Part shown: piece after piece, positions 1-64,000 of the stretch
Layout of the letters: the number at the start of each line of letters is the position of its first letter
Numbering within the stretch: the stretch's first letter is position 1
NCBI GenBank assembly: GCA_018798825.1
Contig: CP076355.1
Location: forward strand, 774,001-838,000
Direction of reading: 5' to 3'
Length of the DNA stretch: 64,000 bases
From: Ochrobactrum sp. BTU1
Lineage (GTDB): Bacteria; Pseudomonadota; Alphaproteobacteria; Rhizobiales; Rhizobiaceae
Program-made: the position numbers and the translations under genes
Notes under the pieces: generated by a model
What the model was told of the DNA's origin: nothing
The model's input: the letters and a program-made list of their open reading frames with translations, nothing else
Database searches by the model: none

Positions 1-1953
1 GATGCAGGTTATCAGCCCAGCGCCGCCGAGGAGTATAAGTGCGGCCAGGCGATGATACTTTGCCTGATAGGCCGCGCCAATCGCGCAGGCCCCACCCAAT
101 ATCCATAGACCTGCGAAGATTGGGTCGACAGGTTGAGTACCCAGCATTCCGGAATGGATACCGTCTTCGAGAATTGGCCACGCGGCTGCGACCAGTGCAA
201 CAGCAACAACAATACGCAGTTGCGGCTGCAGACGTCTTGTACTGAAGAAGCTTTCAGCCTTACGGGCCCAGTTCCACGAAAGCGTCACAAGCACGCGTTC
301 GAAAATACGCTGTCCCTGCAAGTGGCGAAACAATGGAGGACCATCTTCACTTGTCGCAAGATAATTCTTCAACGCCCAGAACACGATGATACCGCCGATC
401 ATCGCAACAAAGCTCATCATCAACGGCAGGTTGAAGCCATGCCAGACCGAAAGACTATATTGCGGTGTAGCATCGCCAAGCACGGATAGAACGGCTGAGT
501 GTAAAAACGGGCCGATAGACAGTGCTGGAATGATGCCAATCAACAGGCAAAGCAGAACCAGCAATTCGATTGGGCGGCGCATCCAATGCGGCGGCTCATG
601 CGGTTCTTTTGGCAAGTCGTGGGGCGGTGGCCCAAAGAAGGTCGAATAGATGAAGCGGATCGAATAGGCGACTGTGAAAATGCCCGCCACTGTTGCAACG
701 TAAGGCGTGATCGTGTCGAGCCACGAAGCCATGTGTGTTTCAACGGCTTCGGCGAAAAACATTTCCTTGGAAATAAAGCCATTAAGCAATGGAACGCCGG
801 CCATCGACGCACTGGCTACCATTGCCAGTGTGGCCGTATAGGGCATCGCTCGAGCGAGACCACTAAGCTTTCGCATGTCGCGCGTGCCGGTTTCATGATC
901 GATAATGCCAGCCGCCATGAATAGCGATGCTTTAAAGATCGCATGGTTGACCATGTGGAAGATTGCAGCCACAGCAGCAAGCGGACTACCAAGGCTCAAA
1001 AGCGCTGTAATGAGACCAAGATTGCTGATGGTCGAATAGGCAAGCAAACCTTTGAGATCCTGCTGAAATACAGCGAAGAAGCTCGCGATCAACAACGTGG
1101 TCAAGCCCGCTAGACCCAGAATCCAAAACCATTCTTCAGTGCCAGCAAAAACCGGCCACAAACGCGCAAGCAGGAATACACCTGCTTTCACCATTGTCGC
1201 GGAATGCAGATAGGCCGAAACTGGCGTTGGGGCGGCCATCGCATTTGGCAGCCAGAAATGGAACGGGAACTGCGCGCTTTTTGTGAATGCGGCCAGGAGT
1301 ATGAGAACAAGTGCAACCACATAAAGCGGGTGCGTGCGAACAACATTTCCGGCTTCAAGAACCTTGTCTAGATCGTAGCTTCCAACGATATGACCTAACA
1401 GCAGCACGCCTGCGAGCAGACAGAAGCCGCCGATCCCTGTAACGGTGAGTGCCATACGTGCACCATCGCGGGCACTGGCATTCTGATACCAGTAGCCGAT
1501 GAGCAGGAATGAGAAAATACTTGTCAGTTCCCAGAAGACTGCGAGAAGAATGATATTACCCGAAAGCACCACGCCGAGCATCGCGCCCATAAAGGATAGC
1601 AGGAAAGAAAAGAAACGCGGGACCGGGTCTTCCGGCGACATATAATAGCGTGCGTAAATGACGACAAGCAAGCCAATGCCGGTAATCAACATGGCAAAGA
1701 GCCATGCAAATCCATCCATTCGCAACGTGATGTTGAGGCCGTAAGCAGGAAGCCACTCGATCGTGCCTCGAATGACCCCTCCATCTGAAACGATAGGATA
1801 AAGGCTCGCCGTTATGACGAATGCAACCATCGCGATCGCTGCGGTGAACCAAGCTGATCCTGTACGATCAACGCCTCTGAATAGACCTGTTATAGCGCTG
1901 CCAAGAAAGGGAAGAAGGACTAGCAAAAAAAGCATTCTGCCGTCCATCGTCAT
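1..1953 (-). CDS. mrpA: Mrp/Pha-type monovalent cation/proton antiporter, subunit A (partial, 3' end outside window)
   Basis: The reading frame is open from an ATG at 1953 to the left edge (651 codons, no stop), so the C-terminal part is missing. The protein is a string of hydrophobic helices with the proton-channel signature of the NADH-quinone oxidoreductase L/N and MrpA families, for example KSAQFPFHFWLPNAM and the stretch HMVNHAIFKASLFMAAG. It is the large inner-membrane subunit of the multisubunit Na+/H+ or K+/H+ antiporter used for pH and cation homeostasis. The start is supported by AGGAGG at about 1964-1969, 10 nt upstream; a second in-frame ATG lies two codons downstream. Its position as the first gene on the minus strand suggests that the rest of an mrp/pha operon lies to the left. 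NuoL is the alternative, but an isolated promoter-proximal position argues for MrpA. Confidence 0.85.
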   Translation of the reverse strand, partial: MTMDGRMLFLLVLLPFLGSAITGLFRGVDRTGSAWFTAAIAMVAFVITASLYPIVSDGGVIRGTIEWLPAYGLNITLRMDGFAWLFAMLITGIGLLVVIYARYYMSPEDPVPRFFSFLLSFMGAMLGVVLSGNIILLAVFWELTSIFSFLLIGYWYQNASARDGARMALTVTGIGGFCLLAGVLLLGHIVGSYDLDKVLEAGNVVRTHPLYVVALVLILLAAFTKSAQFPFHFWLPNAMAAPTPVSAYLHSATMVKAGVFLLARLWPVFAGTEEWFWILGLAGLTTLLIASFFAVFQQDLKGLLAYSTISNLGLITALLSLGSPLAAVAAIFHMVNHAIFKASLFMAAGIIDHETGTRDMRKLSGLARAMPYTATLAMVASASMAGVPLLNGFISKEMFFAEAVETHMASWLDTITPYVATVAGIFTVAYSIRFIYSTFFGPPPHDLPKEPHEPPHWMRRPIELLVLLCLLIGIIPALSIGPFLHSAVLSVLGDATPQYSLSVWHGFNLPLMMSFVAMIGGIIVFWALKNYLATSEDGPPLFRHLQGQRIFERVLVTLSWNWARKAESFFSTRRLQPQLRIVVAVALVAAAWPILEDGIHSGMLGTQPVDPIFAGLWILGGACAIGAAYQAKYHRLAALILLGGAGLITCI

Positions 1954-2281
1954 ACGCTAAAGGCCTCCTAGCCGAATTCTTGGGTTGATCCGAAGCCGGC
2001 ACCGCTCAAGAAAACAGCAACAGAAACGCTCCGGAAGTTGTCCGAGTGGAATCATATATTCCGATGTCATTATTATGACGGGCTAGCGGCTATTATGGCA
2101 ATAGCTTTCAATGGCTTATCGCAATGATTTGAATCATTTTAGTCTGCAAACAGCCAAGAACACCGCGTCTTCGGTATTGATTTTCCACATATCGTCTTTT
2201 TCTCGGACATATTGCCGCGCAAACTTTGCACCTAAATGACAAGTGCCGGTTGCGGGGATCATCGAGATTTATGACTGTTTC
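1954..2281. other. Intergenic region, likely mrp promoter
   Basis: No convincing reading frame is present in these 328 bases. The stretch next to 1953 holds the strong Shine-Dalgarno sequence of the antiporter gene, and its promoter must lie here because the next gene upstream is on the same strand and ends at 2282. No obvious terminator hairpin was seen. Confidence 0.5.
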
Positions 2282-3619
2282 CTAACCTTCAAGAAGGACT
2301 TTCGCCAGATGGGCAGCCTGCACTCGAATATCAGGTACAGCGGTCACTTCCCAATATGTACCCTTGGTTACAGGTCCAATGGCAAAGATCGGAGCTGATG
2401 GCTCGCCCCGAGCATTGAGAACTTGCAGATCCGCAGTGACGTCAAGGCCGAGATCAATCGCGTCCGGTTTCGCCAAGCCATTTTCCATCAGGCTGATCAG
2501 CGCAGAGTTGCGCGTGGTCGAAAAACGGGAACTACCGCCACGGCAATCGATGATTTTCGCTGCATTAAGCTGTTCTATCGCTAGCCCGCGACGTTGTCGG
2601 TAAAGAATGGAAATGTGCTCTGCCTGGTTTTTGACTGAAACGAGGTGTGCAGCAATGATTGTTAGTTGCCCTGACTGTCGTGCAGCTTCAATGCGATCTG
2701 CTATGGAGGGCGCCATTCGATGGCGATGCACATCCCACCACGGTCGCAAGTGACGCAAAAAACTCTGGCGTTGCCTGATCGGCAATCTAGACCAGATATT
2801 TTTCGTGTGCGGTCGCAATCCGTCAATAACGTCGCGCCAGCTTTTCCCTTCGTTTTCCCGCTGATCAATCATATGCCGAACATCACGCAGCAGAGCGGGC
2901 AAGCCATCAGCGACGGGAAGTTGTTCTGCGTTTATCGACATAGCATCCGCCGGTGCGTGGCGTGCTGGTAACAGTCCGCGTCGGGAAATCGCATGGATCG
3001 CAGCTTTATGCCCACTATCGAGCAGCGAAATCACGCTATCGACCATGGATAAGCCGGTGCCAAGAATAGCGACTGGATCATTCGACGGAATGTCGAAATA
3101 TCCATTGCTGGACCAATATTCCGTTACATGATTTCCGGATGTTGCAATTGCGGCTTCGTTTCCTGTCGCGATGATAACGGCATCGGCAGGAAAACGCTCA
3201 CCTGATGAGCTCGTCACTAGCGGACGGCCGCTTTCAATCGCGACATCTGAAACTTCCGAACTCTCGATGAAAAGACGCTGCTGTTCATTCGTCAGATATG
3301 GCTGCAGTAAGTTTTGGAGATAAAGTCTGTAAAATGCGCGCGGTGCAAATGATTGTGGCTGCCATTCGCTTGCACTGAGCGTTTCGGTGTTGGTTGTAAG
3401 CCAGTTTAAAAAGTGATCCGGCTTATCCGGAATAGCGCTCATATTACTGGCGCGAACATTTAAAAGATGGTTGGGGTTTTGTGTTGAATAGGCGATCCCT
3501 GTCCCAACATCACCTGATCGCTCGAATATGCGGACGTTTGTATCTGACGATTGTCCAAGCAATTGCGCGGCCATCAAAACACCGCTCGCTCCACCACCTA
3601 TAATAATAATTGACTTCAA
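2282..3619 (-). CDS. FAD/NAD(P)-binding protein (NAD_binding_9 type)
   Basis: A 445-residue protein that opens with a classic dinucleotide-binding motif (IIIIGGGASGVLMAAQL, residues 4-20). This is followed by the NHLLNVRASNMSAIPD region typical of the FAD-NAD(P)-binding family often annotated as hydroxyacylglutathione-hydrolase-like or SidA-like. A second nucleotide-binding element (VAILGTGLSMVDSV) lies near residue 185. It should be a cytosolic flavoprotein oxidoreductase; the substrate is unknown. The start codon is TTG at 3617-3619 with GAGGT about 9 nt upstream; no in-frame ATG gives a better start. It is transcribed away from the nitroreductase gene, so the two share a divergent promoter region. 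Confidence 0.75.
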   Translation of the reverse strand: MKSIIIIGGGASGVLMAAQLLGQSSDTNVRIFERSGDVGTGIAYSTQNPNHLLNVRASNMSAIPDKPDHFLNWLTTNTETLSASEWQPQSFAPRAFYRLYLQNLLQPYLTNEQQRLFIESSEVSDVAIESGRPLVTSSSGERFPADAVIIATGNEAAIATSGNHVTEYWSSNGYFDIPSNDPVAILGTGLSMVDSVISLLDSGHKAAIHAISRRGLLPARHAPADAMSINAEQLPVADGLPALLRDVRHMIDQRENEGKSWRDVIDGLRPHTKNIWSRLPIRQRQSFLRHLRPWWDVHRHRMAPSIADRIEAARQSGQLTIIAAHLVSVKNQAEHISILYRQRRGLAIEQLNAAKIIDCRGGSSRFSTTRNSALISLMENGLAKPDAIDLGLDVTADLQVLNARGEPSAPIFAIGPVTKGTYWEVTAVPDIRVQAAHLAKVLLEG

Positions 3620-3937
3620 ATTATCGTGACCTCATTGCCCGTCGTTGGTTTACGGATATCGCATCCATCGACCCGTTATTTTGGGCATTCCCTTGTTTCC
3701 TACTAATTTGATCAGATTTTAAACCGGCGGGAAAGAAAAAATCCTAAAGACAGCCAAAACGTAGCAACTTTGGTTCACCAAAGGATGACAACGATACGAC
3801 TGTCCATCCCTATTCGTTGACAGTGTGTTTCAGAAACACGGGCTGGCGACTCGTATGAAAATCACAATATTTGCAACAAGTTTTCCCACTCGCTGCGATT
3901 GGTTCGCAGCAAAGAATCGCAGAACAACAGGACATTG
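3620..3937. other. Divergent intergenic region
   Basis: This region separates the flavoprotein gene (leftward) from the nitroreductase gene (rightward) and should hold both promoters. It is AT-rich near 3710-3750. No clear operator palindrome or small gene was seen. Confidence 0.4.
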
Positions 3938-4540
3938 ATGATGAGCAACAGTTATATAGAATCCCTTAAGAAGCGCCGCACACAGTATGCTCTTGGCAAG
4001 ACGCTTCCCCTCTCCCAGGACTCAGTCGCCGAACTGATCCGCGAAGCCATCAAGCATTCGCCATCGTCGTTCAACTCCCAGAGCTCGCGCGCAGTTGTGC
4101 TGTTTGGAGCCGAAAGCGACAAGGTTTGGAATATCGCCAAGGAAGTGCTTCACAAGATCGTTCCTGCGGACGCATTTGCTCAGACTGAAGCCAAGCTCGA
4201 CAGCTTCGCAGCTGGTGCGGGTACAGTTCTGTTCTTTGAAGACCAGAACGTCGTTAAGGGCCTTCAGGAAAATTTCGCGCTTTATGCAGACAATTTCCCA
4301 GTCTGGTCTGAACAGGCTGGCGGCATGGCTCAGCTTTCGGTTTGGTCCGCTCTTGCCAATGCAGGTATCGGTGCAAGCCTTCAGCACTACAATCCGCTGA
4401 TTGATGCAGAAGTTGCCAAGACCTGGAACATTCCAGCTTCGTGGAAACTGCGCGCGCAGATGCCTTTCGGTTCGAACGAACAGCCGTTCGGCGAAAAGGT
4501 ATTCATGGACGACGCCGAACGCTTCAAAGTCTTCGGATAA
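3938..4540 (+). CDS. Nitroreductase family protein (YdgI/Frm2-like)
   Basis: About 200 residues. The N-terminal SLKKRRTQYALGKTLPLS and the following SPSSFNSQSSRAVVLFG match the small FMN-dependent nitroreductases of the Hbn1/Frm2/YdgI subgroup, where the RR(T)xY and SSFNSQ(S)xR segments contact FMN. Such enzymes reduce nitro and quinone compounds with NAD(P)H in the cytosol. The frame is open from 3899, but ATG codons at 3938 and 3941 follow an AGGA at about 3929 and match the family N-terminus, so the shorter form is preferred. A strong terminator follows. Confidence 0.85.
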   Translation: MMSNSYIESLKKRRTQYALGKTLPLSQDSVAELIREAIKHSPSSFNSQSSRAVVLFGAESDKVWNIAKEVLHKIVPADAFAQTEAKLDSFAAGAGTVLFFEDQNVVKGLQENFALYADNFPVWSEQAGGMAQLSVWSALANAGIGASLQHYNPLIDAEVAKTWNIPASWKLRAQMPFGSNEQPFGEKVFMDDAERFKVFG

Positions 4541-4561
4541 TTTCTTCCAAAGCATCAGATA

Positions 4562-4592
4562 AACGGCTGGATTTTCCAGCCGTTTTTATTTT
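4562..4592 (+). terminator. Rho-independent terminator of the nitroreductase gene
   Basis: AACGGCTGG (4562-4570) pairs with CCAGCCGTT (4576-4584) around a 5-nt loop and is followed by a T-rich run. Confidence 0.85.
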
Positions 4593-4747
4593 GCGGCTAA
4601 ATTATTCCCACCATTGTGCCCCCTCAAAAAACGGAATCTAATGCTCGCGCGTGCTTGAGAGTCGCTGTCTGGGGAGACGCGACGGATACGCAATGAGCAT
4701 TGACGATCATTTGCCTTGATAGGCTCTGATCTCCAGAGGGACACCGC

Positions 4748-6427
4748 ATGAAAGCCAACACTAAAACCTCCTTTTTCAGCTTGAATAGGAATGCTGTCGC
4801 GACACGAATGATGCGCGCGAGCATTCCGGCAGCATTTGCCTTTGCGCTTTGCCTCTCGGCCTCGACTAAGGCTGTTGAAGCTGCCACGCCTGCGGACACG
4901 CTTGTGATCGCGATGAGCATCGATGATGTCATATCGCTTGATCCCGCAGAAATTTTTGAAATCACAACATCGGAAATGCTCACCAGCACTTATGAGCGCC
5001 TGGTGACGACCGACACCAAAGATCCGACAAAGATCATTCCGCAGATTGCTGAGAGCTGGACATTTTCTGACGACGGTAAGTCGATCACCTTCAAAATTCG
5101 AGGCGGTTTGAAATTTGCCTCAGGCAATCCGATTACTGCGCAGGATGCCGCTTACTCTATTCAACGCGCGATCAAGCTCGACATGAGCCCGGCATTCATA
5201 TTGAGTCAGTTCGGTATCACGCGGGAAAATGTCGATCAGAATGTGGTTGCGGTTGACGACAAGACTTTTGTTTTCACCACTGGCAAGGCCTTTGCACCAA
5301 GCTTCGTTCTCAACTGCCTGACCTCCAGTGTTGCGTCTATCGTTGACAGTAAACTGGTGAAGGAACACGAACAGAAAATCGAAAAGACCGATACCAATCC
5401 ATATGAAACGGATTTTGGTTATGGATGGCTGAAGAACGGTTATGCTGGTTCCGGCCCGTTTTCCGTCAAGCAATGGCGCGCCAATGAGGTGCTGCTGCTC
5501 GAGCGCAACGACAATTATGCAGACTTGAAGCCTGCGATGAAGCGCGTCATCTATCGTCATGTGAAGGAAGGCATGTCGCAACGCCTGCTGCTTCAGGCGG
5601 GTGATATTGATATTGCACGCAATCTTGAACCGGGCGACATCGAGGAGCTTGGCAAGGACAGCAAGTTCAGCGTCATCAACGCTCCGAAGGGCCGCATTTA
5701 TTACTTGAGCGCAAACCAGAATATGCCAGAACTGGCCAAGCCGGAAGTGCGTCAAGCACTGAAGTATCTGATTGATTACGATACGATTGAAGCCACGCTG
5801 ATCAAGGGTATTGGCCGTACGCATCAGTCATTCCTGCCGCTAGGCATGTTTGGTGCGACCGACGACAAGCCGTTCAAGTATGATGTTGCGAAAGCGAAAG
5901 AACTACTTGAAAAAGCGGGACTAAAGGATGGTATCAACATCACGCTTGATGTTCGCAACACACAGCCTTACGTCGGCATTGCAGAAAACATCCAGCAGAC
6001 TATGGCAAAAGCCGGGGTGAATGTTGAAATCTTGCAGGGCGATGGTAAGCTCACGACAACCAAGGTTCGTGCGCGCAAGCATCAGATGGCGCTTGGCATC
6101 TGGGGCCCAGACTATTGGGACCCGCACACAAATGCAGTCACCTTTACCAACAACCCGAATAACGGTGATGAGGTAAACTTGCGAACCACGGCTTGGCAGG
6201 CCTCTTGGGATATTCCTGAGTTGACAGCTGAAACAATGGCCGCTGCAGAAGAACGCGATACGGCCAAACGCGAAACAATGTACCACGATCTTCAGAAGAA
6301 ATTTCAGGAAGACAGCCCGATCACCGTGATCTATCAGCAGATCGAAACGGCCGTTACATCTTCCAACATTCACAATTTCAACATGGTGGCGGACGCCAAT
6401 TACGTTGCAACAGTGACAAAGGACTGA
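4748..6427 (+). CDS. ABC transporter substrate-binding protein, family 5 (peptide/nickel type)
   Basis: A 559-residue periplasmic binding protein with a long signal peptide (about 45 residues, hydrophobic core AFAFALCLSAS, cleavage probably after AVEA). The SBP_bac_5 fold is recognisable from PQIAESWTFSDDGKSITFKIR and the following GNPITAQDAAYSIQRA. The ATG at 4748 is preceded by AGAGGGA. Family members bind oligopeptides, nickel complexes or similar solutes and deliver them to Dpp/Opp-type permeases. No permease or ATPase gene lies on either side, so this is an orphan binding protein that presumably serves a transporter elsewhere. A shared bidirectional terminator follows. Confidence 0.88.
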   Translation: MKANTKTSFFSLNRNAVATRMMRASIPAAFAFALCLSASTKAVEAATPADTLVIAMSIDDVISLDPAEIFEITTSEMLTSTYERLVTTDTKDPTKIIPQIAESWTFSDDGKSITFKIRGGLKFASGNPITAQDAAYSIQRAIKLDMSPAFILSQFGITRENVDQNVVAVDDKTFVFTTGKAFAPSFVLNCLTSSVASIVDSKLVKEHEQKIEKTDTNPYETDFGYGWLKNGYAGSGPFSVKQWRANEVLLLERNDNYADLKPAMKRVIYRHVKEGMSQRLLLQAGDIDIARNLEPGDIEELGKDSKFSVINAPKGRIYYLSANQNMPELAKPEVRQALKYLIDYDTIEATLIKGIGRTHQSFLPLGMFGATDDKPFKYDVAKAKELLEKAGLKDGINITLDVRNTQPYVGIAENIQQTMAKAGVNVEILQGDGKLTTTKVRARKHQMALGIWGPDYWDPHTNAVTFTNNPNNGDEVNLRTTAWQASWDIPELTAETMAAAEERDTAKRETMYHDLQKKFQEDSPITVIYQQIETAVTSSNIHNFNMVADANYVATVTKD

Positions 6428-6432
6428 AACTA

Positions 6433-6466
6433 AGAAAGCCGGGTGATAGATCACCCGGCTTTCTCT
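6433..6466. terminator. Bidirectional terminator between convergent genes
   Basis: AGAAAGCCGGGTGAT (6433-6447) pairs perfectly with ATCACCCGGCTTTCT (6450-6464) over a 2-nt centre. It separates the rightward binding-protein gene from the leftward Anbu operon, whose stop codon starts 2 bases later. Confidence 0.85.
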
Positions 6467-7201
6467 TTATTTCTCGAAGCTGAATGCGGGTAATTGTTCG
6501 AGTGCCGATTTCAGCGCTTCGGACCAACTTTCAGAAACTGTCTGATAGTATCGATCTGTTGCTTCAAAGCGGCGATGCTCACCGAGCTTGAGATTGTCCG
6601 TTTCATAGATTTGCATATCGAGTGGCAGCCCAACGGAAAGATTAGCTTTAAGTGTTGAATCGAACGAAACCAGCAGCAGTTTTACTGAATCCTCAAAGCT
6701 CATTTCCTGCTGATAGGCTCTCACTAAAATGGGTTTGCCATATTTATTTTCGCCAATCTGGAAAAACGGCGTATCATCTGAACTCTCGATGAAGTTGCCT
6801 TCAGGATAGATATAAAAAAGGCGCGGTTGACCGCCCTTAATCTGACCACCCAGAATAAAGGAGGCACCGAATGCATCCGCATTCTGTCCGCCAGTGGCCG
6901 AATTTGCGATGACTTCCTTGACCGTATCGCCAATGAGGCGGGCAACTTGAAACATGGATGGCGCTTCGAATATCGAAGGATTGCGCTCGTCCGGTGCCTT
7001 CGTACGCTCTTCAAGCAGGCTCGCAACAGCTTGCGTCGTGGCGAGATTGCCCGCCGAAAGAAGCACGATCACGCGTTCGCCTGACTTGGTCCAGCTCCGC
7101 ATCTTTGAGAATTTCGAAATATTATCGAGGCCTGCGTTCGTCCGGGTATCAGACATAAACACAAGGCCGCGATCAATTTTCATTCCAACGCAATAGGTCA
7201 T
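6467..7201 (-). CDS. Anbu, ancestral proteasome-like Ntn hydrolase
   Basis: A 244-residue proteasome-family protein. After removal of Met1 the mature chain would begin TYCVG, giving the N-terminal threonine nucleophile. The Asp of MSDTRTN (mature residue 17) and a Lys at mature residue 32 fit the proteasome beta-subunit catalytic set. A TTG codon directly upstream is also in frame, but only the ATG at 7199-7201 lets methionine aminopeptidase expose Thr, so this start is chosen. It is the last gene of a four-gene operon (ATP-grasp, alpha-E, transglutaminase, Anbu), which is the context known for Anbu. Anbu forms a self-compartmentalising assembly in related bacteria; its physiological substrate is not established. 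The gap to the transglutaminase gene is 37 nt. Confidence 0.92.
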   Translation of the reverse strand: MTYCVGMKIDRGLVFMSDTRTNAGLDNISKFSKMRSWTKSGERVIVLLSAGNLATTQAVASLLEERTKAPDERNPSIFEAPSMFQVARLIGDTVKEVIANSATGGQNADAFGASFILGGQIKGGQPRLFYIYPEGNFIESSDDTPFFQIGENKYGKPILVRAYQQEMSFEDSVKLLLVSFDSTLKANLSVGLPLDMQIYETDNLKLGEHRRFEATDRYYQTVSESWSEALKSALEQLPAFSFEK

Positions 7202-7238
7202 CAACAGTTTCCGGCAGGCAAATCATACGGTGAAATAA

Positions 7239-8036
7239 TCACTGCCCTACATTGATGTGTACCGCAAGGCTTTCAACCGATCCTCCAAGCCTTACACCCG
7301 AAATCGGTGCGGCATCCCGGTAATCGAGGCCGGTTGCGATCCGTACATAGCGATCATTGGGACAGGCATTGTTTGCGGCATCGAACCCAACCCAGCCAAG
7401 ACCATCAATGTGTGCTTCTGCCCACGCATGGCTCGCAGTTTGTTCCTCGATACCCTCCATCAGTAAGTAACCGGATACATAGCGCGCAGGGATTCCGAGT
7501 AAGCGAGCCGCAGATAAAAAGATGTGGCTGTGATCCTGACAAACGCCTTTGCCTGCCTCAAGCGCACTTTCTGCATTTGTAGCGACACTGGTGGTGCCGG
7601 GCATATAGGCGACCGCTGCATGAACTGCATTCATCAGTTCGTGCAGCAATGCGAGACGTTCCTGCTCTTTGCCCAGACCGCCAGCGAGAGCTCGAATGCG
7701 CTCTCCGGGTTCGGTCAGCATTGTTTCTCGCTCAAAAAGCCAGAGCGGAGCATAACCATAGACCGGGCCAAGCACTCCGACGCGATCCTCAACCTCGACG
7801 CTGCCGGTGGCTGTAATAATGATCTCGTTGATGTTCCGCGCGTGCTGCACGAGGTCGGTTTTATTACCGAAACCGTCGATATAGGAGACTTCAGGCTCGC
7901 CGCCTTCTATTTTCAGCTCCCAATGTTTGACAAGTTGCCCCGGTAGTGTCGGTGGGCGCAAACGCAGGCGCTGCACCGCATAGGGAACCGGATTGTCATA
8001 GCGATAATGTGAAACGTGCCGGATATTGAGCAGCAA
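7239..8036 (-). CDS. Transglutaminase-like cysteine peptidase family protein
   Basis: A 265-residue cytosolic protein with the bacterial transglutaminase N-terminal domain (LLNIRHVSHYRYDNPV) followed by the transglutaminase core. The catalytic triad is visible as Cys in GKGVCQDHSH, His in ASHAWAE and Asp in GWVGFDAAN. Such proteins cleave or form amide bonds. The start is a TTG at 8034-8036 preceded by GAGGT at a good distance; there is no in-frame ATG before the conserved N-terminus. It lies only 9 nt after the alpha-E gene and 37 nt before the Anbu gene, so co-transcription is near certain. Confidence 0.9.
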   Translation of the reverse strand: MLLNIRHVSHYRYDNPVPYAVQRLRLRPPTLPGQLVKHWELKIEGGEPEVSYIDGFGNKTDLVQHARNINEIIITATGSVEVEDRVGVLGPVYGYAPLWLFERETMLTEPGERIRALAGGLGKEQERLALLHELMNAVHAAVAYMPGTTSVATNAESALEAGKGVCQDHSHIFLSAARLLGIPARYVSGYLLMEGIEEQTASHAWAEAHIDGLGWVGFDAANNACPNDRYVRIATGLDYRDAAPISGVRLGGSVESLAVHINVGQ

Positions 8037-8045
8037 ACGGACACC

Positions 8046-8987
8046 TCAATAAAAATTATAGGTTTCGGCGACTTCATTGCCGAGACGGTTATTGCGCGCA
8101 ATAAACTCAGTCAGAAACTCGTGCAGACCGACATCAAATATCCCGCTGATGTCCTGATTTTGCAAGCTATCATAGATTTGATCCGCAGTCGCTTGGCAGG
8201 CAGCACTCTCGCCATAGTCTTTGCCAAGAAAACCGAGATGACCTGTGATGCATTGGTAGCAATGATTGAGCGAACGGGGCATACGGCCATTCAAGATCAG
8301 ATAATCGGCAACATGGGAAGGACGATAGTCACCGTCATAAACCCAGCGGTAAGATCGATGCGCTGAAACAGAGCGCAGAATGGATTCCCATTGATAGTTG
8401 TCGAGTGTGGTGCCGACATAAGAGACGGCGGGTAGAAGCACGTAGTATTTGACATCGAGAATGCGCGCAGTGTTGTCCGCACGCTCGATAAATGTGCCAA
8501 GTCCCGCGAAATCAAAGATTTCATTGCGCAGCATCGTGCCGTGAAAAGCACCGCGTATCAGTGCGGTTTCCCGCTTGATCTGATCGAGCAACGGTGGAAG
8601 GTCGGCTTCCTTTAACGGTTTGCAGAGAGATTTCTTCAGCGTCATCCAGGCTTCATTGACGCTTTCCCAAGCTTCCCGTGTAAGCGCTGTGCGTACCATA
8701 CGGCCATTTGAACGTGCGGTTTCCATACAAGACATCACGCTGGAAGGGTTGTCCATGTCCCGCAGCAGAAAGTCTGCGACGTTTGCTGCATTATAAGCGC
8801 GATATTTGGCTGAAAATGTCTGGCTTGCACCCGCAGACACGACCACAGAAGACCACTCTTCCGGCGCATCCGATGTTTTAGTCAATGCCATGCGTAATCC
8901 GGCGTCAACCAGGCGCGCCATGTTTTCAGCACGCTCAATATAGCGAAACATCCAGTAAAGCCCATTTGCCGTACGGCCAAGAAGCAT
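8046..8987 (-). CDS. Alpha-E domain-containing protein
   Basis: A 313-residue, mostly helical protein that starts MLLGRTANGLYWMFRYIERAENMARL, the diagnostic N-terminus of the alpha-E (DUF403) family. An open frame reaches back to 9083 and would overlap the previous gene, but the ATG at 8985-8987 has AGGGGA about 9 nt upstream and matches the family start. Alpha-E proteins are genomic partners of circularly permuted ATP-grasp proteins and are thought to act in a peptide-forming or peptide-modifying pathway; the exact biochemistry is unknown. It is the second gene of the Anbu operon, 58 nt after the ATP-grasp gene. Confidence 0.92.
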   Translation of the reverse strand: MLLGRTANGLYWMFRYIERAENMARLVDAGLRMALTKTSDAPEEWSSVVVSAGASQTFSAKYRAYNAANVADFLLRDMDNPSSVMSCMETARSNGRMVRTALTREAWESVNEAWMTLKKSLCKPLKEADLPPLLDQIKRETALIRGAFHGTMLRNEIFDFAGLGTFIERADNTARILDVKYYVLLPAVSYVGTTLDNYQWESILRSVSAHRSYRWVYDGDYRPSHVADYLILNGRMPRSLNHCYQCITGHLGFLGKDYGESAACQATADQIYDSLQNQDISGIFDVGLHEFLTEFIARNNRLGNEVAETYNFY

Positions 8988-9045
8988 AAAATCATTCCCC
9001 TTTTCACGCTCTGATCTTAGTGTCAGTTGCTGCGTGCTATGTGTT

Positions 9046-10458
9046 TTAATCGTCGAGTACCCAAGTATCCTTGGTGCCGCCACCCTGGCTGGAATTCACG
9101 ACAAGCGAACCTTCTTTGAGTGCAACCCGTGTCAGCCCGCCAGGCGTGATCCGGATACGGTCTGACACCAGAACGAAAGGACGCAAATCGACGTGACGTG
9201 GAGCCAGGCCACTTTCGGTAAAGATTGGCGTTGTTGAGAGGGCCAACGTTGGCTGTGCGATATAGTTGCGTGGACGTGCCTTCAGTTTTTCCGCAAACGC
9301 CTTGCGCTCGGTTTTAGTTGCCGCAGGCCCCACCAACATTCCGTAACCGCCGGAGCCGTGCACTTCCTTCACCACGAGGTCTGCCAAGTTATCCAGTACG
9401 TAGGCAAGACTTTCAGGTTCCGAACAACGCCATGTGGGTACATTTTCAAGGATCGCTTTACGACCCGTATAGAATTCAATGATTTCGGGCATATAGGAAT
9501 AAATCGCCTTGTCATCTGCGATCCCTGTCCCAGGAGCATTGGCAATTGTTATATTGCCAGCACGATAGACATCCATGATGCCCGCGACCCCAAGAGTTGA
9601 ATCCGGACGGAACGTTAACGGATCGAGGAAGTCATCATCAACGCGCCTGTAAAGTACGTCTATCGTCCGATAACCCTTTGTTGTCCGCATGGCGACACGA
9701 CCATCCACCACACGAAGATCACTACCCTCGACAAGCTCGACACCCATCTGATCGGCAAGAAACGCGTGTTCGAAATAGGCTGAGTTGTAAATACCAGGTG
9801 TGAGGACTGCAACGGTGGGCACGCCTTGCGTTCCGGGCGGTGCAACGCTTGCCAATGACTGCCGCAGCAATTGCGGATAGTTCTCGACCGGACGAACCTT
9901 CACGTTCTGAAACAACTCAGGAAATAGCTGCATCATGGTTTCACGGTTTTCTAACATGTAGGAAACCCCGGAGGGCGTGCGCGCATTGTCTTCCAGCACG
10001 TAAAACTGGTTCTCACCAGTCCGGACGATATCGACACCGATGATATGCGTATAAACATTGCCAGGCGGACGGAAGCCGATCATCTCAGGCAGAAATGCCT
10101 CGTTATTCGTGATGAGTTCCTTCGGGATGCGCCCTGCCCGGACAATCTCTTGGCGATGATAAATATCATCGAGGAAGGCATTGAGCGCCATCACGCGCTG
10201 TTCAATACCTTGCGAAAGTCTTCGCCATTCCTGACCGGAAATGATACGCGGAATGATATCGAACGGAATAAGGCGTTCCGCAGCGTCCTGATCGCCATAG
10301 ACCGCAAACGTGATGCCGGTCTTTCGAAAAACACTTTCCGCATCATGTGTTTTTTGCTGAAGTTTATGCTGATCCTGCTGGTCTAACCACTGCTTGAGAA
10401 ATTCGTAAGGTTGGCGAACACTCCCGCCATGGTTGAGCATCTCGTCGAATGGCTTCAC
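9046..10458 (-). CDS. Circularly permuted type-2 ATP-grasp protein
   Basis: A 470-residue protein of the DUF404/DUF407 class. Recognisable parts are FYVLEDNARTPSGVSYMLENR (residues about 150-172), the VDGRVAMRTTKGYRTIDVLYRR segment and the glycine-rich VKEVHGSGGYGMLVGP. It is predicted to be a carboxylate-amine ligase using ATP, probably making peptide or amide bonds. The start is GTG at 10456-10458, with AGGGGA upstream; the N-terminal sequence KPFDEMLNHGGSVRQPY agrees. It is the first gene of the Anbu operon, so the operon promoter should lie in 10459-10584, where a long perfect hairpin is found. Confidence 0.92.
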   Translation of the reverse strand: MKPFDEMLNHGGSVRQPYEFLKQWLDQQDQHKLQQKTHDAESVFRKTGITFAVYGDQDAAERLIPFDIIPRIISGQEWRRLSQGIEQRVMALNAFLDDIYHRQEIVRAGRIPKELITNNEAFLPEMIGFRPPGNVYTHIIGVDIVRTGENQFYVLEDNARTPSGVSYMLENRETMMQLFPELFQNVKVRPVENYPQLLRQSLASVAPPGTQGVPTVAVLTPGIYNSAYFEHAFLADQMGVELVEGSDLRVVDGRVAMRTTKGYRTIDVLYRRVDDDFLDPLTFRPDSTLGVAGIMDVYRAGNITIANAPGTGIADDKAIYSYMPEIIEFYTGRKAILENVPTWRCSEPESLAYVLDNLADLVVKEVHGSGGYGMLVGPAATKTERKAFAEKLKARPRNYIAQPTLALSTTPIFTESGLAPRHVDLRPFVLVSDRIRITPGGLTRVALKEGSLVVNSSQGGGTKDTWVLDD

Positions 10459-10521
10459 TTAGGTCCCCTTCTTTTTCACCAATACTCAGCTTCAAATCAG
10501 GGAAATGCAAGTGTGCAATTC

Positions 10522-10556
10522 ATGCAAATGCGCAAAGCTGGGTTGCGCATTTGCAT
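10522..10556. repeat. 14-bp perfect inverted repeat upstream of the Anbu operon
   Basis: ATGCAAATGCGCAA (10522-10535) is followed by a 7-nt loop and its exact complement TTGCGCATTTGCAT (10543-10556). It lies between mogA and the ATP-grasp gene. There is no T-run on either side, so it is not a standard terminator. It may be an operator, an mRNA stability element or a factor-dependent terminator of mogA. Confidence 0.6.
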
Positions 10557-10584
10557 TGACGCACTGAAAGCAAGACCGCAGGAC

Positions 10585-11103
10585 TTATTTCGGACGATGC
10601 GCTATAACAACGGACTGATTGGTCTCTATGTAACCTGCGCCAATCAAATCAAGGCAATATGGAACAGCAGGAAAGACGGCATGCAATGTCATGGCGATCG
10701 AGGTTGGTTTACCGGGAAGATTGAGAATGAAGCTTTTTCCACGACTCCCGGCAGTCTGACGCGAAAGAATGGCGGTTGGCGTCTGTTCAAGACTTGCTCG
10801 ACGCATTTGTTCGCCAAAACCGGGTAATTCCTTATGCAGCACAGCTTTCATCGCTTCTGGTGTTTCATCGCGGGGGCTCGGGCCAGTTCCGCCTGTGGTA
10901 AGAACCAAATCGCAACCAATATTATCCGCAAGTTCGATCAGCGTATCGCGCACGGATTCCAAGCCATCTGGGATAACGCGTTTAACAATTTCAAATGGTG
11001 TTACAATCGCGGTTTTTAGCCAGTTTTCGATAGCAGGGCCGCTCAAATCTTCATATTCTCCGCGGCTTGCGCGGTCTGAGATGGTAACGACGCCGATTTT
11101 CAC
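10585..11103 (-). CDS. mogA: Molybdopterin adenylyltransferase MogA
   Basis: A 172-residue protein of the MoaB/MogA family. It starts KIGVVTISDRASRGEYEDLSGP and has the MPT-binding motif LVLTTGGTGPSPRDETPEA (from about residue 66) and the C-terminal LNLPGKPTSIAMTL. MogA adenylates molybdopterin before molybdenum insertion in cofactor biosynthesis (cytosol). The separate DxSxRG and GKP segments and the PRDETPE variant favour MogA over MoaB. The start is GTG at 11101-11103, with AAGGA 7 nt upstream. It reads in the same direction as the Anbu operon but is separated from it by 126 nt with a hairpin. Confidence 0.88.
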   Translation of the reverse strand: MKIGVVTISDRASRGEYEDLSGPAIENWLKTAIVTPFEIVKRVIPDGLESVRDTLIELADNIGCDLVLTTGGTGPSPRDETPEAMKAVLHKELPGFGEQMRRASLEQTPTAILSRQTAGSRGKSFILNLPGKPTSIAMTLHAVFPAVPYCLDLIGAGYIETNQSVVIAHRPK

Positions 11104-11277
11104 TATCTTATCCTTTTTAATTGAGCTTTTACTTTAGTTTATAGCGACCACGCCCTGCCTTGTTAAGGTTTGAAGTCGGCCGCTCTCCTCCGAAATCTGG
11201 TATATCACCTCGCCATCAAAATGCAGTTGCTTTCCTCTTAAAATCGAGCTTCAATCAGCAGGCTGGGGAGAGAAAAA

Positions 11278-11502
11278 ATGCCATTTCGGGGCAGCGAATA
11301 TCGCGGGACGTTCAATCCCGATGACTTGCAAGTTCTGCAAGCCGCCTATCACCGCAGCTGTGCCATGTTAGACCGCTGCCCGACAACCCATGAGGCGAAA
11401 AATGAACTCGCCCGTGCGATCATCAGAATCTATGAATCCGGCGAATACGATCCTGAAAAAATCGCTGCTATCGCAGCGCGAGTAGAAATCGTGCGTAGTT
11501 GA
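11278..11502 (+). CDS. Small conserved protein, tandem paralogue 1
   Basis: 74 residues, predicted helical, with a strong GGGGAGAG Shine-Dalgarno before the ATG. The sequence MPF..Y...F.P.DLQVLQAAY.....ML.RCP...... N.LAR.II.IYE.G...PEKIA is shared with the next gene. No known domain was recognised; such short proteins occur in Hyphomicrobiales. It may be transcribed alone or with its paralogue, 133 nt downstream. Confidence 0.75.
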   Translation: MPFRGSEYRGTFNPDDLQVLQAAYHRSCAMLDRCPTTHEAKNELARAIIRIYESGEYDPEKIAAIAARVEIVRS

Positions 11503-11635
11503 AAACAGTTACTGAATGTAAACTATCCCTAAGTATGATAGTAACGTGTTCAGTCTTACTAAAGACATGCTTTGAAAAGTATCATCACAGGTTATGAAAT
11601 CCGGTCAATCACGACCAAACTGCGAATGAAACAAT

Positions 11636-11917
11636 ATGCCGTTTTCGAGAGACTATTATTTTAAGCGTTTCAAACCCGCTGAGCTCGAACAGTTGCAGGC
11701 GGCTTATCTCAAGACGTGCGAAGTTCTTGGTCGCTGCCCGATTACTTCTCCGCAAAAGGATGAGATGTCGCGGGAAATTATCCAAATTTATGAATGCGGT
11801 ATTTCAAGCCCCGAAAAGATCGCTGAGCTGATGCTTCAGGTTGAGAGCGTCAAGCCGAAGCCATATGCAGGACAATTCTTTCCGCAAGATTTTGATCTTC
11901 CAGCGAAGCGTGCCTGA
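11636..11917 (+). CDS. Small conserved protein, tandem paralogue 2
   Basis: 93 residues. Residues 1-72 align without gaps to the preceding gene (shared: MPF, Y, F.P, LE.LQAAYL, C, L.RCP, K.E..REII.IYE.G, PEKIA), and a Pro/Phe-rich tail of about 20 residues is added. The ribosome-binding site is poor compared with paralogue 1. The pair looks like a local duplication followed by divergence. Function unknown. Confidence 0.7.
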   Translation: MPFSRDYYFKRFKPAELEQLQAAYLKTCEVLGRCPITSPQKDEMSREIIQIYECGISSPEKIAELMLQVESVKPKPYAGQFFPQDFDLPAKRA

Positions 11918-12117
11918 AACAGGCCGTAAAAGTTATCTGCGCAACAAAAGACAGAAATCATCATTGTCAGGTCTCTTAAGCATTTCGTAAACTTTGGATT
12001 CAGCTTTTGGCAGTAATCTTTGGTTAGCAAATAGCTCGGGAGGAGCGTTGCGGGTGTTGGTCGATGGCTTTTCTGCAGCCAGTTTTGGTTTGGTTGTGGA
12101 GCGCCTGATTTTTGTGT

Positions 12118-13176
12118 ATGGGTATCATGCGTTTTTCGGTTGTGTCAGCAATTGCCCTTGCCTGCACCGCTTTGGCGGGTTGCACGTCTAGCTCCGGCAT
12201 CGACAGTGTCATGTCTCAGCCGTCTGCGGAATTGACCAGCTCGGTTGTCAGACCTTCTGCGCCTTTGACAGACGTGGCGAGAGCACCGCAATCGATGCCA
12301 TCCGCACCCCATGATGAAGTTCTTGCCTGGGCTGGTCCCGTTCCTGATGCTGGCCCATTTAAAAACGAGCCGCCTGCACCATTGACGCAGCGCCCAGAGC
12401 AGCATGTGGAGGCTCCAATCTCGGTTCCCAAGCCGGAAGTCGCGGCTTACCCATCTGTTCGCCTAGATCGCCAAACGCGCAATAAGGTCTATAGCCAGCG
12501 CTTCCGCGATGCGAAACCGATCAATTTTGGTAGTGTTTCGCCGCGCAGACATGCAGTGCATGGCGTGGATGTCTCGCGTTGGCAGGGAGACATTGACTGG
12601 GCAACGTTGCGACAGAACGGAGCAAATTTTGCCTATATCAAAGCGACCGATGGTGGCGATCATCTTGATCCAATGTTCCGTAAGAACTGGCGTGAGGCCA
12701 AAGCTGCAGGGCTGAAGCGTGGTGCGTATCACTTCTTCTATTGGTGCCGCGTGGCCAGTCAGCAGGCTGATTGGTTCATTCGCAACGTGCCGGTTGATCC
12801 AGATGCGTTGCCGCCGGTCATCGACGTTGAATGGAACGGCGACTCGTCTTGCAAGCGTCGTCCATCGCCAGCTCAAGTGCGAGAAAAGATGCAGGTCTTC
12901 ATGGATGCGCTTGAGCGCCATTATGGCAAGCGTCCGGTTATCTACACCGCACCGGATTTTTACGATGATAATTTGAAGGGTGCGTTCACAGATTATCCGT
13001 TCTGGCTGCGTGCTGTGGCGCAACATCCATCCAAGGTCTATCCGGGGCGTCGCTGGGTTTTCTGGCAGTATTCTGGCTCAGGCTTGTCGCAGGGCGTAAA
13101 CGGCAAGATTGATCTCAATGTCTTTCACGGAAGTGAAGACCAGTGGCACCAGTGGATCGGACGCTTCGCAAGCTAA
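12118..13176 (+). CDS. Glycoside hydrolase family 25 lipoprotein (lysozyme-type muramidase)
   Basis: About 352 residues. A signal peptide ends in a lipobox (TALAGC), so the mature protein should be lipid-anchored. A Pro/Ala-rich linker (to about residue 125) leads to a complete GH25 domain. GVDVSRWQGDIDW carries the first catalytic Asp, YIKATDGGDHLDP and AYHFFYW follow, and VIDVEWNG carries the Asp/Glu pair. It is predicted to cleave the glycan strands of peptidoglycan. Start choice is uncertain: TTG 12112, ATG 12118 and ATG 12127 are all in frame and all leave the signal peptide intact. Confidence 0.88.
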   Translation: MGIMRFSVVSAIALACTALAGCTSSSGIDSVMSQPSAELTSSVVRPSAPLTDVARAPQSMPSAPHDEVLAWAGPVPDAGPFKNEPPAPLTQRPEQHVEAPISVPKPEVAAYPSVRLDRQTRNKVYSQRFRDAKPINFGSVSPRRHAVHGVDVSRWQGDIDWATLRQNGANFAYIKATDGGDHLDPMFRKNWREAKAAGLKRGAYHFFYWCRVASQQADWFIRNVPVDPDALPPVIDVEWNGDSSCKRRPSPAQVREKMQVFMDALERHYGKRPVIYTAPDFYDDNLKGAFTDYPFWLRAVAQHPSKVYPGRRWVFWQYSGSGLSQGVNGKIDLNVFHGSEDQWHQWIGRFAS

Positions 13177-13197
13177 TTTGCGAGTGTAAAAATCGAG

Positions 13198-13231
13198 AGA
13201 GCGCTGATCTGATAAATTAGATTAGCGCTCT
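13198..13231. terminator. Inverted repeat between the GH25 gene and metA
   Basis: AGAGCGCT (13198-13205) and AGCGCTCT (13224-13231) form a perfect outer stem, with further pairing inside. It lies between convergent genes and probably ends one or both transcripts, although the T-run is weak. Confidence 0.5.
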
Positions 13232-13270
13232 AATATTCTGTTTTATAGCGATTTATTAATTCTCGTAGGT

Positions 13271-14194
13271 TCAATCAGACTTGCCAATCTTTGACAGATC
13301 ATATGGCGTCGATTGATACATCTCATTGATCCAGTTACCGAAAAGTAGATGTGCATGGCCTCGCCAGCAGTTCTGTGGCTTGCGGCTTGCATCGTTGTTC
13401 GGGAAATAGTTGGCTGGCACGGGTGTATCTGGTTGCAGCTGGATATCACGGAAATATTCATCAGCAAGCGACGTTGTATCGTATTCAACGTGATTGAACA
13501 TATGAAGCGTTCGGTGCTTTGGGTCTTCCAGCAAGCAAAGGCCACTTTCAGGGCTATCGACGAGAACCTTCAGATCGCTATCCGCTGGGATGTCGTCTTT
13601 TCGTACTTCTGTCCAGCGGGAAACGGGAATTGCAAAGTCGTCTGAAAACCCGCGGAGGTAAGGCGATGCTGGAGCGAGGTTTTGCTGGCTGTAAACGCCT
13701 GACGCTTTAGCGGGTAGATCATATTTGCTCATGTTATGGAAATGATGTACGGCCGCTTGCGCTGCCCAGCAGATATTGAGCGACCGATGAACATGGGTCT
13801 GCGTCCAATCGAAGACACGCTGCATTTCGTCCCAATATGTCACGTCTTCAAACGCCATACGCTCGACTGGTGCACCGGTGATCACAAAGCCGTCGAAACG
13901 TTCGTCCCGCACCTCTTCCCAAGGTCGATAGAAAGAAAGCATGTGATCTGCAGGTGTATGACGCGCTACGTGATTGGTAATGCGAACAAGCGTCAATTCC
14001 AGCTGCAACGGAGTTGAACCCAGAAGACGCGCAATCTGCGTCTCCGTGGTGACCTTATTTGGCATGAGATTGAGAAGGCCGATTTTCAACGGCCTGATAT
14101 CCTGACGAACAGCATCTGCCTCACGCATGACCATAACGCCTTCTGCTTCGAGGACACTGGTTGCGGGCAGATCGTCAGGAATTTTAATAGGCAT
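13271..14194 (-). CDS. metA: Homoserine O-acyltransferase MetA, predicted acetyl-CoA type
   Basis: A 307-residue MetA-family enzyme for the first committed step of methionine synthesis. The catalytic Cys142 is in [11 protein letters not shown], and His and Glu are in MFNHVEYD. The residue at position 111, in ITGAPVE, is glutamate. Published work on this family links Glu111 with acetyl-CoA use and Gly111 (E. coli) with succinyl-CoA, so homoserine O-acetyltransferase activity is predicted despite the usual succinyltransferase name. The gene stands alone behind a long leader with an S-box-like structure. Confidence 0.93.
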
Positions 14195-14260
14195 GTCGCG
14201 TCAGTCCTTCGTTATGTCAGAGCAGACGCGTGTGGCTTGATCCGTATATTTGCCGGTTGG
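14195..14260 (-). promoter_or_regulatory. metA expression platform (candidate)
   Basis: In the mRNA, TGTGGC at the 3' edge of the aptamer can pair with GCCACA further down, which competes with aptamer helix P1. Next to it, CGCGTC can pair with GACGCG directly before the metA ATG and would enclose the AAGGA ribosome-binding site. This fits control at translation initiation. The model is inferred from complementarity only. Confidence 0.45.
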
Positions 14261-14341
14261 CCACATCCTTCCATTTTAGGAAGTACCACCTTGCCCGGAA
14301 AGGCAGGTTGGCGTTGGGCGTCGCCCCAACTCTTGATGTGG
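14261..14341 (-). ncRNA. SAM riboswitch aptamer, S-box (SAM-I clan)-like
   Basis: In the metA leader, read on the minus strand, CCACATC (14341-14335) closes with GATGTGG (14267-14261) as P1. Inside lie ATCAAGAG, a P2-like hairpin with arms TTGGG and CCCAA, GCCAACC, a short P3 (TGCC/GGGCA), AAGGTGGTA and a P4 hairpin CTTCC/GGAAG. The order ATCAAGAG, GCAACC-like, P3, GGTGxTA, P4, P1 is that of the S-box family. It should sense S-adenosylmethionine and repress metA. The P2 arm is shorter than the standard S-box, so a variant class is possible. Confidence 0.75.
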
Positions 14342-14567
14342 TGCTACTTCTACTCAAACTCCGGCATCCTGGCAATAGTCTTTGAATGCATGTAACTCGG
14401 CTGTGATGGAATTTTATTCTAACAATTTAACGCGCAAAGTTGCTGCGGTTTAAAGTGCGTCCTCAAGACGAAAAGAACGGTCTTTTGCATCCGTGGAACA
14501 AGCCTTCGCATTACGCGTTTTTCTTTTATCCGCCTGTATGGTAAACTGTTGGTAAAGGGAGGGAGAA

Positions 14568-14669
14568 ATGAGCAACATTATATTTTGGATGGCGCTTGTC
14601 ATTCTGCCGGTTCTGGCCGGAACTGCTTTCGCTTACCTTCGTCACATGCATCATGGTGATGATTTTTAA
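14568..14669 (+). CDS. 33-residue single-span membrane peptide
   Basis: An ATG at 14568 with an excellent Shine-Dalgarno (GGGAGGGAG) opens a short frame: MSNIIFWMALVILPVLAG then TAFAYLRHMHHGDDF and TAA. It has one transmembrane helix and a His/Asp-rich tail that could bind metal. It stands alone between the metA leader and the MarR gene. No homologue is recognised. The ribosome-binding site and the amphipathic layout argue that it is real. Confidence 0.6.
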   Translation: MSNIIFWMALVILPVLAGTAFAYLRHMHHGDDF

Positions 14670-14838
14670 GCGGTAATTCAGATTGCGCCTGAAAACTTCG
14701 GATCTCGGAACATTGGTCCGATTGGATCAAATTCTTGCTCTAGGCGTCTGTTTAATGCGCATCTTTGTCTGAAAACCGTTTAACAGTTTTCGGATGCGGT
14801 TTAATGAAGCTGCTCACTATCTGTCTTGACGAAATAGA

Positions 14839-14848
14839 TTGATATCAA
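14839..14848. promoter_or_regulatory. Candidate MarR operator
   Basis: TTGATATCAA, a perfect palindrome 12 bases before the marR start codon, resembles the operators of many MarR proteins. Autoregulation is likely. Confidence 0.5.
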
Positions 14849-14860
14849 CATTACTAAGCA

Positions 14861-15310
14861 ATGCCAGATAGTCGCGCTGTTCCATTTGAAACCACGCTTC
14901 TTGTGCGTGATTCCTGTCTTTGTTTGCATGTTCAGCGTGCAGCACGTGCGCTTGCCCGCTATTTTGATGAGGAACTCCGCCCTTCTGGTCTCAACAATGG
15001 CCAGTTTTCGCTTCTGATGGCATTAAACCGCCCTAGCCCGCCGCCTATGAAGCCGGTGGCGGAACTGTTGGCCATGGATCAAACTACCCTCACCGCAGCA
15101 TTGAAGCCTTTGCAGCGCAATGGCTGGGTGGAGATTATCATAAATCCCGACGATCGCCGCCAACGCCTTCTTTTGCTTACCTCTGAAGGACAAACGGTTC
15201 TCGCATCAGCTGTTCCTATTTGGACATCAGCCCATGCGAAACTCGAAAGCACATTCGATGACAATAATCTTGAAGTATTTCGTCAAGAATTAATGTCACT
15301 TTGCCGTTAG
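14861..15310 (+). CDS. MarR family transcriptional regulator
   Basis: 149 residues with the MarR winged-helix layout: dimerisation helix with DSCLCLHVQRAARALARYFDEEL, then GLNNGQFSLLMAL, the recognition region MDQTTLTAALKPLQRNGWVE and the wing INPDDRRQRLLLLT. The CxC pair near residues 20-22 could sense thiol stress, but this is speculative. The gene lies 99 nt upstream of the type II NADH dehydrogenase on the same strand, which is a plausible target. Confidence 0.85.
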   Translation: MPDSRAVPFETTLLVRDSCLCLHVQRAARALARYFDEELRPSGLNNGQFSLLMALNRPSPPPMKPVAELLAMDQTTLTAALKPLQRNGWVEIIINPDDRRQRLLLLTSEGQTVLASAVPIWTSAHAKLESTFDDNNLEVFRQELMSLCR

Positions 15311-15409
15311 GCTCTTTACCATCTGCCTGATAACGTTAGTTTGCGAAGTGCAACTATCGTACGAAAAGCGTGACTCGGGTTCACGCCAACCTTAGGTGGT
15401 ATAACTTCA

Positions 15410-16684
15410 ATGAACGGACCGGATACCCCCCATATCCTCGTCGTTGGTGCAGGCTTCGGAGGCCTGCAATTAATTCATGATCTTAAAGGTGCGAATGTTC
15501 GCATAACCCTTGTCGATCAACGCAATCATCATCTTTTTCAGCCGCTGCTTTATCAAGTTGCTACAACGATCCTTGCTACGTCGGAAATTGCCTGGCCGAT
15601 TCGCCATCTTTTCCGTGATCGTAAGGAAGTGACGACATTGCTTGGCACTGTCGTGGGCGTCGATGCATCCGCAAAACAGGTGCGGCTAGAAGACGGCACG
15701 AAGATTGACTATGACACGCTCGTCTTGGCCACCGGCGCACGGCACGCCTATTTCGGCAATGATCAATGGGAAAAGCTGGCACCCGGTCTTAAAGCGCTGG
15801 AGGACGCTACGACCATTCGCCGCCGCTTGCTTCTGGCTTTCGAACGCGCAGAGCGCGAAACAGATCCGGAGAGACGGCAGGCACTGCTTACTTTCTCGGT
15901 AGTTGGTGGGGGACCAACTGGCGTTGAGCTGGCAGGCATTATCGCAGAGCTGGCCAAGCAGACAATGTGGCCTGAGTTCCGCAATATAGATACGCGTGAG
16001 GCGCGTGTGCTGCTTGTGGAGGCAGGGCCACGCATTTTGGCTGCATTTCCAGAAGACCTATCGACTTACGCTCAAAATGCTCTTCAGAAGATCGGCGTAG
16101 AAGTGCGCCTCGGCGTACCAGTCAAGGAGATCACCGAAGATGGCGTCACCGTTGGCGAAGAGTTTATTTCCTGCAAAACAGCTATCTGGGCTGCAGGTGT
16201 CGCTGCATCGCCTGCAGCTTCATGGCTTGGAGCGGAAAGCGATCGAGCGGGCCGCGTTCGCGTGCTTTCCGATCTTACGGTGCCGGGGCACGAGAATATC
16301 TTTGCGATTGGCGATACAGCCTGGGTTGAGGGACCTGACGGAAAGCCCGTCCCGGGTATTGCGCCCGCCGCAAAACAGCAAGGCGCTTATATTGCAAAGG
16401 TTGTTCGCAGTCGCGTTTCGGGTAGTATTGCTCCAGCGCCGTTTCGTTACCGCCATCAGGGCAATCTTGCGACTATTGGTCGAGGTGCTGCCGTGGTTGA
16501 TATGGGGCGGATCAGGCTTAAAGGCACAATTGCCTGGTGGGTATGGGGCATCGCCCATATCTTCTTCCTGATCGGCACGCGTAGTCGCGCAGCGGTTGCC
16601 TGGAGTTGGCTCTGGACATTTATATCCGGGCAGCACAGTGCGCGCCTCATCACTCAGGGCAAGGCTGCCGAACATAACAAATAA
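15410..16684 (+). CDS. ndh: Type II NADH dehydrogenase (NDH-2)
   Basis: 424 residues. An FAD-binding motif near the N-terminus (ILVVGAGFGGLQLIHDL), an NADH-binding motif in the middle (FSVVGGGPTGVELAG), the FAD motif NIFAIGDTAWV and a C-terminal amphipathic/hydrophobic part (IAWWVWGIAHIFFLIG) are the hallmarks of NDH-2. It passes electrons from NADH to quinone at the inner membrane without proton pumping. AGGTGG lies upstream of the ATG. It may be co-transcribed with the MarR gene. The terminator at 16689-16713 follows. Confidence 0.9.
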   Translation: MNGPDTPHILVVGAGFGGLQLIHDLKGANVRITLVDQRNHHLFQPLLYQVATTILATSEIAWPIRHLFRDRKEVTTLLGTVVGVDASAKQVRLEDGTKIDYDTLVLATGARHAYFGNDQWEKLAPGLKALEDATTIRRRLLLAFERAERETDPERRQALLTFSVVGGGPTGVELAGIIAELAKQTMWPEFRNIDTREARVLLVEAGPRILAAFPEDLSTYAQNALQKIGVEVRLGVPVKEITEDGVTVGEEFISCKTAIWAAGVAASPAASWLGAESDRAGRVRVLSDLTVPGHENIFAIGDTAWVEGPDGKPVPGIAPAAKQQGAYIAKVVRSRVSGSIAPAPFRYRHQGNLATIGRGAAVVDMGRIRLKGTIAWWVWGIAHIFFLIGTRSRAAVAWSWLWTFISGQHSARLITQGKAAEHNK

Positions 16685-16688
16685 ACAA

Positions 16689-16713
16689 AACGGCCCGCCA
16701 AAAGCGGGCCGTT
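16689..16713. terminator. Terminator between ndh and dctA
   Basis: AACGGCCCGC (16689-16698) pairs with GCGGGCCGTT (16704-16713). On the minus strand it is followed by TTTTG and further T residues, so it is best assigned to dctA. It may also act for ndh. Confidence 0.8.
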
Positions 16714-16743
16714 CCGGTTGCCTGAGAAAGTAGATCAGCCCAG

Positions 16744-18078
16744 TTATTCCGCCGGTTCGAGAACCGGTGTGCCCTGAACGTCGAGCACCTCGCCCTTCAT
16801 CGCTGCAGCCAGCATGTCGGTGTCGAGTTCGTTTTCCCAACGCGCAACAACGATGGTTGCAACGGCATTGCCGACGAGATTGGTCAATGCACGGCATTCC
16901 GACATGAAGCGATCAATGCCAAGGATCAACGCCATACCTGCGACTGGTACTGCCGGAACAACCGAAAGAGTTGCAGCAAGCGTGATGAAGCCTGCGCCTG
17001 TGATCCCAGCGGCGCCCTTCGAGCTAAGCATTGCTACGAGAAGCAGCAGAATCTGATCACTAAGCGAAAGCGGGATATCCGTTGCCTGTGCGATGAACAG
17101 TGCGGCAAGCGTCATATAGATATTCGTGCCATCAAGGTTGAACGAATAGCCAGTTGGAATGACAAGGCCCACGACCGAGCGCTTACAGCCCGCTTTTTCC
17201 ATCTTGTCCATAAGGCTCGGCAAAGCAGCTTCTGACGATGAAGTGCCAAGCACAAGCAGGAGCTCTTCTTTAATGTAGCGAATGAGCGCCACGATTGAGA
17301 AGCCGTTATAGCGTGCGACCGCGCCAAGCACGAACAGAACAAATAGCAGAGCTGTGATGTAGAACGTCGCGATCAGCAAGGCCAGATTGGCAATCGAGCC
17401 GATACCATATTTGCCGATAGTGAAAGCCATGGCACCGAAGGCACCAATCGGAGCCGCCTTCATCAGGATCGAAACCAGCTTGAAGACAGGTGCTGTGAGC
17501 ATTTGTAGGAAGTCGGTGACTGGCTTGCCTTTATCGCCAACCATGGCGAGCGAAATACCAAACAGGACCGAGAAGAAAAGAACCTGAAGGATATCGCCAG
17601 ACGCGAAGGCTCCAACGATGGTGGTTGGGATTATGTTGCTCAGAAAGCCGGTAATCGTCTGTTCATGAGCTTTTTCGGCGTAGTTTGCAACCGCCTTCGG
17701 ATCGAGCGACGAAGGATCGATGTGCATTCCGGCGCCCGGCTGCACAACATTGGCAACGATGAGGCCAATGATCAAAGCGAGCGTCGAAAACGCGAGGAAA
17801 TAGATCATGGCTTTACCGGCCACGCGTCCCACCTTCTTCATGTCAGTCATGCCAGCGATACCGGTCGCGACGGTCAGGAAAATTACCGGCGCAATGATCA
17901 TCTTCACCAGCTTGATGAAAGCGTCACCTAACGGCTTTAGCTGCGTGCCAAGCTCTGGGTAAAAATGGCCGAGAAGAATACCGGCAGCAATGGCTACCAG
18001 AACCTGCACGTAGAGGTGTTTATAAAAAGGAATTGGACGGCGTGGCTCGGCCACAGCGCCTGACTGTACGGAAATCAT
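16744..18078 (-). CDS. dctA: C4-dicarboxylate/proton symporter DctA
   Basis: A 444-residue inner-membrane transporter of the dicarboxylate/amino acid:cation symporter family. Typical segments are [36 protein letters not shown] (the serine-rich re-entrant loop) and [18 protein letters not shown]. It takes up succinate, fumarate and malate. The frame is open from 18177, but GGAGGA lies 5 nt before the ATG at 18076-18078 and the family starts here. It is divergent from dctBD. A perfect sigma-54 promoter lies about 95-110 bp upstream. Confidence 0.94.
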
Positions 18079-18172
18079 GATGTCCTCCATTCGGCCCAGT
18101 CCGGATCTCATCCGGCCTCCCGAGCCATTCGCCTGTCGTTCAACAGCTTCCGCTGCTGTTGACAAAATGATC

Positions 18173-18188
18173 TGCAAGCTGCGTGCCA
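18173..18188 (-). promoter_or_regulatory. Sigma-54 (-24/-12) promoter of dctA
   Basis: Read on the minus strand, the sequence is TGGCACG, 4 nt, TTGCA, which matches the RpoN consensus exactly. The adjacent dctD gene encodes the enhancer-binding activator. Confidence 0.93.
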
Positions 18189-18262
18189 GTTCCCGCCTTT
18201 GGATTTAAGTGTCTGAAAAAAATTATATATTAGCAATTAATTGGGACGAATTTCTGCTTAAT

Positions 18263-18280
18263 TGTGCGAATTATCGCACA
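18263..18280. promoter_or_regulatory. Candidate DctD upstream activator site 1
   Basis: TGTGCGA-ATTA-TCGCACA is a perfect 18-bp palindrome about 75 bp upstream of the sigma-54 promoter, in the normal place for an enhancer site. Confidence 0.75.
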
Positions 18281-18297
18281 TATTGCTTTTCATGCAG

Positions 18298-18313
18298 TGT
18301 GAAATAATGCACA
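18298..18313. promoter_or_regulatory. Candidate DctD upstream activator site 2
   Basis: TGTG-8 nt-CACA, a shorter relative of site 1, ends 9 bp before the dctB start codon. It could serve cooperative DctD binding and autoregulation of dctBD. Confidence 0.55.
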
Positions 18314-18322
18314 ATTGACGCC

Positions 18323-20179
18323 ATGAAAGAAGCGTCTGTTTCTACAATTGAAGCAAATCCGCCTCCCACCAATAACCGCCGGACATGGTGGGTATTTGGC
18401 GCATTTTGTGCAGTTGTTTTTGCACTCGCTTTCTGGATGGTGGGCGATGCTACGCGTGATCGCGCATTGCTTTCACTGGGTGAGCAGACCCGGATCGATG
18501 CAAATCTGAATACGGCCCTCCTGCGAACCGTTCTTGAGAAACAACGAGCGCTGCCTCTGGTTCTTTCCAAAGACAAAGAGCTTGCCGACGCGCTTGCAAT
18601 GCCGAGTGCTGTGGCCATCGATCAGCTCAACCGAAAGCTAGAGGCGCTTGCTGAAGGCACACAAGCAGCGGTGATCTATCTTGTTGGTCTTCATGGCTAT
18701 GCAATCTCCGCTAGTAACTGGCGCGAGCCTGACAGCTTTGTCGGTAATGATTATAAGTTCAGGCCTTATTTCAACGACGCTTTGAAGAACACGAATGCCG
18801 AATATTTTGCGCTTGGTAATGTCAGCTTGCGGCCTGGCCTTTATATTTCGCGTCGTGTGGATGGGCCAAATGGGCCACTTGGTGTTGTTGTGGTGAAACT
18901 GTCGTTCGATCAGCTGGAAAGCGATTGGAATGAAACTGGCCGCCCGACTTTCGTTACAGATAATCGAAGTATAGTGCTGATCACCACCATCCCCTCATGG
19001 CGGTTTATGACCATTGGTGAGCTTCGGTCTCAAATAGTTGAAACCATTCGCAACAGTCTACAGTTTGGTGACGCGCCTCTTAAACCTCTGCCGCTTTCGC
19101 TAAAGCCTGTGGCGGGAGACGATATGGTGCTAGTTGATGCTATTCTGCCGGGGTCGGCAAGGAGCACAGATTTTCTGGCAATCCGCTCGCACGTTCCAAG
19201 CACACCTTGGCTAATGTATAGCCTCGCGCCGATCAGGCAGCCTGTAGACGCGGCAATACGTGAGGCACGCCTTATCGCTTTCATTATTTTGGCGAGTATT
19301 GCTACTCTGGCCGGTATTCTGCTACGCCGCCGCCAGCGTGTTGTTGCACGTATTGCCGATGCGCAACGCCGACAAATTGAACTCGAACAACGTGTAGCGG
19401 AGCGAACGCTTGATCTCATTGCAGCGCGCGACCGACTGGAGTCCGAGATAAACGAGCACCATAAAACCGAAGGCATGTTGCAAGGCGTACAGCAGGATCT
19501 GGTACATGCAAACCGCTTGGCGATTATGGGACAAGTTGCGGCTGGCGTTGCACATGAAATCAACCAGCCCGTCGCGACAATCCGCGCTTATGCCGATAAT
19601 GCACGGACGTTTCTTGATCGCAAGCGACTGGATGATGCGGCGGAAAACCTTTCGGAAATCGCCGCTCTTACCGAACGTATTGGTACGATCACCGGTGATC
19701 TTCGCGCCTTTGCACGTAAAGGACATCGTGCTTCAGAACGAGTGCCGCTAGCTCAGGTGATTTCAGGGGCAATTGTCCTTTTGCGCAGTCGCTTTTCAGG
19801 AAGTATGGATCAGCTAGATATCGAGCTTCCCGCGCCAGATCTTTGTGTTTTCGGTCATTCGATCAGACTTGAGCAGGTTCTCATAAATCTGTTTCAGAAT
19901 GCGCTGGAAGCAGTTGAAAACAAAGGAGATGATGGACGCATAGAAGTCCGAACAAAAGCTCTTTCGAAGAGTGTTTTACTCACGGTTTCTGATAATGGTC
20001 CGGGCATTCCGCAGCATATTCTCGATAATCTATTCACGCCATTCAATACATCCAAGGAAAGAGGCCTTGGGCTTGGACTCGTGATCGCCAAGGAAATTCT
20101 AACCGATTATGGTAGCAAGATTTCAGTAAAAAGCAGTGCAAATGGCACTCTATTCCGTGTGGAATTTAAGAAAGCATGA
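18323..20179 (+). CDS. dctB: C4-dicarboxylate sensor histidine kinase DctB
   Basis: 618 residues. A first transmembrane helix (about residues 18-40), a periplasmic sensor domain with the tandem-PAS/dCache character of DctB, a second helix (about residues 310-328), a coiled linker with [16 protein letters not shown] and the HisKA box [19 protein letters not shown]. The phosphorylated histidine is His411. The ATPase part shows [17 protein letters not shown] and [13 protein letters not shown]. It phosphorylates DctD in response to dicarboxylates. The stop codon overlaps the dctD start (ATGA), so the two are translationally coupled. Confidence 0.93.
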
Positions 20180-21516
20180 TGAATATTCCGGTCATACTCG
20201 TCGATGACGACAAAGCATTACGCCGAGCAACCAGACAAACATTGGAGCTTGCGGGTTATGAAGTGCTGGATTTTGGCAGCGCCAGCGAGGCGCTAAATGC
20301 AATCAACTCCTCATTCGAAGGTGTGATCGTTACAGATGTGCGTATGCCGCAGATCGACGGCTTGGAGCTTTTCGCCCGAATCCGCGAAATCGACGCCGAT
20401 TTACCGGTCATCTTGATTACTGGTCATGGCGACATTCCAATGGCCGTCCGGGCCATTCAGAATGGTGCCTACGACTTTATCGCCAAGCCTTTTGCAACCG
20501 ACAGACTGGTTCATAGTGTGTTGCGTGCGGGCGAGCACCGAAAACTTGTTCTGGAAAATCGCAGCCTACGCCATTTGGCGGATGAAGCACAGAACGACAT
20601 GCCACTGATCGGCCAGACGCCAGCAATTGAAAATCTGCGCCGCACGATCCGAGATATCGCTGATACGGATGTCGATGTGCTCATTGCAGGAGAAACCGGC
20701 AGCGGCAAAGAAGTCGTCGCTCAGTTACTGCATGATTGGGGCCGCAGAAAAAAAGGAAACTTCGTTGCGCTTAATTGCGGTGCTCTACCTGAAACCGTCA
20801 TTGAAAGCGAGCTGTTCGGTCATGAGGCAGGAGCTTTCACTGGAGCGCAGAAAAAGCGCGTCGGGCGCATCGAACACGCGAGTGGCGGTACTCTCTTTCT
20901 TGATGAAATCGAAAGTATGCCTGCGGCAACTCAGGTGAAACTTCTGCGTGTTCTGGAAATGCGTGAGATCACGCCTCTTGGTACGAATGAAGTCCGTCCG
21001 GTCAATCTTCGTGTTGTAGCGGCTGCAAAGATCGATCTCGGCGATCCTCAGCAACGGGGTGATTTTCGCGAAGACCTTTATTATCGGCTGAACGTGGTTA
21101 CGCTGACGATTCCACCACTACGGGAAAGGCGTGAAGATATTCCCCTGCTCTTCTCACATTTTTTGGCGCGCGCAGCTCGACGTTTTAATCGGGACATTCC
21201 AGTTCTGGATGCCGCTACACATCGCCATCTGATGGAACACAACTGGCCTGGCAACGTTCGAGAACTCGTGCATTTTGCCGAGCGATTTTCTCTTGGTGTT
21301 ATGACACCTGTGAAGACAGTTCCTGTTCTGGACGATCAAGCTACGCTGCCAAAACGGCTTGAGCGTTACGAAGCTTCACTGATCCGTGAAACCCTCGCAG
21401 AGCATAATGGCGATGTTCAGCAGACACTGGAATCTCTCGGTATTCCGCGCAAAACATTCTATGACAAAATGCAACGACACGGGATAAACCGTGCAGACTA
21501 CAAGTCCGAAGCTTGA
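20176..21516 (+). CDS. dctD: Sigma-54-dependent response regulator DctD
   Basis: 446 residues in the NtrC order. Receiver domain with the phospho-acceptor Asp54 in VIVTDVRMP, an AAA+ domain with Walker A GETGSGKE, the sigma-54-contacting GAFTGA loop and Walker B TLFLDEIE, then a C-terminal Fis-type helix-turn-helix ([20 protein letters not shown]). It activates dctA from the RpoN promoter. ATG codons at 20176 and 20179 are both possible starts. It converges on the FhuC-type gene with only 12 bp between them. Confidence 0.95.
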
Positions 21517-21528
21517 ATATTTAGCTGA

Positions 21529-22308
21529 TTATCGCGGTGCGGCAATCAAATGTCCTGTCGACGCATGCCGCATGACATCCATCGGAATGCCGTAAATCTC
21601 TTCGAGCTGTTCTGGCACCATAATACCGGTTGGCGTCGACTGCGCGATAAGACGACCGCTATGCAGCGCAAACACTGCGTCACAGAAACGGGAAGCCATG
21701 TTGACGTCGTGAAGGACAACAAACACACTTAGTTTTTTCTCGTGCGATAGTTTCTGCACAAGTGAAAGCACTTCGATCTGATGCGCGATATCCAAAGCTG
21801 ATGTTGGTTCGTCGAGCAACAGGCATTCGGCATCTTGTGCAACCAGCATGGCAAGCCATACGCGCTGCCGTTCGCCCCCTGAAAGCGTATCGACCATACG
21901 GTCGGCGAAAGGCGCGATTCCTGTGAGATCGATGGCTTCTTCAACCTTTTGGCGGTCAACGGTTCCGAAGCGACCAAGAGCGCCATGCCATGGGTATCGA
22001 CCAAGCGCTACCAACTCTTTTACTAGCATGCCGGATGCCGAAGCTGTTTGCTGAGGCAAATAGGCGAGCTTGCGAGCAAACTCACGGTCGCCCCACTCAT
22101 TCAATGGCTTGCCTGCAAAGCGCACCATCCCGCCTGATGCCGGATGCTGTCGCGCCAGAATTTTCAGCAAGGTGGACTTGCCCGATCCGTTATGACCAAT
22201 GAGCGCTGTTAGGCTTGCCGCTTGGATCGACATTGTCAGGGGCTGCAGCAAAGTGCGCCCTGGTACAGCGAAGCTGACATTCTCAAGTTCAAACAATGCG
22301 GAAGTCAT
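21529..22308 (-). CDS. Iron-siderophore ABC transporter ATP-binding protein (FhuC/FecE type)
   Basis: A 259-residue ATPase with Walker A ([15 protein letters not shown]), signature LSGGERQRVWLAM, Walker B CLLLDEPTSALD and the H-loop VLHDVNMA. YLPQQTASASGMLVKELVALGRYPWHG is characteristic of FhuC/FepC/BtuD-like subunits. The frame is open to 22371, but the ATG at 22306-22308 gives the normal N-terminus (MTSALFELENVSF). No permease (FhuB) or periplasmic binding gene adjoins it, so it must work with partners encoded elsewhere. It is divergent from the AraC regulator and next to a siderophore receptor, which supports an iron role. Confidence 0.86.
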   Translation of the reverse strand: MTSALFELENVSFAVPGRTLLQPLTMSIQAASLTALIGHNGSGKSTLLKILARQHPASGGMVRFAGKPLNEWGDREFARKLAYLPQQTASASGMLVKELVALGRYPWHGALGRFGTVDRQKVEEAIDLTGIAPFADRMVDTLSGGERQRVWLAMLVAQDAECLLLDEPTSALDIAHQIEVLSLVQKLSHEKKLSVFVVLHDVNMASRFCDAVFALHSGRLIAQSTPTGIMVPEQLEEIYGIPMDVMRHASTGHLIAAPR

Positions 22309-22414
22309 CAATTTATCCCGTTTTCGGATAGCAGCTCTGCATTTAAGCAGCATTTCGGCGGTTGATAGCAAAACCTGACGAAGATATACATATTAAAATT
22401 GCTTAATCAGGAAA

Positions 22415-23296
22415 ATGCTATTGGACTTCCATCCGCATATGACAAGCCGCATTGAGGACGTCCGTTTGCTGGACGATCTTCATTATCGTGTCTGGAATGG
22501 CGCGATTGCAGATGTGTGGACGGTCGAATGTGGTCCTGGAGCGCGGGGTGAGTATGTCTCGCAGGCACCGCGGCTTTTTCTGGTGCTTGAAAGTCGTGGG
22601 GAACTTGCGATCCGGCCTGAGCAAAATGATCGCACAATCGTGCAAAACACCGAACAGCCACGACTTTGCTATATTCCGGCAGGAATGACGATCTGGAGCC
22701 GTGTCACGCGACCCGGAAAACTACGACATCTCGACCTGCATCTGGATACGACTGTCCTTCAACAACGACTTGGAGGTGCGCTAAGTAAAAGTAATTTGGA
22801 GCGTCCTCGTCTCCTCTTCTCAAACTCAAAGATTCAGCAGATCGGATCCTTGTTGGCGGATGAATGCCTTTCACCCGAACCGCTTCACGATCTTTATGGT
22901 GAAGGTCTTATCAACGCGCTTGTCAGCGAATTGTTCGATGTCCGCCGGGATGTTCCATCGCGAAGTAGCAAACTGTCACCATGGCAGTTGCGCCGCGTTA
23001 CAGATTTCATCGAAGATAATTATCACCGGATCATCCGTCTTCAGGAGCTCGCATCGCTGGCTGAGCTTTCAGAATCTTATTTCTGCAGCGCATTCAAAGC
23101 TTCGACCGGAATCTCCCCTCATGCATGGCAAATGAAGCGACGTATTGAGCGTGCGCAGGGGTTTCTTTTGCAGCCCCGTGCATCATTGCCGCATATTGCC
23201 ATGATTACCGGGTTTTCGGATCAGGCGCATTTTACGCGCGTATTCAAGAAGTTGACAGGGACTACGCCTGCAGCCTGGCTGCGTTTGCAGGCCTGA
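22415..23296 (+). CDS. AraC family transcriptional regulator of the siderophore locus
   Basis: 293 residues. An N-terminal effector domain of about 190 residues is followed by the AraC double helix-turn-helix (LQELASLAELSESYFCSAFKAS, then IAMITGFSDQAHFTRVFKK and TPAAWL). The C-terminal half carries the full AraC signature. It lies between the FhuC-type ATPase and the TonB receptor. By analogy with PchR/YbtA-type regulators it probably activates the receptor when the siderophore is present. The start at 22415 is preferred; an ATG at 22439 is also in frame. Confidence 0.87.
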   Translation: MLLDFHPHMTSRIEDVRLLDDLHYRVWNGAIADVWTVECGPGARGEYVSQAPRLFLVLESRGELAIRPEQNDRTIVQNTEQPRLCYIPAGMTIWSRVTRPGKLRHLDLHLDTTVLQQRLGGALSKSNLERPRLLFSNSKIQQIGSLLADECLSPEPLHDLYGEGLINALVSELFDVRRDVPSRSSKLSPWQLRRVTDFIEDNYHRIIRLQELASLAELSESYFCSAFKASTGISPHAWQMKRRIERAQGFLLQPRASLPHIAMITGFSDQAHFTRVFKKLTGTTPAAWLRLQA

Positions 23297-23376
23297 TAGA
23301 GGCCCAGTATATTAGCGAAATTTCATTCAATTAGGCGTAATAACGATCAATCTTCACGCCATATCCTGATGTAAAC

Positions 23377-23389
23377 ACTCATATTAATT
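23377..23389. promoter_or_regulatory. Shared 13-mer upstream of the siderophore receptor
   Basis: ACTCATATTAATT occurs here and again at 31525-31537, upstream of the haem receptor gene. A related CATATTAAAATTG lies at 22389-22401 between the ATPase and AraC genes. It may be an iron-regulator binding site; the regulator is not identified. Confidence 0.4.
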
Positions 23390-23496
23390 TGCTGCGTCGA
23401 ACGATCGGCGCAATTATAGTGCCAGCAGCTTCTTGCGATCAGAAAAGCCATTCGTTTGAAGCAAGCACTCTCCAGATTATTTGAGGGGCTGATTAC

Positions 23497-25683
23497 ATGA
23501 CGAGATCAATGAAGCTGACGCTTAAGGTGCTGCTTGCCAGCGGAACGGCTCTAGCCGTTTTGCCAATTTCGCTGATGCCTGCTGCGGCACAGGACGCCAA
23601 CACTTCAATCCGTCTTGATACGGTGGTCGTACAGACTGGCGACGGTAAGCCTTCCGATGGAACTGCACCTGTTCAGGGCTTTGTTCCCCAAGCTACAACA
23701 ACAGGCTCCAAAGATAGTGTTGCGATTGAAAAGATCCCGCAGTCTGTTGCAGTTGTTGGTCGTGACCAGATGAATGCGACAGGCGCACAGAAAATCGATG
23801 AAGCGCTGCGTTATACCGCTGGGGTCATGGGGCAGCCGTTTGGCGTCGATAACGATACAAACTGGATATATATTCGCGGCTTTGAAGCAACCCAGTACGG
23901 CACCTATCTCGATGGTTTGCAGAACTTCAGCTATGGCTTCGGTGGCTTCCTGATCGATGACTTCGGACTTGAGCGTATTGAAGTTCTACGGGGGGCTTCT
24001 TCGGCGCTTTATGGCGGCTCCAACCCCGGCGGTATCGTCAACTATATCAGCAAACGTCCTGATGGCGAGCGCACGCGTTATCTTGAGGCTGGCATTAACA
24101 GCTACGGCAATGGCTACCTTGGCTTCGATATCGGCGATAAGGCAACAGATACCGTTAATTACCGTATTAACGGCAAGATTCAGGGCGGCGACAACTACAC
24201 GGATTATTCCAAGGAATTCCGGGGCGTCATTTCGCCGAGTATTCAATACAAGCCGGATGAATCGACCAGCCTTACTATTTTGGCGAGCTATAGCCATCTT
24301 GATCTGACACATGATGGCGGTGGCTTCCTACCCTATTATGGCACCGTTGTTCCAACTGAATTCGGTAAGATTTCGCGCAAGACCAATCTGACAGAGCCGG
24401 GCCTGGATGATTATAACCGCGAGCAGGTGCAAATCGGTTATGAGTTCGAACACCAGTTCGACAATGATTGGACTGTTCGCCAGAATGTTCGTTACGGCTA
24501 TGCGCATGTGAAGGAACATAGCCTTTACGCATTCGGATATGATGGTTTCCTTGCGCAACCTACGCCTGGAAATCCATATGTGTCACGCATCAATTTCAAG
24601 CACGATACGACAATCAATACATTTCAGGCAGACAACCAGCTCGAAGGCACAGTTATAACTGGCGCCTTGACTCACAATCTTCTGTTTGGTGCTGAGTATC
24701 GTTATTTTGGTATCGACCAGATGCAGCAGTCTGGTGATGGCACGCTAATCAACCCATTTGATCCGGTATATGGCGCTACGCAGCCTACGATGCGCGATCC
24801 ATATATCGATCAGGATCTGAGCCGGAACCAGTTTGGTATCTATGCGCAGGATCGTATGGAATTTGGCGACGGCTGGATCGTTACGCTGAATGGTCGTTAT
24901 GATTATGTGACGACAAACGCGAAGGGCTTGCCGCACTACAAGGACCATAATGATCGCTTCTCAGGTCGCGCAGGTATTGGCTACGAGTTTGAAAATGGTC
25001 TCACGCCCTATGTGAGCGTCTCATCATTCTTCAACCCGGTGCTGGATGAGCTATATCGAATTGGCGATGCCCCGAACATCGTCATTACGCCAGCCAAACC
25101 TGAAACCGGTATTCAGTACGAAGTCGGCGTAAAATATCGCCCCGAACTTTTCGACGGTCTCATCACCGCATCATTCTTTGATCTCACCAAAGAAAATGTT
25201 GTGACCGGCCCATTCGGTAACAAGAGCCAGCTGGGACGCGTAAACTCCCGGGGCTTTGAGTTCGAGGTACAGGCCAATATCAATGAATCATGGAAGCTGA
25301 CGGGAGCGTTGACGGCTTATGATCTGACAGTGAAAGACGACGACGACACATCGCTCATCGGCAAGCGCCCATATCTTCTGCCAGAACAGCAGGCCTCCGT
25401 ATTCGTGGAATTTAAAGTTCCGGAAGGCGTACTTGAAGGCGTCAAGCTTGGAGGCGGTATTCGCTATGTCGGCTCTTCTTATGCCGATGCCCAGAACACG
25501 CTTAAGGTGCCTGCCGTGACTTTGGCCGACCTGAAGCTCGGCTATGAAAAGGACAATTGGGGCATTGATCTCAACGTCACAAATCTTTTCGACAAAGACT
25601 ATGTAGCTGGCTGCCAGGGCGTTTATGTTTGTGGCTATGGCGAAGGCCGTAAGGCTTTGCTCAAAGTCCATACCAAGTGGTAA
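23497..25683 (+). CDS. TonB-dependent siderophore receptor (FhuA/FoxA-like)
   Basis: 728 residues. The signal peptide ends near PAAAQ; a TonB-box-like DTVVV segment (about residue 43) follows. The plug domain has EKIPQSVAVVGRDQM and VLRGASSALYGGSNPGGIVNYISKRP. The 22-strand barrel ends in LLKVHTKW with a terminal aromatic residue, as needed for outer-membrane assembly. The plug signature is that of ferric siderophore receptors, with hydroxamate types the most similar; the ligand is not certain. A terminator follows. Confidence 0.92.
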   Translation: MTRSMKLTLKVLLASGTALAVLPISLMPAAAQDANTSIRLDTVVVQTGDGKPSDGTAPVQGFVPQATTTGSKDSVAIEKIPQSVAVVGRDQMNATGAQKIDEALRYTAGVMGQPFGVDNDTNWIYIRGFEATQYGTYLDGLQNFSYGFGGFLIDDFGLERIEVLRGASSALYGGSNPGGIVNYISKRPDGERTRYLEAGINSYGNGYLGFDIGDKATDTVNYRINGKIQGGDNYTDYSKEFRGVISPSIQYKPDESTSLTILASYSHLDLTHDGGGFLPYYGTVVPTEFGKISRKTNLTEPGLDDYNREQVQIGYEFEHQFDNDWTVRQNVRYGYAHVKEHSLYAFGYDGFLAQPTPGNPYVSRINFKHDTTINTFQADNQLEGTVITGALTHNLLFGAEYRYFGIDQMQQSGDGTLINPFDPVYGATQPTMRDPYIDQDLSRNQFGIYAQDRMEFGDGWIVTLNGRYDYVTTNAKGLPHYKDHNDRFSGRAGIGYEFENGLTPYVSVSSFFNPVLDELYRIGDAPNIVITPAKPETGIQYEVGVKYRPELFDGLITASFFDLTKENVVTGPFGNKSQLGRVNSRGFEFEVQANINESWKLTGALTAYDLTVKDDDDTSLIGKRPYLLPEQQASVFVEFKVPEGVLEGVKLGGGIRYVGSSYADAQNTLKVPAVTLADLKLGYEKDNWGIDLNVTNLFDKDYVAGCQGVYVCGYGEGRKALLKVHTKW

Positions 25684-25724
25684 AGGTCGGATAAGCCCCA
25701 AAAAGGTTGAGCTTTATATATATT

Positions 25725-25765
25725 AGCGCCCACTATTTATTCATCGTGGGCGCTATTTATTTAAG
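25725..25765 (+). terminator. Terminator of the siderophore receptor gene
   Basis: AGCGCCCAC (25725-25733) and GTGGGCGCT (25746-25754) form the stem, followed by ATTTATTT. Confidence 0.75.
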
Positions 25766-25804
25766 CTTTTATAGATAGATAAGCTTCTTTTCTAATAAAA
25801 TAAT

Positions 25805-26158
25805 TCAGGATTGCTCCATTAGAAAGTCACGTAATACGACCGCCTGATTGTGCTCGACATCTTTAGCACCAAAAAGCAAAGTGAGGCGTGCACCAGAGGC
25901 TTTTGTGAGGGCTTCTTGAATTTCCGCTTGATTGGCTTTCAGCTCGTCGCGATATTTTTCCTGAAACTCAGGCCACTTGGCAATATCATGGTCGAACCAC
26001 TTTCGAAGCTCTGTTGAAGGGGCCAAGTCTTTGGCCCAAAGACTAATTGCAGCTTTTTCTTTTGTCATCCCGCGTGGCCAAACGCGATCGGCCAAAACCC
26101 GAAAACCATCATTCGGCTGCGGTTCGTCATAAATATGTTTGATCTCGATATCGGGCAT
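25805..26158 (-). CDS. DUF488 family protein (YeaO-like)
   Basis: 117 residues with the DUF488 core: IKHIYDEP, the conserved RVLADRVWPRGMTKEKA, then WAKDLAPSTELRKWFDHD and the C-terminal RLTLLFGAKDVEHNQAVVLRDFL. The function of the family is unknown; a cytosolic role in stress or nucleic-acid chemistry has been proposed. A TTG-started extension to 26191 is possible but adds residues not seen in the family, so the ATG at 26156-26158 is used. Confidence 0.85.
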   Translation of the reverse strand: MPDIEIKHIYDEPQPNDGFRVLADRVWPRGMTKEKAAISLWAKDLAPSTELRKWFDHDIAKWPEFQEKYRDELKANQAEIQEALTKASGARLTLLFGAKDVEHNQAVVLRDFLMEQS

Positions 26159-26250
26159 GACTTGTTTCAAGACTGGTTGGTCAGGAAACAATAGGTCTAT
26201 TCACGTCGAGAGCAAGCCCCCGATGATTGTAACGGATCAAAGTCCAAGCT

Positions 26251-28008
26251 TTATCCAGCCGCGGAAAGAATTCCATCGCTTGTAGAACCCGCCTGTACCG
26301 CATGAAGACGCTTGTAACGACCATTCTTAACGGACAACAGTTCCGAATGACTGCCCTGCTCTACGATCTGGCCGCCTTCGACAACCATGATACGATCAGC
26401 ATTGACGATAGTCGCCAGGCGGTGTGCGATCACAAGCGTTGTACGGCCCACTGAAAGCTCTGAAAGCGATTGCTGAATTGCACGTTCAGTTTCCGTATCC
26501 AACGCGGAAGTTGCCTCATCAAGGATCAGGATTGGTGGATTACGCAGGAAAATACGCGCAATTGCCAAACGCTGCTTTTGTCCTCCAGAGAGCTTGACGC
26601 CGCGCTCGCCAATGACCGTATCGTAGCCATCAGGCATAGCTGCAATTACAGCGTCGAGACGTGCGCGACGAGCGGCATCGGCAACTTCTTCATCCGTCGC
26701 ATCAAGGCGACCATAGGCGATATTCTCGCGGATTGTACCTGCAAACAGGAAAACATCCTGGCTTACAATGCCTATATTGGAGCGCAGCGACTTCAGCGTC
26801 ATGTCGCGAATGTCAATGCCATCGACGAGAATGGCACCGCCTGTCACTTCATAAAATCGCGGCAGCAGTGAACATATCGTCGTCTTGCCTGCCCCAGAGG
26901 AGCCAACAAAAGCAATGGTTTCACCTGCGTTGATGCTCATGTTCAGACCATCAAAAATCGGGCGTTCGGAATTATAGCCAAACTTCACATCGCGATATTC
27001 GATGTCGCCTTTGAGGCGCGCAACCGATTTTGCTGTCGGACGATCAGCAATATCCGGGCGGGTATCGAGAAACTGGATGTATCGCTGAAAGCCCGCAATA
27101 CCTTTCGGATAGGTTTCAATGACCGAGTTGATTTTGTCGATCGGGCGAAAGAACACGTTGACCAGCAGAAGGAAACCAACAAAACCGCCAGCCGTTAGAT
27201 CGCCTTGCACAACAAACCATGCACCCGCCAGCATGACCACAACCTGAACGAAGCGCATTGATAGATAAGACAATGACATTGAGGCAGCCATGATCTTATA
27301 GGCAGCGAGCTTAGTCTTCTGATAGTTTTCATTGCTTTCAGCAAACAGCTTGCGTTCATGGTCTTCGTTCGTGAAGGCTTGAACCACACGAATGCCACCG
27401 ACATTCTCTTCGATACGGGCATTGAAGTCACCAACACGACGATAGAGAGCGTGCCACGTTGCGGTCATCCGTCCGCCATAACGGAGCGTCACATAAGCGC
27501 AAAGCGGTACGATCACAGCTGTTATAAGTGCAAGTGGAACATGAACCCACATCATCAGGCAAAACGCGCCGATGAGCGTCATTATAGCGATAAAGAGATC
27601 TTCCGGTCCGTGATGGGCGACCTCCCCAATTTCTTCGAGATCCTTTGTCAGTCTCGCAACCAAGTGTCCGGTTTTTTGATTGTCGAAGAACCCAAATGAA
27701 AGCTTCTGCAGGTGGTCGAATGCCTTGCGACGCATCTCGGTTTCGATTTTGATGCCGAGCATGTGACCCCAATAGGTCACAATGACTTGCAGAATGGCAT
27801 TAAAGACATAAATCGCAAGCAGCCCAACGGCAGCCAGAGCAATAATGCCGAGCTGGCCGGTGGGCAGAAGCCTATCGATGAACAGAGTTACGGCAATTGG
27901 AAAGGCCAGTTCCAAAAGACCAGCTGCCACGGCGCTCGAAAAATCCAGCATGAACAACCCGCGATGCGGGCGGTAATATGTGCCGAAGCGCTTCAACAAA
28001 TCCGCCAT
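26251..28008 (-). CDS. ABC exporter, fused permease and ATPase (MsbA-like)
   Basis: 585 residues. Six transmembrane helices (about residues 15-310) are followed by an ATPase domain with Walker A GSSGAGKTTICSLLPRFYE, signature KLSGGQKQRLAIARIFL, Walker B ILILDEATSALD and the H-loop VIAHRL. Such half-transporters work as homodimers and export lipids, drugs or siderophores. AAGGAG lies 7 nt before the ATG at 28006-28008; a GTG 21 nt upstream is less likely. Its place between siderophore-related genes makes export of a siderophore or iron ligand possible, but this is inference only. Confidence 0.88.
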   Translation of the reverse strand: MADLLKRFGTYYRPHRGLFMLDFSSAVAAGLLELAFPIAVTLFIDRLLPTGQLGIIALAAVGLLAIYVFNAILQVIVTYWGHMLGIKIETEMRRKAFDHLQKLSFGFFDNQKTGHLVARLTKDLEEIGEVAHHGPEDLFIAIMTLIGAFCLMMWVHVPLALITAVIVPLCAYVTLRYGGRMTATWHALYRRVGDFNARIEENVGGIRVVQAFTNEDHERKLFAESNENYQKTKLAAYKIMAASMSLSYLSMRFVQVVVMLAGAWFVVQGDLTAGGFVGFLLLVNVFFRPIDKINSVIETYPKGIAGFQRYIQFLDTRPDIADRPTAKSVARLKGDIEYRDVKFGYNSERPIFDGLNMSINAGETIAFVGSSGAGKTTICSLLPRFYEVTGGAILVDGIDIRDMTLKSLRSNIGIVSQDVFLFAGTIRENIAYGRLDATDEEVADAARRARLDAVIAAMPDGYDTVIGERGVKLSGGQKQRLAIARIFLRNPPILILDEATSALDTETERAIQQSLSELSVGRTTLVIAHRLATIVNADRIMVVEGGQIVEQGSHSELLSVKNGRYKRLHAVQAGSTSDGILSAAG

Positions 28009-28120
28009 GGCATGGCTCCTTCCATTCACAATTAGTAGGGTGCCTAGCGCATTCCTATCGTGAGTGGAAGGCTATTATGACTTCTTGGGTCAGCATTCTT
28101 TGGGAATCAGCTTTTTCGGC

Positions 28121-29209
28121 CTACCCAGCCATAAACCCAACCGCATCCTTGTGCCAGTAACCGGCAACAAGCGTTTCCTCGCGGCTTTTACCCAGTGTCT
28201 GACGCCAATGTTGGCGAACAATCTTAGCCTGATCAGCCTCACCCGCAAACCAGCCAAAACTGTCTGGTCCTTCGGGCCACTCAGCTTCGCACAAAATTTG
28301 CGTCAGCGTTTCGCCCGCACGCTTTTGATCCGCATCGATAACCCAGTCGACAGAAATACCTTTTGGGTGCTGCAGAGGCTGAACGTCTTTTTCGCTATCG
28401 ACGGCAATGATGACGCGACCTGTTACGTCTGAGGAAAACTCTTCAAGCATACGACCAATAGCAGGCAAGCCAGTTGCATCTGCACCCATAAGATAACGGC
28501 TTGCACGGCGCAACGGACGTCCGACTGGTCCCATCAGACCAACGGTATCGCCAATCTTCGCGCCTTTCGCCCATTTGCAGGCAAGGCCTTCTATTTCATG
28601 GAGATAGAAGTCGATTTCAAGCCATCCAGCGTCGATATCAAGAGCCCGAATTGTATAAGCGCGCGAAGCGGGTCTGCGTTGTTCATCCGGCCAAAATGGC
28701 AAGCCATTTGGTCCCATGATGGGCCAGATAGGCTGTGGCACTTCTTCCGTGGGAAGCAGCAGACGAATATGCATCGCCCCAAAGAGGGAAAAACGTTTCA
28801 AGTCCTCACCAGCTAGCCGCACGCGCAGCATATGCGGCGTCAACAGACTTGTAGAAATTACCCGCATCAACCGGAACTGCGGCAAAACCTGTTCACCAGC
28901 ACGATCGCCTTGCCAAACGATCTCCGGCGCTTCTTCCTTGGTGTAGAGTTTGATGGCAACGGCTGCGAGATCTTTAAGGCGATGCAGACCAATGTCTTCT
29001 TCTGCAAGCAAGGAAACGCGATAGCCACTATCAGCAGCATCAATCTCGATCCGACCGAATTCATAAGTGAACTCATGGCGGCTTTCGTGACTGTGATATT
29101 GCGCCTGATAAGAGTGGAGCCGATCAATGATGTTCGGCAGATAGGCTTCGCCTTTCAGAAGGCGAATATGGGAATGGCTTGTCAGCTTGGAGGTCAGTGC
29201 TGATGACAT
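28121..29209 (-). CDS. Siderophore-interacting protein with N-terminal DUF2218 domain
   Basis: About 362 residues in two parts. Residues 1-105 form a DUF2218-type domain (LPNIIDRLHSYQAQYHSHESRHEFTY). The rest is a ferredoxin-reductase-like SIP domain with the FAD motif RAYTIRALD, followed by the NAD(P)H-binding region (YLMGADATGLPAIGRML) and the C-terminal FAGEADQAKIVRQHWRQTL. It should reduce ferric-siderophore complexes in the cytosol to release iron. TTG 29228-29230, GTG 29216-29218 and ATG 29207-29209 are all in frame; none has a strong ribosome-binding site, so the start is uncertain. Confidence 0.9.
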   Translation of the reverse strand: MSSALTSKLTSHSHIRLLKGEAYLPNIIDRLHSYQAQYHSHESRHEFTYEFGRIEIDAADSGYRVSLLAEEDIGLHRLKDLAAVAIKLYTKEEAPEIVWQGDRAGEQVLPQFRLMRVISTSLLTPHMLRVRLAGEDLKRFSLFGAMHIRLLLPTEEVPQPIWPIMGPNGLPFWPDEQRRPASRAYTIRALDIDAGWLEIDFYLHEIEGLACKWAKGAKIGDTVGLMGPVGRPLRRASRYLMGADATGLPAIGRMLEEFSSDVTGRVIIAVDSEKDVQPLQHPKGISVDWVIDADQKRAGETLTQILCEAEWPEGPDSFGWFAGEADQAKIVRQHWRQTLGKSREETLVAGYWHKDAVGFMAG

Positions 29210-29341
29210 CTTGGACACGGCTTTTCTCAATCTATGTTTTCTGGAATCTCACTATCATAAACTTGAGTATTCGGGAAAACTTTTATCGTTCAGATGAGTG
29301 ATTGGCAGACGAAGCAATTTGTAGCCTCGCCTGCCCCATGA

Positions 29342-31474
29342 TCAGCCACCAATGCGACCTGTGATAGCGATCTTGAAGGTTCGCCCCTTGGCCTGCTCAA
29401 TATCCGTACTCGTCGCCCAACCAGTCTGGGCGTCGGTATAGGCTTTGTTGAAGAGATTATCGACGCCGAAGTCGAGCTTCACATTGTCGGTGACTTGCCA
29501 GTTGGCAAAGGCATTAACGAGATCGACACGCGGGTAAACCTTGACGCCACCGGTTGTCAGTGCGCGATTGACCTTGCCGACGCTCTGATATTCGACACCA
29601 TAAACGAGATTCTCTTCAAATGCCTTGAGGCCAAGCGTTGCACTGAAATTGTTGAGCGGCGTGTTGCTCAGGCTTTCTCCTTTGTAAACGCCGTCTTTCA
29701 TTTCGGCATCCGTGTAAGAAGCAGCCAGGTTCACATAGCCCCACCAATTGTCATAAGTGCCTTCCAGCTCAATACCCTGCAAGCGTGCAGCGCCGACGTT
29801 TTCAGATGTTGTTACGTTCCCGGTTTTCACAGTGTTGATGTAGTTCTTGACGTCTGTATGGAACAGATTGAGCTTGGCACGAACCTGATCGCCTGCATCC
29901 AGAATACCGTCTTGGCGCAAGTTCACCCCAAATTCATAGGAGGTTGCGACTTCGGGCTTGAGAAGCAGATTTGGTTCATATCCCGAGCCATGTGCGCCGT
30001 TCTGCCTGAACATATCCTGCATATGAGGAACGCGATAACCTTGGGAATAGAGACCGTAAAACTGAACGCCGTCCCATGGTGTTACACCGACGCTGAAGCG
30101 TGGCGAAACGCGATTGCCGTCGACGTTGACCTCTTCCGAGGGCAGAATATTCGTTGCCTTGCTCGTGCCATCGAGACGGTATCCGTCATAACGCAAAGCG
30201 CCAATCAGTTCGAGCCACTTCTGATAATCGCCCTGCCACTGAACAACGCCACCATAGGCCTGCTGTTCACCATTACCGAAGTTGTCGGTGTCGGATTCAC
30301 CACGCATCTTATAGTAATCCACGCCATAGGTGAGCGTATGGCTCATAGCGCCGGTTTCAAAACGTGAGCTGTTGTAAGCGCGGAAACCTGCCGTCGAGAC
30401 ATCATAATAACGCGTCTTGCCGATATTGGCTTTCGGCCAGACCTGATATTGATCGTTATCCGTATCACTGTAATAGGCGTTGACCGACAGATCCCAGAAT
30501 GGGTTGTCGTCCGGCTTATAAGTGTAATTACCCGTGTAAGTGCTGACGATGGTTTCGGCATTATAACGCGATAGCGTGCTCGAAGTGGAACCACTGCTGC
30601 CGGTCATGATGTCATTATATTTTTGACGCTGGAAACCAAGCTTTATTTCGTGCCCATCTGCAGGACGGATCGTGATCTTGCCAAGCCCGCTGACAACGCG
30701 TTCGCCAGTCCAGCGCACGACATCGCCGTCGCCATTCTTATAGGCATCACTGTCGCGATAGTTGATATTACCGATGACATCGAAATTCGGGTTGAAGCGA
30801 TAGGCGCCGACGGTGCTGGTCATCCAGCCATTGCCGTTGCTTTCATAGCGTAGCTTTTCGCTCAGCGCCCATGTTTCATCATCGCGCAGGAAATCGCCTG
30901 CATCCTTGGTTTCGAAAGCAACGAGACCGCCAATGCCACCAGAACCATATGCATTGGATACCGGTCCTCGGATGACCGTTACCTGCTTAAGCATTTCAGG
31001 GTCGATATAGAATGAACCCGAGCCATGCCCGACGCGCCAATAGTCCTGACGAGCACCGTCTATCGTTACCGCAACCCGGCCATATTCCTGAAGGCCGCGA
31101 ATGTTAATGGATGTTGCAGGGTCATCGCCATTCAGAGATGCGTGTACGCCCGGTGTCGAACGGAAAAGGTCGGCCGGTGTTGTTGCCTGAATACGATCGA
31201 GCTGCTGTTGTGTAATGACACTGGTCGAGGCCATTGCATCAATCGCAGCCTGGTTCTGGATTGTCGGCGAAATAGTGATGGTGTCTAGTTGAAGAGCTTG
31301 CTCTTTCTTTTGAGCTGGCTGTGCTTCTTCCGGCGCCTTCTGATTCTGAACTGTCGCGATTTGTCTCAGATTTTGTCCAAAAGCAGGCATTGCTGCCAAC
31401 AAACTCAAACCAATCGCCCCGCTTAAAACCGTTGTTTCCAACAGATAACCGCCGCGCTTCGACTTCATTTTCAT
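29342..31474 (-). CDS. TonB-dependent haem/haemoglobin receptor
   Basis: About 710 residues. A signal peptide (core SGAIGLSLLAAMPAFG) is followed by the TonB box region (LQLDTITISP), a plug domain with TTPADLFRSTPGVHASLNGD and VIRGPVSNAYGSGGIGG, and a barrel ending in FKIAITGRIGG. The segment YRVPHMQDMF followed by GYEPNLLLKPE corresponds to the FRAP and NPNL motifs of haem receptors. Known relatives are BhuA of Brucella and HmuR/ShmR of rhizobia. An ATG at 31502-31504 is also in frame, but ATG 31472-31474 after GGGGGTTGCA gives a normal signal peptide. No haem ABC transporter genes adjoin it. Confidence 0.9.
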   Translation of the reverse strand: MKMKSKRGGYLLETTVLSGAIGLSLLAAMPAFGQNLRQIATVQNQKAPEEAQPAQKKEQALQLDTITISPTIQNQAAIDAMASTSVITQQQLDRIQATTPADLFRSTPGVHASLNGDDPATSINIRGLQEYGRVAVTIDGARQDYWRVGHGSGSFYIDPEMLKQVTVIRGPVSNAYGSGGIGGLVAFETKDAGDFLRDDETWALSEKLRYESNGNGWMTSTVGAYRFNPNFDVIGNINYRDSDAYKNGDGDVVRWTGERVVSGLGKITIRPADGHEIKLGFQRQKYNDIMTGSSGSTSSTLSRYNAETIVSTYTGNYTYKPDDNPFWDLSVNAYYSDTDNDQYQVWPKANIGKTRYYDVSTAGFRAYNSSRFETGAMSHTLTYGVDYYKMRGESDTDNFGNGEQQAYGGVVQWQGDYQKWLELIGALRYDGYRLDGTSKATNILPSEEVNVDGNRVSPRFSVGVTPWDGVQFYGLYSQGYRVPHMQDMFRQNGAHGSGYEPNLLLKPEVATSYEFGVNLRQDGILDAGDQVRAKLNLFHTDVKNYINTVKTGNVTTSENVGAARLQGIELEGTYDNWWGYVNLAASYTDAEMKDGVYKGESLSNTPLNNFSATLGLKAFEENLVYGVEYQSVGKVNRALTTGGVKVYPRVDLVNAFANWQVTDNVKLDFGVDNLFNKAYTDAQTGWATSTDIEQAKGRTFKIAITGRIGG

Positions 31475-31524
31475 TGCAACCCCCGTATTGGCTTTCACCG
31501 TCATGCCATTAAGATGATAAAAAG

Positions 31525-31537
31525 ACTCATATTAATT
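31525..31537. promoter_or_regulatory. Shared 13-mer upstream of the haem receptor
   Basis: ACTCATATTAATT is identical to 23377-23389, but in the opposite orientation relative to its gene. See the finding on a shared iron-locus motif. Confidence 0.4.
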
Positions 31538-31809
31538 GGGAGGCTATATTAATCCTGATGGAATGAGTCAACTTTAATTATATAATGGTGGCCATGGCTA
31601 TGCGTACGCTTGTGAAATGTGAAGCATCGCAGCGCTTTAATCGATTAAAGAATTTAACACCTTCACGACTAGTTAAAGTTATAAGGTGAGTCTCAGGCAT
31701 GTAAATTTTTACAGGGTTATTAAAAAATTTCTTATTACATGATGATTGATGAAGAGGCTGCCGTTACAGCTTGATGGCTATTTAATAGTGTTGGTTTTAC
31801 ATGCAATAA

Positions 31810-31827
31810 TTTCAGTAAATACTGAAA
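31810..31827. promoter_or_regulatory. 18-bp perfect palindrome, candidate operator
   Basis: TTTCAGTA-AA-TACTGAAA. It covers the -35 position relative to a TATAAA at 31839-31844, so it could control the small RNA that ends at about 31938. Confidence 0.5.
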
Positions 31828-31850
31828 ATGAAAGTACGTATAAAGGGGTT

Positions 31851-31938
31851 GCTTTTTGATTAAGTGCCGTTATTGTCGGCCGCACTTGGAGGAGTATAGA
31901 GCCGCCCCAGCGCGTATATCGCTGCGGGGCGGTTTCTT
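31851..31938 (+). ncRNA. Candidate small RNA with a free GGAGGAGT segment (RNA-A)
   Basis: A compact unit with no reading frame. The hairpin AAGTGC/GCACTT (31862-31887) is followed by unpaired GGAGGAGT (31888-31895), then an intrinsic terminator with stem CCGCCCC/GGGGCGG (31902-31932) and a T-rich run. TATAAA at 31839-31844 would place the 5' end near 31851. The GGAGGAGT segment is complementary to all three loops of the next RNA. The 5' end is inferred only. Confidence 0.5.
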
Positions 31939-31983
31939 TATTTAAGCTATTCGTAAATGCATAACTGCATTGCGGTATCGCCT

Positions 31984-32011
31984 CTTGTAAGTGCCAAGCC
32001 TAGCACCTATT
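31984..32011 (+). promoter_or_regulatory. Heat-shock-sigma (RpoH)-type promoter of the CCUCCUCC RNA
   Basis: CTTGTA (31984-31989), a 16-nt spacer and CCTATT (32006-32011) resemble alphaproteobacterial RpoH promoters. The predicted transcript start, near 32018, falls right at the first hairpin of the small RNA. Confidence 0.55.
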
Positions 32012-32017
32012 TTGGGC

Positions 32018-32142
32018 TTGTTCAGTTTCACTCCTCCTCCCAGAAACTGAACCCTAAGCGCGGCACTCCTCCTCCCAGTCGCGCTTTTCAGATCAGCCCG
32101 CTGCACACTCCTCCTCCCAGTGCAGTGGGCGTTCTTGTTTTT
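32018..32142 (+). ncRNA. CCUCCUCCC-loop small RNA (cuckoo / CcsR / alpha-r14-like)
   Basis: Three consecutive hairpins at 32020-32052, 32056-32086 and 32097-32129 carry the same 13-nt loop, ACTCCTCCTCCCA. Their stems differ (10 bp perfect, 9 bp with one wobble, 10 bp with one wobble). The third is followed by a T-run and acts as terminator. This is the layout of the alphaproteobacterial stress-induced RNAs with CCUCCUCC anti-Shine-Dalgarno loops described in Rhodobacter and rhizobia. These titrate or block ribosome-binding sites and are driven by RpoH sigma factors. Three identical loops in one RNA is a rich version. A proline-rich frame across it is an artefact of the repeats. Confidence 0.88.
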
Positions 32143-32165
32143 AAGCCCGGCATTGTTTGAGATTT

Positions 32166-33233
32166 TTAATCTGATTCTGACAGAGGCTGGATTTTCGTGT
32201 TTTGCTCTTGAGCTAGAAGCGACCAGGCAGCAATGAACATTGCTGCAATCATCGGGCCGACGACAAATCCATTGATCCCTACCAGGGAAATGCCGCCGAT
32301 CGTCGAGATGAGCACGACAAAATCGGGCATACGCGTGCCTTTGCCAACCAATGGCGGACGCAAGAGATTGTCGATCAGGCCAATTATCAAAACGCCAACC
32401 AGTATCAGAATGATTGTCTGGCCCCACATACCGTTGACTGCAAACCATATGGCTGCAGGTCCCCACACAAGGGAAGCGCCGACAACTGGGAGCAGTGAGA
32501 AGATCGTCATCATCACACCCCACAGCAACGCGGCCTCAATACCAAGGAGCCAGAACGTAACCCCGCCAATCGTCCCCTGAACGAGTGCGATAATAATATT
32601 ACCTTTTACGGTGGCGCGAATGACGGCAGCAAACTTCTCGACGAACTGGTTCTTGTAATCTTCGCTGAGAGGGATTGCCTGACGGATCTTCTCACCCAGT
32701 TCCGCGCCATCGCGGAAGAGGAAAAAAAGCAGGTAGATCATGATGCCAAAGCTGATTAAAAACTGCAGAGTATTCTGACCGAAACTTACAAGGCGGCTCG
32801 CAAAAATCTGACTGCCTTGAAGAATACCGCCGGTAATACGCGTGCGCCATTCTGCGAAAGTGCCGAGTTCAAAGCGCACCATCCACTCTTCCAATGTATC
32901 GGGAAGCGCCGCCAATATGCGCGTAATGTAGCTGTTTAGATCAAATTCACGCGTACTCAGACGCTGATAGAGAGAGTTTCCCTCCTGAACAAGCGATCCA
33001 AAAATCAGCAGTGTCGGGATGATGACAAGGCAGATACACATGAGTACCGACAGAAAAGCTGCTATGTTTCTGCGACCACGCAACAGTCGGACAAGGCGTT
33101 GCTGTACTGGAAAAAAGATAAGCGCGAGGATTACTCCCCAGAGAACAGCCGAATAATACGGAATGAGCAGCCATGCGAAGGCTATAGTGACCAGAGCTAG
33201 AAGAATGTAGAAACTTGCGCGCTGGACGGACAT
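32166..33233 (-). CDS. AI-2E family transporter
   Basis: A 355-residue inner-membrane protein with about eight helices of the PF01594 family (YhhT/PerM/TqsA). Typical parts are YYSAVLWGVILALIFFPV, ALLWGVMMTIFSLLPVVGASLVWGP and LIDNLLRPPLVGK. Members export small molecules, autoinducer-2 in some cases, or act as Na+/H+ antiporters; the substrate here is unknown. The 3' end lies 23 bp from the end of the small RNA on the other strand. Confidence 0.87.
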   Translation of the reverse strand: MSVQRASFYILLALVTIAFAWLLIPYYSAVLWGVILALIFFPVQQRLVRLLRGRRNIAAFLSVLMCICLVIIPTLLIFGSLVQEGNSLYQRLSTREFDLNSYITRILAALPDTLEEWMVRFELGTFAEWRTRITGGILQGSQIFASRLVSFGQNTLQFLISFGIMIYLLFFLFRDGAELGEKIRQAIPLSEDYKNQFVEKFAAVIRATVKGNIIIALVQGTIGGVTFWLLGIEAALLWGVMMTIFSLLPVVGASLVWGPAAIWFAVNGMWGQTIILILVGVLIIGLIDNLLRPPLVGKGTRMPDFVVLISTIGGISLVGINGFVVGPMIAAMFIAAWSLLAQEQNTKIQPLSESD

Positions 33234-33526
33234 GGCATCTCTTTTAATTGAAGACGGGTGGCAAACGTGACCGCTATTCGTTTTACATTCAATAGCTATT
33301 AAGACATTCGATGAGCAAAACTAATTGAACTTTGGTTAAGTCGACGAATCATCGATGCCTTTTAGATATCAAGTGCGTCTGCATTTTTGTAGCATCACAC
33401 GCCTGTTTTGTTTTACTTTTCTACGTGCAGGATGCAGCGTAAGTCTCTAAAAATAAACTATTTTATTTATTACTAATATCCATTGTAACCGACCTTCCTC
33501 TGTATTCTTCATGATGAGGATTAATA

Positions 33527-33841
33527 TTGTTGACACCTGCATACTTTGCCGGACTTAGTATGATTGCCAATTATCAGTCCGGGCCGGAGATTTATAAATA
33601 TGTCAGAGAAAACAGAGGTGGATGGCGGGTCGCACTCGTGGCGGCCAATGAGTTCGATCTGCTGAGCCAGCGCGATAGTGATATTGAAGCTGCAAAGGCA
33701 CTTGGCCTTCTCGATCTTGTTGAGATTGCGGGGGCATTCTATCCTGGCGGGCTTTGTAGCCGAGCTTTTACCAAGTTGTTCTCTGATTATTGCTCTGTAC
33801 TGGCAACGTCGGGAAACGACTTGTTGCAGCCATACGCATAA
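33527..33841 (+). CDS. Hypothetical protein
   Basis: Up to 104 residues. The core GGWRVALVAANEFDLL and EAAKALGLLDLVEIAGAFYP looks like a real mixed alpha/beta protein, and codon use fits its neighbours. The start is uncertain: TTG codons at 33527/33530 have GAGGA about 8 nt upstream, while the ATG at 33560 has no ribosome-binding site. No known domain is recognised. Confidence 0.55.
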   Translation: MLTPAYFAGLSMIANYQSGPEIYKYVRENRGGWRVALVAANEFDLLSQRDSDIEAAKALGLLDLVEIAGAFYPGGLCSRAFTKLFSDYCSVLATSGNDLLQPYA

Positions 33842-33985
33842 CGCGCTCGTTGTTGCGATATAACGACATAGATCCAATGAGGCGTCTGCATTGATGTAAA
33901 CACACATTCTAGACTTTCTCACGGGTCTCAATCTTGACAGGACTGAGAAAGAACAAAAGCGTCTTTCTGACATTCTTAGCTAATT

Positions 33986-34014
33986 AAAAAAGGCTGATCT
34001 TTGATCAGCCTTTT
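33986..34014. terminator. Bidirectional terminator before betC
   Basis: AAAAAGGCTGATC pairs perfectly with GATCAGCCTTTTT over a 3-nt loop. It serves the leftward choX-betC operon and possibly the rightward hypothetical gene. Confidence 0.85.
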
Positions 34015-34022
34015 TATCAAAT

Positions 34023-35531
34023 CTAACGCGGAAACCGCTGATTTTCTTCAAGAACATTCAAATCCATATGATTGCGCATATAGCGTTCTGATGCCTTCTG
34101 CAGAGGTTGGTAGTCCCAAGGATAGTAAGCGCCGTTGCGAAGAGCAGGATAAACCACATGGCGCCGCGCCTGACTGGCTCGCACCTGGCTATCATACAAT
34201 TCAAGGTTCCAACGCTTCTCGGCTGCATCGACAAGGCGTTCAAGCACGTCTTTATGTTTTGCAGAAGTAGCCAGATTTTCCAACTCATCAGGATCACGGG
34301 CAAGATTGAATAGCTGTGGCGGATCCACTCTGCAGAGGTTTATCTTCCAGTTCCCTTCTCGAAGTGAAACCATCGGTGCGACTGTTCCTTCTGCTGCATA
34401 TTCCATAGGAACTGCACCTCTTAAACTAGCACCGGATGCAACACCGATGAGCGAAACGCCGTCAGTCCATGGCATAATACCGTTTAGGTCAATGCCTGCG
34501 AGGTCAGACAAAGTTGGCAAAACATCAAGGGTCGATACCGCCTGTTCGACTAAACCCGGTTTTAGCTGGGGTGCTGCGATCATCAACGGCACGCGCGCTG
34601 AGCCTTCAAAGAAGTTCATTTTGAACCAAAGACCACGCTCACCGAGCATATCACCATGATCGGATGTAAAGACGATCAATGTATTGTCGCTCATCCCACA
34701 TCGCTCTATTGCATCAAGCAAATTGCCAATCTTCTCATCTACATAGGAGATATTTGCAAAATAGGCCTGGCGGGCAGCCCTTACCTCCTTGGACGTGAGA
34801 TCATAGTCTTCAGCCTTGCAAGCGCGCAGCAGGCGCTCACTGTGGGGATCGATTTCACCTTCAGGCAAAGGTGCGATCTTCGGATCAAGCTCTGGAATAT
34901 CTGCGTAGAGATCATAGAAGCGCTTGCGGGCTACATAAGGATCGTGCGGGTGGGTGAAACTTACAGTCAGGCACCATGGGCGATCATCGTGGCCGCGAGC
35001 AAGGTCATAAAGTTTCGCTTCGGCTTGATATGCAACCTCGTCATCATATTCGAGCTGATTGGTGATCTCGGCAGAACCGGCTCCCGTGATCGAACCGAGA
35101 TTATGATACCACCAGTCAATACGCTCACCCGGCTTACGGTAATCTGGCGTCCAGCCAAAATCGGCAGGATAAATATCTGTCGTCAGACGTTGTTCAAAAC
35201 CATGCAACTGGTCCGGTCCGACAAAATGCATCTTGCCAGATAATGCTGTTTGGTAGCCCGCATTGCGCAAATGATGCGCATAGGTGGGTATTTCTGACGA
35301 AAACTCAGCAGCATTGTCATAGACGCCTGTTCGGGAAGGCAGCTGTCCTGACATGAAGGATGCGCGTGCGGGTGCGCAGAGTGGGCTTGCTGTATAGCAA
35401 TTTGCAAAGCGTGCCGAGCGCTCAGCTAACTTGCGCAGGTGGGGCGTATGCAGAAAATCAGCAGGTCCGTCGGGGAAGAACGTTCCGTTCAACTGATCGG
35501 CCATCAGAACGAGGATGTTCGGTTTTTTCAT
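34023..35531 (-). CDS. betC: Choline-sulfatase
   Basis: A 502-residue type I sulfatase. KPNILVLMADQLNGTFF opens the metal site, SPLCAPARASFMSGQLPSRTG carries the C-x-P-x-R motif whose Cys52 is converted to formylglycine, and FTSDHGDMLGERGLW supplies further metal ligands. The C-terminal RRHVVYPALRNGAYYPWDYQP is typical of BetC. It hydrolyses choline-O-sulfate to choline and sulfate in the cytosol. It follows choX in the same operon and is divergent from the LysR regulator, as in other rhizobia-related bacteria. Confidence 0.94.
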   Translation of the reverse strand: MKKPNILVLMADQLNGTFFPDGPADFLHTPHLRKLAERSARFANCYTASPLCAPARASFMSGQLPSRTGVYDNAAEFSSEIPTYAHHLRNAGYQTALSGKMHFVGPDQLHGFEQRLTTDIYPADFGWTPDYRKPGERIDWWYHNLGSITGAGSAEITNQLEYDDEVAYQAEAKLYDLARGHDDRPWCLTVSFTHPHDPYVARKRFYDLYADIPELDPKIAPLPEGEIDPHSERLLRACKAEDYDLTSKEVRAARQAYFANISYVDEKIGNLLDAIERCGMSDNTLIVFTSDHGDMLGERGLWFKMNFFEGSARVPLMIAAPQLKPGLVEQAVSTLDVLPTLSDLAGIDLNGIMPWTDGVSLIGVASGASLRGAVPMEYAAEGTVAPMVSLREGNWKINLCRVDPPQLFNLARDPDELENLATSAKHKDVLERLVDAAEKRWNLELYDSQVRASQARRHVVYPALRNGAYYPWDYQPLQKASERYMRNHMDLNVLEENQRFPR

Positions 35532-35572
35532 TTGGCTAAGACCGTAAATGGAAATAAATCAAAATGCAGAAT

Positions 35573-35595
35573 GGCGGGCGTCGAGAACGCCCGCC
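35573..35595 (-). repeat. Intercistronic hairpin between choX and betC
   Basis: GGCGGGCGT pairs with ACGCCCGCC over a 5-nt loop. There is no T-run on the minus strand, so it is more likely an mRNA-stabilising or attenuating element that raises choX over betC expression. Confidence 0.6.
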
Positions 35596-35616
35596 TAAAA
35601 GCATGTTCAGTGCAGG

Positions 35617-36561
35617 TTATAGACCGAATTTGGCTTTCACTGCTGCGGCACCCGGCTCACCTTTAAAGGTCGTCACACCTTCCAGCCACTTGTCGATATG
35701 TTCTGGGTTGGCTTTCAACCAAGCAGTAGCTGCAGCTGGACCTTCCGCTCCTTCGTTCAGGATTTTATCCATCAATTCATTCTCGATATCGACCGTGAAG
35801 ACGAGATTTTTAAAGAAGTTCGCAGCATTTGGACATTGCGCAGCCCAACCGGTACGCGAAAGCGTGTAAACCTCTGCGCCACCAAAGTTGGGGCCGAAAT
35901 AATCGTCACCGCCCGACAGATATTCTATATTAAGTTTGGTGTTCATTGGATGTGGTGCCCAAGCAAGGAAGACCACCCATTGCTTGTCTTTATTTCGACG
36001 ATCGACCTGCGCAAGCATGGCCTGCTCACTCGATTCCACAATATTCCAGCCATCCAGCTTGAATTTCTTATCTTCGATGATTTTTTGGATATTCTGGTTT
36101 GCCGGAGCGCCTGGCTCAATACCGTAAATCTCTTTGCCAAATTTGTCAGCATGAGCTGACAGGTCGGTAAAGTCTTTTACGCCCTCTTTTGCTACATAAT
36201 CCGGCACAGCGAGAGTGAATTTGGCGCCTTCAAGATTTTTGACCAGAACTTCAGAAGCCTTTGCTTTATCGAGATCGTCACGGAACTTCTGCTGTGCTGG
36301 CATCCAGTTGCCGAGGAATACATCGATGTTGCTGGTCTTGAGGGCTTCATATCCAATCGGTACCGACATGGTTTTTACATCGGCCTTATAGCCCAGCCCA
36401 TCCAACAGTACGCTTGCGATGGCGTTTGTGGATGTAATGTCGGTCCAGCCTGGATCGGAAAGACGGATAGTTTCACATGCAGCAGGATCTGCTGCAGCAG
36501 CCGCGCCCGTAAGCCCCGTGAACGCTGCCAATGCTAATGCCGTCAATTTGAGATAGCGCAT
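35617..36561 (-). CDS. choX: Choline/choline-sulfate ABC transporter substrate-binding protein
   Basis: A 314-residue periplasmic protein of the OpuAC/ChoX family. The signal peptide ends at AAAAAD. Typical parts are RLSDPGWTDITSTNAIASVLLDGLGY (choline-binding aromatic residue included), DVFLGNWMPAQQKF and VFLAWAPHPMNTKL. It delivers choline to a ChoVW-type transporter, whose genes are not in this window. It is the first gene of the choX-betC operon. Confidence 0.9.
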   Translation of the reverse strand: MRYLKLTALALAAFTGLTGAAAAADPAACETIRLSDPGWTDITSTNAIASVLLDGLGYKADVKTMSVPIGYEALKTSNIDVFLGNWMPAQQKFRDDLDKAKASEVLVKNLEGAKFTLAVPDYVAKEGVKDFTDLSAHADKFGKEIYGIEPGAPANQNIQKIIEDKKFKLDGWNIVESSEQAMLAQVDRRNKDKQWVVFLAWAPHPMNTKLNIEYLSGGDDYFGPNFGGAEVYTLSRTGWAAQCPNAANFFKNLVFTVDIENELMDKILNEGAEGPAAATAWLKANPEHIDKWLEGVTTFKGEPGAAAVKAKFGL

Positions 36562-36701
36562 TCTTTTCCCCTGTTTGGCTTTAACGAAACCCGCTCGGTA
36601 AAATCAAATTTCGTTATGTCTTGCATTCTGCCTTTAAGGAAAACATCTTTAAGGATAAGGGAAAAGACATTCATTTTTTATTGCAGATATAAAGGTTGTT
36701 T

Positions 36702-37598
36702 ATGGTTTCTCTATCTTGGGATGTTGGCAGTCTTGGTGTTTTTGAAGCGGTGGGGCGGTTGGAAAATCTGACCCTTGCAGCGCGTGAATTGGGGATGACG
36801 CAACCTGCTGTTAGCTATCAAATAAAACGCATGGAGGAACGTCTGGGCGTCTCACTCTTCGCCAGACGGGCGCGCGGGGTCGAAATCTTGGCCGAAGGAC
36901 GCATACTTTATGAGGCTGTGCGGCAAGGGTTGAATGGAATCGACGAGGCTATCCAGCAGATCAAGCGTAAACAGCGCATGCCGGGGCTTCGGATTGCTAC
37001 GGATTATGGCTTTGCTGCCTTCTGGTTGATGCCGCGTGTTGCAAATTTTCGGCCAAAGTATCCCGATGTTGACGTTCGCATTACAGCGTCTTCGATGCTG
37101 CAGCCTCTCGATCATAGGGAGGCGGACATCTCTGTTCTGTTCGGATCGCGCGAGGATTTTCCCAAAGATGCTGTCTCTTTTGTCGGGGAATCCGTTGTGC
37201 CGGTCTGCTCTCCCGGCTTTCTGGAACGTAATGGCCCATTTCCGAATGGAAAAGGTTTAAGTTCGACAGCACTTTTGCACCTCGATACTCTCCAAGGTGA
37301 TCGATGGTACACTTGGCAGACCTGGCTTGACTCTATTGGTGAGGAAATTGAGGACGGAAATTACGGTTTGGTGTTTAATACCTATAATTTGGTGCTCGAA
37401 GCAGCAATTGCGGAACAGGGCGTGGCTCTTGGTTGGGCCGGTCTGATTGATGGTGCGATCAAGCGAGGGCAACTCGTTCCGGCTTGCGACATCACCCTCA
37501 AGAGCAAAAAAGGCTATTGGCTAGTTTTCAATCCCGATATTTCAGCGGCCAGCAAAGCATTATGCATGGAACTGCTCGAGTCCCACCCGAACTTATAA
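36702..37598 (+). CDS. LysR family regulator of choline-sulfate utilisation
   Basis: 298 residues. The N-terminal winged helix (SLGVFEAVGRLENLTLAARELGMTQPAVSYQIKRMEERLGV) is followed by a substrate-binding domain. It is divergent from choX-betC, the standard place for the choline-sulfate regulator, and probably responds to choline or choline sulfate. ATG 36702 follows AAAGG at a good distance; a TTG two codons upstream is ignored. Its last 6 bases overlap the end of the convergent deacetylase gene. Confidence 0.88.
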   Translation: MVSLSWDVGSLGVFEAVGRLENLTLAARELGMTQPAVSYQIKRMEERLGVSLFARRARGVEILAEGRILYEAVRQGLNGIDEAIQQIKRKQRMPGLRIATDYGFAAFWLMPRVANFRPKYPDVDVRITASSMLQPLDHREADISVLFGSREDFPKDAVSFVGESVVPVCSPGFLERNGPFPNGKGLSSTALLHLDTLQGDRWYTWQTWLDSIGEEIEDGNYGLVFNTYNLVLEAAIAEQGVALGWAGLIDGAIKRGQLVPACDITLKSKKGYWLVFNPDISAASKALCMELLESHPNL

Positions 37599-38642
37599 AA
37601 ACTTGAAGGCAAGACCTGAGATCAAAGCTTTGACGTAGCGTTGCTTTTGAAAATCGCCATTTAGCGATATTCGTTTTATGGCCGTCGGTCTCAACGCGTC
37701 AGAATGTTGGAGGACCGCTGGCTGTGTTGTGACCGCTACCTGAAAGCCAGCTTTTGCGACCATCTCGATTTCACGTTCTCCAACCGCGGAACACCAGCCG
37801 TATGGATAGGAAAACGATTTTGGCCGATAGCCCACGACCTGCTCTATTGCGGCTTGAGATGCCTTTATTTCATTTGTGAGGCGTTCTTCGCTTACGCGCC
37901 GAAGATTGACATGCGTGATCGTGTGTCCGCCAATATGAGCGAGCGGATCAGTAGCCAGTGCTTTAAGTTCGGTCTGATTCATAACCAAGCTATCAACGAT
38001 GGCTCGCGGATCAATATCGCATTGGCTAACGGCTAGATCATCAATTTGGCGGACAGCTTCGTCTTCATCGAAAGTGCGAACGAAAGCGGCTAGTCGGTCA
38101 AAAGCCACATATTTTTGCGCGACCGTTTTGGTGCATAAGGTTTCAGGCCCTCTACCAAAGTCGAAGCTAATCTCCGTTGTCTTTCTCAAGAGTGCTTCCG
38201 TCGTTTCCCACCAGATTGTGTGGGTGCGATCGACAAAGCCCATCGTCGGAAAAACCGTGTAGGGGATTCCGAATTTGTGGAAGATCGGAGCAGCAATCTC
38301 AGCGTTGTTGCGATAGCCGTCATCAAAAGTGAAAGCTACGAATTTTCGATTATCTGACTTATTTGAAAGTAACGCGGGAAGATCGTGCAGATGAACAGGC
38401 ACAAGACCGGCAGCAAACGCAATATCGATTGTATCTGTCAGAAACTCAGGTGTAACCGATAAAATGGAGTTTGGGCGAAACTCATCAGTTTTATCCGCGC
38501 CGATATGATGCAAAGTAAAGATTACACCTCGCCCACCGCTGGATGGAAACAACTTACCCAGACCGGAAAATGCAATTGCATCCAATCCTCTTCGGATTGC
38601 TGCATATCGCATATTTCGCATGAATGATTGCAATCGCACCAT
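37593..38642 (-). CDS. Polysaccharide deacetylase (NodB-like) family protein
   Basis: 349 residues. The NodB core is visible: VAFTFDDGYRNNAEIA supplies the catalytic and metal Asp residues, IGGHTITHVNLRRVSEE the His-x-x-x-His metal pair, and SFSYPYGWCSAVGERE the third motif. No clear signal peptide is seen. It probably deacetylates an N-acetylated sugar or polysaccharide precursor. It has no glycan operon beside it. Confidence 0.83.
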   Translation of the reverse strand: MVRLQSFMRNMRYAAIRRGLDAIAFSGLGKLFPSSGGRGVIFTLHHIGADKTDEFRPNSILSVTPEFLTDTIDIAFAAGLVPVHLHDLPALLSNKSDNRKFVAFTFDDGYRNNAEIAAPIFHKFGIPYTVFPTMGFVDRTHTIWWETTEALLRKTTEISFDFGRGPETLCTKTVAQKYVAFDRLAAFVRTFDEDEAVRQIDDLAVSQCDIDPRAIVDSLVMNQTELKALATDPLAHIGGHTITHVNLRRVSEERLTNEIKASQAAIEQVVGYRPKSFSYPYGWCSAVGEREIEMVAKAGFQVAVTTQPAVLQHSDALRPTAIKRISLNGDFQKQRYVKALISGLAFKFL

Positions 38643-38673
38643 GTTTCAAAACATCCCCGGACACTGACATACG

Positions 38674-39615
38674 CTAAGACTGCACGAATGCAAGGTCTGT
38701 GTCAGAGGCCTGCGCTTCTTTGAACTCACGTTGCAACCAGTCCATGAAAACACGCACGCGCGGAGAAAGCTGCCTCTCTCGCCTATAGAGTAAAGATACT
38801 GGTGTCGGTTTTGGAGGAAAATCAGCTAGAACCTCAAGCAATTCACCAGCTTCAAGCGATTTCTGTACGTGATAAATGGGAACCTGAATAAGTCCGAGAC
38901 CAAGACAAGCGGCTGATACGTAACTTTCAGCAGCATTAACTGACATTGGCGCGGGCAGACCAAACTCCACCACCCTGCCTGCGACGGTAAATTCAAGCGG
39001 GAGCAACCCGCCTGTCGATGTCGAATGAAAACCGACCATGTGATGGCCATTTGTTAGCTCGTCTGGATGTGCGGGCATACCGTGACGCTCGAGATAGGTC
39101 GGGGAAGCCAATGTGACCTCTTTCAATAAAGCGACACGACGAGCGATCATATCACTGTCCTGCAGAACGCCTGCCCTCAGAACACAATCGATGCCTTCGC
39201 GAACAAGATCGACAAAGCGATCACCTTCGCTCATATAAATTTCGATATCGGGGTATGTTTGAAAGAAACGCGGCAATGCAGGCATCAGGAAATGCCGGGC
39301 TAATGTTCCATGCACATCGATACGCAATAGACCCTTAGGCTTTGCACCGGCAAACGCACCCTCCGCGTCTTCCAGCTCCTCAAGGATAGAAATGCAGCGG
39401 CGGTAATAGGCCTCACCGTCTAGTGTTGGACTAACGTGGCGCGTAGTTCGCTGTAGAAGGCATACACCCAGACGTTTCTCTAGCTGCTTAATTGCATCTG
39501 TTACAGTTGAGCGCGGCAGGCCTAAATCTTCTGCTGCGAGCGTGAAACTGCGTCGTTCCGCTACACGAGTAAAAACCCGCATGGCATCAAATCGGTCCAT
39601 GATACTATTCGCCAT
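38674..39615 (-). CDS. LysR family transcriptional regulator
   Basis: Up to 313 residues. The N-terminal helix-turn-helix FTRVAERRSFTLAAEDLGLPRSTVTDAIKQLEKRLGV and the following LLQRTTRHVSPTLDG place it in the common AaeR/CrgA-like LysR group. It is divergent from the SDR gene at 39757, its likely target, with a perfect-looking LysR box between. ATG 39613-39615 or ATG 39598-39600 may be the start. Confidence 0.87.
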   Translation of the reverse strand: MANSIMDRFDAMRVFTRVAERRSFTLAAEDLGLPRSTVTDAIKQLEKRLGVCLLQRTTRHVSPTLDGEAYYRRCISILEELEDAEGAFAGAKPKGLLRIDVHGTLARHFLMPALPRFFQTYPDIEIYMSEGDRFVDLVREGIDCVLRAGVLQDSDMIARRVALLKEVTLASPTYLERHGMPAHPDELTNGHHMVGFHSTSTGGLLPLEFTVAGRVVEFGLPAPMSVNAAESYVSAACLGLGLIQVPIYHVQKSLEAGELLEVLADFPPKPTPVSLLYRRERQLSPRVRVFMDWLQREFKEAQASDTDLAFVQS

Positions 39616-39630
39616 TTTCGGATAGTGATG

Positions 39631-39653
39631 CCGAATTATGGATGATTATTCGG
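39631..39653. promoter_or_regulatory. LysR-type operator between the LysR and SDR genes
   Basis: CCGAATTAT (39631-39639), 5 nt, ATTATTCGG (39645-39653) is an inverted repeat with one mismatched position per arm. It lies 15 bp upstream of the LysR start and about 100 bp upstream of the SDR start, where a LysR protein could control both genes. Confidence 0.65.
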
Positions 39654-39756
39654 AATTATAGAAGTGCTATGTTTCGTCTCAAAGGTGAAAAGCGCATTCG
39701 CAATGCGCCGCAATCTGATGGATTATTTAAACGCGTATCTTAAGGAAATTAGGCTC

Positions 39757-40497
39757 ATGTCAGCAAACAAGGACAAAGTTTCAATCGTTACGGGCGCATC
39801 GCGTGGTATCGGGGCTGCTATCGCACGTCGGTTAGCCTCTGATGGCTTTACCGTAATCGTGAATTATGCTGGTAACAAAAATGCTGCTGAAAAATTAGTC
39901 GCAGAAATTATCCAGTCAGGCGGTCGGGCCGTCGCTCATCAAGCAGACGTGAGCGTTGCTGCGGCCGTTAGGCATATGTTTGAAAGTGCCGAATCCGCCT
40001 TTGGTGGAGTTGATGTGTTGGTCAACAATGCTGGTATTATGAAACTTGCTTCCGTAAAGGACGGCGATGACTCAGTCATTGATAGCCAGATTGCGATTAA
40101 TCTGAAGGGCAGCATTTACACGATGAGAGAGGCTGCCCAGCGCTTGCGTGATGGTGGTCGTATCGTCAACTTCTCAACAAGTGTGGTTGGTCTGAAGCTT
40201 GAAAACTATGGTGTCTATGCAGCAACCAAGGCTGCAGTCGAAACCCTCACAGGAATACTTGCCAAGGAATTGCGCGGCCGAAATATCACAGTGAACGCGG
40301 TTGCACCGGGACCGACGGCAACTGATTTGTTTTTAAATGGCAAATCTGACGAACTGATTGAGCGGATGGCAAAAATGAACCCGTTGGAGCGCCTTGGAAC
40401 TCCGGAGGACATCGCATCTTTAGTGGATTTCCTTGTCGGCGAAGATGGTCGCTGGATAAATGGACAGGTTCTGCGTGCCAATGGTGGCATGATCTAA
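39757..40497 (+). CDS. Short-chain dehydrogenase/reductase (SDR)
   Basis: 246 residues, a classical SDR. The cofactor motif VTGASRGIGAAIARRL, the NNAG motif (VLVNNAGIM), catalytic Ser in VNFSTSV, and Tyr and Lys in YGVYAATK are all present. The N-terminal loop suggests NADP(H) use. The frame is open from 39664, but ATG 39757 is the family start and follows AAGGAAATTAGG. The substrate is unknown. Divergent from the LysR gene. Confidence 0.9.
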   Translation: MSANKDKVSIVTGASRGIGAAIARRLASDGFTVIVNYAGNKNAAEKLVAEIIQSGGRAVAHQADVSVAAAVRHMFESAESAFGGVDVLVNNAGIMKLASVKDGDDSVIDSQIAINLKGSIYTMREAAQRLRDGGRIVNFSTSVVGLKLENYGVYAATKAAVETLTGILAKELRGRNITVNAVAPGPTATDLFLNGKSDELIERMAKMNPLERLGTPEDIASLVDFLVGEDGRWINGQVLRANGGMI

Positions 40498-40503
40498 GAT
40501 AAA

Positions 40504-40535
40504 AATGAGCGAGGAAGTTCCGTTCCTCGCTCATT
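40504..40535. terminator. Terminator after the SDR gene
   Basis: AATGAGCGAGGAA pairs perfectly with TTCCTCGCTCATT over 6 nt. It lies between convergent genes. Confidence 0.75.
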
Positions 40536-40543
40536 CTGCATAA

Positions 40544-41503
40544 TCAGGATTTTTGGCCAACGGTATTCCAAAGTGGTTCTACAACTTTGGCTATAATAAT
40601 CACTATTGCTGAACCGAGAGCAAAGCCGAAGACACCATCAGCAAAGGCCGTGGCGAACCAGTTAACAGTTCCCGAGAGGCCGGCCGACACGAACGCAGCC
40701 AGATTGCCGGCTGTTTCGGAAATCCATGCAAATGGCTGATGGACGCCAAGTTCATGAAGGCCATGAATAAAGATATTGCCGCCCACCCATAACATTGCGG
40801 CTGTTCCAATTATGGTGAGAAGAAGCAGGAGCTGAGGTACGGCGCGGACTGTCCACCGGCCCAATGCGCGTGTCACCGAAAGCCGTCCTTTCCTAGCCAT
40901 TAGGACGCCGAAATCATCAAGCTTTACGATGACGGCAACGACGCCATAGACCAAAACCGTGATCATAATGCCGACAACAATCAGCGTAAAAAGCTCGATC
41001 CAGATTGAATTAGTTTCAATCATTGAAAGCGCTAGTGTCATGATTTCAGCGGATAGGATGAGATCGGTCTTGATTGCACCTGCAACGCGCTTTTCTTCCA
41101 GCGCAGTTGGATCTTTTTCTTTTGAACCTCCATCCTCATGATCGTCCTTGCTTGGGAATAGTTTGTGCCAGACTTTCTCTGCGCCTTCGAAGCAAAGATA
41201 AGCGCCACCGATCATTAAAAGTGCGGTGATGGCGATCGGCAAAAAATAATCCAGCGCCAAGAGTACCGGTATAAGCAGGCCTTTATTTCGAAGACTACCT
41301 ATCGCGATTTTGCCTATCATTGGCAATTCACGCGCAGCAGCTATCCCAACAACATAATTCGGTGTAACAGCAGCGTCGTCGATCAGGACGCCAATGGTTT
41401 TGCTGCCAGCTTTCGCAGCATTTGCGGATATATCATCGACCGAAGCCGCAGCAATTTTTGCGATAGCTGCAACGTCATCCAGAAGGGCAAGAAAGCCGCT
41501 CAT
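40544..41503 (-). CDS. DUF808 family inner-membrane protein (YedI-like)
   Basis: 319 residues beginning SGFLALLDDVAAIAKIAAASVDD, the family hallmark, with several membrane helices (for example PVLLALDYFLPIAITALLMIGGAYL). The function of the family is unknown. GGAGA lies about 9 nt before the ATG at 41501-41503; the upstream extension to 41569 is not family-like. Confidence 0.88.
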   Translation of the reverse strand: MSGFLALLDDVAAIAKIAAASVDDISANAAKAGSKTIGVLIDDAAVTPNYVVGIAAARELPMIGKIAIGSLRNKGLLIPVLLALDYFLPIAITALLMIGGAYLCFEGAEKVWHKLFPSKDDHEDGGSKEKDPTALEEKRVAGAIKTDLILSAEIMTLALSMIETNSIWIELFTLIVVGIMITVLVYGVVAVIVKLDDFGVLMARKGRLSVTRALGRWTVRAVPQLLLLLTIIGTAAMLWVGGNIFIHGLHELGVHQPFAWISETAGNLAAFVSAGLSGTVNWFATAFADGVFGFALGSAIVIIIAKVVEPLWNTVGQKS

Positions 41504-41678
41504 ATAGAATTCTCCGCTTAACGCGTTAGTATCTGCGCGTCGTGCCTGCATATGTGACGGGGGTGTCACGCGACCTTACATTGCAGACTCGGGATTATTT
41601 GGGCAAGCAGTGCTTTCTTCCCCGTTCCTTGTTTTATCGCGTATTTGCTTATCCAGATTGAAATGCTGAAAATGCAAA

Positions 41679-41698
41679 AAGGCGGCTGATGCCGCCTT
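41679..41698 (-). terminator. Terminator of the RcnB-like gene
   Basis: AAGGCGGC-ATCA-GCCGCCTT, followed on the minus strand by further T residues. Confidence 0.75.
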
Positions 41699-41729
41699 CA
41701 AGCTTAGAATATATCGATTTTCGCGAAGC

Positions 41730-42080
41730 CTACCGAGCAGCGAGAATCCCTGCGATAAGGCCGGTTGCAGCTGTGATGAGTAGGTATTGGTTATCAACCT
41801 TTACCCAATGCTGACCGCGACCTGGTTTGCGCAGGCCATAACGCTTGTAGTCGCGGATTTCCTGATGACGGCGCCAGTCACCGTAGCGCTCGCCACGCGA
41901 CCACCGTTTGTGGCCCTGATCACGGCGGTCATGACGCTGGAATTCCTTTCCATGCGACGGACGGGATGGCTCTACGCGATTGTATCCAGGCTTACGTGGT
42001 TGATGATAATCTTGAGCTTGTGCAAGAGGCGCTCCAGCGAACGAGAGAGCAATGGCGGCGAGAAAGGCTTTCTTAATCAT
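41730..42080 (-). CDS. RcnB family periplasmic protein
   Basis: 116 residues with a signal peptide (MIKKAFLAAIALSFAGAPLAQAQ), a basic His/Arg-rich middle and the RcnB core YGLRKPGRGQHWVKVDNQYLLITAATGLIAGIL. RcnB of E. coli takes part in periplasmic nickel/cobalt homeostasis; the role in this lineage is unproven. AGGAGTG lies before the ATG at 42078-42080. A terminator follows. Confidence 0.85.
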   Translation of the reverse strand: MIKKAFLAAIALSFAGAPLAQAQDYHQPRKPGYNRVEPSRPSHGKEFQRHDRRDQGHKRWSRGERYGDWRRHQEIRDYKRYGLRKPGRGQHWVKVDNQYLLITAATGLIAGILAAR

Positions 42081-42246
42081 GGGACACTCCTTTTGTGTTG
42101 GACCGAATTTATCGCCGCCGGAGTGAACAAGAGATGAATGAAGGGCTTTCCAAACATTAAATAAAATCAATGTGATCGAAACATAAAATGGCGGCAAAAA
42201 AGATTATAATCTTTAATGCCGCCCGAGTAACAAACGTCTCATCTCG

Positions 42247-42327
42247 TCATGCCATATAGAGCATCAGGGGAATAAGAACGAGAAACGCCGCTGCAATACC
42301 TGTTTCAATCTTCGAATATAACAGCAT
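42247..42327 (-). CDS. 26-residue membrane peptide
   Basis: ATG 42325-42327 follows GGAG by 7 nt. The product is MLLYSKIETGIAAAFLVLIP then LMLYMA, a single hydrophobic helix. A second in-frame ATG lies five codons upstream. No homologue is recognised. It is the promoter-distal neighbour of the RcnB-like gene on the same strand, but is separated by 166 bp. Confidence 0.55.
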   Translation of the reverse strand: MLLYSKIETGIAAAFLVLIPLMLYMA

Positions 42328-42803
42328 AGCAAACTCCGTCATGGTTAATGATAGATTAAGAACGCAGGTATTCCGATTTGGTTCAATTAATGTGAAAAAT
42401 TCCGAGCATCTCGCCTAGATAGGTCTGCCGATTGAGCCCGTTCATTTTCGGCGTTCGCGTAGGCATGACAACAATGAGCAAAAATAAGCAGCGTCCGCCA
42501 ACAGAAGATTCCGATATGCGCGGACGCCGAGCAAGCTGGTTCATCTTAAAATAGAAGGAGCCGGAAGATCAGCAGAGGCCGTCAGCCAAGTCGCATGATT
42601 GCCTTCTTCCGATTGATTGGCTTGTAGTGTATCGGACGTCGCCCTGACATCTTGGACGACGCTTATCTGCCATCAGGGTTTTCATTCCAAGCCCCAGGAT
42701 CACAAGCCGAAATGGCTATGGTTGCTTTATTAAAGCCTATCGCCATCGTCTCAAAAGACGAGTTTCCTGCCATAGAAGCGTCGACCGGGAACTGCTTGCC
42801 TGA
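42328..42803. other. Gene-poor stretch of 476 bp
   Basis: Apart from one doubtful short frame (42465-42599), nothing could be assigned. There are no strong repeats or RNA signatures. Confidence 0.4.
42465..42599 (+). CDS. Possible 44-residue basic peptide
   Basis: ATG 42465 (or 42474) opens MTTMSKNKQRPPTEDSDMRG then RRASWFHLKIEGAGRSAEAV and SQVA with TGA. It is charged and not membrane-like. No clear ribosome-binding site is present, so it may be chance. Confidence 0.25.
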
Positions 42804-43190
42804 TTACTGACCGGCCATGAAGGCGTTGTATTCCTGCAATTGCTTAGTGCGCGTTTCAATCACGCTTGCCCGACAGTTGGGATAGTTGAGAATTTGACCT
42901 TCCCTACCCCAGTCTCCGTTCGCATAAAGATTACACGACGATTCCTTATAACTGTTCCATAGACGCTGTTCTGCAAGCAAATCGGTTTTGGATTGTCCGT
43001 CAGCCTTACTGTAAGCTTTTTTCCACGTCGCATTCAGCTTATCATCGGCACGCTTCAGCCAGTCGCCACCACACTGCGACCAGGCACTATTGCTCCCGTC
43101 TGATTTACTGATGCATTTATCGTAGATTTTATCTGCCAGAACTGGAGTGGCAGATACAGTGATTATCGCGGCTAGAAGCGCTCTTTTCAT
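42804..43190 (-). CDS. LprI-like lysozyme-inhibitor-family protein (DUF1311)
   Basis: 128 residues with a signal peptide (MKRALLAAIITVSATPVLA) and four to six cysteines. LNATWKKAYSKADGQSKTDLLAEQRLW and the following WNSYKESSC match the LprI/DUF1311 domain of periplasmic proteins, some of which inhibit lysozyme. The start at 43188-43190 is preferred over a longer frame because it gives a proper signal peptide with AGGG upstream. Confidence 0.85.
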   Translation of the reverse strand: MKRALLAAIITVSATPVLADKIYDKCISKSDGSNSAWSQCGGDWLKRADDKLNATWKKAYSKADGQSKTDLLAEQRLWNSYKESSCNLYANGDWGREGQILNYPNCRASVIETRTKQLQEYNAFMAGQ

Positions 43191-43258
43191 AAAATACACC
43201 CTATTGAGCCTTCTTATATTAATGAAGCGATCCAATTATAAGTCAAGCGCAAGAAAAA

Positions 43259-43286
43259 GCTCTGTCAATTCTTGAATTGACAGAGC
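43259..43286. terminator. Perfect 13-bp terminator hairpin
   Basis: GCTCTGTCAATTC pairs with GAATTGACAGAGC over 2 nt. The T-runs AAAAAGC and CGTTTTA are on both sides. It most likely ends the leftward gene at 43316. Confidence 0.7.
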
Positions 43287-43315
43287 CGTTTTAGATTATA
43301 AATCGCCCACTAAGA

Positions 43316-43636
43316 TTAGTTATGAGATTCGCGTTTTCTGGGCCAGAAGTGACGATTATCCCTTCCGCGATAATGCCTCTCAGACCGATAATGGCGCTTA
43401 CCTCTCCAGTCGCGAGATGGTCGTTCGCGATCCCAACGAGGTGGCGGTGGGGCATGGCGCCGAACACGCACACAACGTCCTCTTCGGTCAGTCACGCGCC
43501 CGGGTCCGCAGCGATAATCGACGCTGTGGGTCAAGCCCGTTTGATTGGCTGGCTCTGGCATTGAAACCGGTGCGGCCTGTGCACCAAATGAAAACATAGC
43601 CATCGCTGCCGCCAGTGAAATTACTGAGAGCCTCAT
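43316..43636 (-). CDS. Small exported Arg/His-rich protein
   Basis: 106 residues. Signal peptide MRLSVISLAAAMAMFSFGAQA, then one Cys pair in YRCGPGRVTDRRGRCVRVRR, and a basic tail rich in Arg, His, Tyr and Trp. GGAGGAAGGC precedes the ATG at 43634-43636. Similar CGPG...C proteins are common and uncharacterised in Hyphomicrobiales. It probably acts in the periplasm. Confidence 0.72.
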   Translation of the reverse strand: MRLSVISLAAAMAMFSFGAQAAPVSMPEPANQTGLTHSVDYRCGPGRVTDRRGRCVRVRRHAPPPPRWDRERPSRDWRGKRHYRSERHYRGRDNRHFWPRKRESHN

Positions 43637-43759
43637 GCCTTCCTCCATTCTAAAAAACAAACGATGTTAGGAACATAAACGAAGAAAACATCGATGGGTC
43701 ATCACGTTGTTTTTCCAATATGCCCAATAGATTGATGGTTCCTGCAGTTATGTATTTAA

Positions 43760-43846
43760 CTACCGCCTTCGGAGCACAAGAAAATAAATAAGGATCACTA
43801 CGATTAGCGGGACACCGAAAAGCCACATGACACCAGCTGTCAGCAT
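43760..43846 (-). CDS. 28-residue membrane peptide
   Basis: ATG 43844-43846 follows AGAGGAGAG closely. The product is MLTAGVMWLFGVPLIVVILI then YFLVLRRR: one transmembrane helix ended by a positive cluster. The ribosome-binding site is strong and lies inside a longer open frame, so the short form is preferred. Function unknown. Confidence 0.6.
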   Translation of the reverse strand: MLTAGVMWLFGVPLIVVILIYFLVLRRR

Positions 43847-44161
43847 ATTTCTCTCCTCTACGGACAAGAATAACAATGCATAGGAGCCAAACTGGTTCCC
43901 GAAGGGAGAGTGATCTCCAGATTCTCGAAGATGCCTTTTGGGTGGAATCAAACGCAAAAAACAATCGAAGCGGGGTGAATAATCAGATTAGATTCATGAT
44001 TTGATGGAAACATACTTGAAATTTTCTCGAACGATCAATCATTCAAAGTCAACGAGTTATACTTTCAGGTAGTTAGAATTGAAAGCGGTTCCCTCGCCCG
44101 TGGCGAATCAAACCTATTGACTGTTAATCGAAAAGGGAACATAACAAGAACAACGAGAGCT

Positions 44162-44359
44162 ATGGAGAGCATCATGAATGGAGTTTTGGAAAACTACGAC
44201 GCTGAGATTGATTTGGTATTAGCCTACCATAAGGGCGACGTGCGCGGGGCAATCGAATCTTTGCTCAAGGATCGTGAATATCTAATCAAAGAAGTAGAGT
44301 ATGCCAGCCTTGCAATCTCCTATGGACGCCGGCCAAGCCCTTTTCTGAGGGCTGCGTGA
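44162..44359 (+). CDS. Small hypothetical protein
   Basis: 65 residues, helical and acidic at the start (NGVLENYDAEIDLVLAYHKGDVRGAIESLL). ATG 44162 and ATG 44174 are both possible; GGAGAG fits the second better. Its stop codon overlaps the start of the next gene by one base, so the two are probably coupled. Confidence 0.6.
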   Translation: MESIMNGVLENYDAEIDLVLAYHKGDVRGAIESLLKDREYLIKEVEYASLAISYGRRPSPFLRAA

Positions 44360-44595
44360 TGAGGAACTTTCAAGCAGCGCTTCCTGAAGCCTATGCCTTG
44401 AAGTGCGCTCGGCGTGAAGTTCACCGGGACGCAGGGCGCCTTGGCGCACTCCTGCCTCACCGCATGGCACGTAAGTCAGGAATTGACTTTTGCGTGTTTA
44501 GTTTTCCATCAGCAAGACGGATGAGCGCTTTTATACGGCGTCATGGAGGCAAGCCTTTTGGCGAGGGTAACTGGGAACGAATTATTGTTCGCTAA
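44359..44595 (+). CDS. Small hypothetical basic protein
   Basis: 78 residues, basic, with the C-terminal part MSAFIRRHGGKPFGEGNWERIIV. Start ATG 44359 overlaps the previous stop (TGATG). A terminator follows, so the pair forms a short operon at the left side of the decayed island. No known domain. Confidence 0.6.
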   Translation: MRNFQAALPEAYALKCARREVHRDAGRLGALLPHRMARKSGIDFCVFSFPSARRMSAFIRRHGGKPFGEGNWERIIVR

Positions 44596-44660
44596 GCCGC
44601 ATTGATTTCCAATTTGGTGAAATGCCGGAAATGGAATAACCGATTGCTTGAAATAGAGAG

Positions 44661-44684
44661 CCCCGCCAAAGCGGGGATTTTTTT
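44661..44684 (+). terminator. Terminator of the small two-gene operon
   Basis: CCCCGC-CAAA-GCGGGG followed by ATTTTTTT. Confidence 0.85.
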
Positions 44685-44718
44685 GTAGATTTCGAACCCA
44701 AAATGATAGTTCCGCCGC

Positions 44719-45300
44719 GGAACCTAAATTTTGGTCTGCATGTTTCGGTCACGCAGAAACCGCTAGAATTAATGCAATGTAGATCGTTCTTATTGCTGCC
44801 GCTGCACTCACTATGATTTCCAGATCTGCGCTCGCGCAGGAGTCGCCTAAACCACCATCACCTCCTTCAGCCGAAGTGCCGAGTACTCCACCACCGCATA
44901 CATACATTCGCGTTGAGGATAAGGGCTTTAAGTTAGGCGTGAAGTGGGCTGAAGACGAGTCGACAAACGACTGTGCTTAGATTGTCTACAAGCTGCTTGG
45001 TCGCGTAGGGCCGCCAAAAAAGTAATCCGTTCGGTATGCCCAATCTTCGGCGTTTTTATCAGCGCGCGGATAAAAACCACCCAGTAATAGATCGGAGCGT
45101 TTTTTTGGTTCTTCGCCGGCGGGAGGAAGCCGTACGGATTTGATCAGCCAGCGGGCCTAGTAAATGCAATCAAGGCCAATGTGCAGCTAAAACTACTTAA
45201 AATGTCATCTAAGCCTCGGACCTGGATTCTTTGCACACAGTTCGAGCGCCTTCAATCGCTCAGCTGAGAATATGATATTGTTCAGATCGTCAGCTACGGC
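44719..45300. repeat. Degenerate copy 1 of a duplicated segment
   Basis: From GGAACC near 44719, this segment is clearly similar to 46047-46665: same 5' leader, a dead copy of the small exported protein, the downstream GATCGGAGCGTTTTTTT / GATCTGAGCGGTTTTTTT block and the tail of the gene at 46596-46868. The identity is partial, with small deletions. Confidence 0.75.
44777..45025 (+). pseudogene. Dead copy of the small Pro-rich exported protein
   Basis: It aligns along its length with the intact gene 46103-46387, but codon 2 is TAG (AAG in the intact gene) and a second TAG at 44978-44980 replaces GAG. The Pro-rich middle is about 12 codons shorter; the frame is otherwise kept to the final TAA. 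Two independent nonsense changes show that it is not expressed as a full protein. Confidence 0.85.
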
Positions 45301-45424
45301 TACAAGACAAAGTATGGCCAGCTTTGGTTCTGCTACGAACACCGGCAGCTTGGCGAAGACGCGTTGGCTGGACGACGGTAAGGTGGAAAGTCTGCCACGC
45401 AAAAACGAGGCAGACTTCAGACGC

Positions 45425-45619
45425 TTATCTTATGTAGATCCCTTTGCCACCACGAGGGATGGATGGGGAAAGCATTCTGCCTGGCCCGCCAGCGAGTACC
45501 GGCCCAGATGCTCGATCCTGCGTGACGGTCTGCTTGCTATCCGAAGTGACCGGAGCTGCTGCGAACGCAGCCCCCGATGCCATGATTGATCCGATTGCTA
45601 AAATGGCAACGATTTTCAT
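45425..45619 (-). CDS. Small exported hypothetical protein
   Basis: 64 residues. Signal peptide MKIVAILAIGSIMASGAAFA, then a short polar mature part. AGGAGGGC lies 5-6 nt before the ATG at 45617-45619. No domain known. Confidence 0.6.
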   Translation of the reverse strand: MKIVAILAIGSIMASGAAFAAAPVTSDSKQTVTQDRASGPVLAGGPGRMLSPSIPRGGKGIYIR

Positions 45620-45969
45620 TATGCCCTCCTCTACTGGCCTAGCCAGTCATTAAGCTGAAAACAAAATCGACCGTGCAAGCGTCATGCACGATCCAAAAGG
45701 CAGATGACCGCAAACTCAGTTACAGTGCCATAAGGCATATGTCGTATTTCGTATTTCGCATTTGCTGGTCGAGGCCTTAGACGAAGCCAAAAACGGCAGG
45801 ATTGGATAGGTTGGAAGCGGCCGAGGCCCTCGTCGAAGCCGCTACCGCTATTCATATAGGCGAACGTGGGATAGGCACGAACGAACAAAACACACTTTTC
45901 AATGAAAATTCATTTTGATAAAATTTTTGCCACGCATCGTGTCAGGAAGCTGGGTCCAAGCGCATGCGC

Positions 45970-46004
45970 AGCCCCGTGACGTTGAAGACGTGCCGGGGCT
46001 TTTC
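45970..46004 (+). terminator. Orphan intrinsic terminator
   Basis: AGCCCCG (45970-45976) and CGGGGCT (45994-46000), with inner pairing ACGT/ACGT, followed by TTTCTG. No gene on this strand ends here, so a small RNA of roughly 45880-46004 is possible. Confidence 0.55.
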
Positions 46005-46102
46005 TGTTGCAGGCATCAATCATAAAAATATGATCAACCTGCCTAGGAACCAAAGGTTCGTCCGCATGTTTCTTCTGCGCAAACACTGCTAGGAGTAATG
46101 CA

Positions 46103-46387
46103 ATGAAGATCGTCCTTATTGCTGCAGCTGCACTCGCTATGATTTCAAGCTCTGCACTTGCGCAGGAGCCGCCTAAGCCACCGGCACCTTCATCTGCCGA
46201 AGCGCCGGGTACGCCACCACCACCTCCGCCACATAGAGGTCCGCCTCCTCCCGAAAAGTCAGCACACATCCGCGTTGAGGATAAGGGATTTAAGGTAGAT
46301 GTGAAGTGCGCTGAAGATCAGTCAACAGACGACTGTGCTGAGATCGTTTACAAGCTGCTCGATCGCGTCGGTCCGCCGAAAAAGTAA
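46103..46387 (+). CDS. Small exported Pro-rich protein
   Basis: 94 residues. Signal peptide MKIVLIAAAALAMISSSALA, a Pro-rich segment (about residues 22-50) and a C-terminal part with two cysteines (DVKCAEDQSTDDCAEIVYKLLDRVG). AGGAGTAATGCA precedes the ATG. A dead duplicate lies 1.3 kb upstream. Function unknown. Confidence 0.72.
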   Translation: MKIVLIAAAALAMISSSALAQEPPKPPAPSSAEAPGTPPPPPPHRGPPPPEKSAHIRVEDKGFKVDVKCAEDQSTDDCAEIVYKLLDRVGPPKK

Positions 46388-46401
46388 TCCGTTTAAGATG
46401 G

Positions 46402-46422
46402 CCCCGCTTCGGCGGGGTTTTT
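46402..46422 (+). terminator. UUCG-loop terminator
   Basis: CCCCGC-TTCG-GCGGGG followed by TTTTT. Confidence 0.9.
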
Positions 46423-46595
46423 CTATTGCGCTAATACAAAAGCCCGTCCAGTGATTGATCTGAGCGGTTTTTTTGGGTTTTAGCTGGCGGGAGGGATCGG
46501 TACGGATTGGATTAGCCAGCCAACTTAGTAAATGCGATTAACGTTAACGTGCGATTAAGATTATTTAGAGTTTAGTCTATGCTGTCCAGTGTTGT

Positions 46596-46868
46596 TCATT
46601 CGATCGCCTCCAATCTCTCAGCAAAGAATATGTTCTTGTTCAGATCATACAGCCGGCTGGCGGCGTCCTTCTCTCCGAAACGATAGCAAGCCTTAAAGAT
46701 GTTGCCGAGCGCAAAGGACATGCCTTTGTGTTCAATAAGATCGTTTAGCTCGCTCGCCGCCTTCGGGAGCTCGTAATAGCTGGTCGAGCCGCCGTCTGAT
46801 TTGATCGCGCTATTGGATCGAAGGCCGAGATCAGTCAAGTGCACCGGCTTCGGCATAATCTGCTTCAT
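46596..46868 (-). CDS. Phage-type DUF3310-like protein
   Basis: 90 residues. SYYELPKAASELNDLIEHKGMSFALGNIFKACYRFGEKD and the end LYDLNKNIFFAERLEAIE resemble the DUF3310 family of phage proteins (nucleotide-metabolism related). The ribosome-binding site is weak. It is the last gene of a leftward phage-like cluster. Its 3' end is duplicated at about 45205-45300. Confidence 0.6.
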   Translation of the reverse strand: MKQIMPKPVHLTDLGLRSNSAIKSDGGSTSYYELPKAASELNDLIEHKGMSFALGNIFKACYRFGEKDAASRLYDLNKNIFFAERLEAIE

Positions 46869-46929
46869 AGAGACTAGTTATCCAGATCACCTGGGAGTGT
46901 CTCACGGTCAATTCTTGCATCTGGCACCA

Positions 46930-47262
46930 TCACACACCCTCCTCCACCTTCCGCTTTGGTCCTTCAAACTTCTCAGTCACTGGCCCGCCAGCAAGCAAGC
47001 CGCGCAACGCTGACAACTTATCTTCCACAAGCGGCCGGAAGCGTCTCGCGGCAAAAGGCGGGTTTTCATAACCAAACTGAGGGCACGTTCCACGATCAAC
47101 GCCTTTAAGCCGTACTCCGATGTAGGAGCCATGAGTATAATGCTCGAACGGTCCGATCCACTCGATCTCGTAAATCTCGCCTTCCTTTACCTCGAGGTAT
47201 TGCTCAAACCCAACGACTGAATCGATGCAGACCACTTTTTGGCCGACGTGGAATTGGTTCAT
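46930..47262 (-). CDS. Phage-like hypothetical protein
   Basis: 110 residues, opening MNQFHVGQKVVCIDSVVGFE with an SH3-like feel (EVKEGEIYEIEWIGPFEH). ATG 47260-47262 overlaps the stop of the upstream 37-residue peptide (ATGA). No assigned function; the style is that of phage accessory genes. Confidence 0.6.
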   Translation of the reverse strand: MNQFHVGQKVVCIDSVVGFEQYLEVKEGEIYEIEWIGPFEHYTHGSYIGVRLKGVDRGTCPQFGYENPPFAARRFRPLVEDKLSALRGLLAGGPVTEKFEGPKRKVEEGV

Positions 47263-47372
47263 TTTATTAGGTCTCCAATAGCGCACAAAACGACAATTGC
47301 AGCGATCACAGTTAAACAGTATCCGGTCACACGAGCATCAAACTGATCGGTGGTCTCGTCGATCCTGTCCAT
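47259..47372 (-). CDS. 37-residue membrane peptide in the phage-like operon
   Basis: ATG 47370-47372 has GGAGG 8 nt upstream. Product MDRIDETTDQFDARVTGYCL then TVIAAIVVLCAIGDLIK, a short cytosolic start and one membrane helix. It overlaps the preceding gene by 46 nt in another frame and the next gene by 3 nt. The excellent ribosome-binding site and tight overlaps argue strongly that it is real. Confidence 0.7.
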   Translation of the reverse strand: MDRIDETTDQFDARVTGYCLTVIAAIVVLCAIGDLIK

Positions 47373-47806
47373 AGTATCGACCTCCAATAAAAAGGTGCCC
47401 AAATCACCATACCGATCAGTGCCGCTAGTATAGTAAATTCAGTTGGGACGCCGAACCATTCCGCAAGAATTGATCCTATAACTATGAGCACCGCCATCCA
47501 CGCCATCCATGTCTCAGCTCTAGCATAGGCTGTGTTTGCTTCCACGTCGCCACTGTATGGAGTTTCGATTATGACGAGGTCGGCAGGATGATTAGTGCGA
47601 GGAATAGTATGAGGCCATGGCTCATCGCCGAAATAGAACTTGTCAGCCGTGAACACTATCTTGCTTCCGACCTTCCAACCCACTTCATCTGGATTGTCTG
47701 TATTTGGCACATCAACATCCACATAGATCTCACGTAACCTGATGTTGCCATGCCGCCCCTCAACAGTTGCACGTGTGGCTTTTTCTTCTGCTTCTTCACG
47801 CCTCAC
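47327..47806 (-). CDS. Hypothetical membrane protein of the phage-like operon
   Basis: 159 residues. A charged N-terminal domain (EIYVDVDVPNTDNPDEVGW, KVGSKIVFTADKFYFGDEPW) is followed by two helices near the C-terminus (WMAWMAVLIVIGSILAEWFG; FTILAALIGMVIWAPFYW). The start is GTG 47804-47806, inside the last codons of the frameshifted gene, so its translation may depend on that gene being read to the end. Confidence 0.6.
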   Translation of the reverse strand: MRREEAEEKATRATVEGRHGNIRLREIYVDVDVPNTDNPDEVGWKVGSKIVFTADKFYFGDEPWPHTIPRTNHPADLVIIETPYSGDVEANTAYARAETWMAWMAVLIVIGSILAEWFGVPTEFTILAALIGMVIWAPFYWRSILWTGSTRPPISLMLV

Positions 47807-48079
47807 CTCTGGCAGCGATCATGGCGTCGGCGTAAGCGTAAGCCAGCGAGGAAGCTACCTTGATGATTGTTGTATTGTCCATCTCTGCGACGGTCGCCAT
47901 CTCATGGTGCGATCCGCCAATAAGGCCAGTCAGTGCTTGCCCAGCAAATGATCACGTATTGTCAGGCCTTCATGCAGGCTGGCAATATTGAACCCTTGAG
48001 GATTTTGCCAAGTAAGGAATGGATTTGCATGCCCACCCGTGTTTACGCGCGCCGCCGTGCTCTGTGGCTGTTCAGACAT
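47796..48079 (-). pseudogene. Frameshifted phage-like gene at the head of the leftward operon
   Basis: GAGGAGACTGT before ATG 48077-48079 opens a frame reading MSEQPQSTAARVNTGGHANP, FLTWQNPQGFNIASLHEGLT, IRDH, then LLGKH and TGA. In another frame, with a shift in the GATCATTTGCTGG stretch (near 47945-47950), the coding sequence goes on as FAGQALTGLIGGSHHEMATV and ends AYAYADAMIAARGEA with TGA at 47796-47798. The joined product (about 93 residues) looks like a common phage/plasmid accessory protein. One base is missing; a sequencing error cannot be excluded. Confidence 0.7.
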
Positions 48080-48160
48080 ACAGTCTCCTCGTGTTGGTTT
48101 GTTTGCGGGTTGGTGGCCCGCAATTTGTCATTGTGGTGGAAGTGAAAGGGGCGTCAACAA

Positions 48161-48207
48161 GTCAGTGGGCGAAATAGCGCCTGAAATTCCCTATTTCGCC
48201 CACTGAC
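48161..48207. repeat. 17-bp perfect inverted repeat with 13-nt loop
   Basis: GTCAGTGGGCGAAATAG (48161-48177) and CTATTTCGCCCACTGAC (48191-48207). It lies upstream of the leftward phage-like operon and is flanked by direct GTCAAC hexamers (48153 and 48218). On the minus strand these are TTGAC-type -35 elements, so an operator of a lost phage repressor is plausible. Confidence 0.6.
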
Positions 48208-48501
48208 GAATAATTCCGTCAACCGACCGTTTCGAGAGTTCGACTGCTGTAATTATTAAAATAAATATTAAATAAATATGGTAAAAAAGCTATCTAAGAT
48301 TCCCATTTTAAATAACAAAAATATATACAATTTGACAAAATCAAAATAACTATTTATGTATTGTTTATCGATATTTTTTGATGTGTTTTGCTTATTGCGC
48401 GTTTAGCATCGCGCCCTGAACGAACCCCCTTTTAAAAATCGTTATCACTTTGCGTCACGCAAATGCGTGCTGCTATCTTTATTGCTATGAAAGGGTTCTT
48501 T
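48208..48501. other. AT-rich leader of the cold-shock gene
   Basis: No gene is seen. The AT-rich stretch 48240-48400 and a TTTGCG-TCA-CGCAAA palindrome near 48450 precede the csp start. Long structured leaders are usual for cold-shock genes. Confidence 0.45.
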
Positions 48502-48711
48502 ATGACCACTGGCACAGTTAAATGGTTCGATTCCACCAAGGGCTTCGGCTTCATTCAGCCTGATAATGGCGGCCTCCATGCGTTTGTTCACATATCTGCT
48601 GTCGAGCGCGCCGGAATGCGCGAAATCGTCGAAGGCCAGAAGATTGGCTATGATTTGGAGCGCGACATGAAGTCGGGCAAAATGTCTGCGTGCAACCTGC
48701 AGGCTGCATAA
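48502..48711 (+). CDS. Cold-shock protein (CspA family)
   Basis: 69 residues, a single cold-shock domain. TGTVKWFDSTKGFGFIQPD carries RNP1, and AFVHISAVERAG carries RNP2. It is an RNA/single-strand DNA chaperone. AAAGGG lies 6 nt before ATG 48502; an upstream extension to 48463 is not family-like. A terminator follows. It lies inside the decayed island. Confidence 0.92.
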   Translation: MTTGTVKWFDSTKGFGFIQPDNGGLHAFVHISAVERAGMREIVEGQKIGYDLERDMKSGKMSACNLQAA

Positions 48712-48773
48712 ATAGGTTCTCTTCTTTGCTTTGACCACGGATGTACTGGCACTGTTGAAAGAAGATTACTTTT

Positions 48774-48800
48774 AAGGTCAGGCGTTGCCTGACCTTTTTT
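48774..48800 (+). terminator. Terminator of the csp gene
   Basis: AAGGTCAGGC-GTT-GCCTGACCTT and TTTT. Confidence 0.88.
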
Positions 48801-48820
48801 ATTTTTAAGGGAATTCATTT

Positions 48821-49108
48821 ATGTCAATTGAAACGCAACCAATCTTCACCAAAGAGACACTCTTTAAGCCAACCTCATCTGTTAAAGAATCAATCGCAGC
48901 CAGAATAGATCGCACTGCGCGCGCCATACAACAGGTCGAGATGGACGCTCGAATTGCAAAGACTCTCCGGCTTAGAAATGCTCGGATGGAATATGAACAA
49001 ACTATTGTTCAGCCAGTTGCGAAAAAGAAGAGAGCAAAGAAATCACATCAGGGATCACAAACACACTCCCACAATCGATCGCTCACCATCCACAACGCGA
49101 ACTCATAA
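48821..49108 (+). CDS. Small hypothetical protein
   Basis: 95 residues with a charged helical middle (ARIDRTARAIQQVEMDARIAKTLRLRNARM) and a basic tail. AAGGGAATTC precedes the ATG. The last 30 residues may run into the adjacent phage debris. No known domain. Confidence 0.5.
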   Translation: MSIETQPIFTKETLFKPTSSVKESIAARIDRTARAIQQVEMDARIAKTLRLRNARMEYEQTIVQPVAKKKRAKKSHQGSQTHSHNRSLTIHNANS

Positions 49109-49346
49109 GCGCATTTTGAAAACCGACATAGCCGCGTTTTGCAATCGTTTCGCGTTCGCGCCAGTTTGTTTCCACCCTGTCGCGTTACTGCCCTACCCCT
49201 CGCCCGCGTCGTCTTCTGTTCAAACACACAATCCATGCGCTCGGTAAGCCCGTCGATGCGGTTTGTAACGCTTTCGACGGCGCGCATGATCTGCGAGGTC
49301 TGTTCCTGCATCCCGGCCTTTCGGGCGAATGTCTCCCCACCATCAA

Positions 49347-49630
49347 TTAAGCGCCTTCGACGTCGCCGGTCACGAATGACTCTGGACGATAGACAGAGAA
49401 CGCCAGTCGCTCTTCCACGCGGATCGTGAACATTTTCTTTTCGAAATCGTCGACGTTCTCGCTCGACAGCAGTACTTCGATGTCAAGACAGATCGAAGAT
49501 CTGTGCTGCGAAGCTGAAAGCACCCGTGAGGAATTCACCTGCAGCTATAGAACCTGACGAGGATGCTGCGCTGATGCCATCGCCGTTCCACCACGATTAC
49601 AATCCGGGTATCCAGCCACGAGACGTTCAG
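49347..49630 (-). pseudogene. Remnant of an HK97-type phage major capsid protein (C-terminal part, frameshifted)
   Basis: On the minus strand, 49554-49492 encodes GSIAAGEFLTGAFSFAAQIF then D. One extra base (near 49491) shifts to the frame that continues DIEVLLSSENVDDFEKKMFT and ends IRVEERLAFSVYRPESFVTG DVEGA with TAA at 49347. This is the conserved C-terminus of HK97-fold capsid proteins (...AQIFDR.D..V..S.EN.DDF.KN..TIR.EERLA..VYRPE.FV.G). Further upstream, GYP-type sequence is present but broken. The rest of the gene is gone. Confidence 0.8.
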
Positions 49631-49769
49631 TCCCAAGATGGAGCAGAGGACAAGGATTGATACGCCCTCAGGGACATCAGCAGTCTATCCAACAGCTTAT
49701 TGCACCCAATGAACTGCGATTTTGACCACTCTTCACCTCGTCTACAGTACAAATATGAGGAGAGAATTC

Positions 49770-49976
49770 ATGTATTATTTCAGGATTTTGGTAGTAATAG
49801 CTTTATCATTTATGCCAGCCTTATGGCACGCTTACGCGGCCGATGACAAACGGTCCCCCACTTGGAATTGCACAGGTGCAGACTGTGGTGCTCCTACGGG
49901 CGGCACGTTCATGGACGGGCACGGGAATACGATTTGTCAGGATTGCTTTGACCGGAACTTTGGAATTAACAACTGA
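49770..49976 (+). CDS. Small exported cysteine-rich protein
   Basis: 68 residues. Signal peptide MYYFRILVVIALSFMPALWH then AYA, followed by CTGADC and CQDCF, four cysteines that could bind zinc or form disulfides. GAGGAGAG precedes ATG 49770 at 8 nt. Function unknown. Confidence 0.6.
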   Translation: MYYFRILVVIALSFMPALWHAYAADDKRSPTWNCTGADCGAPTGGTFMDGHGNTICQDCFDRNFGINN

Positions 49977-50092
49977 GTATGGGATAATGACCGAGGGGGG
50001 TACATCCCTCCGAGTTTCAGTGGGGGCGGCGGCGGCGCTCCGTCTTGCGAGGCTGGCTGTCATAGGTGATCGAGCTGATTAAGGGTGATACA

Positions 50093-50485
50093 ATGCAGAA
50101 TGAGAAAATTGATCTGGACAAGCCAGGGTCACACAACGGTCGAGAGTTGGAATTGATGCTTGCCGGTGCGAAGCCTATGGCCAGCTTTCTTGCAGACGAT
50201 GCCGTTCCTTCTGAACTCGTAGGAGATGCTGAATTTCAACCCTATGTCGACAGTGGGAAAATTAAGAAATTCGTCACACGTAACGAAGAGCTGGCTTTCG
50301 AGTTGCGCACCTATTGCTTGCCTTCCGAGGAATGGCGTTGCAAGCTCAAGGACCTTATTTCTCGGCTCTCTTGGGCAGGCAACATAGAAGGGGTTTTCGA
50401 TAGGTTAGACCGCGAACGGATAGATGGATTTCTTCTCGGTTATTCGAAGGTATCTGTAGAAGAACACATTGCCAAGGTGAGGTAA
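50093..50485 (+). CDS. Hypothetical protein, possible immunity-like
   Basis: 130 residues, acidic, helical (ELELMLAGAKPMASFLADD, PSEEWRCKLKDLISRL, RERIDGFLLGYSKVSVEEHI). ATG 50093 after GGGTGAT. No known domain recognised. It lies next to the split YecA-like gene. Immunity-like is only an impression from size and acidity. Confidence 0.6.
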   Translation: MQNEKIDLDKPGSHNGRELELMLAGAKPMASFLADDAVPSELVGDAEFQPYVDSGKIKKFVTRNEELAFELRTYCLPSEEWRCKLKDLISRLSWAGNIEGVFDRLDRERIDGFLLGYSKVSVEEHIAKVR

Positions 50486-50594
50486 TCCTCCTCCTAATCC
50501 CTTAGAACCCTGCGCATGGCAGCATCCGTTCTAGATATAAGGTGATCCCACGCACTGCCACGTGCCCGATCAGATGGAGCATTGAAGACCTGCC

Positions 50595-51326
50595 ATGAAA
50601 CCGGAAGACATGCCGTCAGATGACTTATCCCCTCGCCTTCAACTGCTTGATGAGGAACTGAATAAGCTGATAATCGACAGCGATGCGATGTTCCTCAGTC
50701 AGCTTGAAGGTTTCCTTGCCGGGATCATCGTGTGTCCCGATATGATCATGCCGAGTGAATGGCTGCCGTTTGTCTGGGGTGGCGGCAATGAGGACGGTGA
50801 GTATGTCTTTGAAGATGTCGAACAAGCAAAGCTGCTTACAAATCTGGTCATGGAACATTACAACGCGACGATTACGGATCTCAGCCTAGGACGTTATGCG
50901 CCGGTCTTCGATGTCGATCCCAACGCAGACGACACCCTATGGGAATTCTGGATCGAGGGCTTTGAACAGGCCATGACGTAGCGTCCGCAAAGCTGGCGCA
51001 TTTATCTTAACGCTGACGAAGACACCGCAACGGCAATGGCTGGGCTTATCATGCTTATTGGCGTTGCTGAGGATGAGAGCTGCGTCGAGAAAGAAGAACT
51101 TGAAGGCATACACGAAACGGCACCCGACCTTATCCCCGGCTGGGTTGAAATACTGAATGCTGAGCGCCTAGCGGCTGCAAGGATCGGCCAATATGCGCGA
51201 AACATGCCTAATACGCGAAGCATGCTGAACATATTCTCGTCAGCCCGTTCGACAAAGGTTGGGCGCAACGATCCGTGCCCGTGTGGATCGGGCAAGAAGT
51301 ACAAGAAGTGCTGCGGGTTGAATTGA
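50595..51326 (+). pseudogene. YecA/UPF0149-SEC-C protein split by an in-frame amber codon
   Basis: The first part reads as a YecA/UPF0149 domain (LDEELNKLIIDSDAMFLSQLEGFLAGIIVCPDMI, SEWLPFVWGG, EFWIEGFEQAMT). TAG at 50979-50981 interrupts it. The same frame continues [19 protein letters not shown] and ends with the zinc-binding SEC-C motif [20 protein letters not shown]. Together these give one typical protein of about 243 residues. A single nonsense change separates the two domains. Confidence 0.88.
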
Positions 51327-51936
51327 GGGTGGATATTCGGATTAGCTCTATTTGCCTCAGAGAGCGCCATAGGTGGGTATTAGGCAGAATGAAGTGCATG
51401 TAGCTGAAATTGCTTGGCGCGTCTCTATGGGTGCTCTATGGGCGAATTTGTATTACGAGGAGCCAAGGCAACGCACCCCGAGAAGGTCAAACCTACAAAG
51501 TGCTTCACATCAGCACATGAAGTCTCCTTACGGTCCCCATATAGAAGATTTCCTTGAGGGTTACCTCCTAATTGTACCTTAGGTTCACCTGAACGTTGTA
51601 GCTGTACATGTTAGCTTAGGTTGCTCTTAAGGCTCAATGATCCTCCTCCTCAGAGGAGATCAATACCATAGGTTATCACCTTAGGCTGACCCCCTGTCCA
51701 CATGCAAGGTTCCTGCGAAGTTGGCTTAACGTGCAACCAGAGGATCGCCTAAGTTGTCATCCTTGCTGATGGCTTCGCCATTCTGATTGTTGAAGACCAT
51801 ACAGATTACAGGAACGGTCAAGAAACAAGCTTGGACAACCTTTCCCTCTTAATACATGAGAACCTGTTGTATGATTTCGGTAAGGATGAAAGGTCTGCCA
51901 AGCGGTCCACCTGCGAGAAACTTCGGGGGCAATACT
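51327..51936. other. Gene-free stretch of 610 bp
   Basis: No supported gene. It has repeated CTTAGG(T/C)T words (near 51580, 51620 and 51680) and a CTCCTC-A-GAGGAG palindrome near 51650. It is probably decayed phage sequence. Confidence 0.4.
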
Positions 51937-52425
51937 CTATTCGCGGGTGACCTTTCCGGCGATACCGACATGCGTCATGAAAGTTTCCAGCATCACTACC
52001 TCCGTCTTCCGGGCCTTGCTCTCTGCAACCAATACGGCGTCATGAAGCTGCAAGGCGACGACACCTTCGTCCATCAGCCGTAACAGCAAATCCACCATGA
52101 TCTGACTTTCGGTGAACTGGTCACGGTGACCAATGCCTTTATAGAAGAGATGCCTTATGGCAGGGTGTCGGTTCTCAATCGCTGACGTAATGCTTCCGAT
52201 TGTTGCCCCCTTCGGAAAGAGCTGACGTGTCCCCTTGGGCATCCGACTAAGTGGTTTCTTAGAGAAGATCATAGCGTTAAGCACCATCTTGATACCTTCC
52301 CGCAATCTCCCATAAACAGGAGCGCCTAAATCGGGGATGTCGTAGAGGTCATCTGGGCCGGGATCGATATTGACGCGTCCGTAAAGAATGCGAAGCCCCA
52401 TCCACCCACGGTTGAGACATCGCAT
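51937..52425 (-). pseudogene. 5'-truncated remnant of a plasmid/phage replication-type protein
   Basis: 162 codons remain. GIKMVLNAMIFSKKPLSRMP and FTESQIMVDLLLRLMDEGVVALQLHDAVLV resemble the C-terminal part of large phage/plasmid proteins with a polymerase-like HD motif. The frame starts at an ATG straight after a stop and lacks the N-terminal two thirds. Identity is moderate and from memory of the pattern only. Confidence 0.5.
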
Positions 52426-52493
52426 CTATTAGATTGCACAATCGGACGACGAGACCGAGGCTATTATCATTGTCGTGCTTCATCTTGTTCCCT

Positions 52494-52733
52494 TCAAAAC
52501 GGCGCAGCTTTCAAAGCTTCCCGCATCCCTCGCCCGCAGCCTTCCCATGCGGCCTTCACCAGCATGCGCGCTTCTAACTCGTCGCATTCCGCAAGGTCGG
52601 TTTTCTGTATGGACTGCAAAAACTCCCCAGCTGCCTCAACGCCCGTATCAAGGGCGCGCAACTCGTATGGATCGAACCGACGGCGGGAGCGGATACAGTC
52701 GCCAATCGTTCGGTTCGTACTGTGGATGTGCAT
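52494..52733 (-). CDS. Small phage-like hypothetical protein
   Basis: 79 residues, basic start then acidic helix (YELRALDTGVEAAGEFLQSI). AGGGGAGCC precedes the ATG closely. No known domain. Confidence 0.55.
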   Translation of the reverse strand: MHIHSTNRTIGDCIRSRRRFDPYELRALDTGVEAAGEFLQSIQKTDLAECDELEARMLVKAAWEGCGRGMREALKAAPF

Positions 52734-52818
52734 GTGGCTCCCCTGTCAGGCGGCAATTACAACAGGAACGAAACCGAAACAAATCAATTTGGAAAGGGTA
52801 GATCATCGCCATAGCCCA

Positions 52819-53073
52819 CTAAGCCGCTAGCGCCTCATCCAATCCGTTGAGGTACTCAATCAGTTCTTCGGCATCGCGCTTCTTAAGCGAGCAGCATAGC
52901 TGCCCATTGAGTGAAACCGGATTCTGACTGACGGTTTCCTTTACGGCCCAAAGACCATTCGACTGTTCTGAGAGGTAGTAAAAATTATGAATCGTGCTGT
53001 TTACGGGCCACATTTCCATATCCTTAGGAGGGGAATTTGCCGCAATAACGTGGACAGGAATCGAATGTTCCAT
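52819..53073 (-). CDS. Hypothetical protein
   Basis: 84 residues (WPVNSTIHNFYYLSEQSNGL, KKRDAEELIEYLNGLDEALA). The ribosome-binding site is poor. It reads like an accessory phage protein; no known family. Confidence 0.5.
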   Translation of the reverse strand: MEHSIPVHVIAANSPPKDMEMWPVNSTIHNFYYLSEQSNGLWAVKETVSQNPVSLNGQLCCSLKKRDAEELIEYLNGLDEALAA

Positions 53074-53126
53074 CCTTTGACGATTAAATCAGCCCTCGTT
53101 CCGATTATATTTACTCGGCACCAAGC

Positions 53127-53306
53127 ATGAGCCAGACTTTCAGCATGGCCGAATACGAAGAATGCGTTCGGAATACAGCTAAGCTCGTCGTAAAATTCGG
53201 AGACGCGGCCATTCCTTTGTTAGAGCGCGCGGAAGCTGAGCTTACAGCCGCTACAAGCCGAGACAGCGCTCTAGCTCGAGCTCAGGCGATACTTCGCGCG
53301 GCCTAG
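53127..53306 (+). CDS. 59-residue helical protein overlapping the integrase end
   Basis: MSQTFSMAEYEECVRNTAKL then VVKFGDAAIPLLERAEAELT and a charged Ala-rich end, stop at 53304-53306. It overlaps the stop of the convergent integrase by 3 bases. The protein is predicted fully helical. A second start at 53145 is possible; no good ribosome-binding site is seen. Confidence 0.45.
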   Translation: MSQTFSMAEYEECVRNTAKLVVKFGDAAIPLLERAEAELTAATSRDSALARAQAILRAA

Positions 53307-54619
53307 CCTTCCCATTTCAACTTAATGGACTCCAGCAGATCACGGCGCCGCTTCATCTCGGCGCCATCGCCGTATTTAGGGCGTCCGAATTCATGCCCCA
53401 TTAGATCCGCTTGCATGCGATCGGAAGCGCCCACGTTCTCAATTCGATCCTGGAAGGTATGTCGGAGCGAATAGATCGTGTGCTTCGGTGACGGGAATAA
53501 ATCTTTTGACCTCAAAAACTTGTTGATAGCAGCCGACGCTGAATCTGACTTGTCAGCGTAACGAGCGAACCCATCCGGAGCTTGCTTCATTGCCCAGAGT
53601 GCAACTCCTACCAAAGGGATACGACGCACCGAGTAATCGGTCTTCTGTCGCCTGTCTTCGCGTTCAGCGACCTCAACATGAGGCACTTCATCGTTTAGCC
53701 GAATGTCCTCGGAACGAAGGTTACACACCTCCCCTAGACGCATCCCTGTTTCAATCATCGTATATATAATGAGCCGCGCGTCTTGATTGATATCGTCAAG
53801 CGCTCCTGACTGTAATAAGCGATCTTGCACCCATTCGACCGAAAACGGCGGCCGCTTATCCAGTTTTGTGGCGTTAGTTTCTTTTAGGCGAATCCCCGAC
53901 CATGGTGCGCGAAAGTTAGTTTGAAGCGCATCGTCGATGACAGACAGCATGCCTTTCAAGTCACTAAAGCTGCGGTTGGCGCTGTACGCTTTAAGCTTCT
54001 CCGTCGCAATTTTATCTGTCCACCATTGGCGATATCGAAGCACGTCAGCGCGCGTAATTTCACTTAATCGAAGATCATCGAGCAGTTCGCTGGCATATTT
54101 AATCGCGCGTTCGCGAGAGACCTTGTGTTTGGACATCTGGCCTTCAGACAGTCCTGATAATCCGGACTGGTTGAATTTTTCATACATCTGCCAGACATTT
54201 GAGATGCGAGGGTTAGGAAAATCGACCAGCCCGACAATTGCTTTCGCCGCAGACGGCTTTGTTTCTAAGACTTCTGCGGCGTGTTTCGCCCTCAGAAAGA
54301 GCTCTTCATATGATCCTGATGCGATCTCAGCCGCAGGCTTGTACGCAAAACCCAGCGACTGTGCAGTCCGCACAGCAGCCTCATAGCGCTCCCATTCAGG
54401 GCGATTGTCGTTGCCCGATGACATTGCAGCCCAGAGACGCTCGGTCGCGTCATGAACGCCCTGCGCCTTTTCCAGTGCTTCTTTATGATTCTTAGTTTTG
54501 AGGCTTATTTTTACGAAAGTTCATTTGTCGTGATTCGACACTTCGATCGGCACGCGCCTATAATAGCGGTAGATACCGCTCGGCTGCCGCTGCACATATT
54601 TCGTAATATCAACTGACAA
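53303..54619 (-). pseudogene. Tyrosine recombinase/phage integrase with an in-frame stop
   Basis: The C-terminal catalytic domain is complete: Arg in TGMRLGEVCNLR, the HxxR in YSLRHTFQDR, His in MGHEFGR and Tyr in KYGDGAEM. The open frame ends at 54424, but the same frame runs further upstream: KISLKTKNHKEALEKAQGVH and DATERLWAAM before the ATG. Beyond a TGA at 54521-54523 lies VQRQPSGIYRYYRRVPIEVS, the usual N-terminal domain (DUF6538 type). A full-length gene of about 438 codons from TTG 54619 has thus been broken by one nonsense codon. Internal restart at 54424 would give a protein without its arm-binding domain. It is adjacent to tRNA-Asn, its likely insertion site. Confidence 0.85.
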
Positions 54620-54764
54620 GATCAACGCCCACAATGTAACCCAGAATGTAATCCGGATTGTAGCCGATTTGGATCAATAGTTATATTGTGATTTTTAAAT
54701 TGAGCCGTAAGCCTTTGATTAGCTTAACTTAAATTTTTGAGCAGTTGTAACCCAAAAAAGTAAG

Positions 54765-54839
54765 TGGCTCCCCGGGCCGGATTCGAACCAGCGACCAACC
54801 GGTTAACAGCCGGTTGCTCTACCACTGAGCTACCGGGGA
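54765..54839 (-). tRNA. tRNA-Asn (anticodon GTT), CCA encoded
   Basis: Read on the minus strand: acceptor TCCCCGG / CCGGGGA, D arm GCTC/GAGC, anticodon loop CTGTTAACC with GTT, T loop GGTTCGAATCC and a discriminator G with CCA. Its 3' end faces the integrase, so it is the probable attachment site of the island. Confidence 0.95.
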
Positions 54840-55007
54840 AGAGGTGCTCGTTGCGTCAGCGAGGTGGCGTATAGCAGGAGGATTTCTGATTTGCCAAGCC
54901 CTAATTTTGTTTTTTTTCAATTTTTTGCATTCTGATCATGAAACCCTATATTCTCTGGGACGTTTCCAACCGAAAAGTTTCTGCCCCCAAGCTGTGAGAA
55001 AGACCGA

Positions 55008-55289
55008 GTGACCGAAGAATACGAACCTAAACCACGAAAACGCGCAATTGTGATTCTTGGAAAGCGAATCCCAATGCCTCAATCAGTGCTCATGCGGCGA
55101 ACACTTGGCGGTTCATTGGTCGTAGGTGGCGCATTAGGTTTTCTCCCGGTGCTAGGCTTCTGGATGTTGCCTCTAGGACTGATCGTACTTTCGCATGACT
55201 CACATCGCGTGCGGCGTTGGCGCCGAAGAAGTGAAATTCACATTTGGCGTAAATGGCTGAAACGAGGATCGACACCCAGTGCTAGCTAA
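55008..55289 (+). CDS. PGPGW-like small membrane protein
   Basis: 93 residues with a GTG start. The central RTLGGSLVVGGALGFLPVLGF followed by LPLGLIVLS resembles the PGPGW transmembrane family (two short helices), with a strongly basic C-terminus (RVRRWRRRSEIHIWRKWLKR). Function unknown. It is the first core gene beyond the tRNA. Confidence 0.65.
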   Translation: MTEEYEPKPRKRAIVILGKRIPMPQSVLMRRTLGGSLVVGGALGFLPVLGFWMLPLGLIVLSHDSHRVRRWRRRSEIHIWRKWLKRGSTPSAS

Positions 55290-56175
55290 ACAAACCGCTC
55301 CTCAGTTCTGTTCTATGATTTATCTGATGGGTTGTTCCTTTGGCGCGATCCCCGTGTCTAATTTTGCCAAGTTGCAAGAGCGCGAAGTCCCACAGAACTG
55401 CGATGGGCTTACTGAAAGCATTGTCGCTACGTGTCGGAAGCTAAATCACTACGGAGTATAGAGCACGCAACTGGTGTTCGCCGCTATCATCAGCGTCTCT
55501 TAAGTAGCCCATGACAAACTGACTGAGTTGCAAACACTGTTGCTGAAAATACTAACGATCTCTCGGAGAGTTGTTGCCGATTCTGCGTATATCTTCGCAA
55601 GATCAATGATGGGAATATTCGTTTCAGGAGTAGTTACTAGTAGGAATTCCGAAGAATCTCGCAATTTGAACGCTGTTTCCATTTCAGCTGTAACAAAAAA
55701 AATTCGCATTATTCAATTGCTCGCAAATCATGATTTTTGCATAAAATACAACTTTAAGTTTTCTTTTTAATCCAGAGAATTATCATCATTTTTTTCGAGC
55801 CACGTCCTCTTACCTTGGTTGCTGGAATCCATAAGAGAAAGCTTCACCTAAGTTGTCCGGTTCTGTCGAGCTCTTTTCTTGATTCTTACATCTCCGCTGC
55901 CCCTGAAATTCTTTCTTATTTATGGGCTCCACTTCGTTGCAATCGGGCATTCTTTCCGACATCTCAAATGTTAGAAATGGAAATAAATTCGAGAAACGCT
56001 GCATCAGTTTACTAACAGAGTTACCCCAGGTCGCGTTGAAAAATCGGTTCAAGGAGCCAAGCTGGAATCATCTCGATTCTGAAAAAAGAAATTTAACATA
56101 AAATACAAGTACACAATTTTAGATTGCATGAAAAAAGGAAGGAAATTTGTATCTAGCAAGAAAGACCTTCCCTAA
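55290..56175. other. Long AT-rich gene-free stretch
   Basis: No supported gene in 886 bp. Several short open frames exist but have no ribosome-binding sites or protein character. The right end is the sitA promoter region. Confidence 0.5.
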
Positions 56176-56192
56176 TTGCAAATGATTTGCAA
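56176..56192. promoter_or_regulatory. Mur/Fur-type box upstream of sitA
   Basis: TTGCAAAT-G-ATTTGCAA is a perfect palindrome 67 bp before the sitA start. It resembles the manganese-responsive Mur sites of alphaproteobacteria. Confidence 0.8.
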
Positions 56193-56258
56193 AAGCGCTT
56201 GAGGTGAATATAATTCTACGTTATGCAATTGCTAATTATTCGCATTAAGGAGAAGGTA

Positions 56259-57164
56259 ATGTATCGACCGATCAGATGTGGCTTGGCAAAAGCTTTTGTT
56301 GCTGGATTCGCAATGCTGCTGGCATCAAGTTCCGCTTTTGCAGCTGACAAATTTAAAGCTGTAACTACATTTACGGTCATTGCAGATATTGCCCGGAATG
56401 TTGCCGGGGATGCCGCCACTGTTGAATCAATTACCAAGCCCGGCGCTGAAATCCATGAGTATCAGCCAACGCCTGGCGATCTAATCAAGGCGCAGGATGC
56501 AGATCTCGTCCTCTGGAATGGACTTAATCTCGAATTGTGGTTTGAGAAGTTCTTCTCGCGACTTAAGAACGTTCCAAGCGCGGTCGTAAGTGACGGGGTT
56601 GTGCCAATGGGCATCACAGAAGGCCCTTATTCTGGCAAACCTAACCCACATGCATGGATGTCGCCTACTTCTGCCCTCATCTATGTCGATAATATTCGTG
56701 ATGCATTCGTCAAATATGATCCAGACAATGCTGAAGTCTACAAAGCCAATGCTGAGAAGTATAAGACCGAGATAAAGGCGACAATTGATCCGATCAGAGC
56801 AGAATTTACGGCTATACCAGCTGACAAGCGCTGGCTCGTTACCAGCGAAGGCGCATTCTCCTATCTCGCTCGTGATTTTGATCTAAAGGAGCTTTACCTC
56901 TGGCCGATTAATGCGGACCAACAAGGCACACCTCAGCAGGTACGTAAGGTGATTGATGCGGTTCGCGCAAATAACATCACCGCTGTTTTTTCTGAAAGCA
57001 CGGTATCGGCAGCACCGGCAGAACAGGTTGCGCGAGAAACCGGCGCGAAATACGGCGGCGTGCTGTATGTCGATTCTCTTTCCGAGGCTGATGGACCAGT
57101 TCCTACCTATATCGACCTTCTGAAAGTAACTTCGGACACGATCGCAAAAGGCCTAAAACAATGA
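56259..57164 (+). CDS. sitA: Manganese/iron ABC transporter substrate-binding protein SitA
   Basis: 301 residues of the cluster A-I metal-binding protein family. Signal peptide core [16 protein letters not shown]. The metal ligands are expected to be His in AEIHEYQP, His in [10 protein letters not shown], Glu in [14 protein letters not shown] and Asp in [19 protein letters not shown] precedes ATG 56259; the frame is open further up but the signal peptide fits here. The operon continues with overlapping stops and starts (sitB start 57161). Confidence 0.93.
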
Positions 57165-58042
57165 ACGTTCCGATAAATCGCCATCTTCAGGAACATGCCG
57201 CGCTTAGAAATAGCGCGGTTGAAGGGTTGAAGGTAAAGGACGCGACTGTGACCTATCGCAATGGTCACACGGCTTTACGCAATGCCAGTTTTGAGATCCC
57301 TACCGGCACGATTACGGCACTGGTTGGCGTGAATGGCTCAGGCAAGTCGACCTTATTCAAAGCCATCATGGGTTTTGTCCGTTTGGCAAAGGGTGACATT
57401 TCCATCCTTGGCCTGCCGGTCAAACAGGCGCTCAAGCAGAATCTTGTCGCCTATGTCCCGCAAAGTGAAGAGGTTGACTGGAACTTTCCCGTTTTGGTCG
57501 AAGATGTCGTCATGATGGGCCGATATGGACATATGGGCATGATGCGCATTTCCCGTCGTGCCGATCACGAAGCAGTCGAAATGGCACTGAGCCGTGTCAA
57601 CATGCTCGACTTTCGCAAGCGGCAAATAGGCGAGCTGTCTGGCGGCCAAAAGAAGCGTGTTTTTCTTGCTCGCGCACTTGCTCAGGATGCGCACGTCATT
57701 CTTCTTGATGAGCCTTTTACCGGCGTTGATGTAAAGACTGAGGAAGCGATCATCACGCTTCTGCGTGGGCTCCGCGATGAAGGCCGCGTGATGCTTGTTT
57801 CCACGCATAATCTCGGCAGCGTGCCCGAGTTTTGCGACCGGACAGTTCTCGTTAAGAATACGGTGCTTGCTTTTGGTCCAACAGAGAAGATTTTCACACA
57901 GGCCAATCTCGAAAAGACGTTTGGCGGAGTGCTACGGCACCTCATTCTCGACGAGAAAACCAAGCAGAATCGTTCGGCAATCGGTGTCATAACTGATGAT
58001 GAGCGGCCCTTCGTGCTCTATGAGCAAAAGCAGGAAGGCTAA
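57161..58042 (+). CDS. sitB: Manganese/iron ABC transporter ATPase SitB
   Basis: 293 residues. Walker [37 protein letters not shown] (typical of metal ABC transporters), signature [15 protein letters not shown], Walker [13 protein letters not shown] and H-loop STHNLG. It overlaps sitA by 4 nt. It drives uptake through SitC and SitD. Confidence 0.95.
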
Positions 58043-58047
58043 GACTG

Positions 58048-58908
58048 ATGGCTCTCCTGCTCGAACCTTTTGCTTACGGTTACATGCTCAATGCTATGTG
58101 GGTTTCAGCCCTTGTCGGTGGTGTTTGTGCGTTTCTTTCTGCATATCTGATGCTTAAAGGCTGGTCGCTTATCGGCGATGCCCTCTCCCACTCCATCGTG
58201 CCCGGTGTTGCTGGCGCCTATATGCTCGGTCTGCCCTTTTCCGTAGGTGCTTTCTTTTCAGGTGGATTGGCTGCTGCAGCAATGCTGTTTCTCAACCAGC
58301 GAACAAAGCTCAAAGAAGACGCGATTATTGGGCTGATTTTCACGGCCTTCTTCGGCCTTGGACTGTTTATGATTTCGCTGCGGCCAACCTCGATCAGTAT
58401 CCAGACAATAGTGCTTGGCAATATTCTGGCGATAACACCGGGCGATATTCTTCAGCTGGCGATCATAGGGTTCGTTTCGCTCGCGCTGCTTTTGCTCAAA
58501 TGGAAAGACCTGATGGTGGTGTTTTTCGATGAAAGCCATGCACGTTCCATTGGATTAAAACCAACGGCGCTGAAGATCATGTTCTTCACGCTGCTTTCGG
58601 CAAGCACTGTTGCTGCAATGCAGACCGTAGGTGCGTTTCTGGTCATCTGCATGGTCGTTACCCCCGGCGCGACTGCATATCTGCTCACCGATCGCTTTTC
58701 GCGACTTTTGTGGATTGCGGTGCTAATCGGCACGCTAACCAGCTTCATCGGCGCTTATGTTAGCTACTTCATGGATGGCGCAACCGGCGGCATCATCGTC
58801 GTGCTGCAAACGCTGGTGTTTCTCACCGTATTTTTTCTGGCACCTAAACACGGAATCCTTGCGGCCCGCAGGCGCGCAGCCAAAGCATTGCAGGAGGTTG
58901 AGCCATGA
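58048..58908 (+). CDS. sitC: Manganese/iron ABC transporter permease SitC
   Basis: 286 residues, ABC-3 type permease with about eight to nine helices. LKGWSLIGDALSHSIVPGVA and VGAFLVICMVVTPGATAYLL are conserved metal-permease segments. It lies 5 nt after sitB and overlaps sitD by 4 nt. Confidence 0.94.
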   Translation: MALLLEPFAYGYMLNAMWVSALVGGVCAFLSAYLMLKGWSLIGDALSHSIVPGVAGAYMLGLPFSVGAFFSGGLAAAAMLFLNQRTKLKEDAIIGLIFTAFFGLGLFMISLRPTSISIQTIVLGNILAITPGDILQLAIIGFVSLALLLLKWKDLMVVFFDESHARSIGLKPTALKIMFFTLLSASTVAAMQTVGAFLVICMVVTPGATAYLLTDRFSRLLWIAVLIGTLTSFIGAYVSYFMDGATGGIIVVLQTLVFLTVFFLAPKHGILAARRRAAKALQEVEP

Positions 58909-59759
58909 GCTTCCCCGACATGCTTCTAATGCCATTTCGGTTTGACTTTATGATCTATGCACTGATCGCGTCGATCCTGATTGCCATTCCAACGGCCTTA
59001 CTTTCCTGCTTTCTGGTGCTCAAGGGTTGGTCGCTAATGGGCGATGCCATAAGCCACGCGGTGCTGCCGGGTGTTGTGATTGCCTATATCGTCGGCCTGC
59101 CCTTTGGCATAGGTGCTTTTGTTGCAGGTATGGTCTGCGCACTTGCAACCGGTTTTCTCAAGGAAAACAGCCGTATCAAGCAGGATACGGTCATGGGTAT
59201 CGTCTTCTCCGGCATGTTTGGGCTGGGTCTTGTGCTCTATGTTTCTGTGCGTGCAAATGTGCATCTTGATCACATCCTCTTCGGCGACATTCTCGGTATC
59301 AGCGCAAGCGACCTTATAGAGACGGCGATTATCGCAGCTGTGACCGCAGGCGTTCTCATCGTCAAATGGCGTGATTTCCTGCTGCATGCATTCGACCCCG
59401 CACAGGCGCGTGCTGTCGGCTTGCCAGTCCGGCTGCTGCATTATGGGCTTCTGTGCCTGATTTCACTCACCATCGTAGGTGTCCTAAAAGCGGTAGGAAT
59501 TATTCTCGCAATCGCCATGCTGATTGCTCCAGGCGCCATCGCCTTTTTGCTCACCCACAGATTCAGCAGCATGATGATCGTTTCAGTCATCGTTGCTGTC
59601 TTCTCGTCCTTCATGGGCGTATATCTTTCGTTCTTCATAGACAGCGCCCCTGCACCGACAATTGTTCTGCTGATGACAGTGATCTTCATTGCAGCTTTCC
59701 TGTTTTCAAGCTGGCGAAACGCACGCGCAGAAACGCGGCAAGAGGCTGAAACGGCTTAA
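58905..59759 (+). CDS. sitD: Manganese/iron ABC transporter permease SitD
   Basis: 284 residues, the second ABC-3 permease, paralogous to sitC (LKGWSLMGDAISHAVLPGVV; VGIILAIAMLIAPGAIAFLL). It forms the membrane channel together with SitC. Its start overlaps the sitC stop; a terminator follows 49 bp after its stop. Confidence 0.94.
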   Translation: MSFPDMLLMPFRFDFMIYALIASILIAIPTALLSCFLVLKGWSLMGDAISHAVLPGVVIAYIVGLPFGIGAFVAGMVCALATGFLKENSRIKQDTVMGIVFSGMFGLGLVLYVSVRANVHLDHILFGDILGISASDLIETAIIAAVTAGVLIVKWRDFLLHAFDPAQARAVGLPVRLLHYGLLCLISLTIVGVLKAVGIILAIAMLIAPGAIAFLLTHRFSSMMIVSVIVAVFSSFMGVYLSFFIDSAPAPTIVLLMTVIFIAAFLFSSWRNARAETRQEAETA

Positions 59760-59808
59760 AACTTCATTGTGAGCTGTCTCCTTTCGTGTCGGAACAGCTT
59801 GCGTGCAG

Positions 59809-59841
59809 CGTGGACAGCTTTGCAAAGCTGTCCACGTTTTT
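59809..59841 (+). terminator. Terminator of sitABCD
   Basis: CGTGGACAGCTT-TGCA-AAGCTGTCCACG followed by TTTTT. Confidence 0.92.
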
Positions 59842-60046
59842 GCACAGCTGCGCAGCATCAGTCATATGGCTGTTATAAATCCTCGATAGATAACCATAAC
59901 AACGAACGGCGCTTCAAAACCGTTCGCTATTTTCCAGCACACTAGAATTTGTTGCTTGTCGAGGTAAAATAAAAATGCTTCAATCCAGATTGCACGGCTG
60001 TGCAGAAAAAATAAAACCGGCCGTCGATCCTGGGGAGGATACGCAT

Positions 60047-61120
60047 ATGCCTGCGTTTTTGGAGGTAGCGGATGCACGCGTCCGTTATGGCAATAATGAG
60101 ATTCTTAAAGGTGTAGACCTTTCAGTGAAGAAGGGTGAATTCGTAGCGCTGCTCGGCTCTTCCGGTTGTGGCAAAACCACTTTGCTGCGTGCAATTGCTG
60201 GTTTCAATACCCCCAGCGATGGAGCTATCCGCGTTGCAGGCAAGGATGTCACTCAATTACCGCCTGACAAGCGCGGCATGGCACTGGTATTTCAGTCCTA
60301 TGCGCTCTGGCCGCATATGACGGTGGCGCAAAATATCGGCTACGGCCTGCGTATTCGTGGTACAGCGAAAGATACTGTCAGGCAGAAAGTTCAGGAAGTT
60401 GCACGCCTTCTAGGGCTCGATGCGCTGCTTGATCGCAAGCCAGCCGCACTTTCCGGTGGTCAGCGCCAGCGCGTAGCACTCGGACGTGCATTGGCAATCG
60501 AGCCAGACATTCTGCTGCTGGATGAGCCGCTTTCAAACCTTGACGCCCGCATTCGCCTGTCGGTGCGCCATGAAATCAGCGCTCTGCAGCGTCGGCTTGG
60601 CATAACTGCGGTGCATGTGACGCATGATCGTGAAGAGGCCATGGTTATGGCTGATCGCATCGTGATCCTGAATAATGGCGAAGTGGCACAAGCCGGCGCA
60701 CCAGAAGAAGTTTATAATCATCCAGCATCCGACTTCGTCGCAGCCTTTATGGGCGCTGAGAACCTCATTGAGCTTCCTGTCAGTGTTAAAGCAGACCGGA
60801 TCACGATCGCCGCAGGTCCACAAAACAAAGCAAGTATAATCCCGGCTGGCCGCCGCAATCTGTCCGATGGCATCGCAACAGCACGCTTCCGTAGTGAAGC
60901 CGCAAAGCTTACAAGTCCCGGCGCTCCAAATTCTGGCACAACACCTGAACTTATCCTAACGGGCACCGTTGACCAGACGAGCTATCCGGGTGGCCTTTGG
61001 CGGCACATGATAAGCGTCGGCGGCAAGCATCTTCTGGTTGATGCAAAAGAGAGCCATCAACCCGGCTCACAGGTTGAAATCCGCATTCCCGAACAGGCAC
61101 TCTTCCTGTTCGACAAGTGA
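60047..61120 (+). CDS. ABC transporter ATP-binding protein (PotA/FbpC type)
   Basis: 357 residues. Walker A GSSGCGKTTLLRAIAG, Q-loop VFQSYALWPHMTV, signature LSGGQRQRVALGRAL, Walker B ILLLDEPLSNLD and H-loop VTHDREEAMVM, then a TOBE domain at the C-terminus. GGGGAGGA lies 8 nt before ATG 60047. The set ATPase, binding protein, two permeases suggests an importer of the iron/spermidine/sulfate-like group; the substrate cannot be told from sequence. Confidence 0.9.
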   Translation: MPAFLEVADARVRYGNNEILKGVDLSVKKGEFVALLGSSGCGKTTLLRAIAGFNTPSDGAIRVAGKDVTQLPPDKRGMALVFQSYALWPHMTVAQNIGYGLRIRGTAKDTVRQKVQEVARLLGLDALLDRKPAALSGGQRQRVALGRALAIEPDILLLDEPLSNLDARIRLSVRHEISALQRRLGITAVHVTHDREEAMVMADRIVILNNGEVAQAGAPEEVYNHPASDFVAAFMGAENLIELPVSVKADRITIAAGPQNKASIIPAGRRNLSDGIATARFRSEAAKLTSPGAPNSGTTPELILTGTVDQTSYPGGLWRHMISVGGKHLLVDAKESHQPGSQVEIRIPEQALFLFDK

Positions 61121-61341
61121 CCTGATCTGCTTAATTGGTAACTGTTTCTGCGATGCACAGGTGTGCATACGAGTGAAGTTGTCATCAAGTCGATCGTTAG
61201 CAGGCTTTACTGCTCAGAAGAGGATTGCGGGCCTTCGACCGCCCGCAGCCGCACAAAATTCCCGATCACACCTCACCGGATACACAATTATCCAACCGCC
61301 GAAATCTTCCGCCATGCGGATACAAAAGCAGGAATTATTCG

Positions 61342-62475
61342 ATGAAGACGATCCTGAAAACAGCTCTTGTCCTCGGCCTGACGGCATCGCCCGCCGCAGC
61401 GAATGAATTGACCGTTCTGACCGCAGGGGACCAGAACATGGTCGATTACGTGAACGAATATCTCGGCCCATTGTTCGAGAAGGAAAATCCAGGGACGACA
61501 GTTCGTGTTGTTGGCACCGGCCCAGGCGACGCTGGTTCACAGAAGATTCTCGAACGCTTTGAAGCCCAGTCGAAGGCGGGCGTTGAAAAGTGGGACGCAG
61601 ACGTTGCTGTCGTTCACGAGAAATTCGCAGGTCCGATGGTTGAAAAAAAGTTTCTCGAAAACTATCGCAGTAAGATCGACAGCGGGAAGCTCGTCACACG
61701 CGACAATGCGAAGATGGCGCTCGGCACAAATGTTGATGGCTATGTCATGCCAATGTTCAACAGCCAGACAGCCCTCGCCTACAACCCAGCTCTCGTTTCA
61801 AATCCACCAAAGAGCTATGATGAGCTGGTCACATGGGCAAAGGAAAACCCGAAGCAGTTCGGCTATAACGGCATCAAGGGTGGCGCATCGGGCGTGAGCT
61901 TCGTGATGGGCTGGATTTATGCCTATGGTGGCGATGCCGACAAGCTAATGCAAGGCCCGTTTGAAGAAGGCGAAGCCAAGAACTGGGACAAGGCCTTTGC
62001 GTCGCTCAAGGACTTCACGACGAAAGCAACATTGACACCGGGTAATGCCGGTACGCTCGATATGCTAAGCCGCGGTGAAATCGCCATGGGCCCTGTCTGG
62101 GTTGACATGTTCTATTCATGGAAGGCCAATGGCCAGCTTCCACCAGAAATGAAACTTGTTCTGCCTTCGCCGGGCATGCCGGGGCAGCCGATGCATTATG
62201 TCATCCCTCAAAAGAGCGCCAACAAGGAACTTGCTGAAAAGTTCGTGGCACTTGCAACCAGCCCCAAAGTTCAGGCTGAAGGCATCGTTGAACGCTTCAA
62301 CTGGTATCCGGGCATTGATGCTGATCACGTCAAGGCAGAACTCAATGCCGATACGTGGAACAAGCTCTTCACCGACATTTCGCCGGAAGATCTTGCCAAT
62401 TACGGCAAGCCATTTCCGATTGCACCATACAATACAGCAATCCTCGAAGCTTACGAGCGTCAGGTAGGCAACTAA
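61342..62475 (+). CDS. ABC transporter substrate-binding protein (family 1)
   Basis: 377 residues with a signal peptide (KTILKTALVLGLTASPAAA). Family-1 character: GDQNMVDYVNEYLGPLFEKE, VAVVHEKFAG, TNVDGYVMPMFNSQTALAYN, SYDELVTWAKENPKQFGYNG. ATG 61342 follows AGGAAT; the open frame reaches further up without signal character. It is followed by a hairpin and two permease genes. Substrate unknown. Confidence 0.88.
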   Translation: MKTILKTALVLGLTASPAAANELTVLTAGDQNMVDYVNEYLGPLFEKENPGTTVRVVGTGPGDAGSQKILERFEAQSKAGVEKWDADVAVVHEKFAGPMVEKKFLENYRSKIDSGKLVTRDNAKMALGTNVDGYVMPMFNSQTALAYNPALVSNPPKSYDELVTWAKENPKQFGYNGIKGGASGVSFVMGWIYAYGGDADKLMQGPFEEGEAKNWDKAFASLKDFTTKATLTPGNAGTLDMLSRGEIAMGPVWVDMFYSWKANGQLPPEMKLVLPSPGMPGQPMHYVIPQKSANKELAEKFVALATSPKVQAEGIVERFNWYPGIDADHVKAELNADTWNKLFTDISPEDLANYGKPFPIAPYNTAILEAYERQVGN

Positions 62476-62495
62476 TTAGCCTGCACTAAAGCATA

Positions 62496-62524
62496 GACCG
62501 GGTGCGTGAAACACGGACCCGGTC
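62496..62524 (+). repeat. Intercistronic hairpin between binding protein and permease
   Basis: GACCGGGT and ACCCGGTC, with inner CGTG/CACG around AAA. It is placed to protect the upstream message and lower permease expression, as is common in such operons. Confidence 0.65.
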
Positions 62525-62551
62525 CCTACATCATAAATTCGGGGAATATCA

Positions 62552-63373
62552 ATGTCGCAGAGAATGACGGGTTTTCTGCTGGTCGCGCCAGCATTGGCAA
62601 TCGTGTTGTTTCTATTCATCGTGCCGTTGTTTGGCGCGATAACCGGAGCATTTCATGTTGGTGAAGACTGGGGTTTCGGCAATTTCACCAAGGCTTTCGA
62701 GCTTTATTCAAGCGACATGCTTTTCACCCTTGTAATCGTGACGCTCTCTTCTGCGCTGATCGCACTTTTTGCAATCGCCATCGGTGGCTATCTAACGCTC
62801 GGCTCTAATCAGCGTGCCGTTACCTTGCTGCGCTGGCTCTACCGTTGGCCGCTGTTCATTCCATTCATTGTGGTCGGCCAGATATTGCGCACGTTTCTCG
62901 CTAAAAACGGCCTGATGAACAGCCTTCTGATTGAAAGCGGCATTCTCACGCCGCTTCAGGCGATGAGCTTTCTCGACTGGCGCGGCATCGTCATCGCCTT
63001 TGTCTGGAAACAAACGCCCTTCGTCACGTTACTCCTTGCGGGGGCAATGGCATCGATTGATCGCAGTACTATCGAATCTGCGCGTAATCTCGGTGCAGGA
63101 CGACTACGTATTTTGATAGAAATCGTGCTTCCACAAGTGCGTCCCACCCTGCTCGTTGGCTTGATCCTCAGCTTCGTCACCATGATGTCGGTACTTTCTG
63201 TGCCGCTGATGATCAATGCTCAATCTCCAACCATGATCACTGCTAATATGGCTTTCCGCATCAATGCCTATGGCGATTACGGCGTCGCCAATGCGCTCGG
63301 CACAATATCGCTCCTGATGACCAGTCTGGTTGCATGGATTTATCTCAGACAAACCATGAAGGAGCACGGCTGA
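62552..63373 (+). CDS. ABC transporter permease 1
   Basis: 273 residues, six helices. The ATPase-contact loop is seen as RSTIESARNLGAGRLRILIE followed by IVLPQVRPTLLVG. Its stop overlaps the start of the next permease by one base. Confidence 0.9.
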   Translation: MSQRMTGFLLVAPALAIVLFLFIVPLFGAITGAFHVGEDWGFGNFTKAFELYSSDMLFTLVIVTLSSALIALFAIAIGGYLTLGSNQRAVTLLRWLYRWPLFIPFIVVGQILRTFLAKNGLMNSLLIESGILTPLQAMSFLDWRGIVIAFVWKQTPFVTLLLAGAMASIDRSTIESARNLGAGRLRILIEIVLPQVRPTLLVGLILSFVTMMSVLSVPLMINAQSPTMITANMAFRINAYGDYGVANALGTISLLMTSLVAWIYLRQTMKEHG

Positions 63374-64000
63374 TGAGCACCGCACTCGACTGGCGCTGGA
63401 TACCGCGCGGAATTCTTCTAGGGTTGCTTGCCTTTGCAATCTTCGGCCCGCTTGCAAACCTCCTTCTCTGGGCCGTAGCTGAACGCTGGTATTTTCCTCA
63501 TACGCTGCCTATTCAGTATGGCTTTTCCTTCTGGGCCAATGTGTTTTCGCCACGCGGCAACGCTCTTTCATCACTCGGCACAAGCGTGGTTATTGCAAGC
63601 CTTACTGTGGTTGTTTCGCTGGGTCTTGCCATCCCGGCTGGCTATGCGCTGGCACGGCTGAAGTTGCCATTTCGCGGATTGATCTTGCTTATCTTGCTGA
63701 TACCACAGGCATTTCCAAATCTGCCGATCTACGTCAACATTGCGCAGATGTTCTATTCGCTGCGTCTAAACGGTACGATTACCGGCGTGGTTCTGGTTCA
63801 TGTGACCCATGGCTTGGTCTATGCGGTGTGGATTGCGACAGCCGCTTTCTCCGCGATTGATCGTGAGCTGGAAGAGGCCGCACGTTCCATGGGCGCTTCC
63901 GCCATGAAGACTTTCTTCCACATTACAATGCCAATTGCAGCCCCAGGGCTGCTCGCCAGCGCTATCTTCGTGTTCCTTGAATCACTTGATGAATTCACCG
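63373..64000 (+). CDS. ABC transporter permease 2 (partial, runs off the right edge)
   Basis: The first 209 residues are in the window. The coupling loop is present as RELEEAARSMGASAMKTFFH followed by ITMPIAAPGLLAS. The 3' end lies outside. It is the last gene seen of the ATPase/binding protein/permease operon. Confidence 0.88.
   Translation, partial: MSTALDWRWIPRGILLGLLAFAIFGPLANLLLWAVAERWYFPHTLPIQYGFSFWANVFSPRGNALSSLGTSVVIASLTVVVSLGLAIPAGYALARLKLPFRGLILLILLIPQAFPNLPIYVNIAQMFYSLRLNGTITGVVLVHVTHGLVYAVWIATAAFSAIDRELEEAARSMGASAMKTFFHITMPIAAPGLLASAIFVFLESLDEFT

What the first reader, a model, noticed from the sequence alone, without database searches (positions are those of the whole stretch)
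31851..32142. CCUCCUCC-loop stress RNA with a neighbouring RNA that carries the complementary 8-mer
The RNA at 32018-32142 has three hairpins with one identical 13-nt loop (ACTCCTCCTCCCA) and an RpoH-like promoter whose predicted start falls at the first stem. Just upstream on the same strand, a second compact unit has its own terminator and shows GGAGGAGT, perfectly complementary to each loop, in a segment between two hairpins. RNA-A could be a natural sponge or a mimic target of the cuckoo-type RNA. Such a tandem pair is not one I know of.
Basis: partly seen in the sequence, partly recalled or inferred. Interest (0 to 1): 0.72.

Follow-up and report, generated by a model that had tools for sequence, protein, structure and literature searches.

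The report
Tiny decoy RNA beside its sRNA
Next to a stress small RNA that switches genes off by covering their ribosome-binding sites lies a second, tiny RNA gene whose first eleven letters imitate such a site and stay unchanged between species, so it probably soaks up the small RNA; this is inferred from sequence only.

Summary
The CCUCCUCC RNA is Rfam ar14 (32014-32135), one of six copies in this genome. The upstream unit is a separate short gene, probably 31884 to about 31942. Its 5' end ACUUGGAGGAG is identical in 29 of 29 orthologues, while neighbouring spacer bases vary widely. A covariance model of the unit, holding no ar14 sequence, finds related units elsewhere; at E<=1.2e-4, 21 of 21 hits beyond the orthologues lie directly upstream of another ar14. 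One paralogue type (B) keeps a different complement of the same loop. One relative lost the neighbouring ar14 but kept the decoy. The decoy promoter shares a palindrome with one other recurrent site: 33 of 34 sites not at the decoy lie 25-26 nt before a MarR-type regulator gene. Best reading: a sponge (Shine-Dalgarno mimic) for ar14, possibly also AbcR. Transcription and sponging are untested; a third paralogue type (C) does not fit. Nearest precedents: CrfA/SisA-D, QrrX/Qrr, CJnc180/CJnc190.

The parts
31810..31827 (+). palindrome TTTCAGTAAATACTGAAA, likely operator of a MarR-type regulator
   Evidence: Pattern has 60 sites in 35 genus genomes, reversed control 0; 26 at the decoy, 33 before the MarR gene, 1 elsewhere
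31849..31854 (+). -35-like TTGCTT of the decoy
   Evidence: conserved block before a variable spacer; function inferred
31871..31876 (+). -10-like TATTGT of the decoy
   Evidence: conserved GTTATTGT, 16 nt after TTGCTT; function inferred
31884..31894 (+). ACTTGGAGGAG, inferred 5' end of the decoy RNA; GGAGGAGT (31888-31895) is complementary to the ar14 loops
   Evidence: identical in 29 of 29 orthologues; for the 8-mer
31884..31942 (+). decoy (sponge) RNA, type A, ends inferred
   Evidence: covariance model R1 hits it with 78.3 bits (the window unit is one of the sequences the model was built from)
31900..31943 (+). terminator hairpin and T tract of the decoy
   Evidence: folds, terminator-like scan hit
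31958..31973 (+). TGCATAACTGCATTGC, LsrB-like box of the ar14 promoter
   Evidence: conserved upstream of ar14; likeness to the NfeR1 promoter from PMC10746234
31984..32012 (+). ar14 promoter: CTTGTA, 17 nt, CTATTT
   Evidence: read from sequence and conserved; function inferred
32014..32135 (+). ar14 small RNA with three CUCCUCCUCCC loops
   Evidence: Rfam RF02344, 76.6 bits; fold

Best explanation
The upstream unit is an independent gene for a very short non-coding RNA (about 55-60 nt) that works as an RNA sponge. Its 5' end, ACUUGGAGGAG, imitates a Shine-Dalgarno site and pairs in trans with the CUCCUCC loops of ar14 RNAs: the neighbour, the other copies in the genome, and possibly AbcR-type RNAs with a similar loop. 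While the loops are occupied, ar14 cannot cover the ribosome-binding sites of its target mRNAs. The decoy is switched by a MarR-type (GbsR/CudC-like) regulator encoded elsewhere beside mnhEFG, whose recurrent sites in the genus are its own promoter and the decoy promoter; ar14 has its own separate promoter. Shown here: the unit, its conservation, its tandem link to ar14, the shared palindrome. Inferred: transcription, start site, regulator binding, pairing in cells, direction of the effect.
For: ACTTGGAGGAG identical in 29 of 29 orthologues; pairwise identity 1.00 at all 11 positions in 27 distinct rows against 0.25-0.56 at -26 to -15. ar14 downstream on the same strand in 27 of 28 relatives with the unit, 137-152 nt from GGAGGAG to the first loop in 26 and 287 nt in one. 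Model hits beyond type A: 21 of 21 at E<=1.2e-4, and 26 of 34 at E<=0.1, lie directly upstream of an ar14. Type B units hold another complement of the loop: UGGGAGGA in 6 of 10, 7 nt in 4 of 10 (five of the ten measured). L014 keeps the decoy although the neighbouring ar14 is gone. Predicted duplex for two type A variants: -15.1 and -18.9 kcal/mol with the loop, -9.3 and -12.0 with the 16S tail. Joint fold of decoy and ar14 -80.5 against -76.2 kcal/mol apart, -74.0 for a control with the 7-mer changed. Shared palindrome.
Against: No expression data. In the isolated fold, with the U tail included, part of GGAGGAG pairs with that tail (paired probability 0.80-0.95 at its last three bases). Own AbcR copies are also predicted partners (-12.0 to -13.3 kcal/mol; up to -18.3 for the G variant). 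Type C units beside ar14 have hardly any complementarity to the loop. Own copy L003 and the LsrB-box ar14 copies L056, L060, L066, L068 have no unit that I could see. ar14 of 29 other-genus loci has no such neighbour, so sponging is not general for the family.
Confidence: 0.62

Rival explanations
1. The short RNA is a sponge, but mainly for other anti-Shine-Dalgarno RNAs (AbcR/ar15, or alphaR8/MmgR-type); its place beside ar14 reflects shared ancestry of the region only.
For: Own genome has three ar15 copies whose 5' loops hold CCUCCC with up to CCUCCUCCC; S. meliloti AbcR has CUCCUCCC in its loop (PMC8844928, passages). The G variant of the decoy binds one AbcR copy at -18.3 kcal/mol. Type B pairs with the alphaR8 core nearly as well as with the ar14 loop (-14.2 to -16.0 against -15.2 to -18.6). 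L014 keeps the decoy without its neighbour.
Against: Units recur beside ar14 copies at separate places in the genomes. For the window variant ar14 pairs better than AbcR (-15.1 to -17.5 against -12.0 to -13.3), and type A pairs weakly with the alphaR8 core (-10.9, -11.6).
Confidence: 0.15
2. The unit is a transcription module only (promoter, attenuator or insulator ahead of ar14); the RNA itself has no partner.
For: It ends in a terminator just before the ar14 promoter, and terminator stem and promoter boxes are conserved.
Against: A terminator or insulator does not need an invariant 11-nt segment ahead of the stem; L014 keeps the unit with no ar14 behind it; type B keeps complementarity with other letters.
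Confidence: 0.12
3. GGAGGAG is a true ribosome-binding site, of a leader peptide or as a ribosome decoy.
For: It is a Shine-Dalgarno-like sequence; a 29-codon TTG frame crosses it in the window (31856-31945); 3 of 27 distinct rows have a GTG at a usable distance.
Against: 24 of 27 rows have no ATG, GTG or TTG 3-14 nt after GGAGG (closer starts were not counted); the 29-codon frame starts in the -35 region and runs through the variable spacer; pairing with the 16S tail is predicted weaker than with the loop (in -14.1 against -18.7 for the L020 variant).
Confidence: 0.05
4. The RNA is a decoy for a GGA-binding protein.
For: CsrA-type proteins bind GGA in short RNAs (recalled).
Against: No CsrA match in this genome (PF02599: 0; 3 of 14 control genomes positive). 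Other proteins were not tested.
Confidence: 0.05

Closest known systems
CrfA, sponge of SisA-D (alphaR8) in Caulobacter crescentus, PMC12559287 (abstract, passages, section 7, part 1 of discussion seen)
   Same: One short RNA with a G/A-rich segment complementary to the anti-Shine-Dalgarno core of several sibling sRNAs in an alphaproteobacterium
   Different: Target family is alphaR8, not ar14; proven by experiment; in what I read no tandem placement beside each sibling; CrfA uses its second stem loop, here the 5' end
QrrX, sponge of Qrr1-4 in Vibrio cholerae, PMC9732341 (passages seen)
   Same: Sponge of a multi-copy sRNA family with its own dedicated regulator (QrrT)
   Different: qrrX lies beside qrrT between vca0830 and vca0832; here the decoy lies beside its presumed target and the regulator gene is elsewhere
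CJnc180/CJnc190 of Campylobacter jejuni, PMC8687705 (abstract and outline seen)
   Different: Cis-encoded pair acting in cis; here separate, same-strand genes and a short shared seed that could act on all copies
NfeR1 / alphar14, PMC10746234 (passages and section 5 seen)
   Same: The window ar14 belongs to this family; similar promoter layout with an LsrB-like box
   Different: No sponge of NfeR1 appears in the passages seen; no decoy-like 7-mer upstream in 29 other-genus ar14 loci
CcsR / CIN1 (cuckoo) locus, PMC10253847 (passages seen)
   Same: Same loop motif; two other ar14 copies here (L002, L006) do follow a DUF1127 gene
   Different: The window copy scores far below the CcsR1 cut-off (23.9 against 65.3 bits) and has no DUF1127 gene just upstream

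Membership tests
ar14 (RF02344), for 32014-32135 | covariance score over Rfam's gathering cut-off | tested here: met
   76.6 against 58.8 bits, full length 1-123
ar14 (RF02344), for 32014-32135 | three hairpins with CCUCCUCCC in unpaired loops | tested here: met
   feature as stated in PMC10746234
ar14 (RF02344), for 32014-32135 | blocks translation of mRNAs by pairing at the ribosome-binding site | not testable with these tools
   shown for NfeR1 in PMC10746234 (passages); not for this copy
CcsR1 (RF02791) / CIN1 locus | score over the CcsR1 cut-off | tested here: not met
   23.9 against 65.3 bits for the window copy in L007
CcsR1 (RF02791) / CIN1 locus | DUF1127 gene directly upstream | tested here: not met
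   none among window ORFs read between 31504 and 32014 (by eye); present at L002 and L006
bacterial sRNA sponge, for 31884-31942 | conserved complementarity to the seed of the target sRNA | tested here: met
   29 of 29 orthologues; type B by other letters; type C not
bacterial sRNA sponge, for 31884-31942 | transcribed as a stable RNA | not testable with these tools
   promoter-like and terminator-like parts only
bacterial sRNA sponge, for 31884-31942 | lowers activity or level of the target sRNA | not testable with these tools
   needs an experiment
MarR-type regulator, L105 891-1475 | Pfam MarR_2 domain | tested here: met
   32.3 against 27 bits
CudC choline regulator (NF047500) | equivalog cut-off | tested here: not met
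   45.7 against 218 bits

The most novel reading that the evidence does not exclude
In this genus several LsrB-box-class ar14 genes carry their own decoy gene in tandem, a hard-wired 'silencer plus antidote' RNA pair. The decoy has been duplicated or re-invented with the silencer, keeps complementarity to the loop in different registers (types A and B), and is wired to regulators other than the one driving the silencer; type A forms a nearly private two-target regulon with a MarR-type factor. Type C units, with a covarying stem and a fixed UUGGGGGCUU loop, would then be decoys that moved to another target.
Probability: 0.5. Interest if true: 0.76.

Novelty: new variant of a known kind. Interest (0 to 1): 0.68.

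Why it matters
Anti-Shine-Dalgarno sRNAs with several like loops (ar14/NfeR1, AbcR, CcsR) are widespread regulators in alphaproteobacteria, and how they are turned off is little known. A conserved decoy beside the sRNA gene, with a strict 11-nt mimic and a regulator with essentially two sites in the genus, gives a small, testable off-switch. Lineages that lost the sRNA but kept the decoy, or the reverse, are natural experiments on which RNAs the decoy serves. It also suggests looking for short terminator-bearing units with Shine-Dalgarno-like 5' ends beside other multi-loop sRNAs.

Tried and rejected
(2) A leader peptide. (3) A CsrA decoy. (4) A longer trans target of the whole 11-mer: CTCCTCCAAGT occurs in this genome once, opposite the decoy itself. 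(5) Decoys in other genera: of 30 ar14 loci examined (one per genome, from 30 of 61 genomes; 29 of them other genera, L190 the same genus), none has a 7-mer complement to the loop in the 400 nt upstream and one (L185) has it downstream; further copies in those genomes were not read. (6) The two model hits outside the genus (G320, G336) have no TCCTCC or GGAGGA in their loci and are taken as chance. (7) An RpoH promoter for ar14: not tested, not needed.

Led nowhere: a plasmid search with 31500-32200 gave one record, matching within ar14 only. The review of Brucella sRNAs PMC9751625, searched for five terms (sponge, ar14, cuckoo, CcsR, decoy), has none of them in its main text. The target of type C stays unknown.

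Rows left out or handled apart: one search used 27 aligned rows plus L014, one duplicate collapsed, 27 distinct; L029 was not in it. L035's type C-like unit was too degenerate for (17 aligned). In one search the rows L023 and L026 are shifted by one base on the 3' side; two of its five measures are not above shuffles (133 and 177 of 500). An earlier count said 25-27 nt for the regulator gap; the outputs show 25-26.

Literature: the novelty statement rests on search listings (10 of 17 listed; 15 of 25 listed) of an open-access library and on the papers named. The cuckoo-family paper is not held.

Full report
WHAT IS THERE. The downstream RNA is Rfam ar14 (RF02344) at 32014-32135, 76.6 bits against a cut-off of 58.8, with three strong hairpins and the same loop ACTCCTCCTCCCA. 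This genome has six ar14 copies over the cut-off. GGAGGAGT at 31888-31895 is the only plus-strand copy in the window. A short G+C-rich hairpin with a T tract follows.

CONSERVATION. A DNA search with 31820-31945 in 120 genomes (own included) finds the unit in own and in 28 of 34 same-genus relatives; the one other match, in another genus, is 25 bases long. In 27 of those 28 relatives an ar14 lies downstream on the same strand: 137-152 nt from GGAGGAG to the first loop in 26, 287 nt in one, L029. The remaining one (L014, genome G031) has the unit but no CTCCTCC on either strand of its 3.1 kb apart from the decoy's own complement; that genome has four ar14 copies elsewhere. In an alignment of 29 type A units (own + 28) ACTTGGAGGAG and most of the terminator stem are identical in all. 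In 27 distinct rows pairwise identity is 1.00 at each of the 11 positions, 0.64 and 0.40 at the next two, and 0.25-0.56 at -26 to -15.

WHERE THE RNA STARTS. Conserved blocks TTGCTT and GTTATTGT, separated by the variable spacer, lie upstream, and the invariant segment begins 7 nt after TATTGT. This is the layout of a promoter with its start at 31884. No start site was measured. With this start GGAGGAG is in the 5' end of the RNA, ahead of the terminator. In the isolated 60-nt fold the first eight bases are open, but the last bases of GGAGGAG pair with the U-rich tail with probability 0.80-0.95; the consensus fold shows the same. Whether that holds in cells, where the tail may be bound or shorter, is open.

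THE UNIT BELONGS TO A FAMILY TIED TO ar14. A covariance model (R1) was built from the 29 type A units only. In own genome it finds the window unit (78.3 bits) and a second unit (35.3 bits) directly upstream of another ar14 copy, L005. In 37 genomes (34 genus relatives and G043, G320, G336) it hits 30 of the 34 relatives at E<=0.1; the four without are G004, G025, G027, G032. Beyond the 28 type A units there are 34 further hits. All 21 at E<=1.2e-4 lie just upstream of an ar14 on the same strand; over all 34 it is 26, and 8 are not at an ar14 (L123, L128-L131, G320, G336, G012:C141). Three forms can be told apart. Type A: ACUUGGAGGAG. Type B, ten units (own L005, L113-L119, L122, L127): UGGGAGGA, the exact complement of the 3' half of the loop, in six, and seven matching bases in the other four (read; five of the ten measured). 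Type B units have a similar promoter-like layout but another inverted repeat upstream (by eye). Type C: a 5' hairpin with loop UUGGGGGCUU. 17 units were aligned; 92% of cells pair, 17 cells are changed on both sides and the covariation score is 0.547 (0 of 500 shuffles each), while the counts of pairs changed on both sides (133 of 500) and of further pair types (177 of 500) are ordinary. Two type C units measured have 4 and 5 exact complementary bases to the loop and weak predicted pairing, about -9.5 kcal/mol. So the sponge reading does not extend to type C as it stands. Not every ar14 of this promoter class has a unit: own L003 and, in the genomes without model hits, L056, L060, L066 and L068 show none by eye.

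TARGET. Predicted duplex energies for the type A 5' segment in two variants: -15.1 and -18.9 kcal/mol with the loop, -10.9 and -11.6 with the alphaR8 core, -9.3 and -12.0 with the 16S tail; a third variant gave -18.7 and -14.1 for loop and 16S tail. Type B separates less: -15.2 to -18.6 with the loop, -14.2 to -16.0 with the alphaR8 core. For the window variant the six own ar14 copies give -15.1 to -17.5 and the three own ar15/AbcR copies -12.0 to -13.3; for the commoner G variant (23 of 29 units) AbcR reaches -15.9 to -18.3. So AbcR RNAs are plausible second targets; tandem position is what favours ar14. A complement to the whole 11-mer occurs nowhere else in the genome. In shuffles of nine type A and B segments the observed match is reached in 5 to 885 of 20000; random 17-mers hold an 8-nt match in 137 of 200000.

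CONTROL OF THE DECOY. A palindrome at 31810-31827 has its centre about 65 nt before the inferred start. In 35 genus genomes the strict pattern TTTCAGTAWWTNCTGAAA has 60 sites (33 genomes), the reversed control pattern none. 26 sites are at the type A unit: 18 by locus, 8 by coordinates. Of the other 34, 33 lie 25-26 nt before the start codon, as called here, of one regulator gene (13, 20); protein identity to own is 88.7-99.5% over 194 residues in 32 of them and 74.5% over a partial match in L219; one site (L234) has no such gene. Of the 29 genomes with type A, three (G005, G018, G031) have only a near-match at the decoy. Genomes without type A keep the regulator site alone (G004, G025, G027, G032) or no strict site (G012, G013). 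With two mismatches allowed, own genome shows 10 forward and 13 reverse matches against 6 and 6 for the control, so weak sites mean little. The regulator is a MarR-type protein, resembling CudC but far below that family's cut-off, and in own genome sits beside mnhEFG. Whether it activates or represses is unknown. ar14 has a separate promoter with a box like the LsrB site of NfeR1 (PMC10746234 section 5).

RANGE. An exact pattern scan of named genomes gave 21 records, titled Brucella, Ochrobactrum or Rhizobiales bacterium (for example B. oryzae, B. grignonensis, B. pituitosa, B. tritici, O. teleogrylli); none is titled with a species known for brucellosis (it misses units with a changed stem and may leave out genomes near the window's). 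In 297 family genomes the model gave hits over E 0.001 quality only in this genus, plus two chance-level ones (strict filters). ar14 itself is in 60 of 61 family genomes, so the decoy looks like a young addition to an old RNA.

HOW IT MOST LIKELY WORKS. Regulator signal, then decoy transcription, then the 5' end occupies ar14 loops, then target mRNAs are freed. Only the parts and their conservation are shown. L014 argues for action in trans. Tandem order could help the two RNAs meet; that is speculation.

COMPARISON. [quoted passage not shown] I claim functional likeness and no homology. What I did not find in the papers seen is a separate decoy gene set in tandem at several copies of one sRNA family.

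SCORE. Strong comparative evidence for a real RNA gene that I found in no annotation or family searched; moderate for the sponge mechanism; none experimental. Confidence 0.62.

Noticed in passing
L020-L028, L031, L052, L061, L120, L121, L124-L126: Type C units: 5' hairpin with covarying stem and constant loop UUGGGGGCUU plus terminator, directly upstream of an ar14; in part of the genomes as a divergent second decoy-ar14 pair. Target unknown.
   Followed up: partly
L003 and L005, upstream of ar14: A long hairpin (CCCGTATCGCG...CGCGAT..CGGG) with a C-rich loop holding AAGCCCCC, the complement of the type C loop; not matched by Rfam.
   Followed up: partly
G000:C2:956191-956208, L239: A two-mismatch version of the palindrome lies 62 nt before an ar15 (AbcR-type) copy; such sites are near chance level genome-wide.
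   Followed up: partly
L128, L129, L131: Weak model hits not at ar14: a TTGGgaGAGGGG-like leader plus a terminator stem with AACCCCGCGCG, alike in three genomes; possibly another short RNA.
   Followed up: no
window 14236-14344 (-): SAM-I/IV riboswitch, 60.6 bits against 41.1.
   Followed up: no
L061 484-691 (-): Cobalamin riboswitch about 800 nt from a type C unit, 141.8 bits.
   Followed up: no
L002, L006 (own genome): Two ar14 copies follow small DUF1127 genes, the CIN1 layout described for CcsR.
   Followed up: yes
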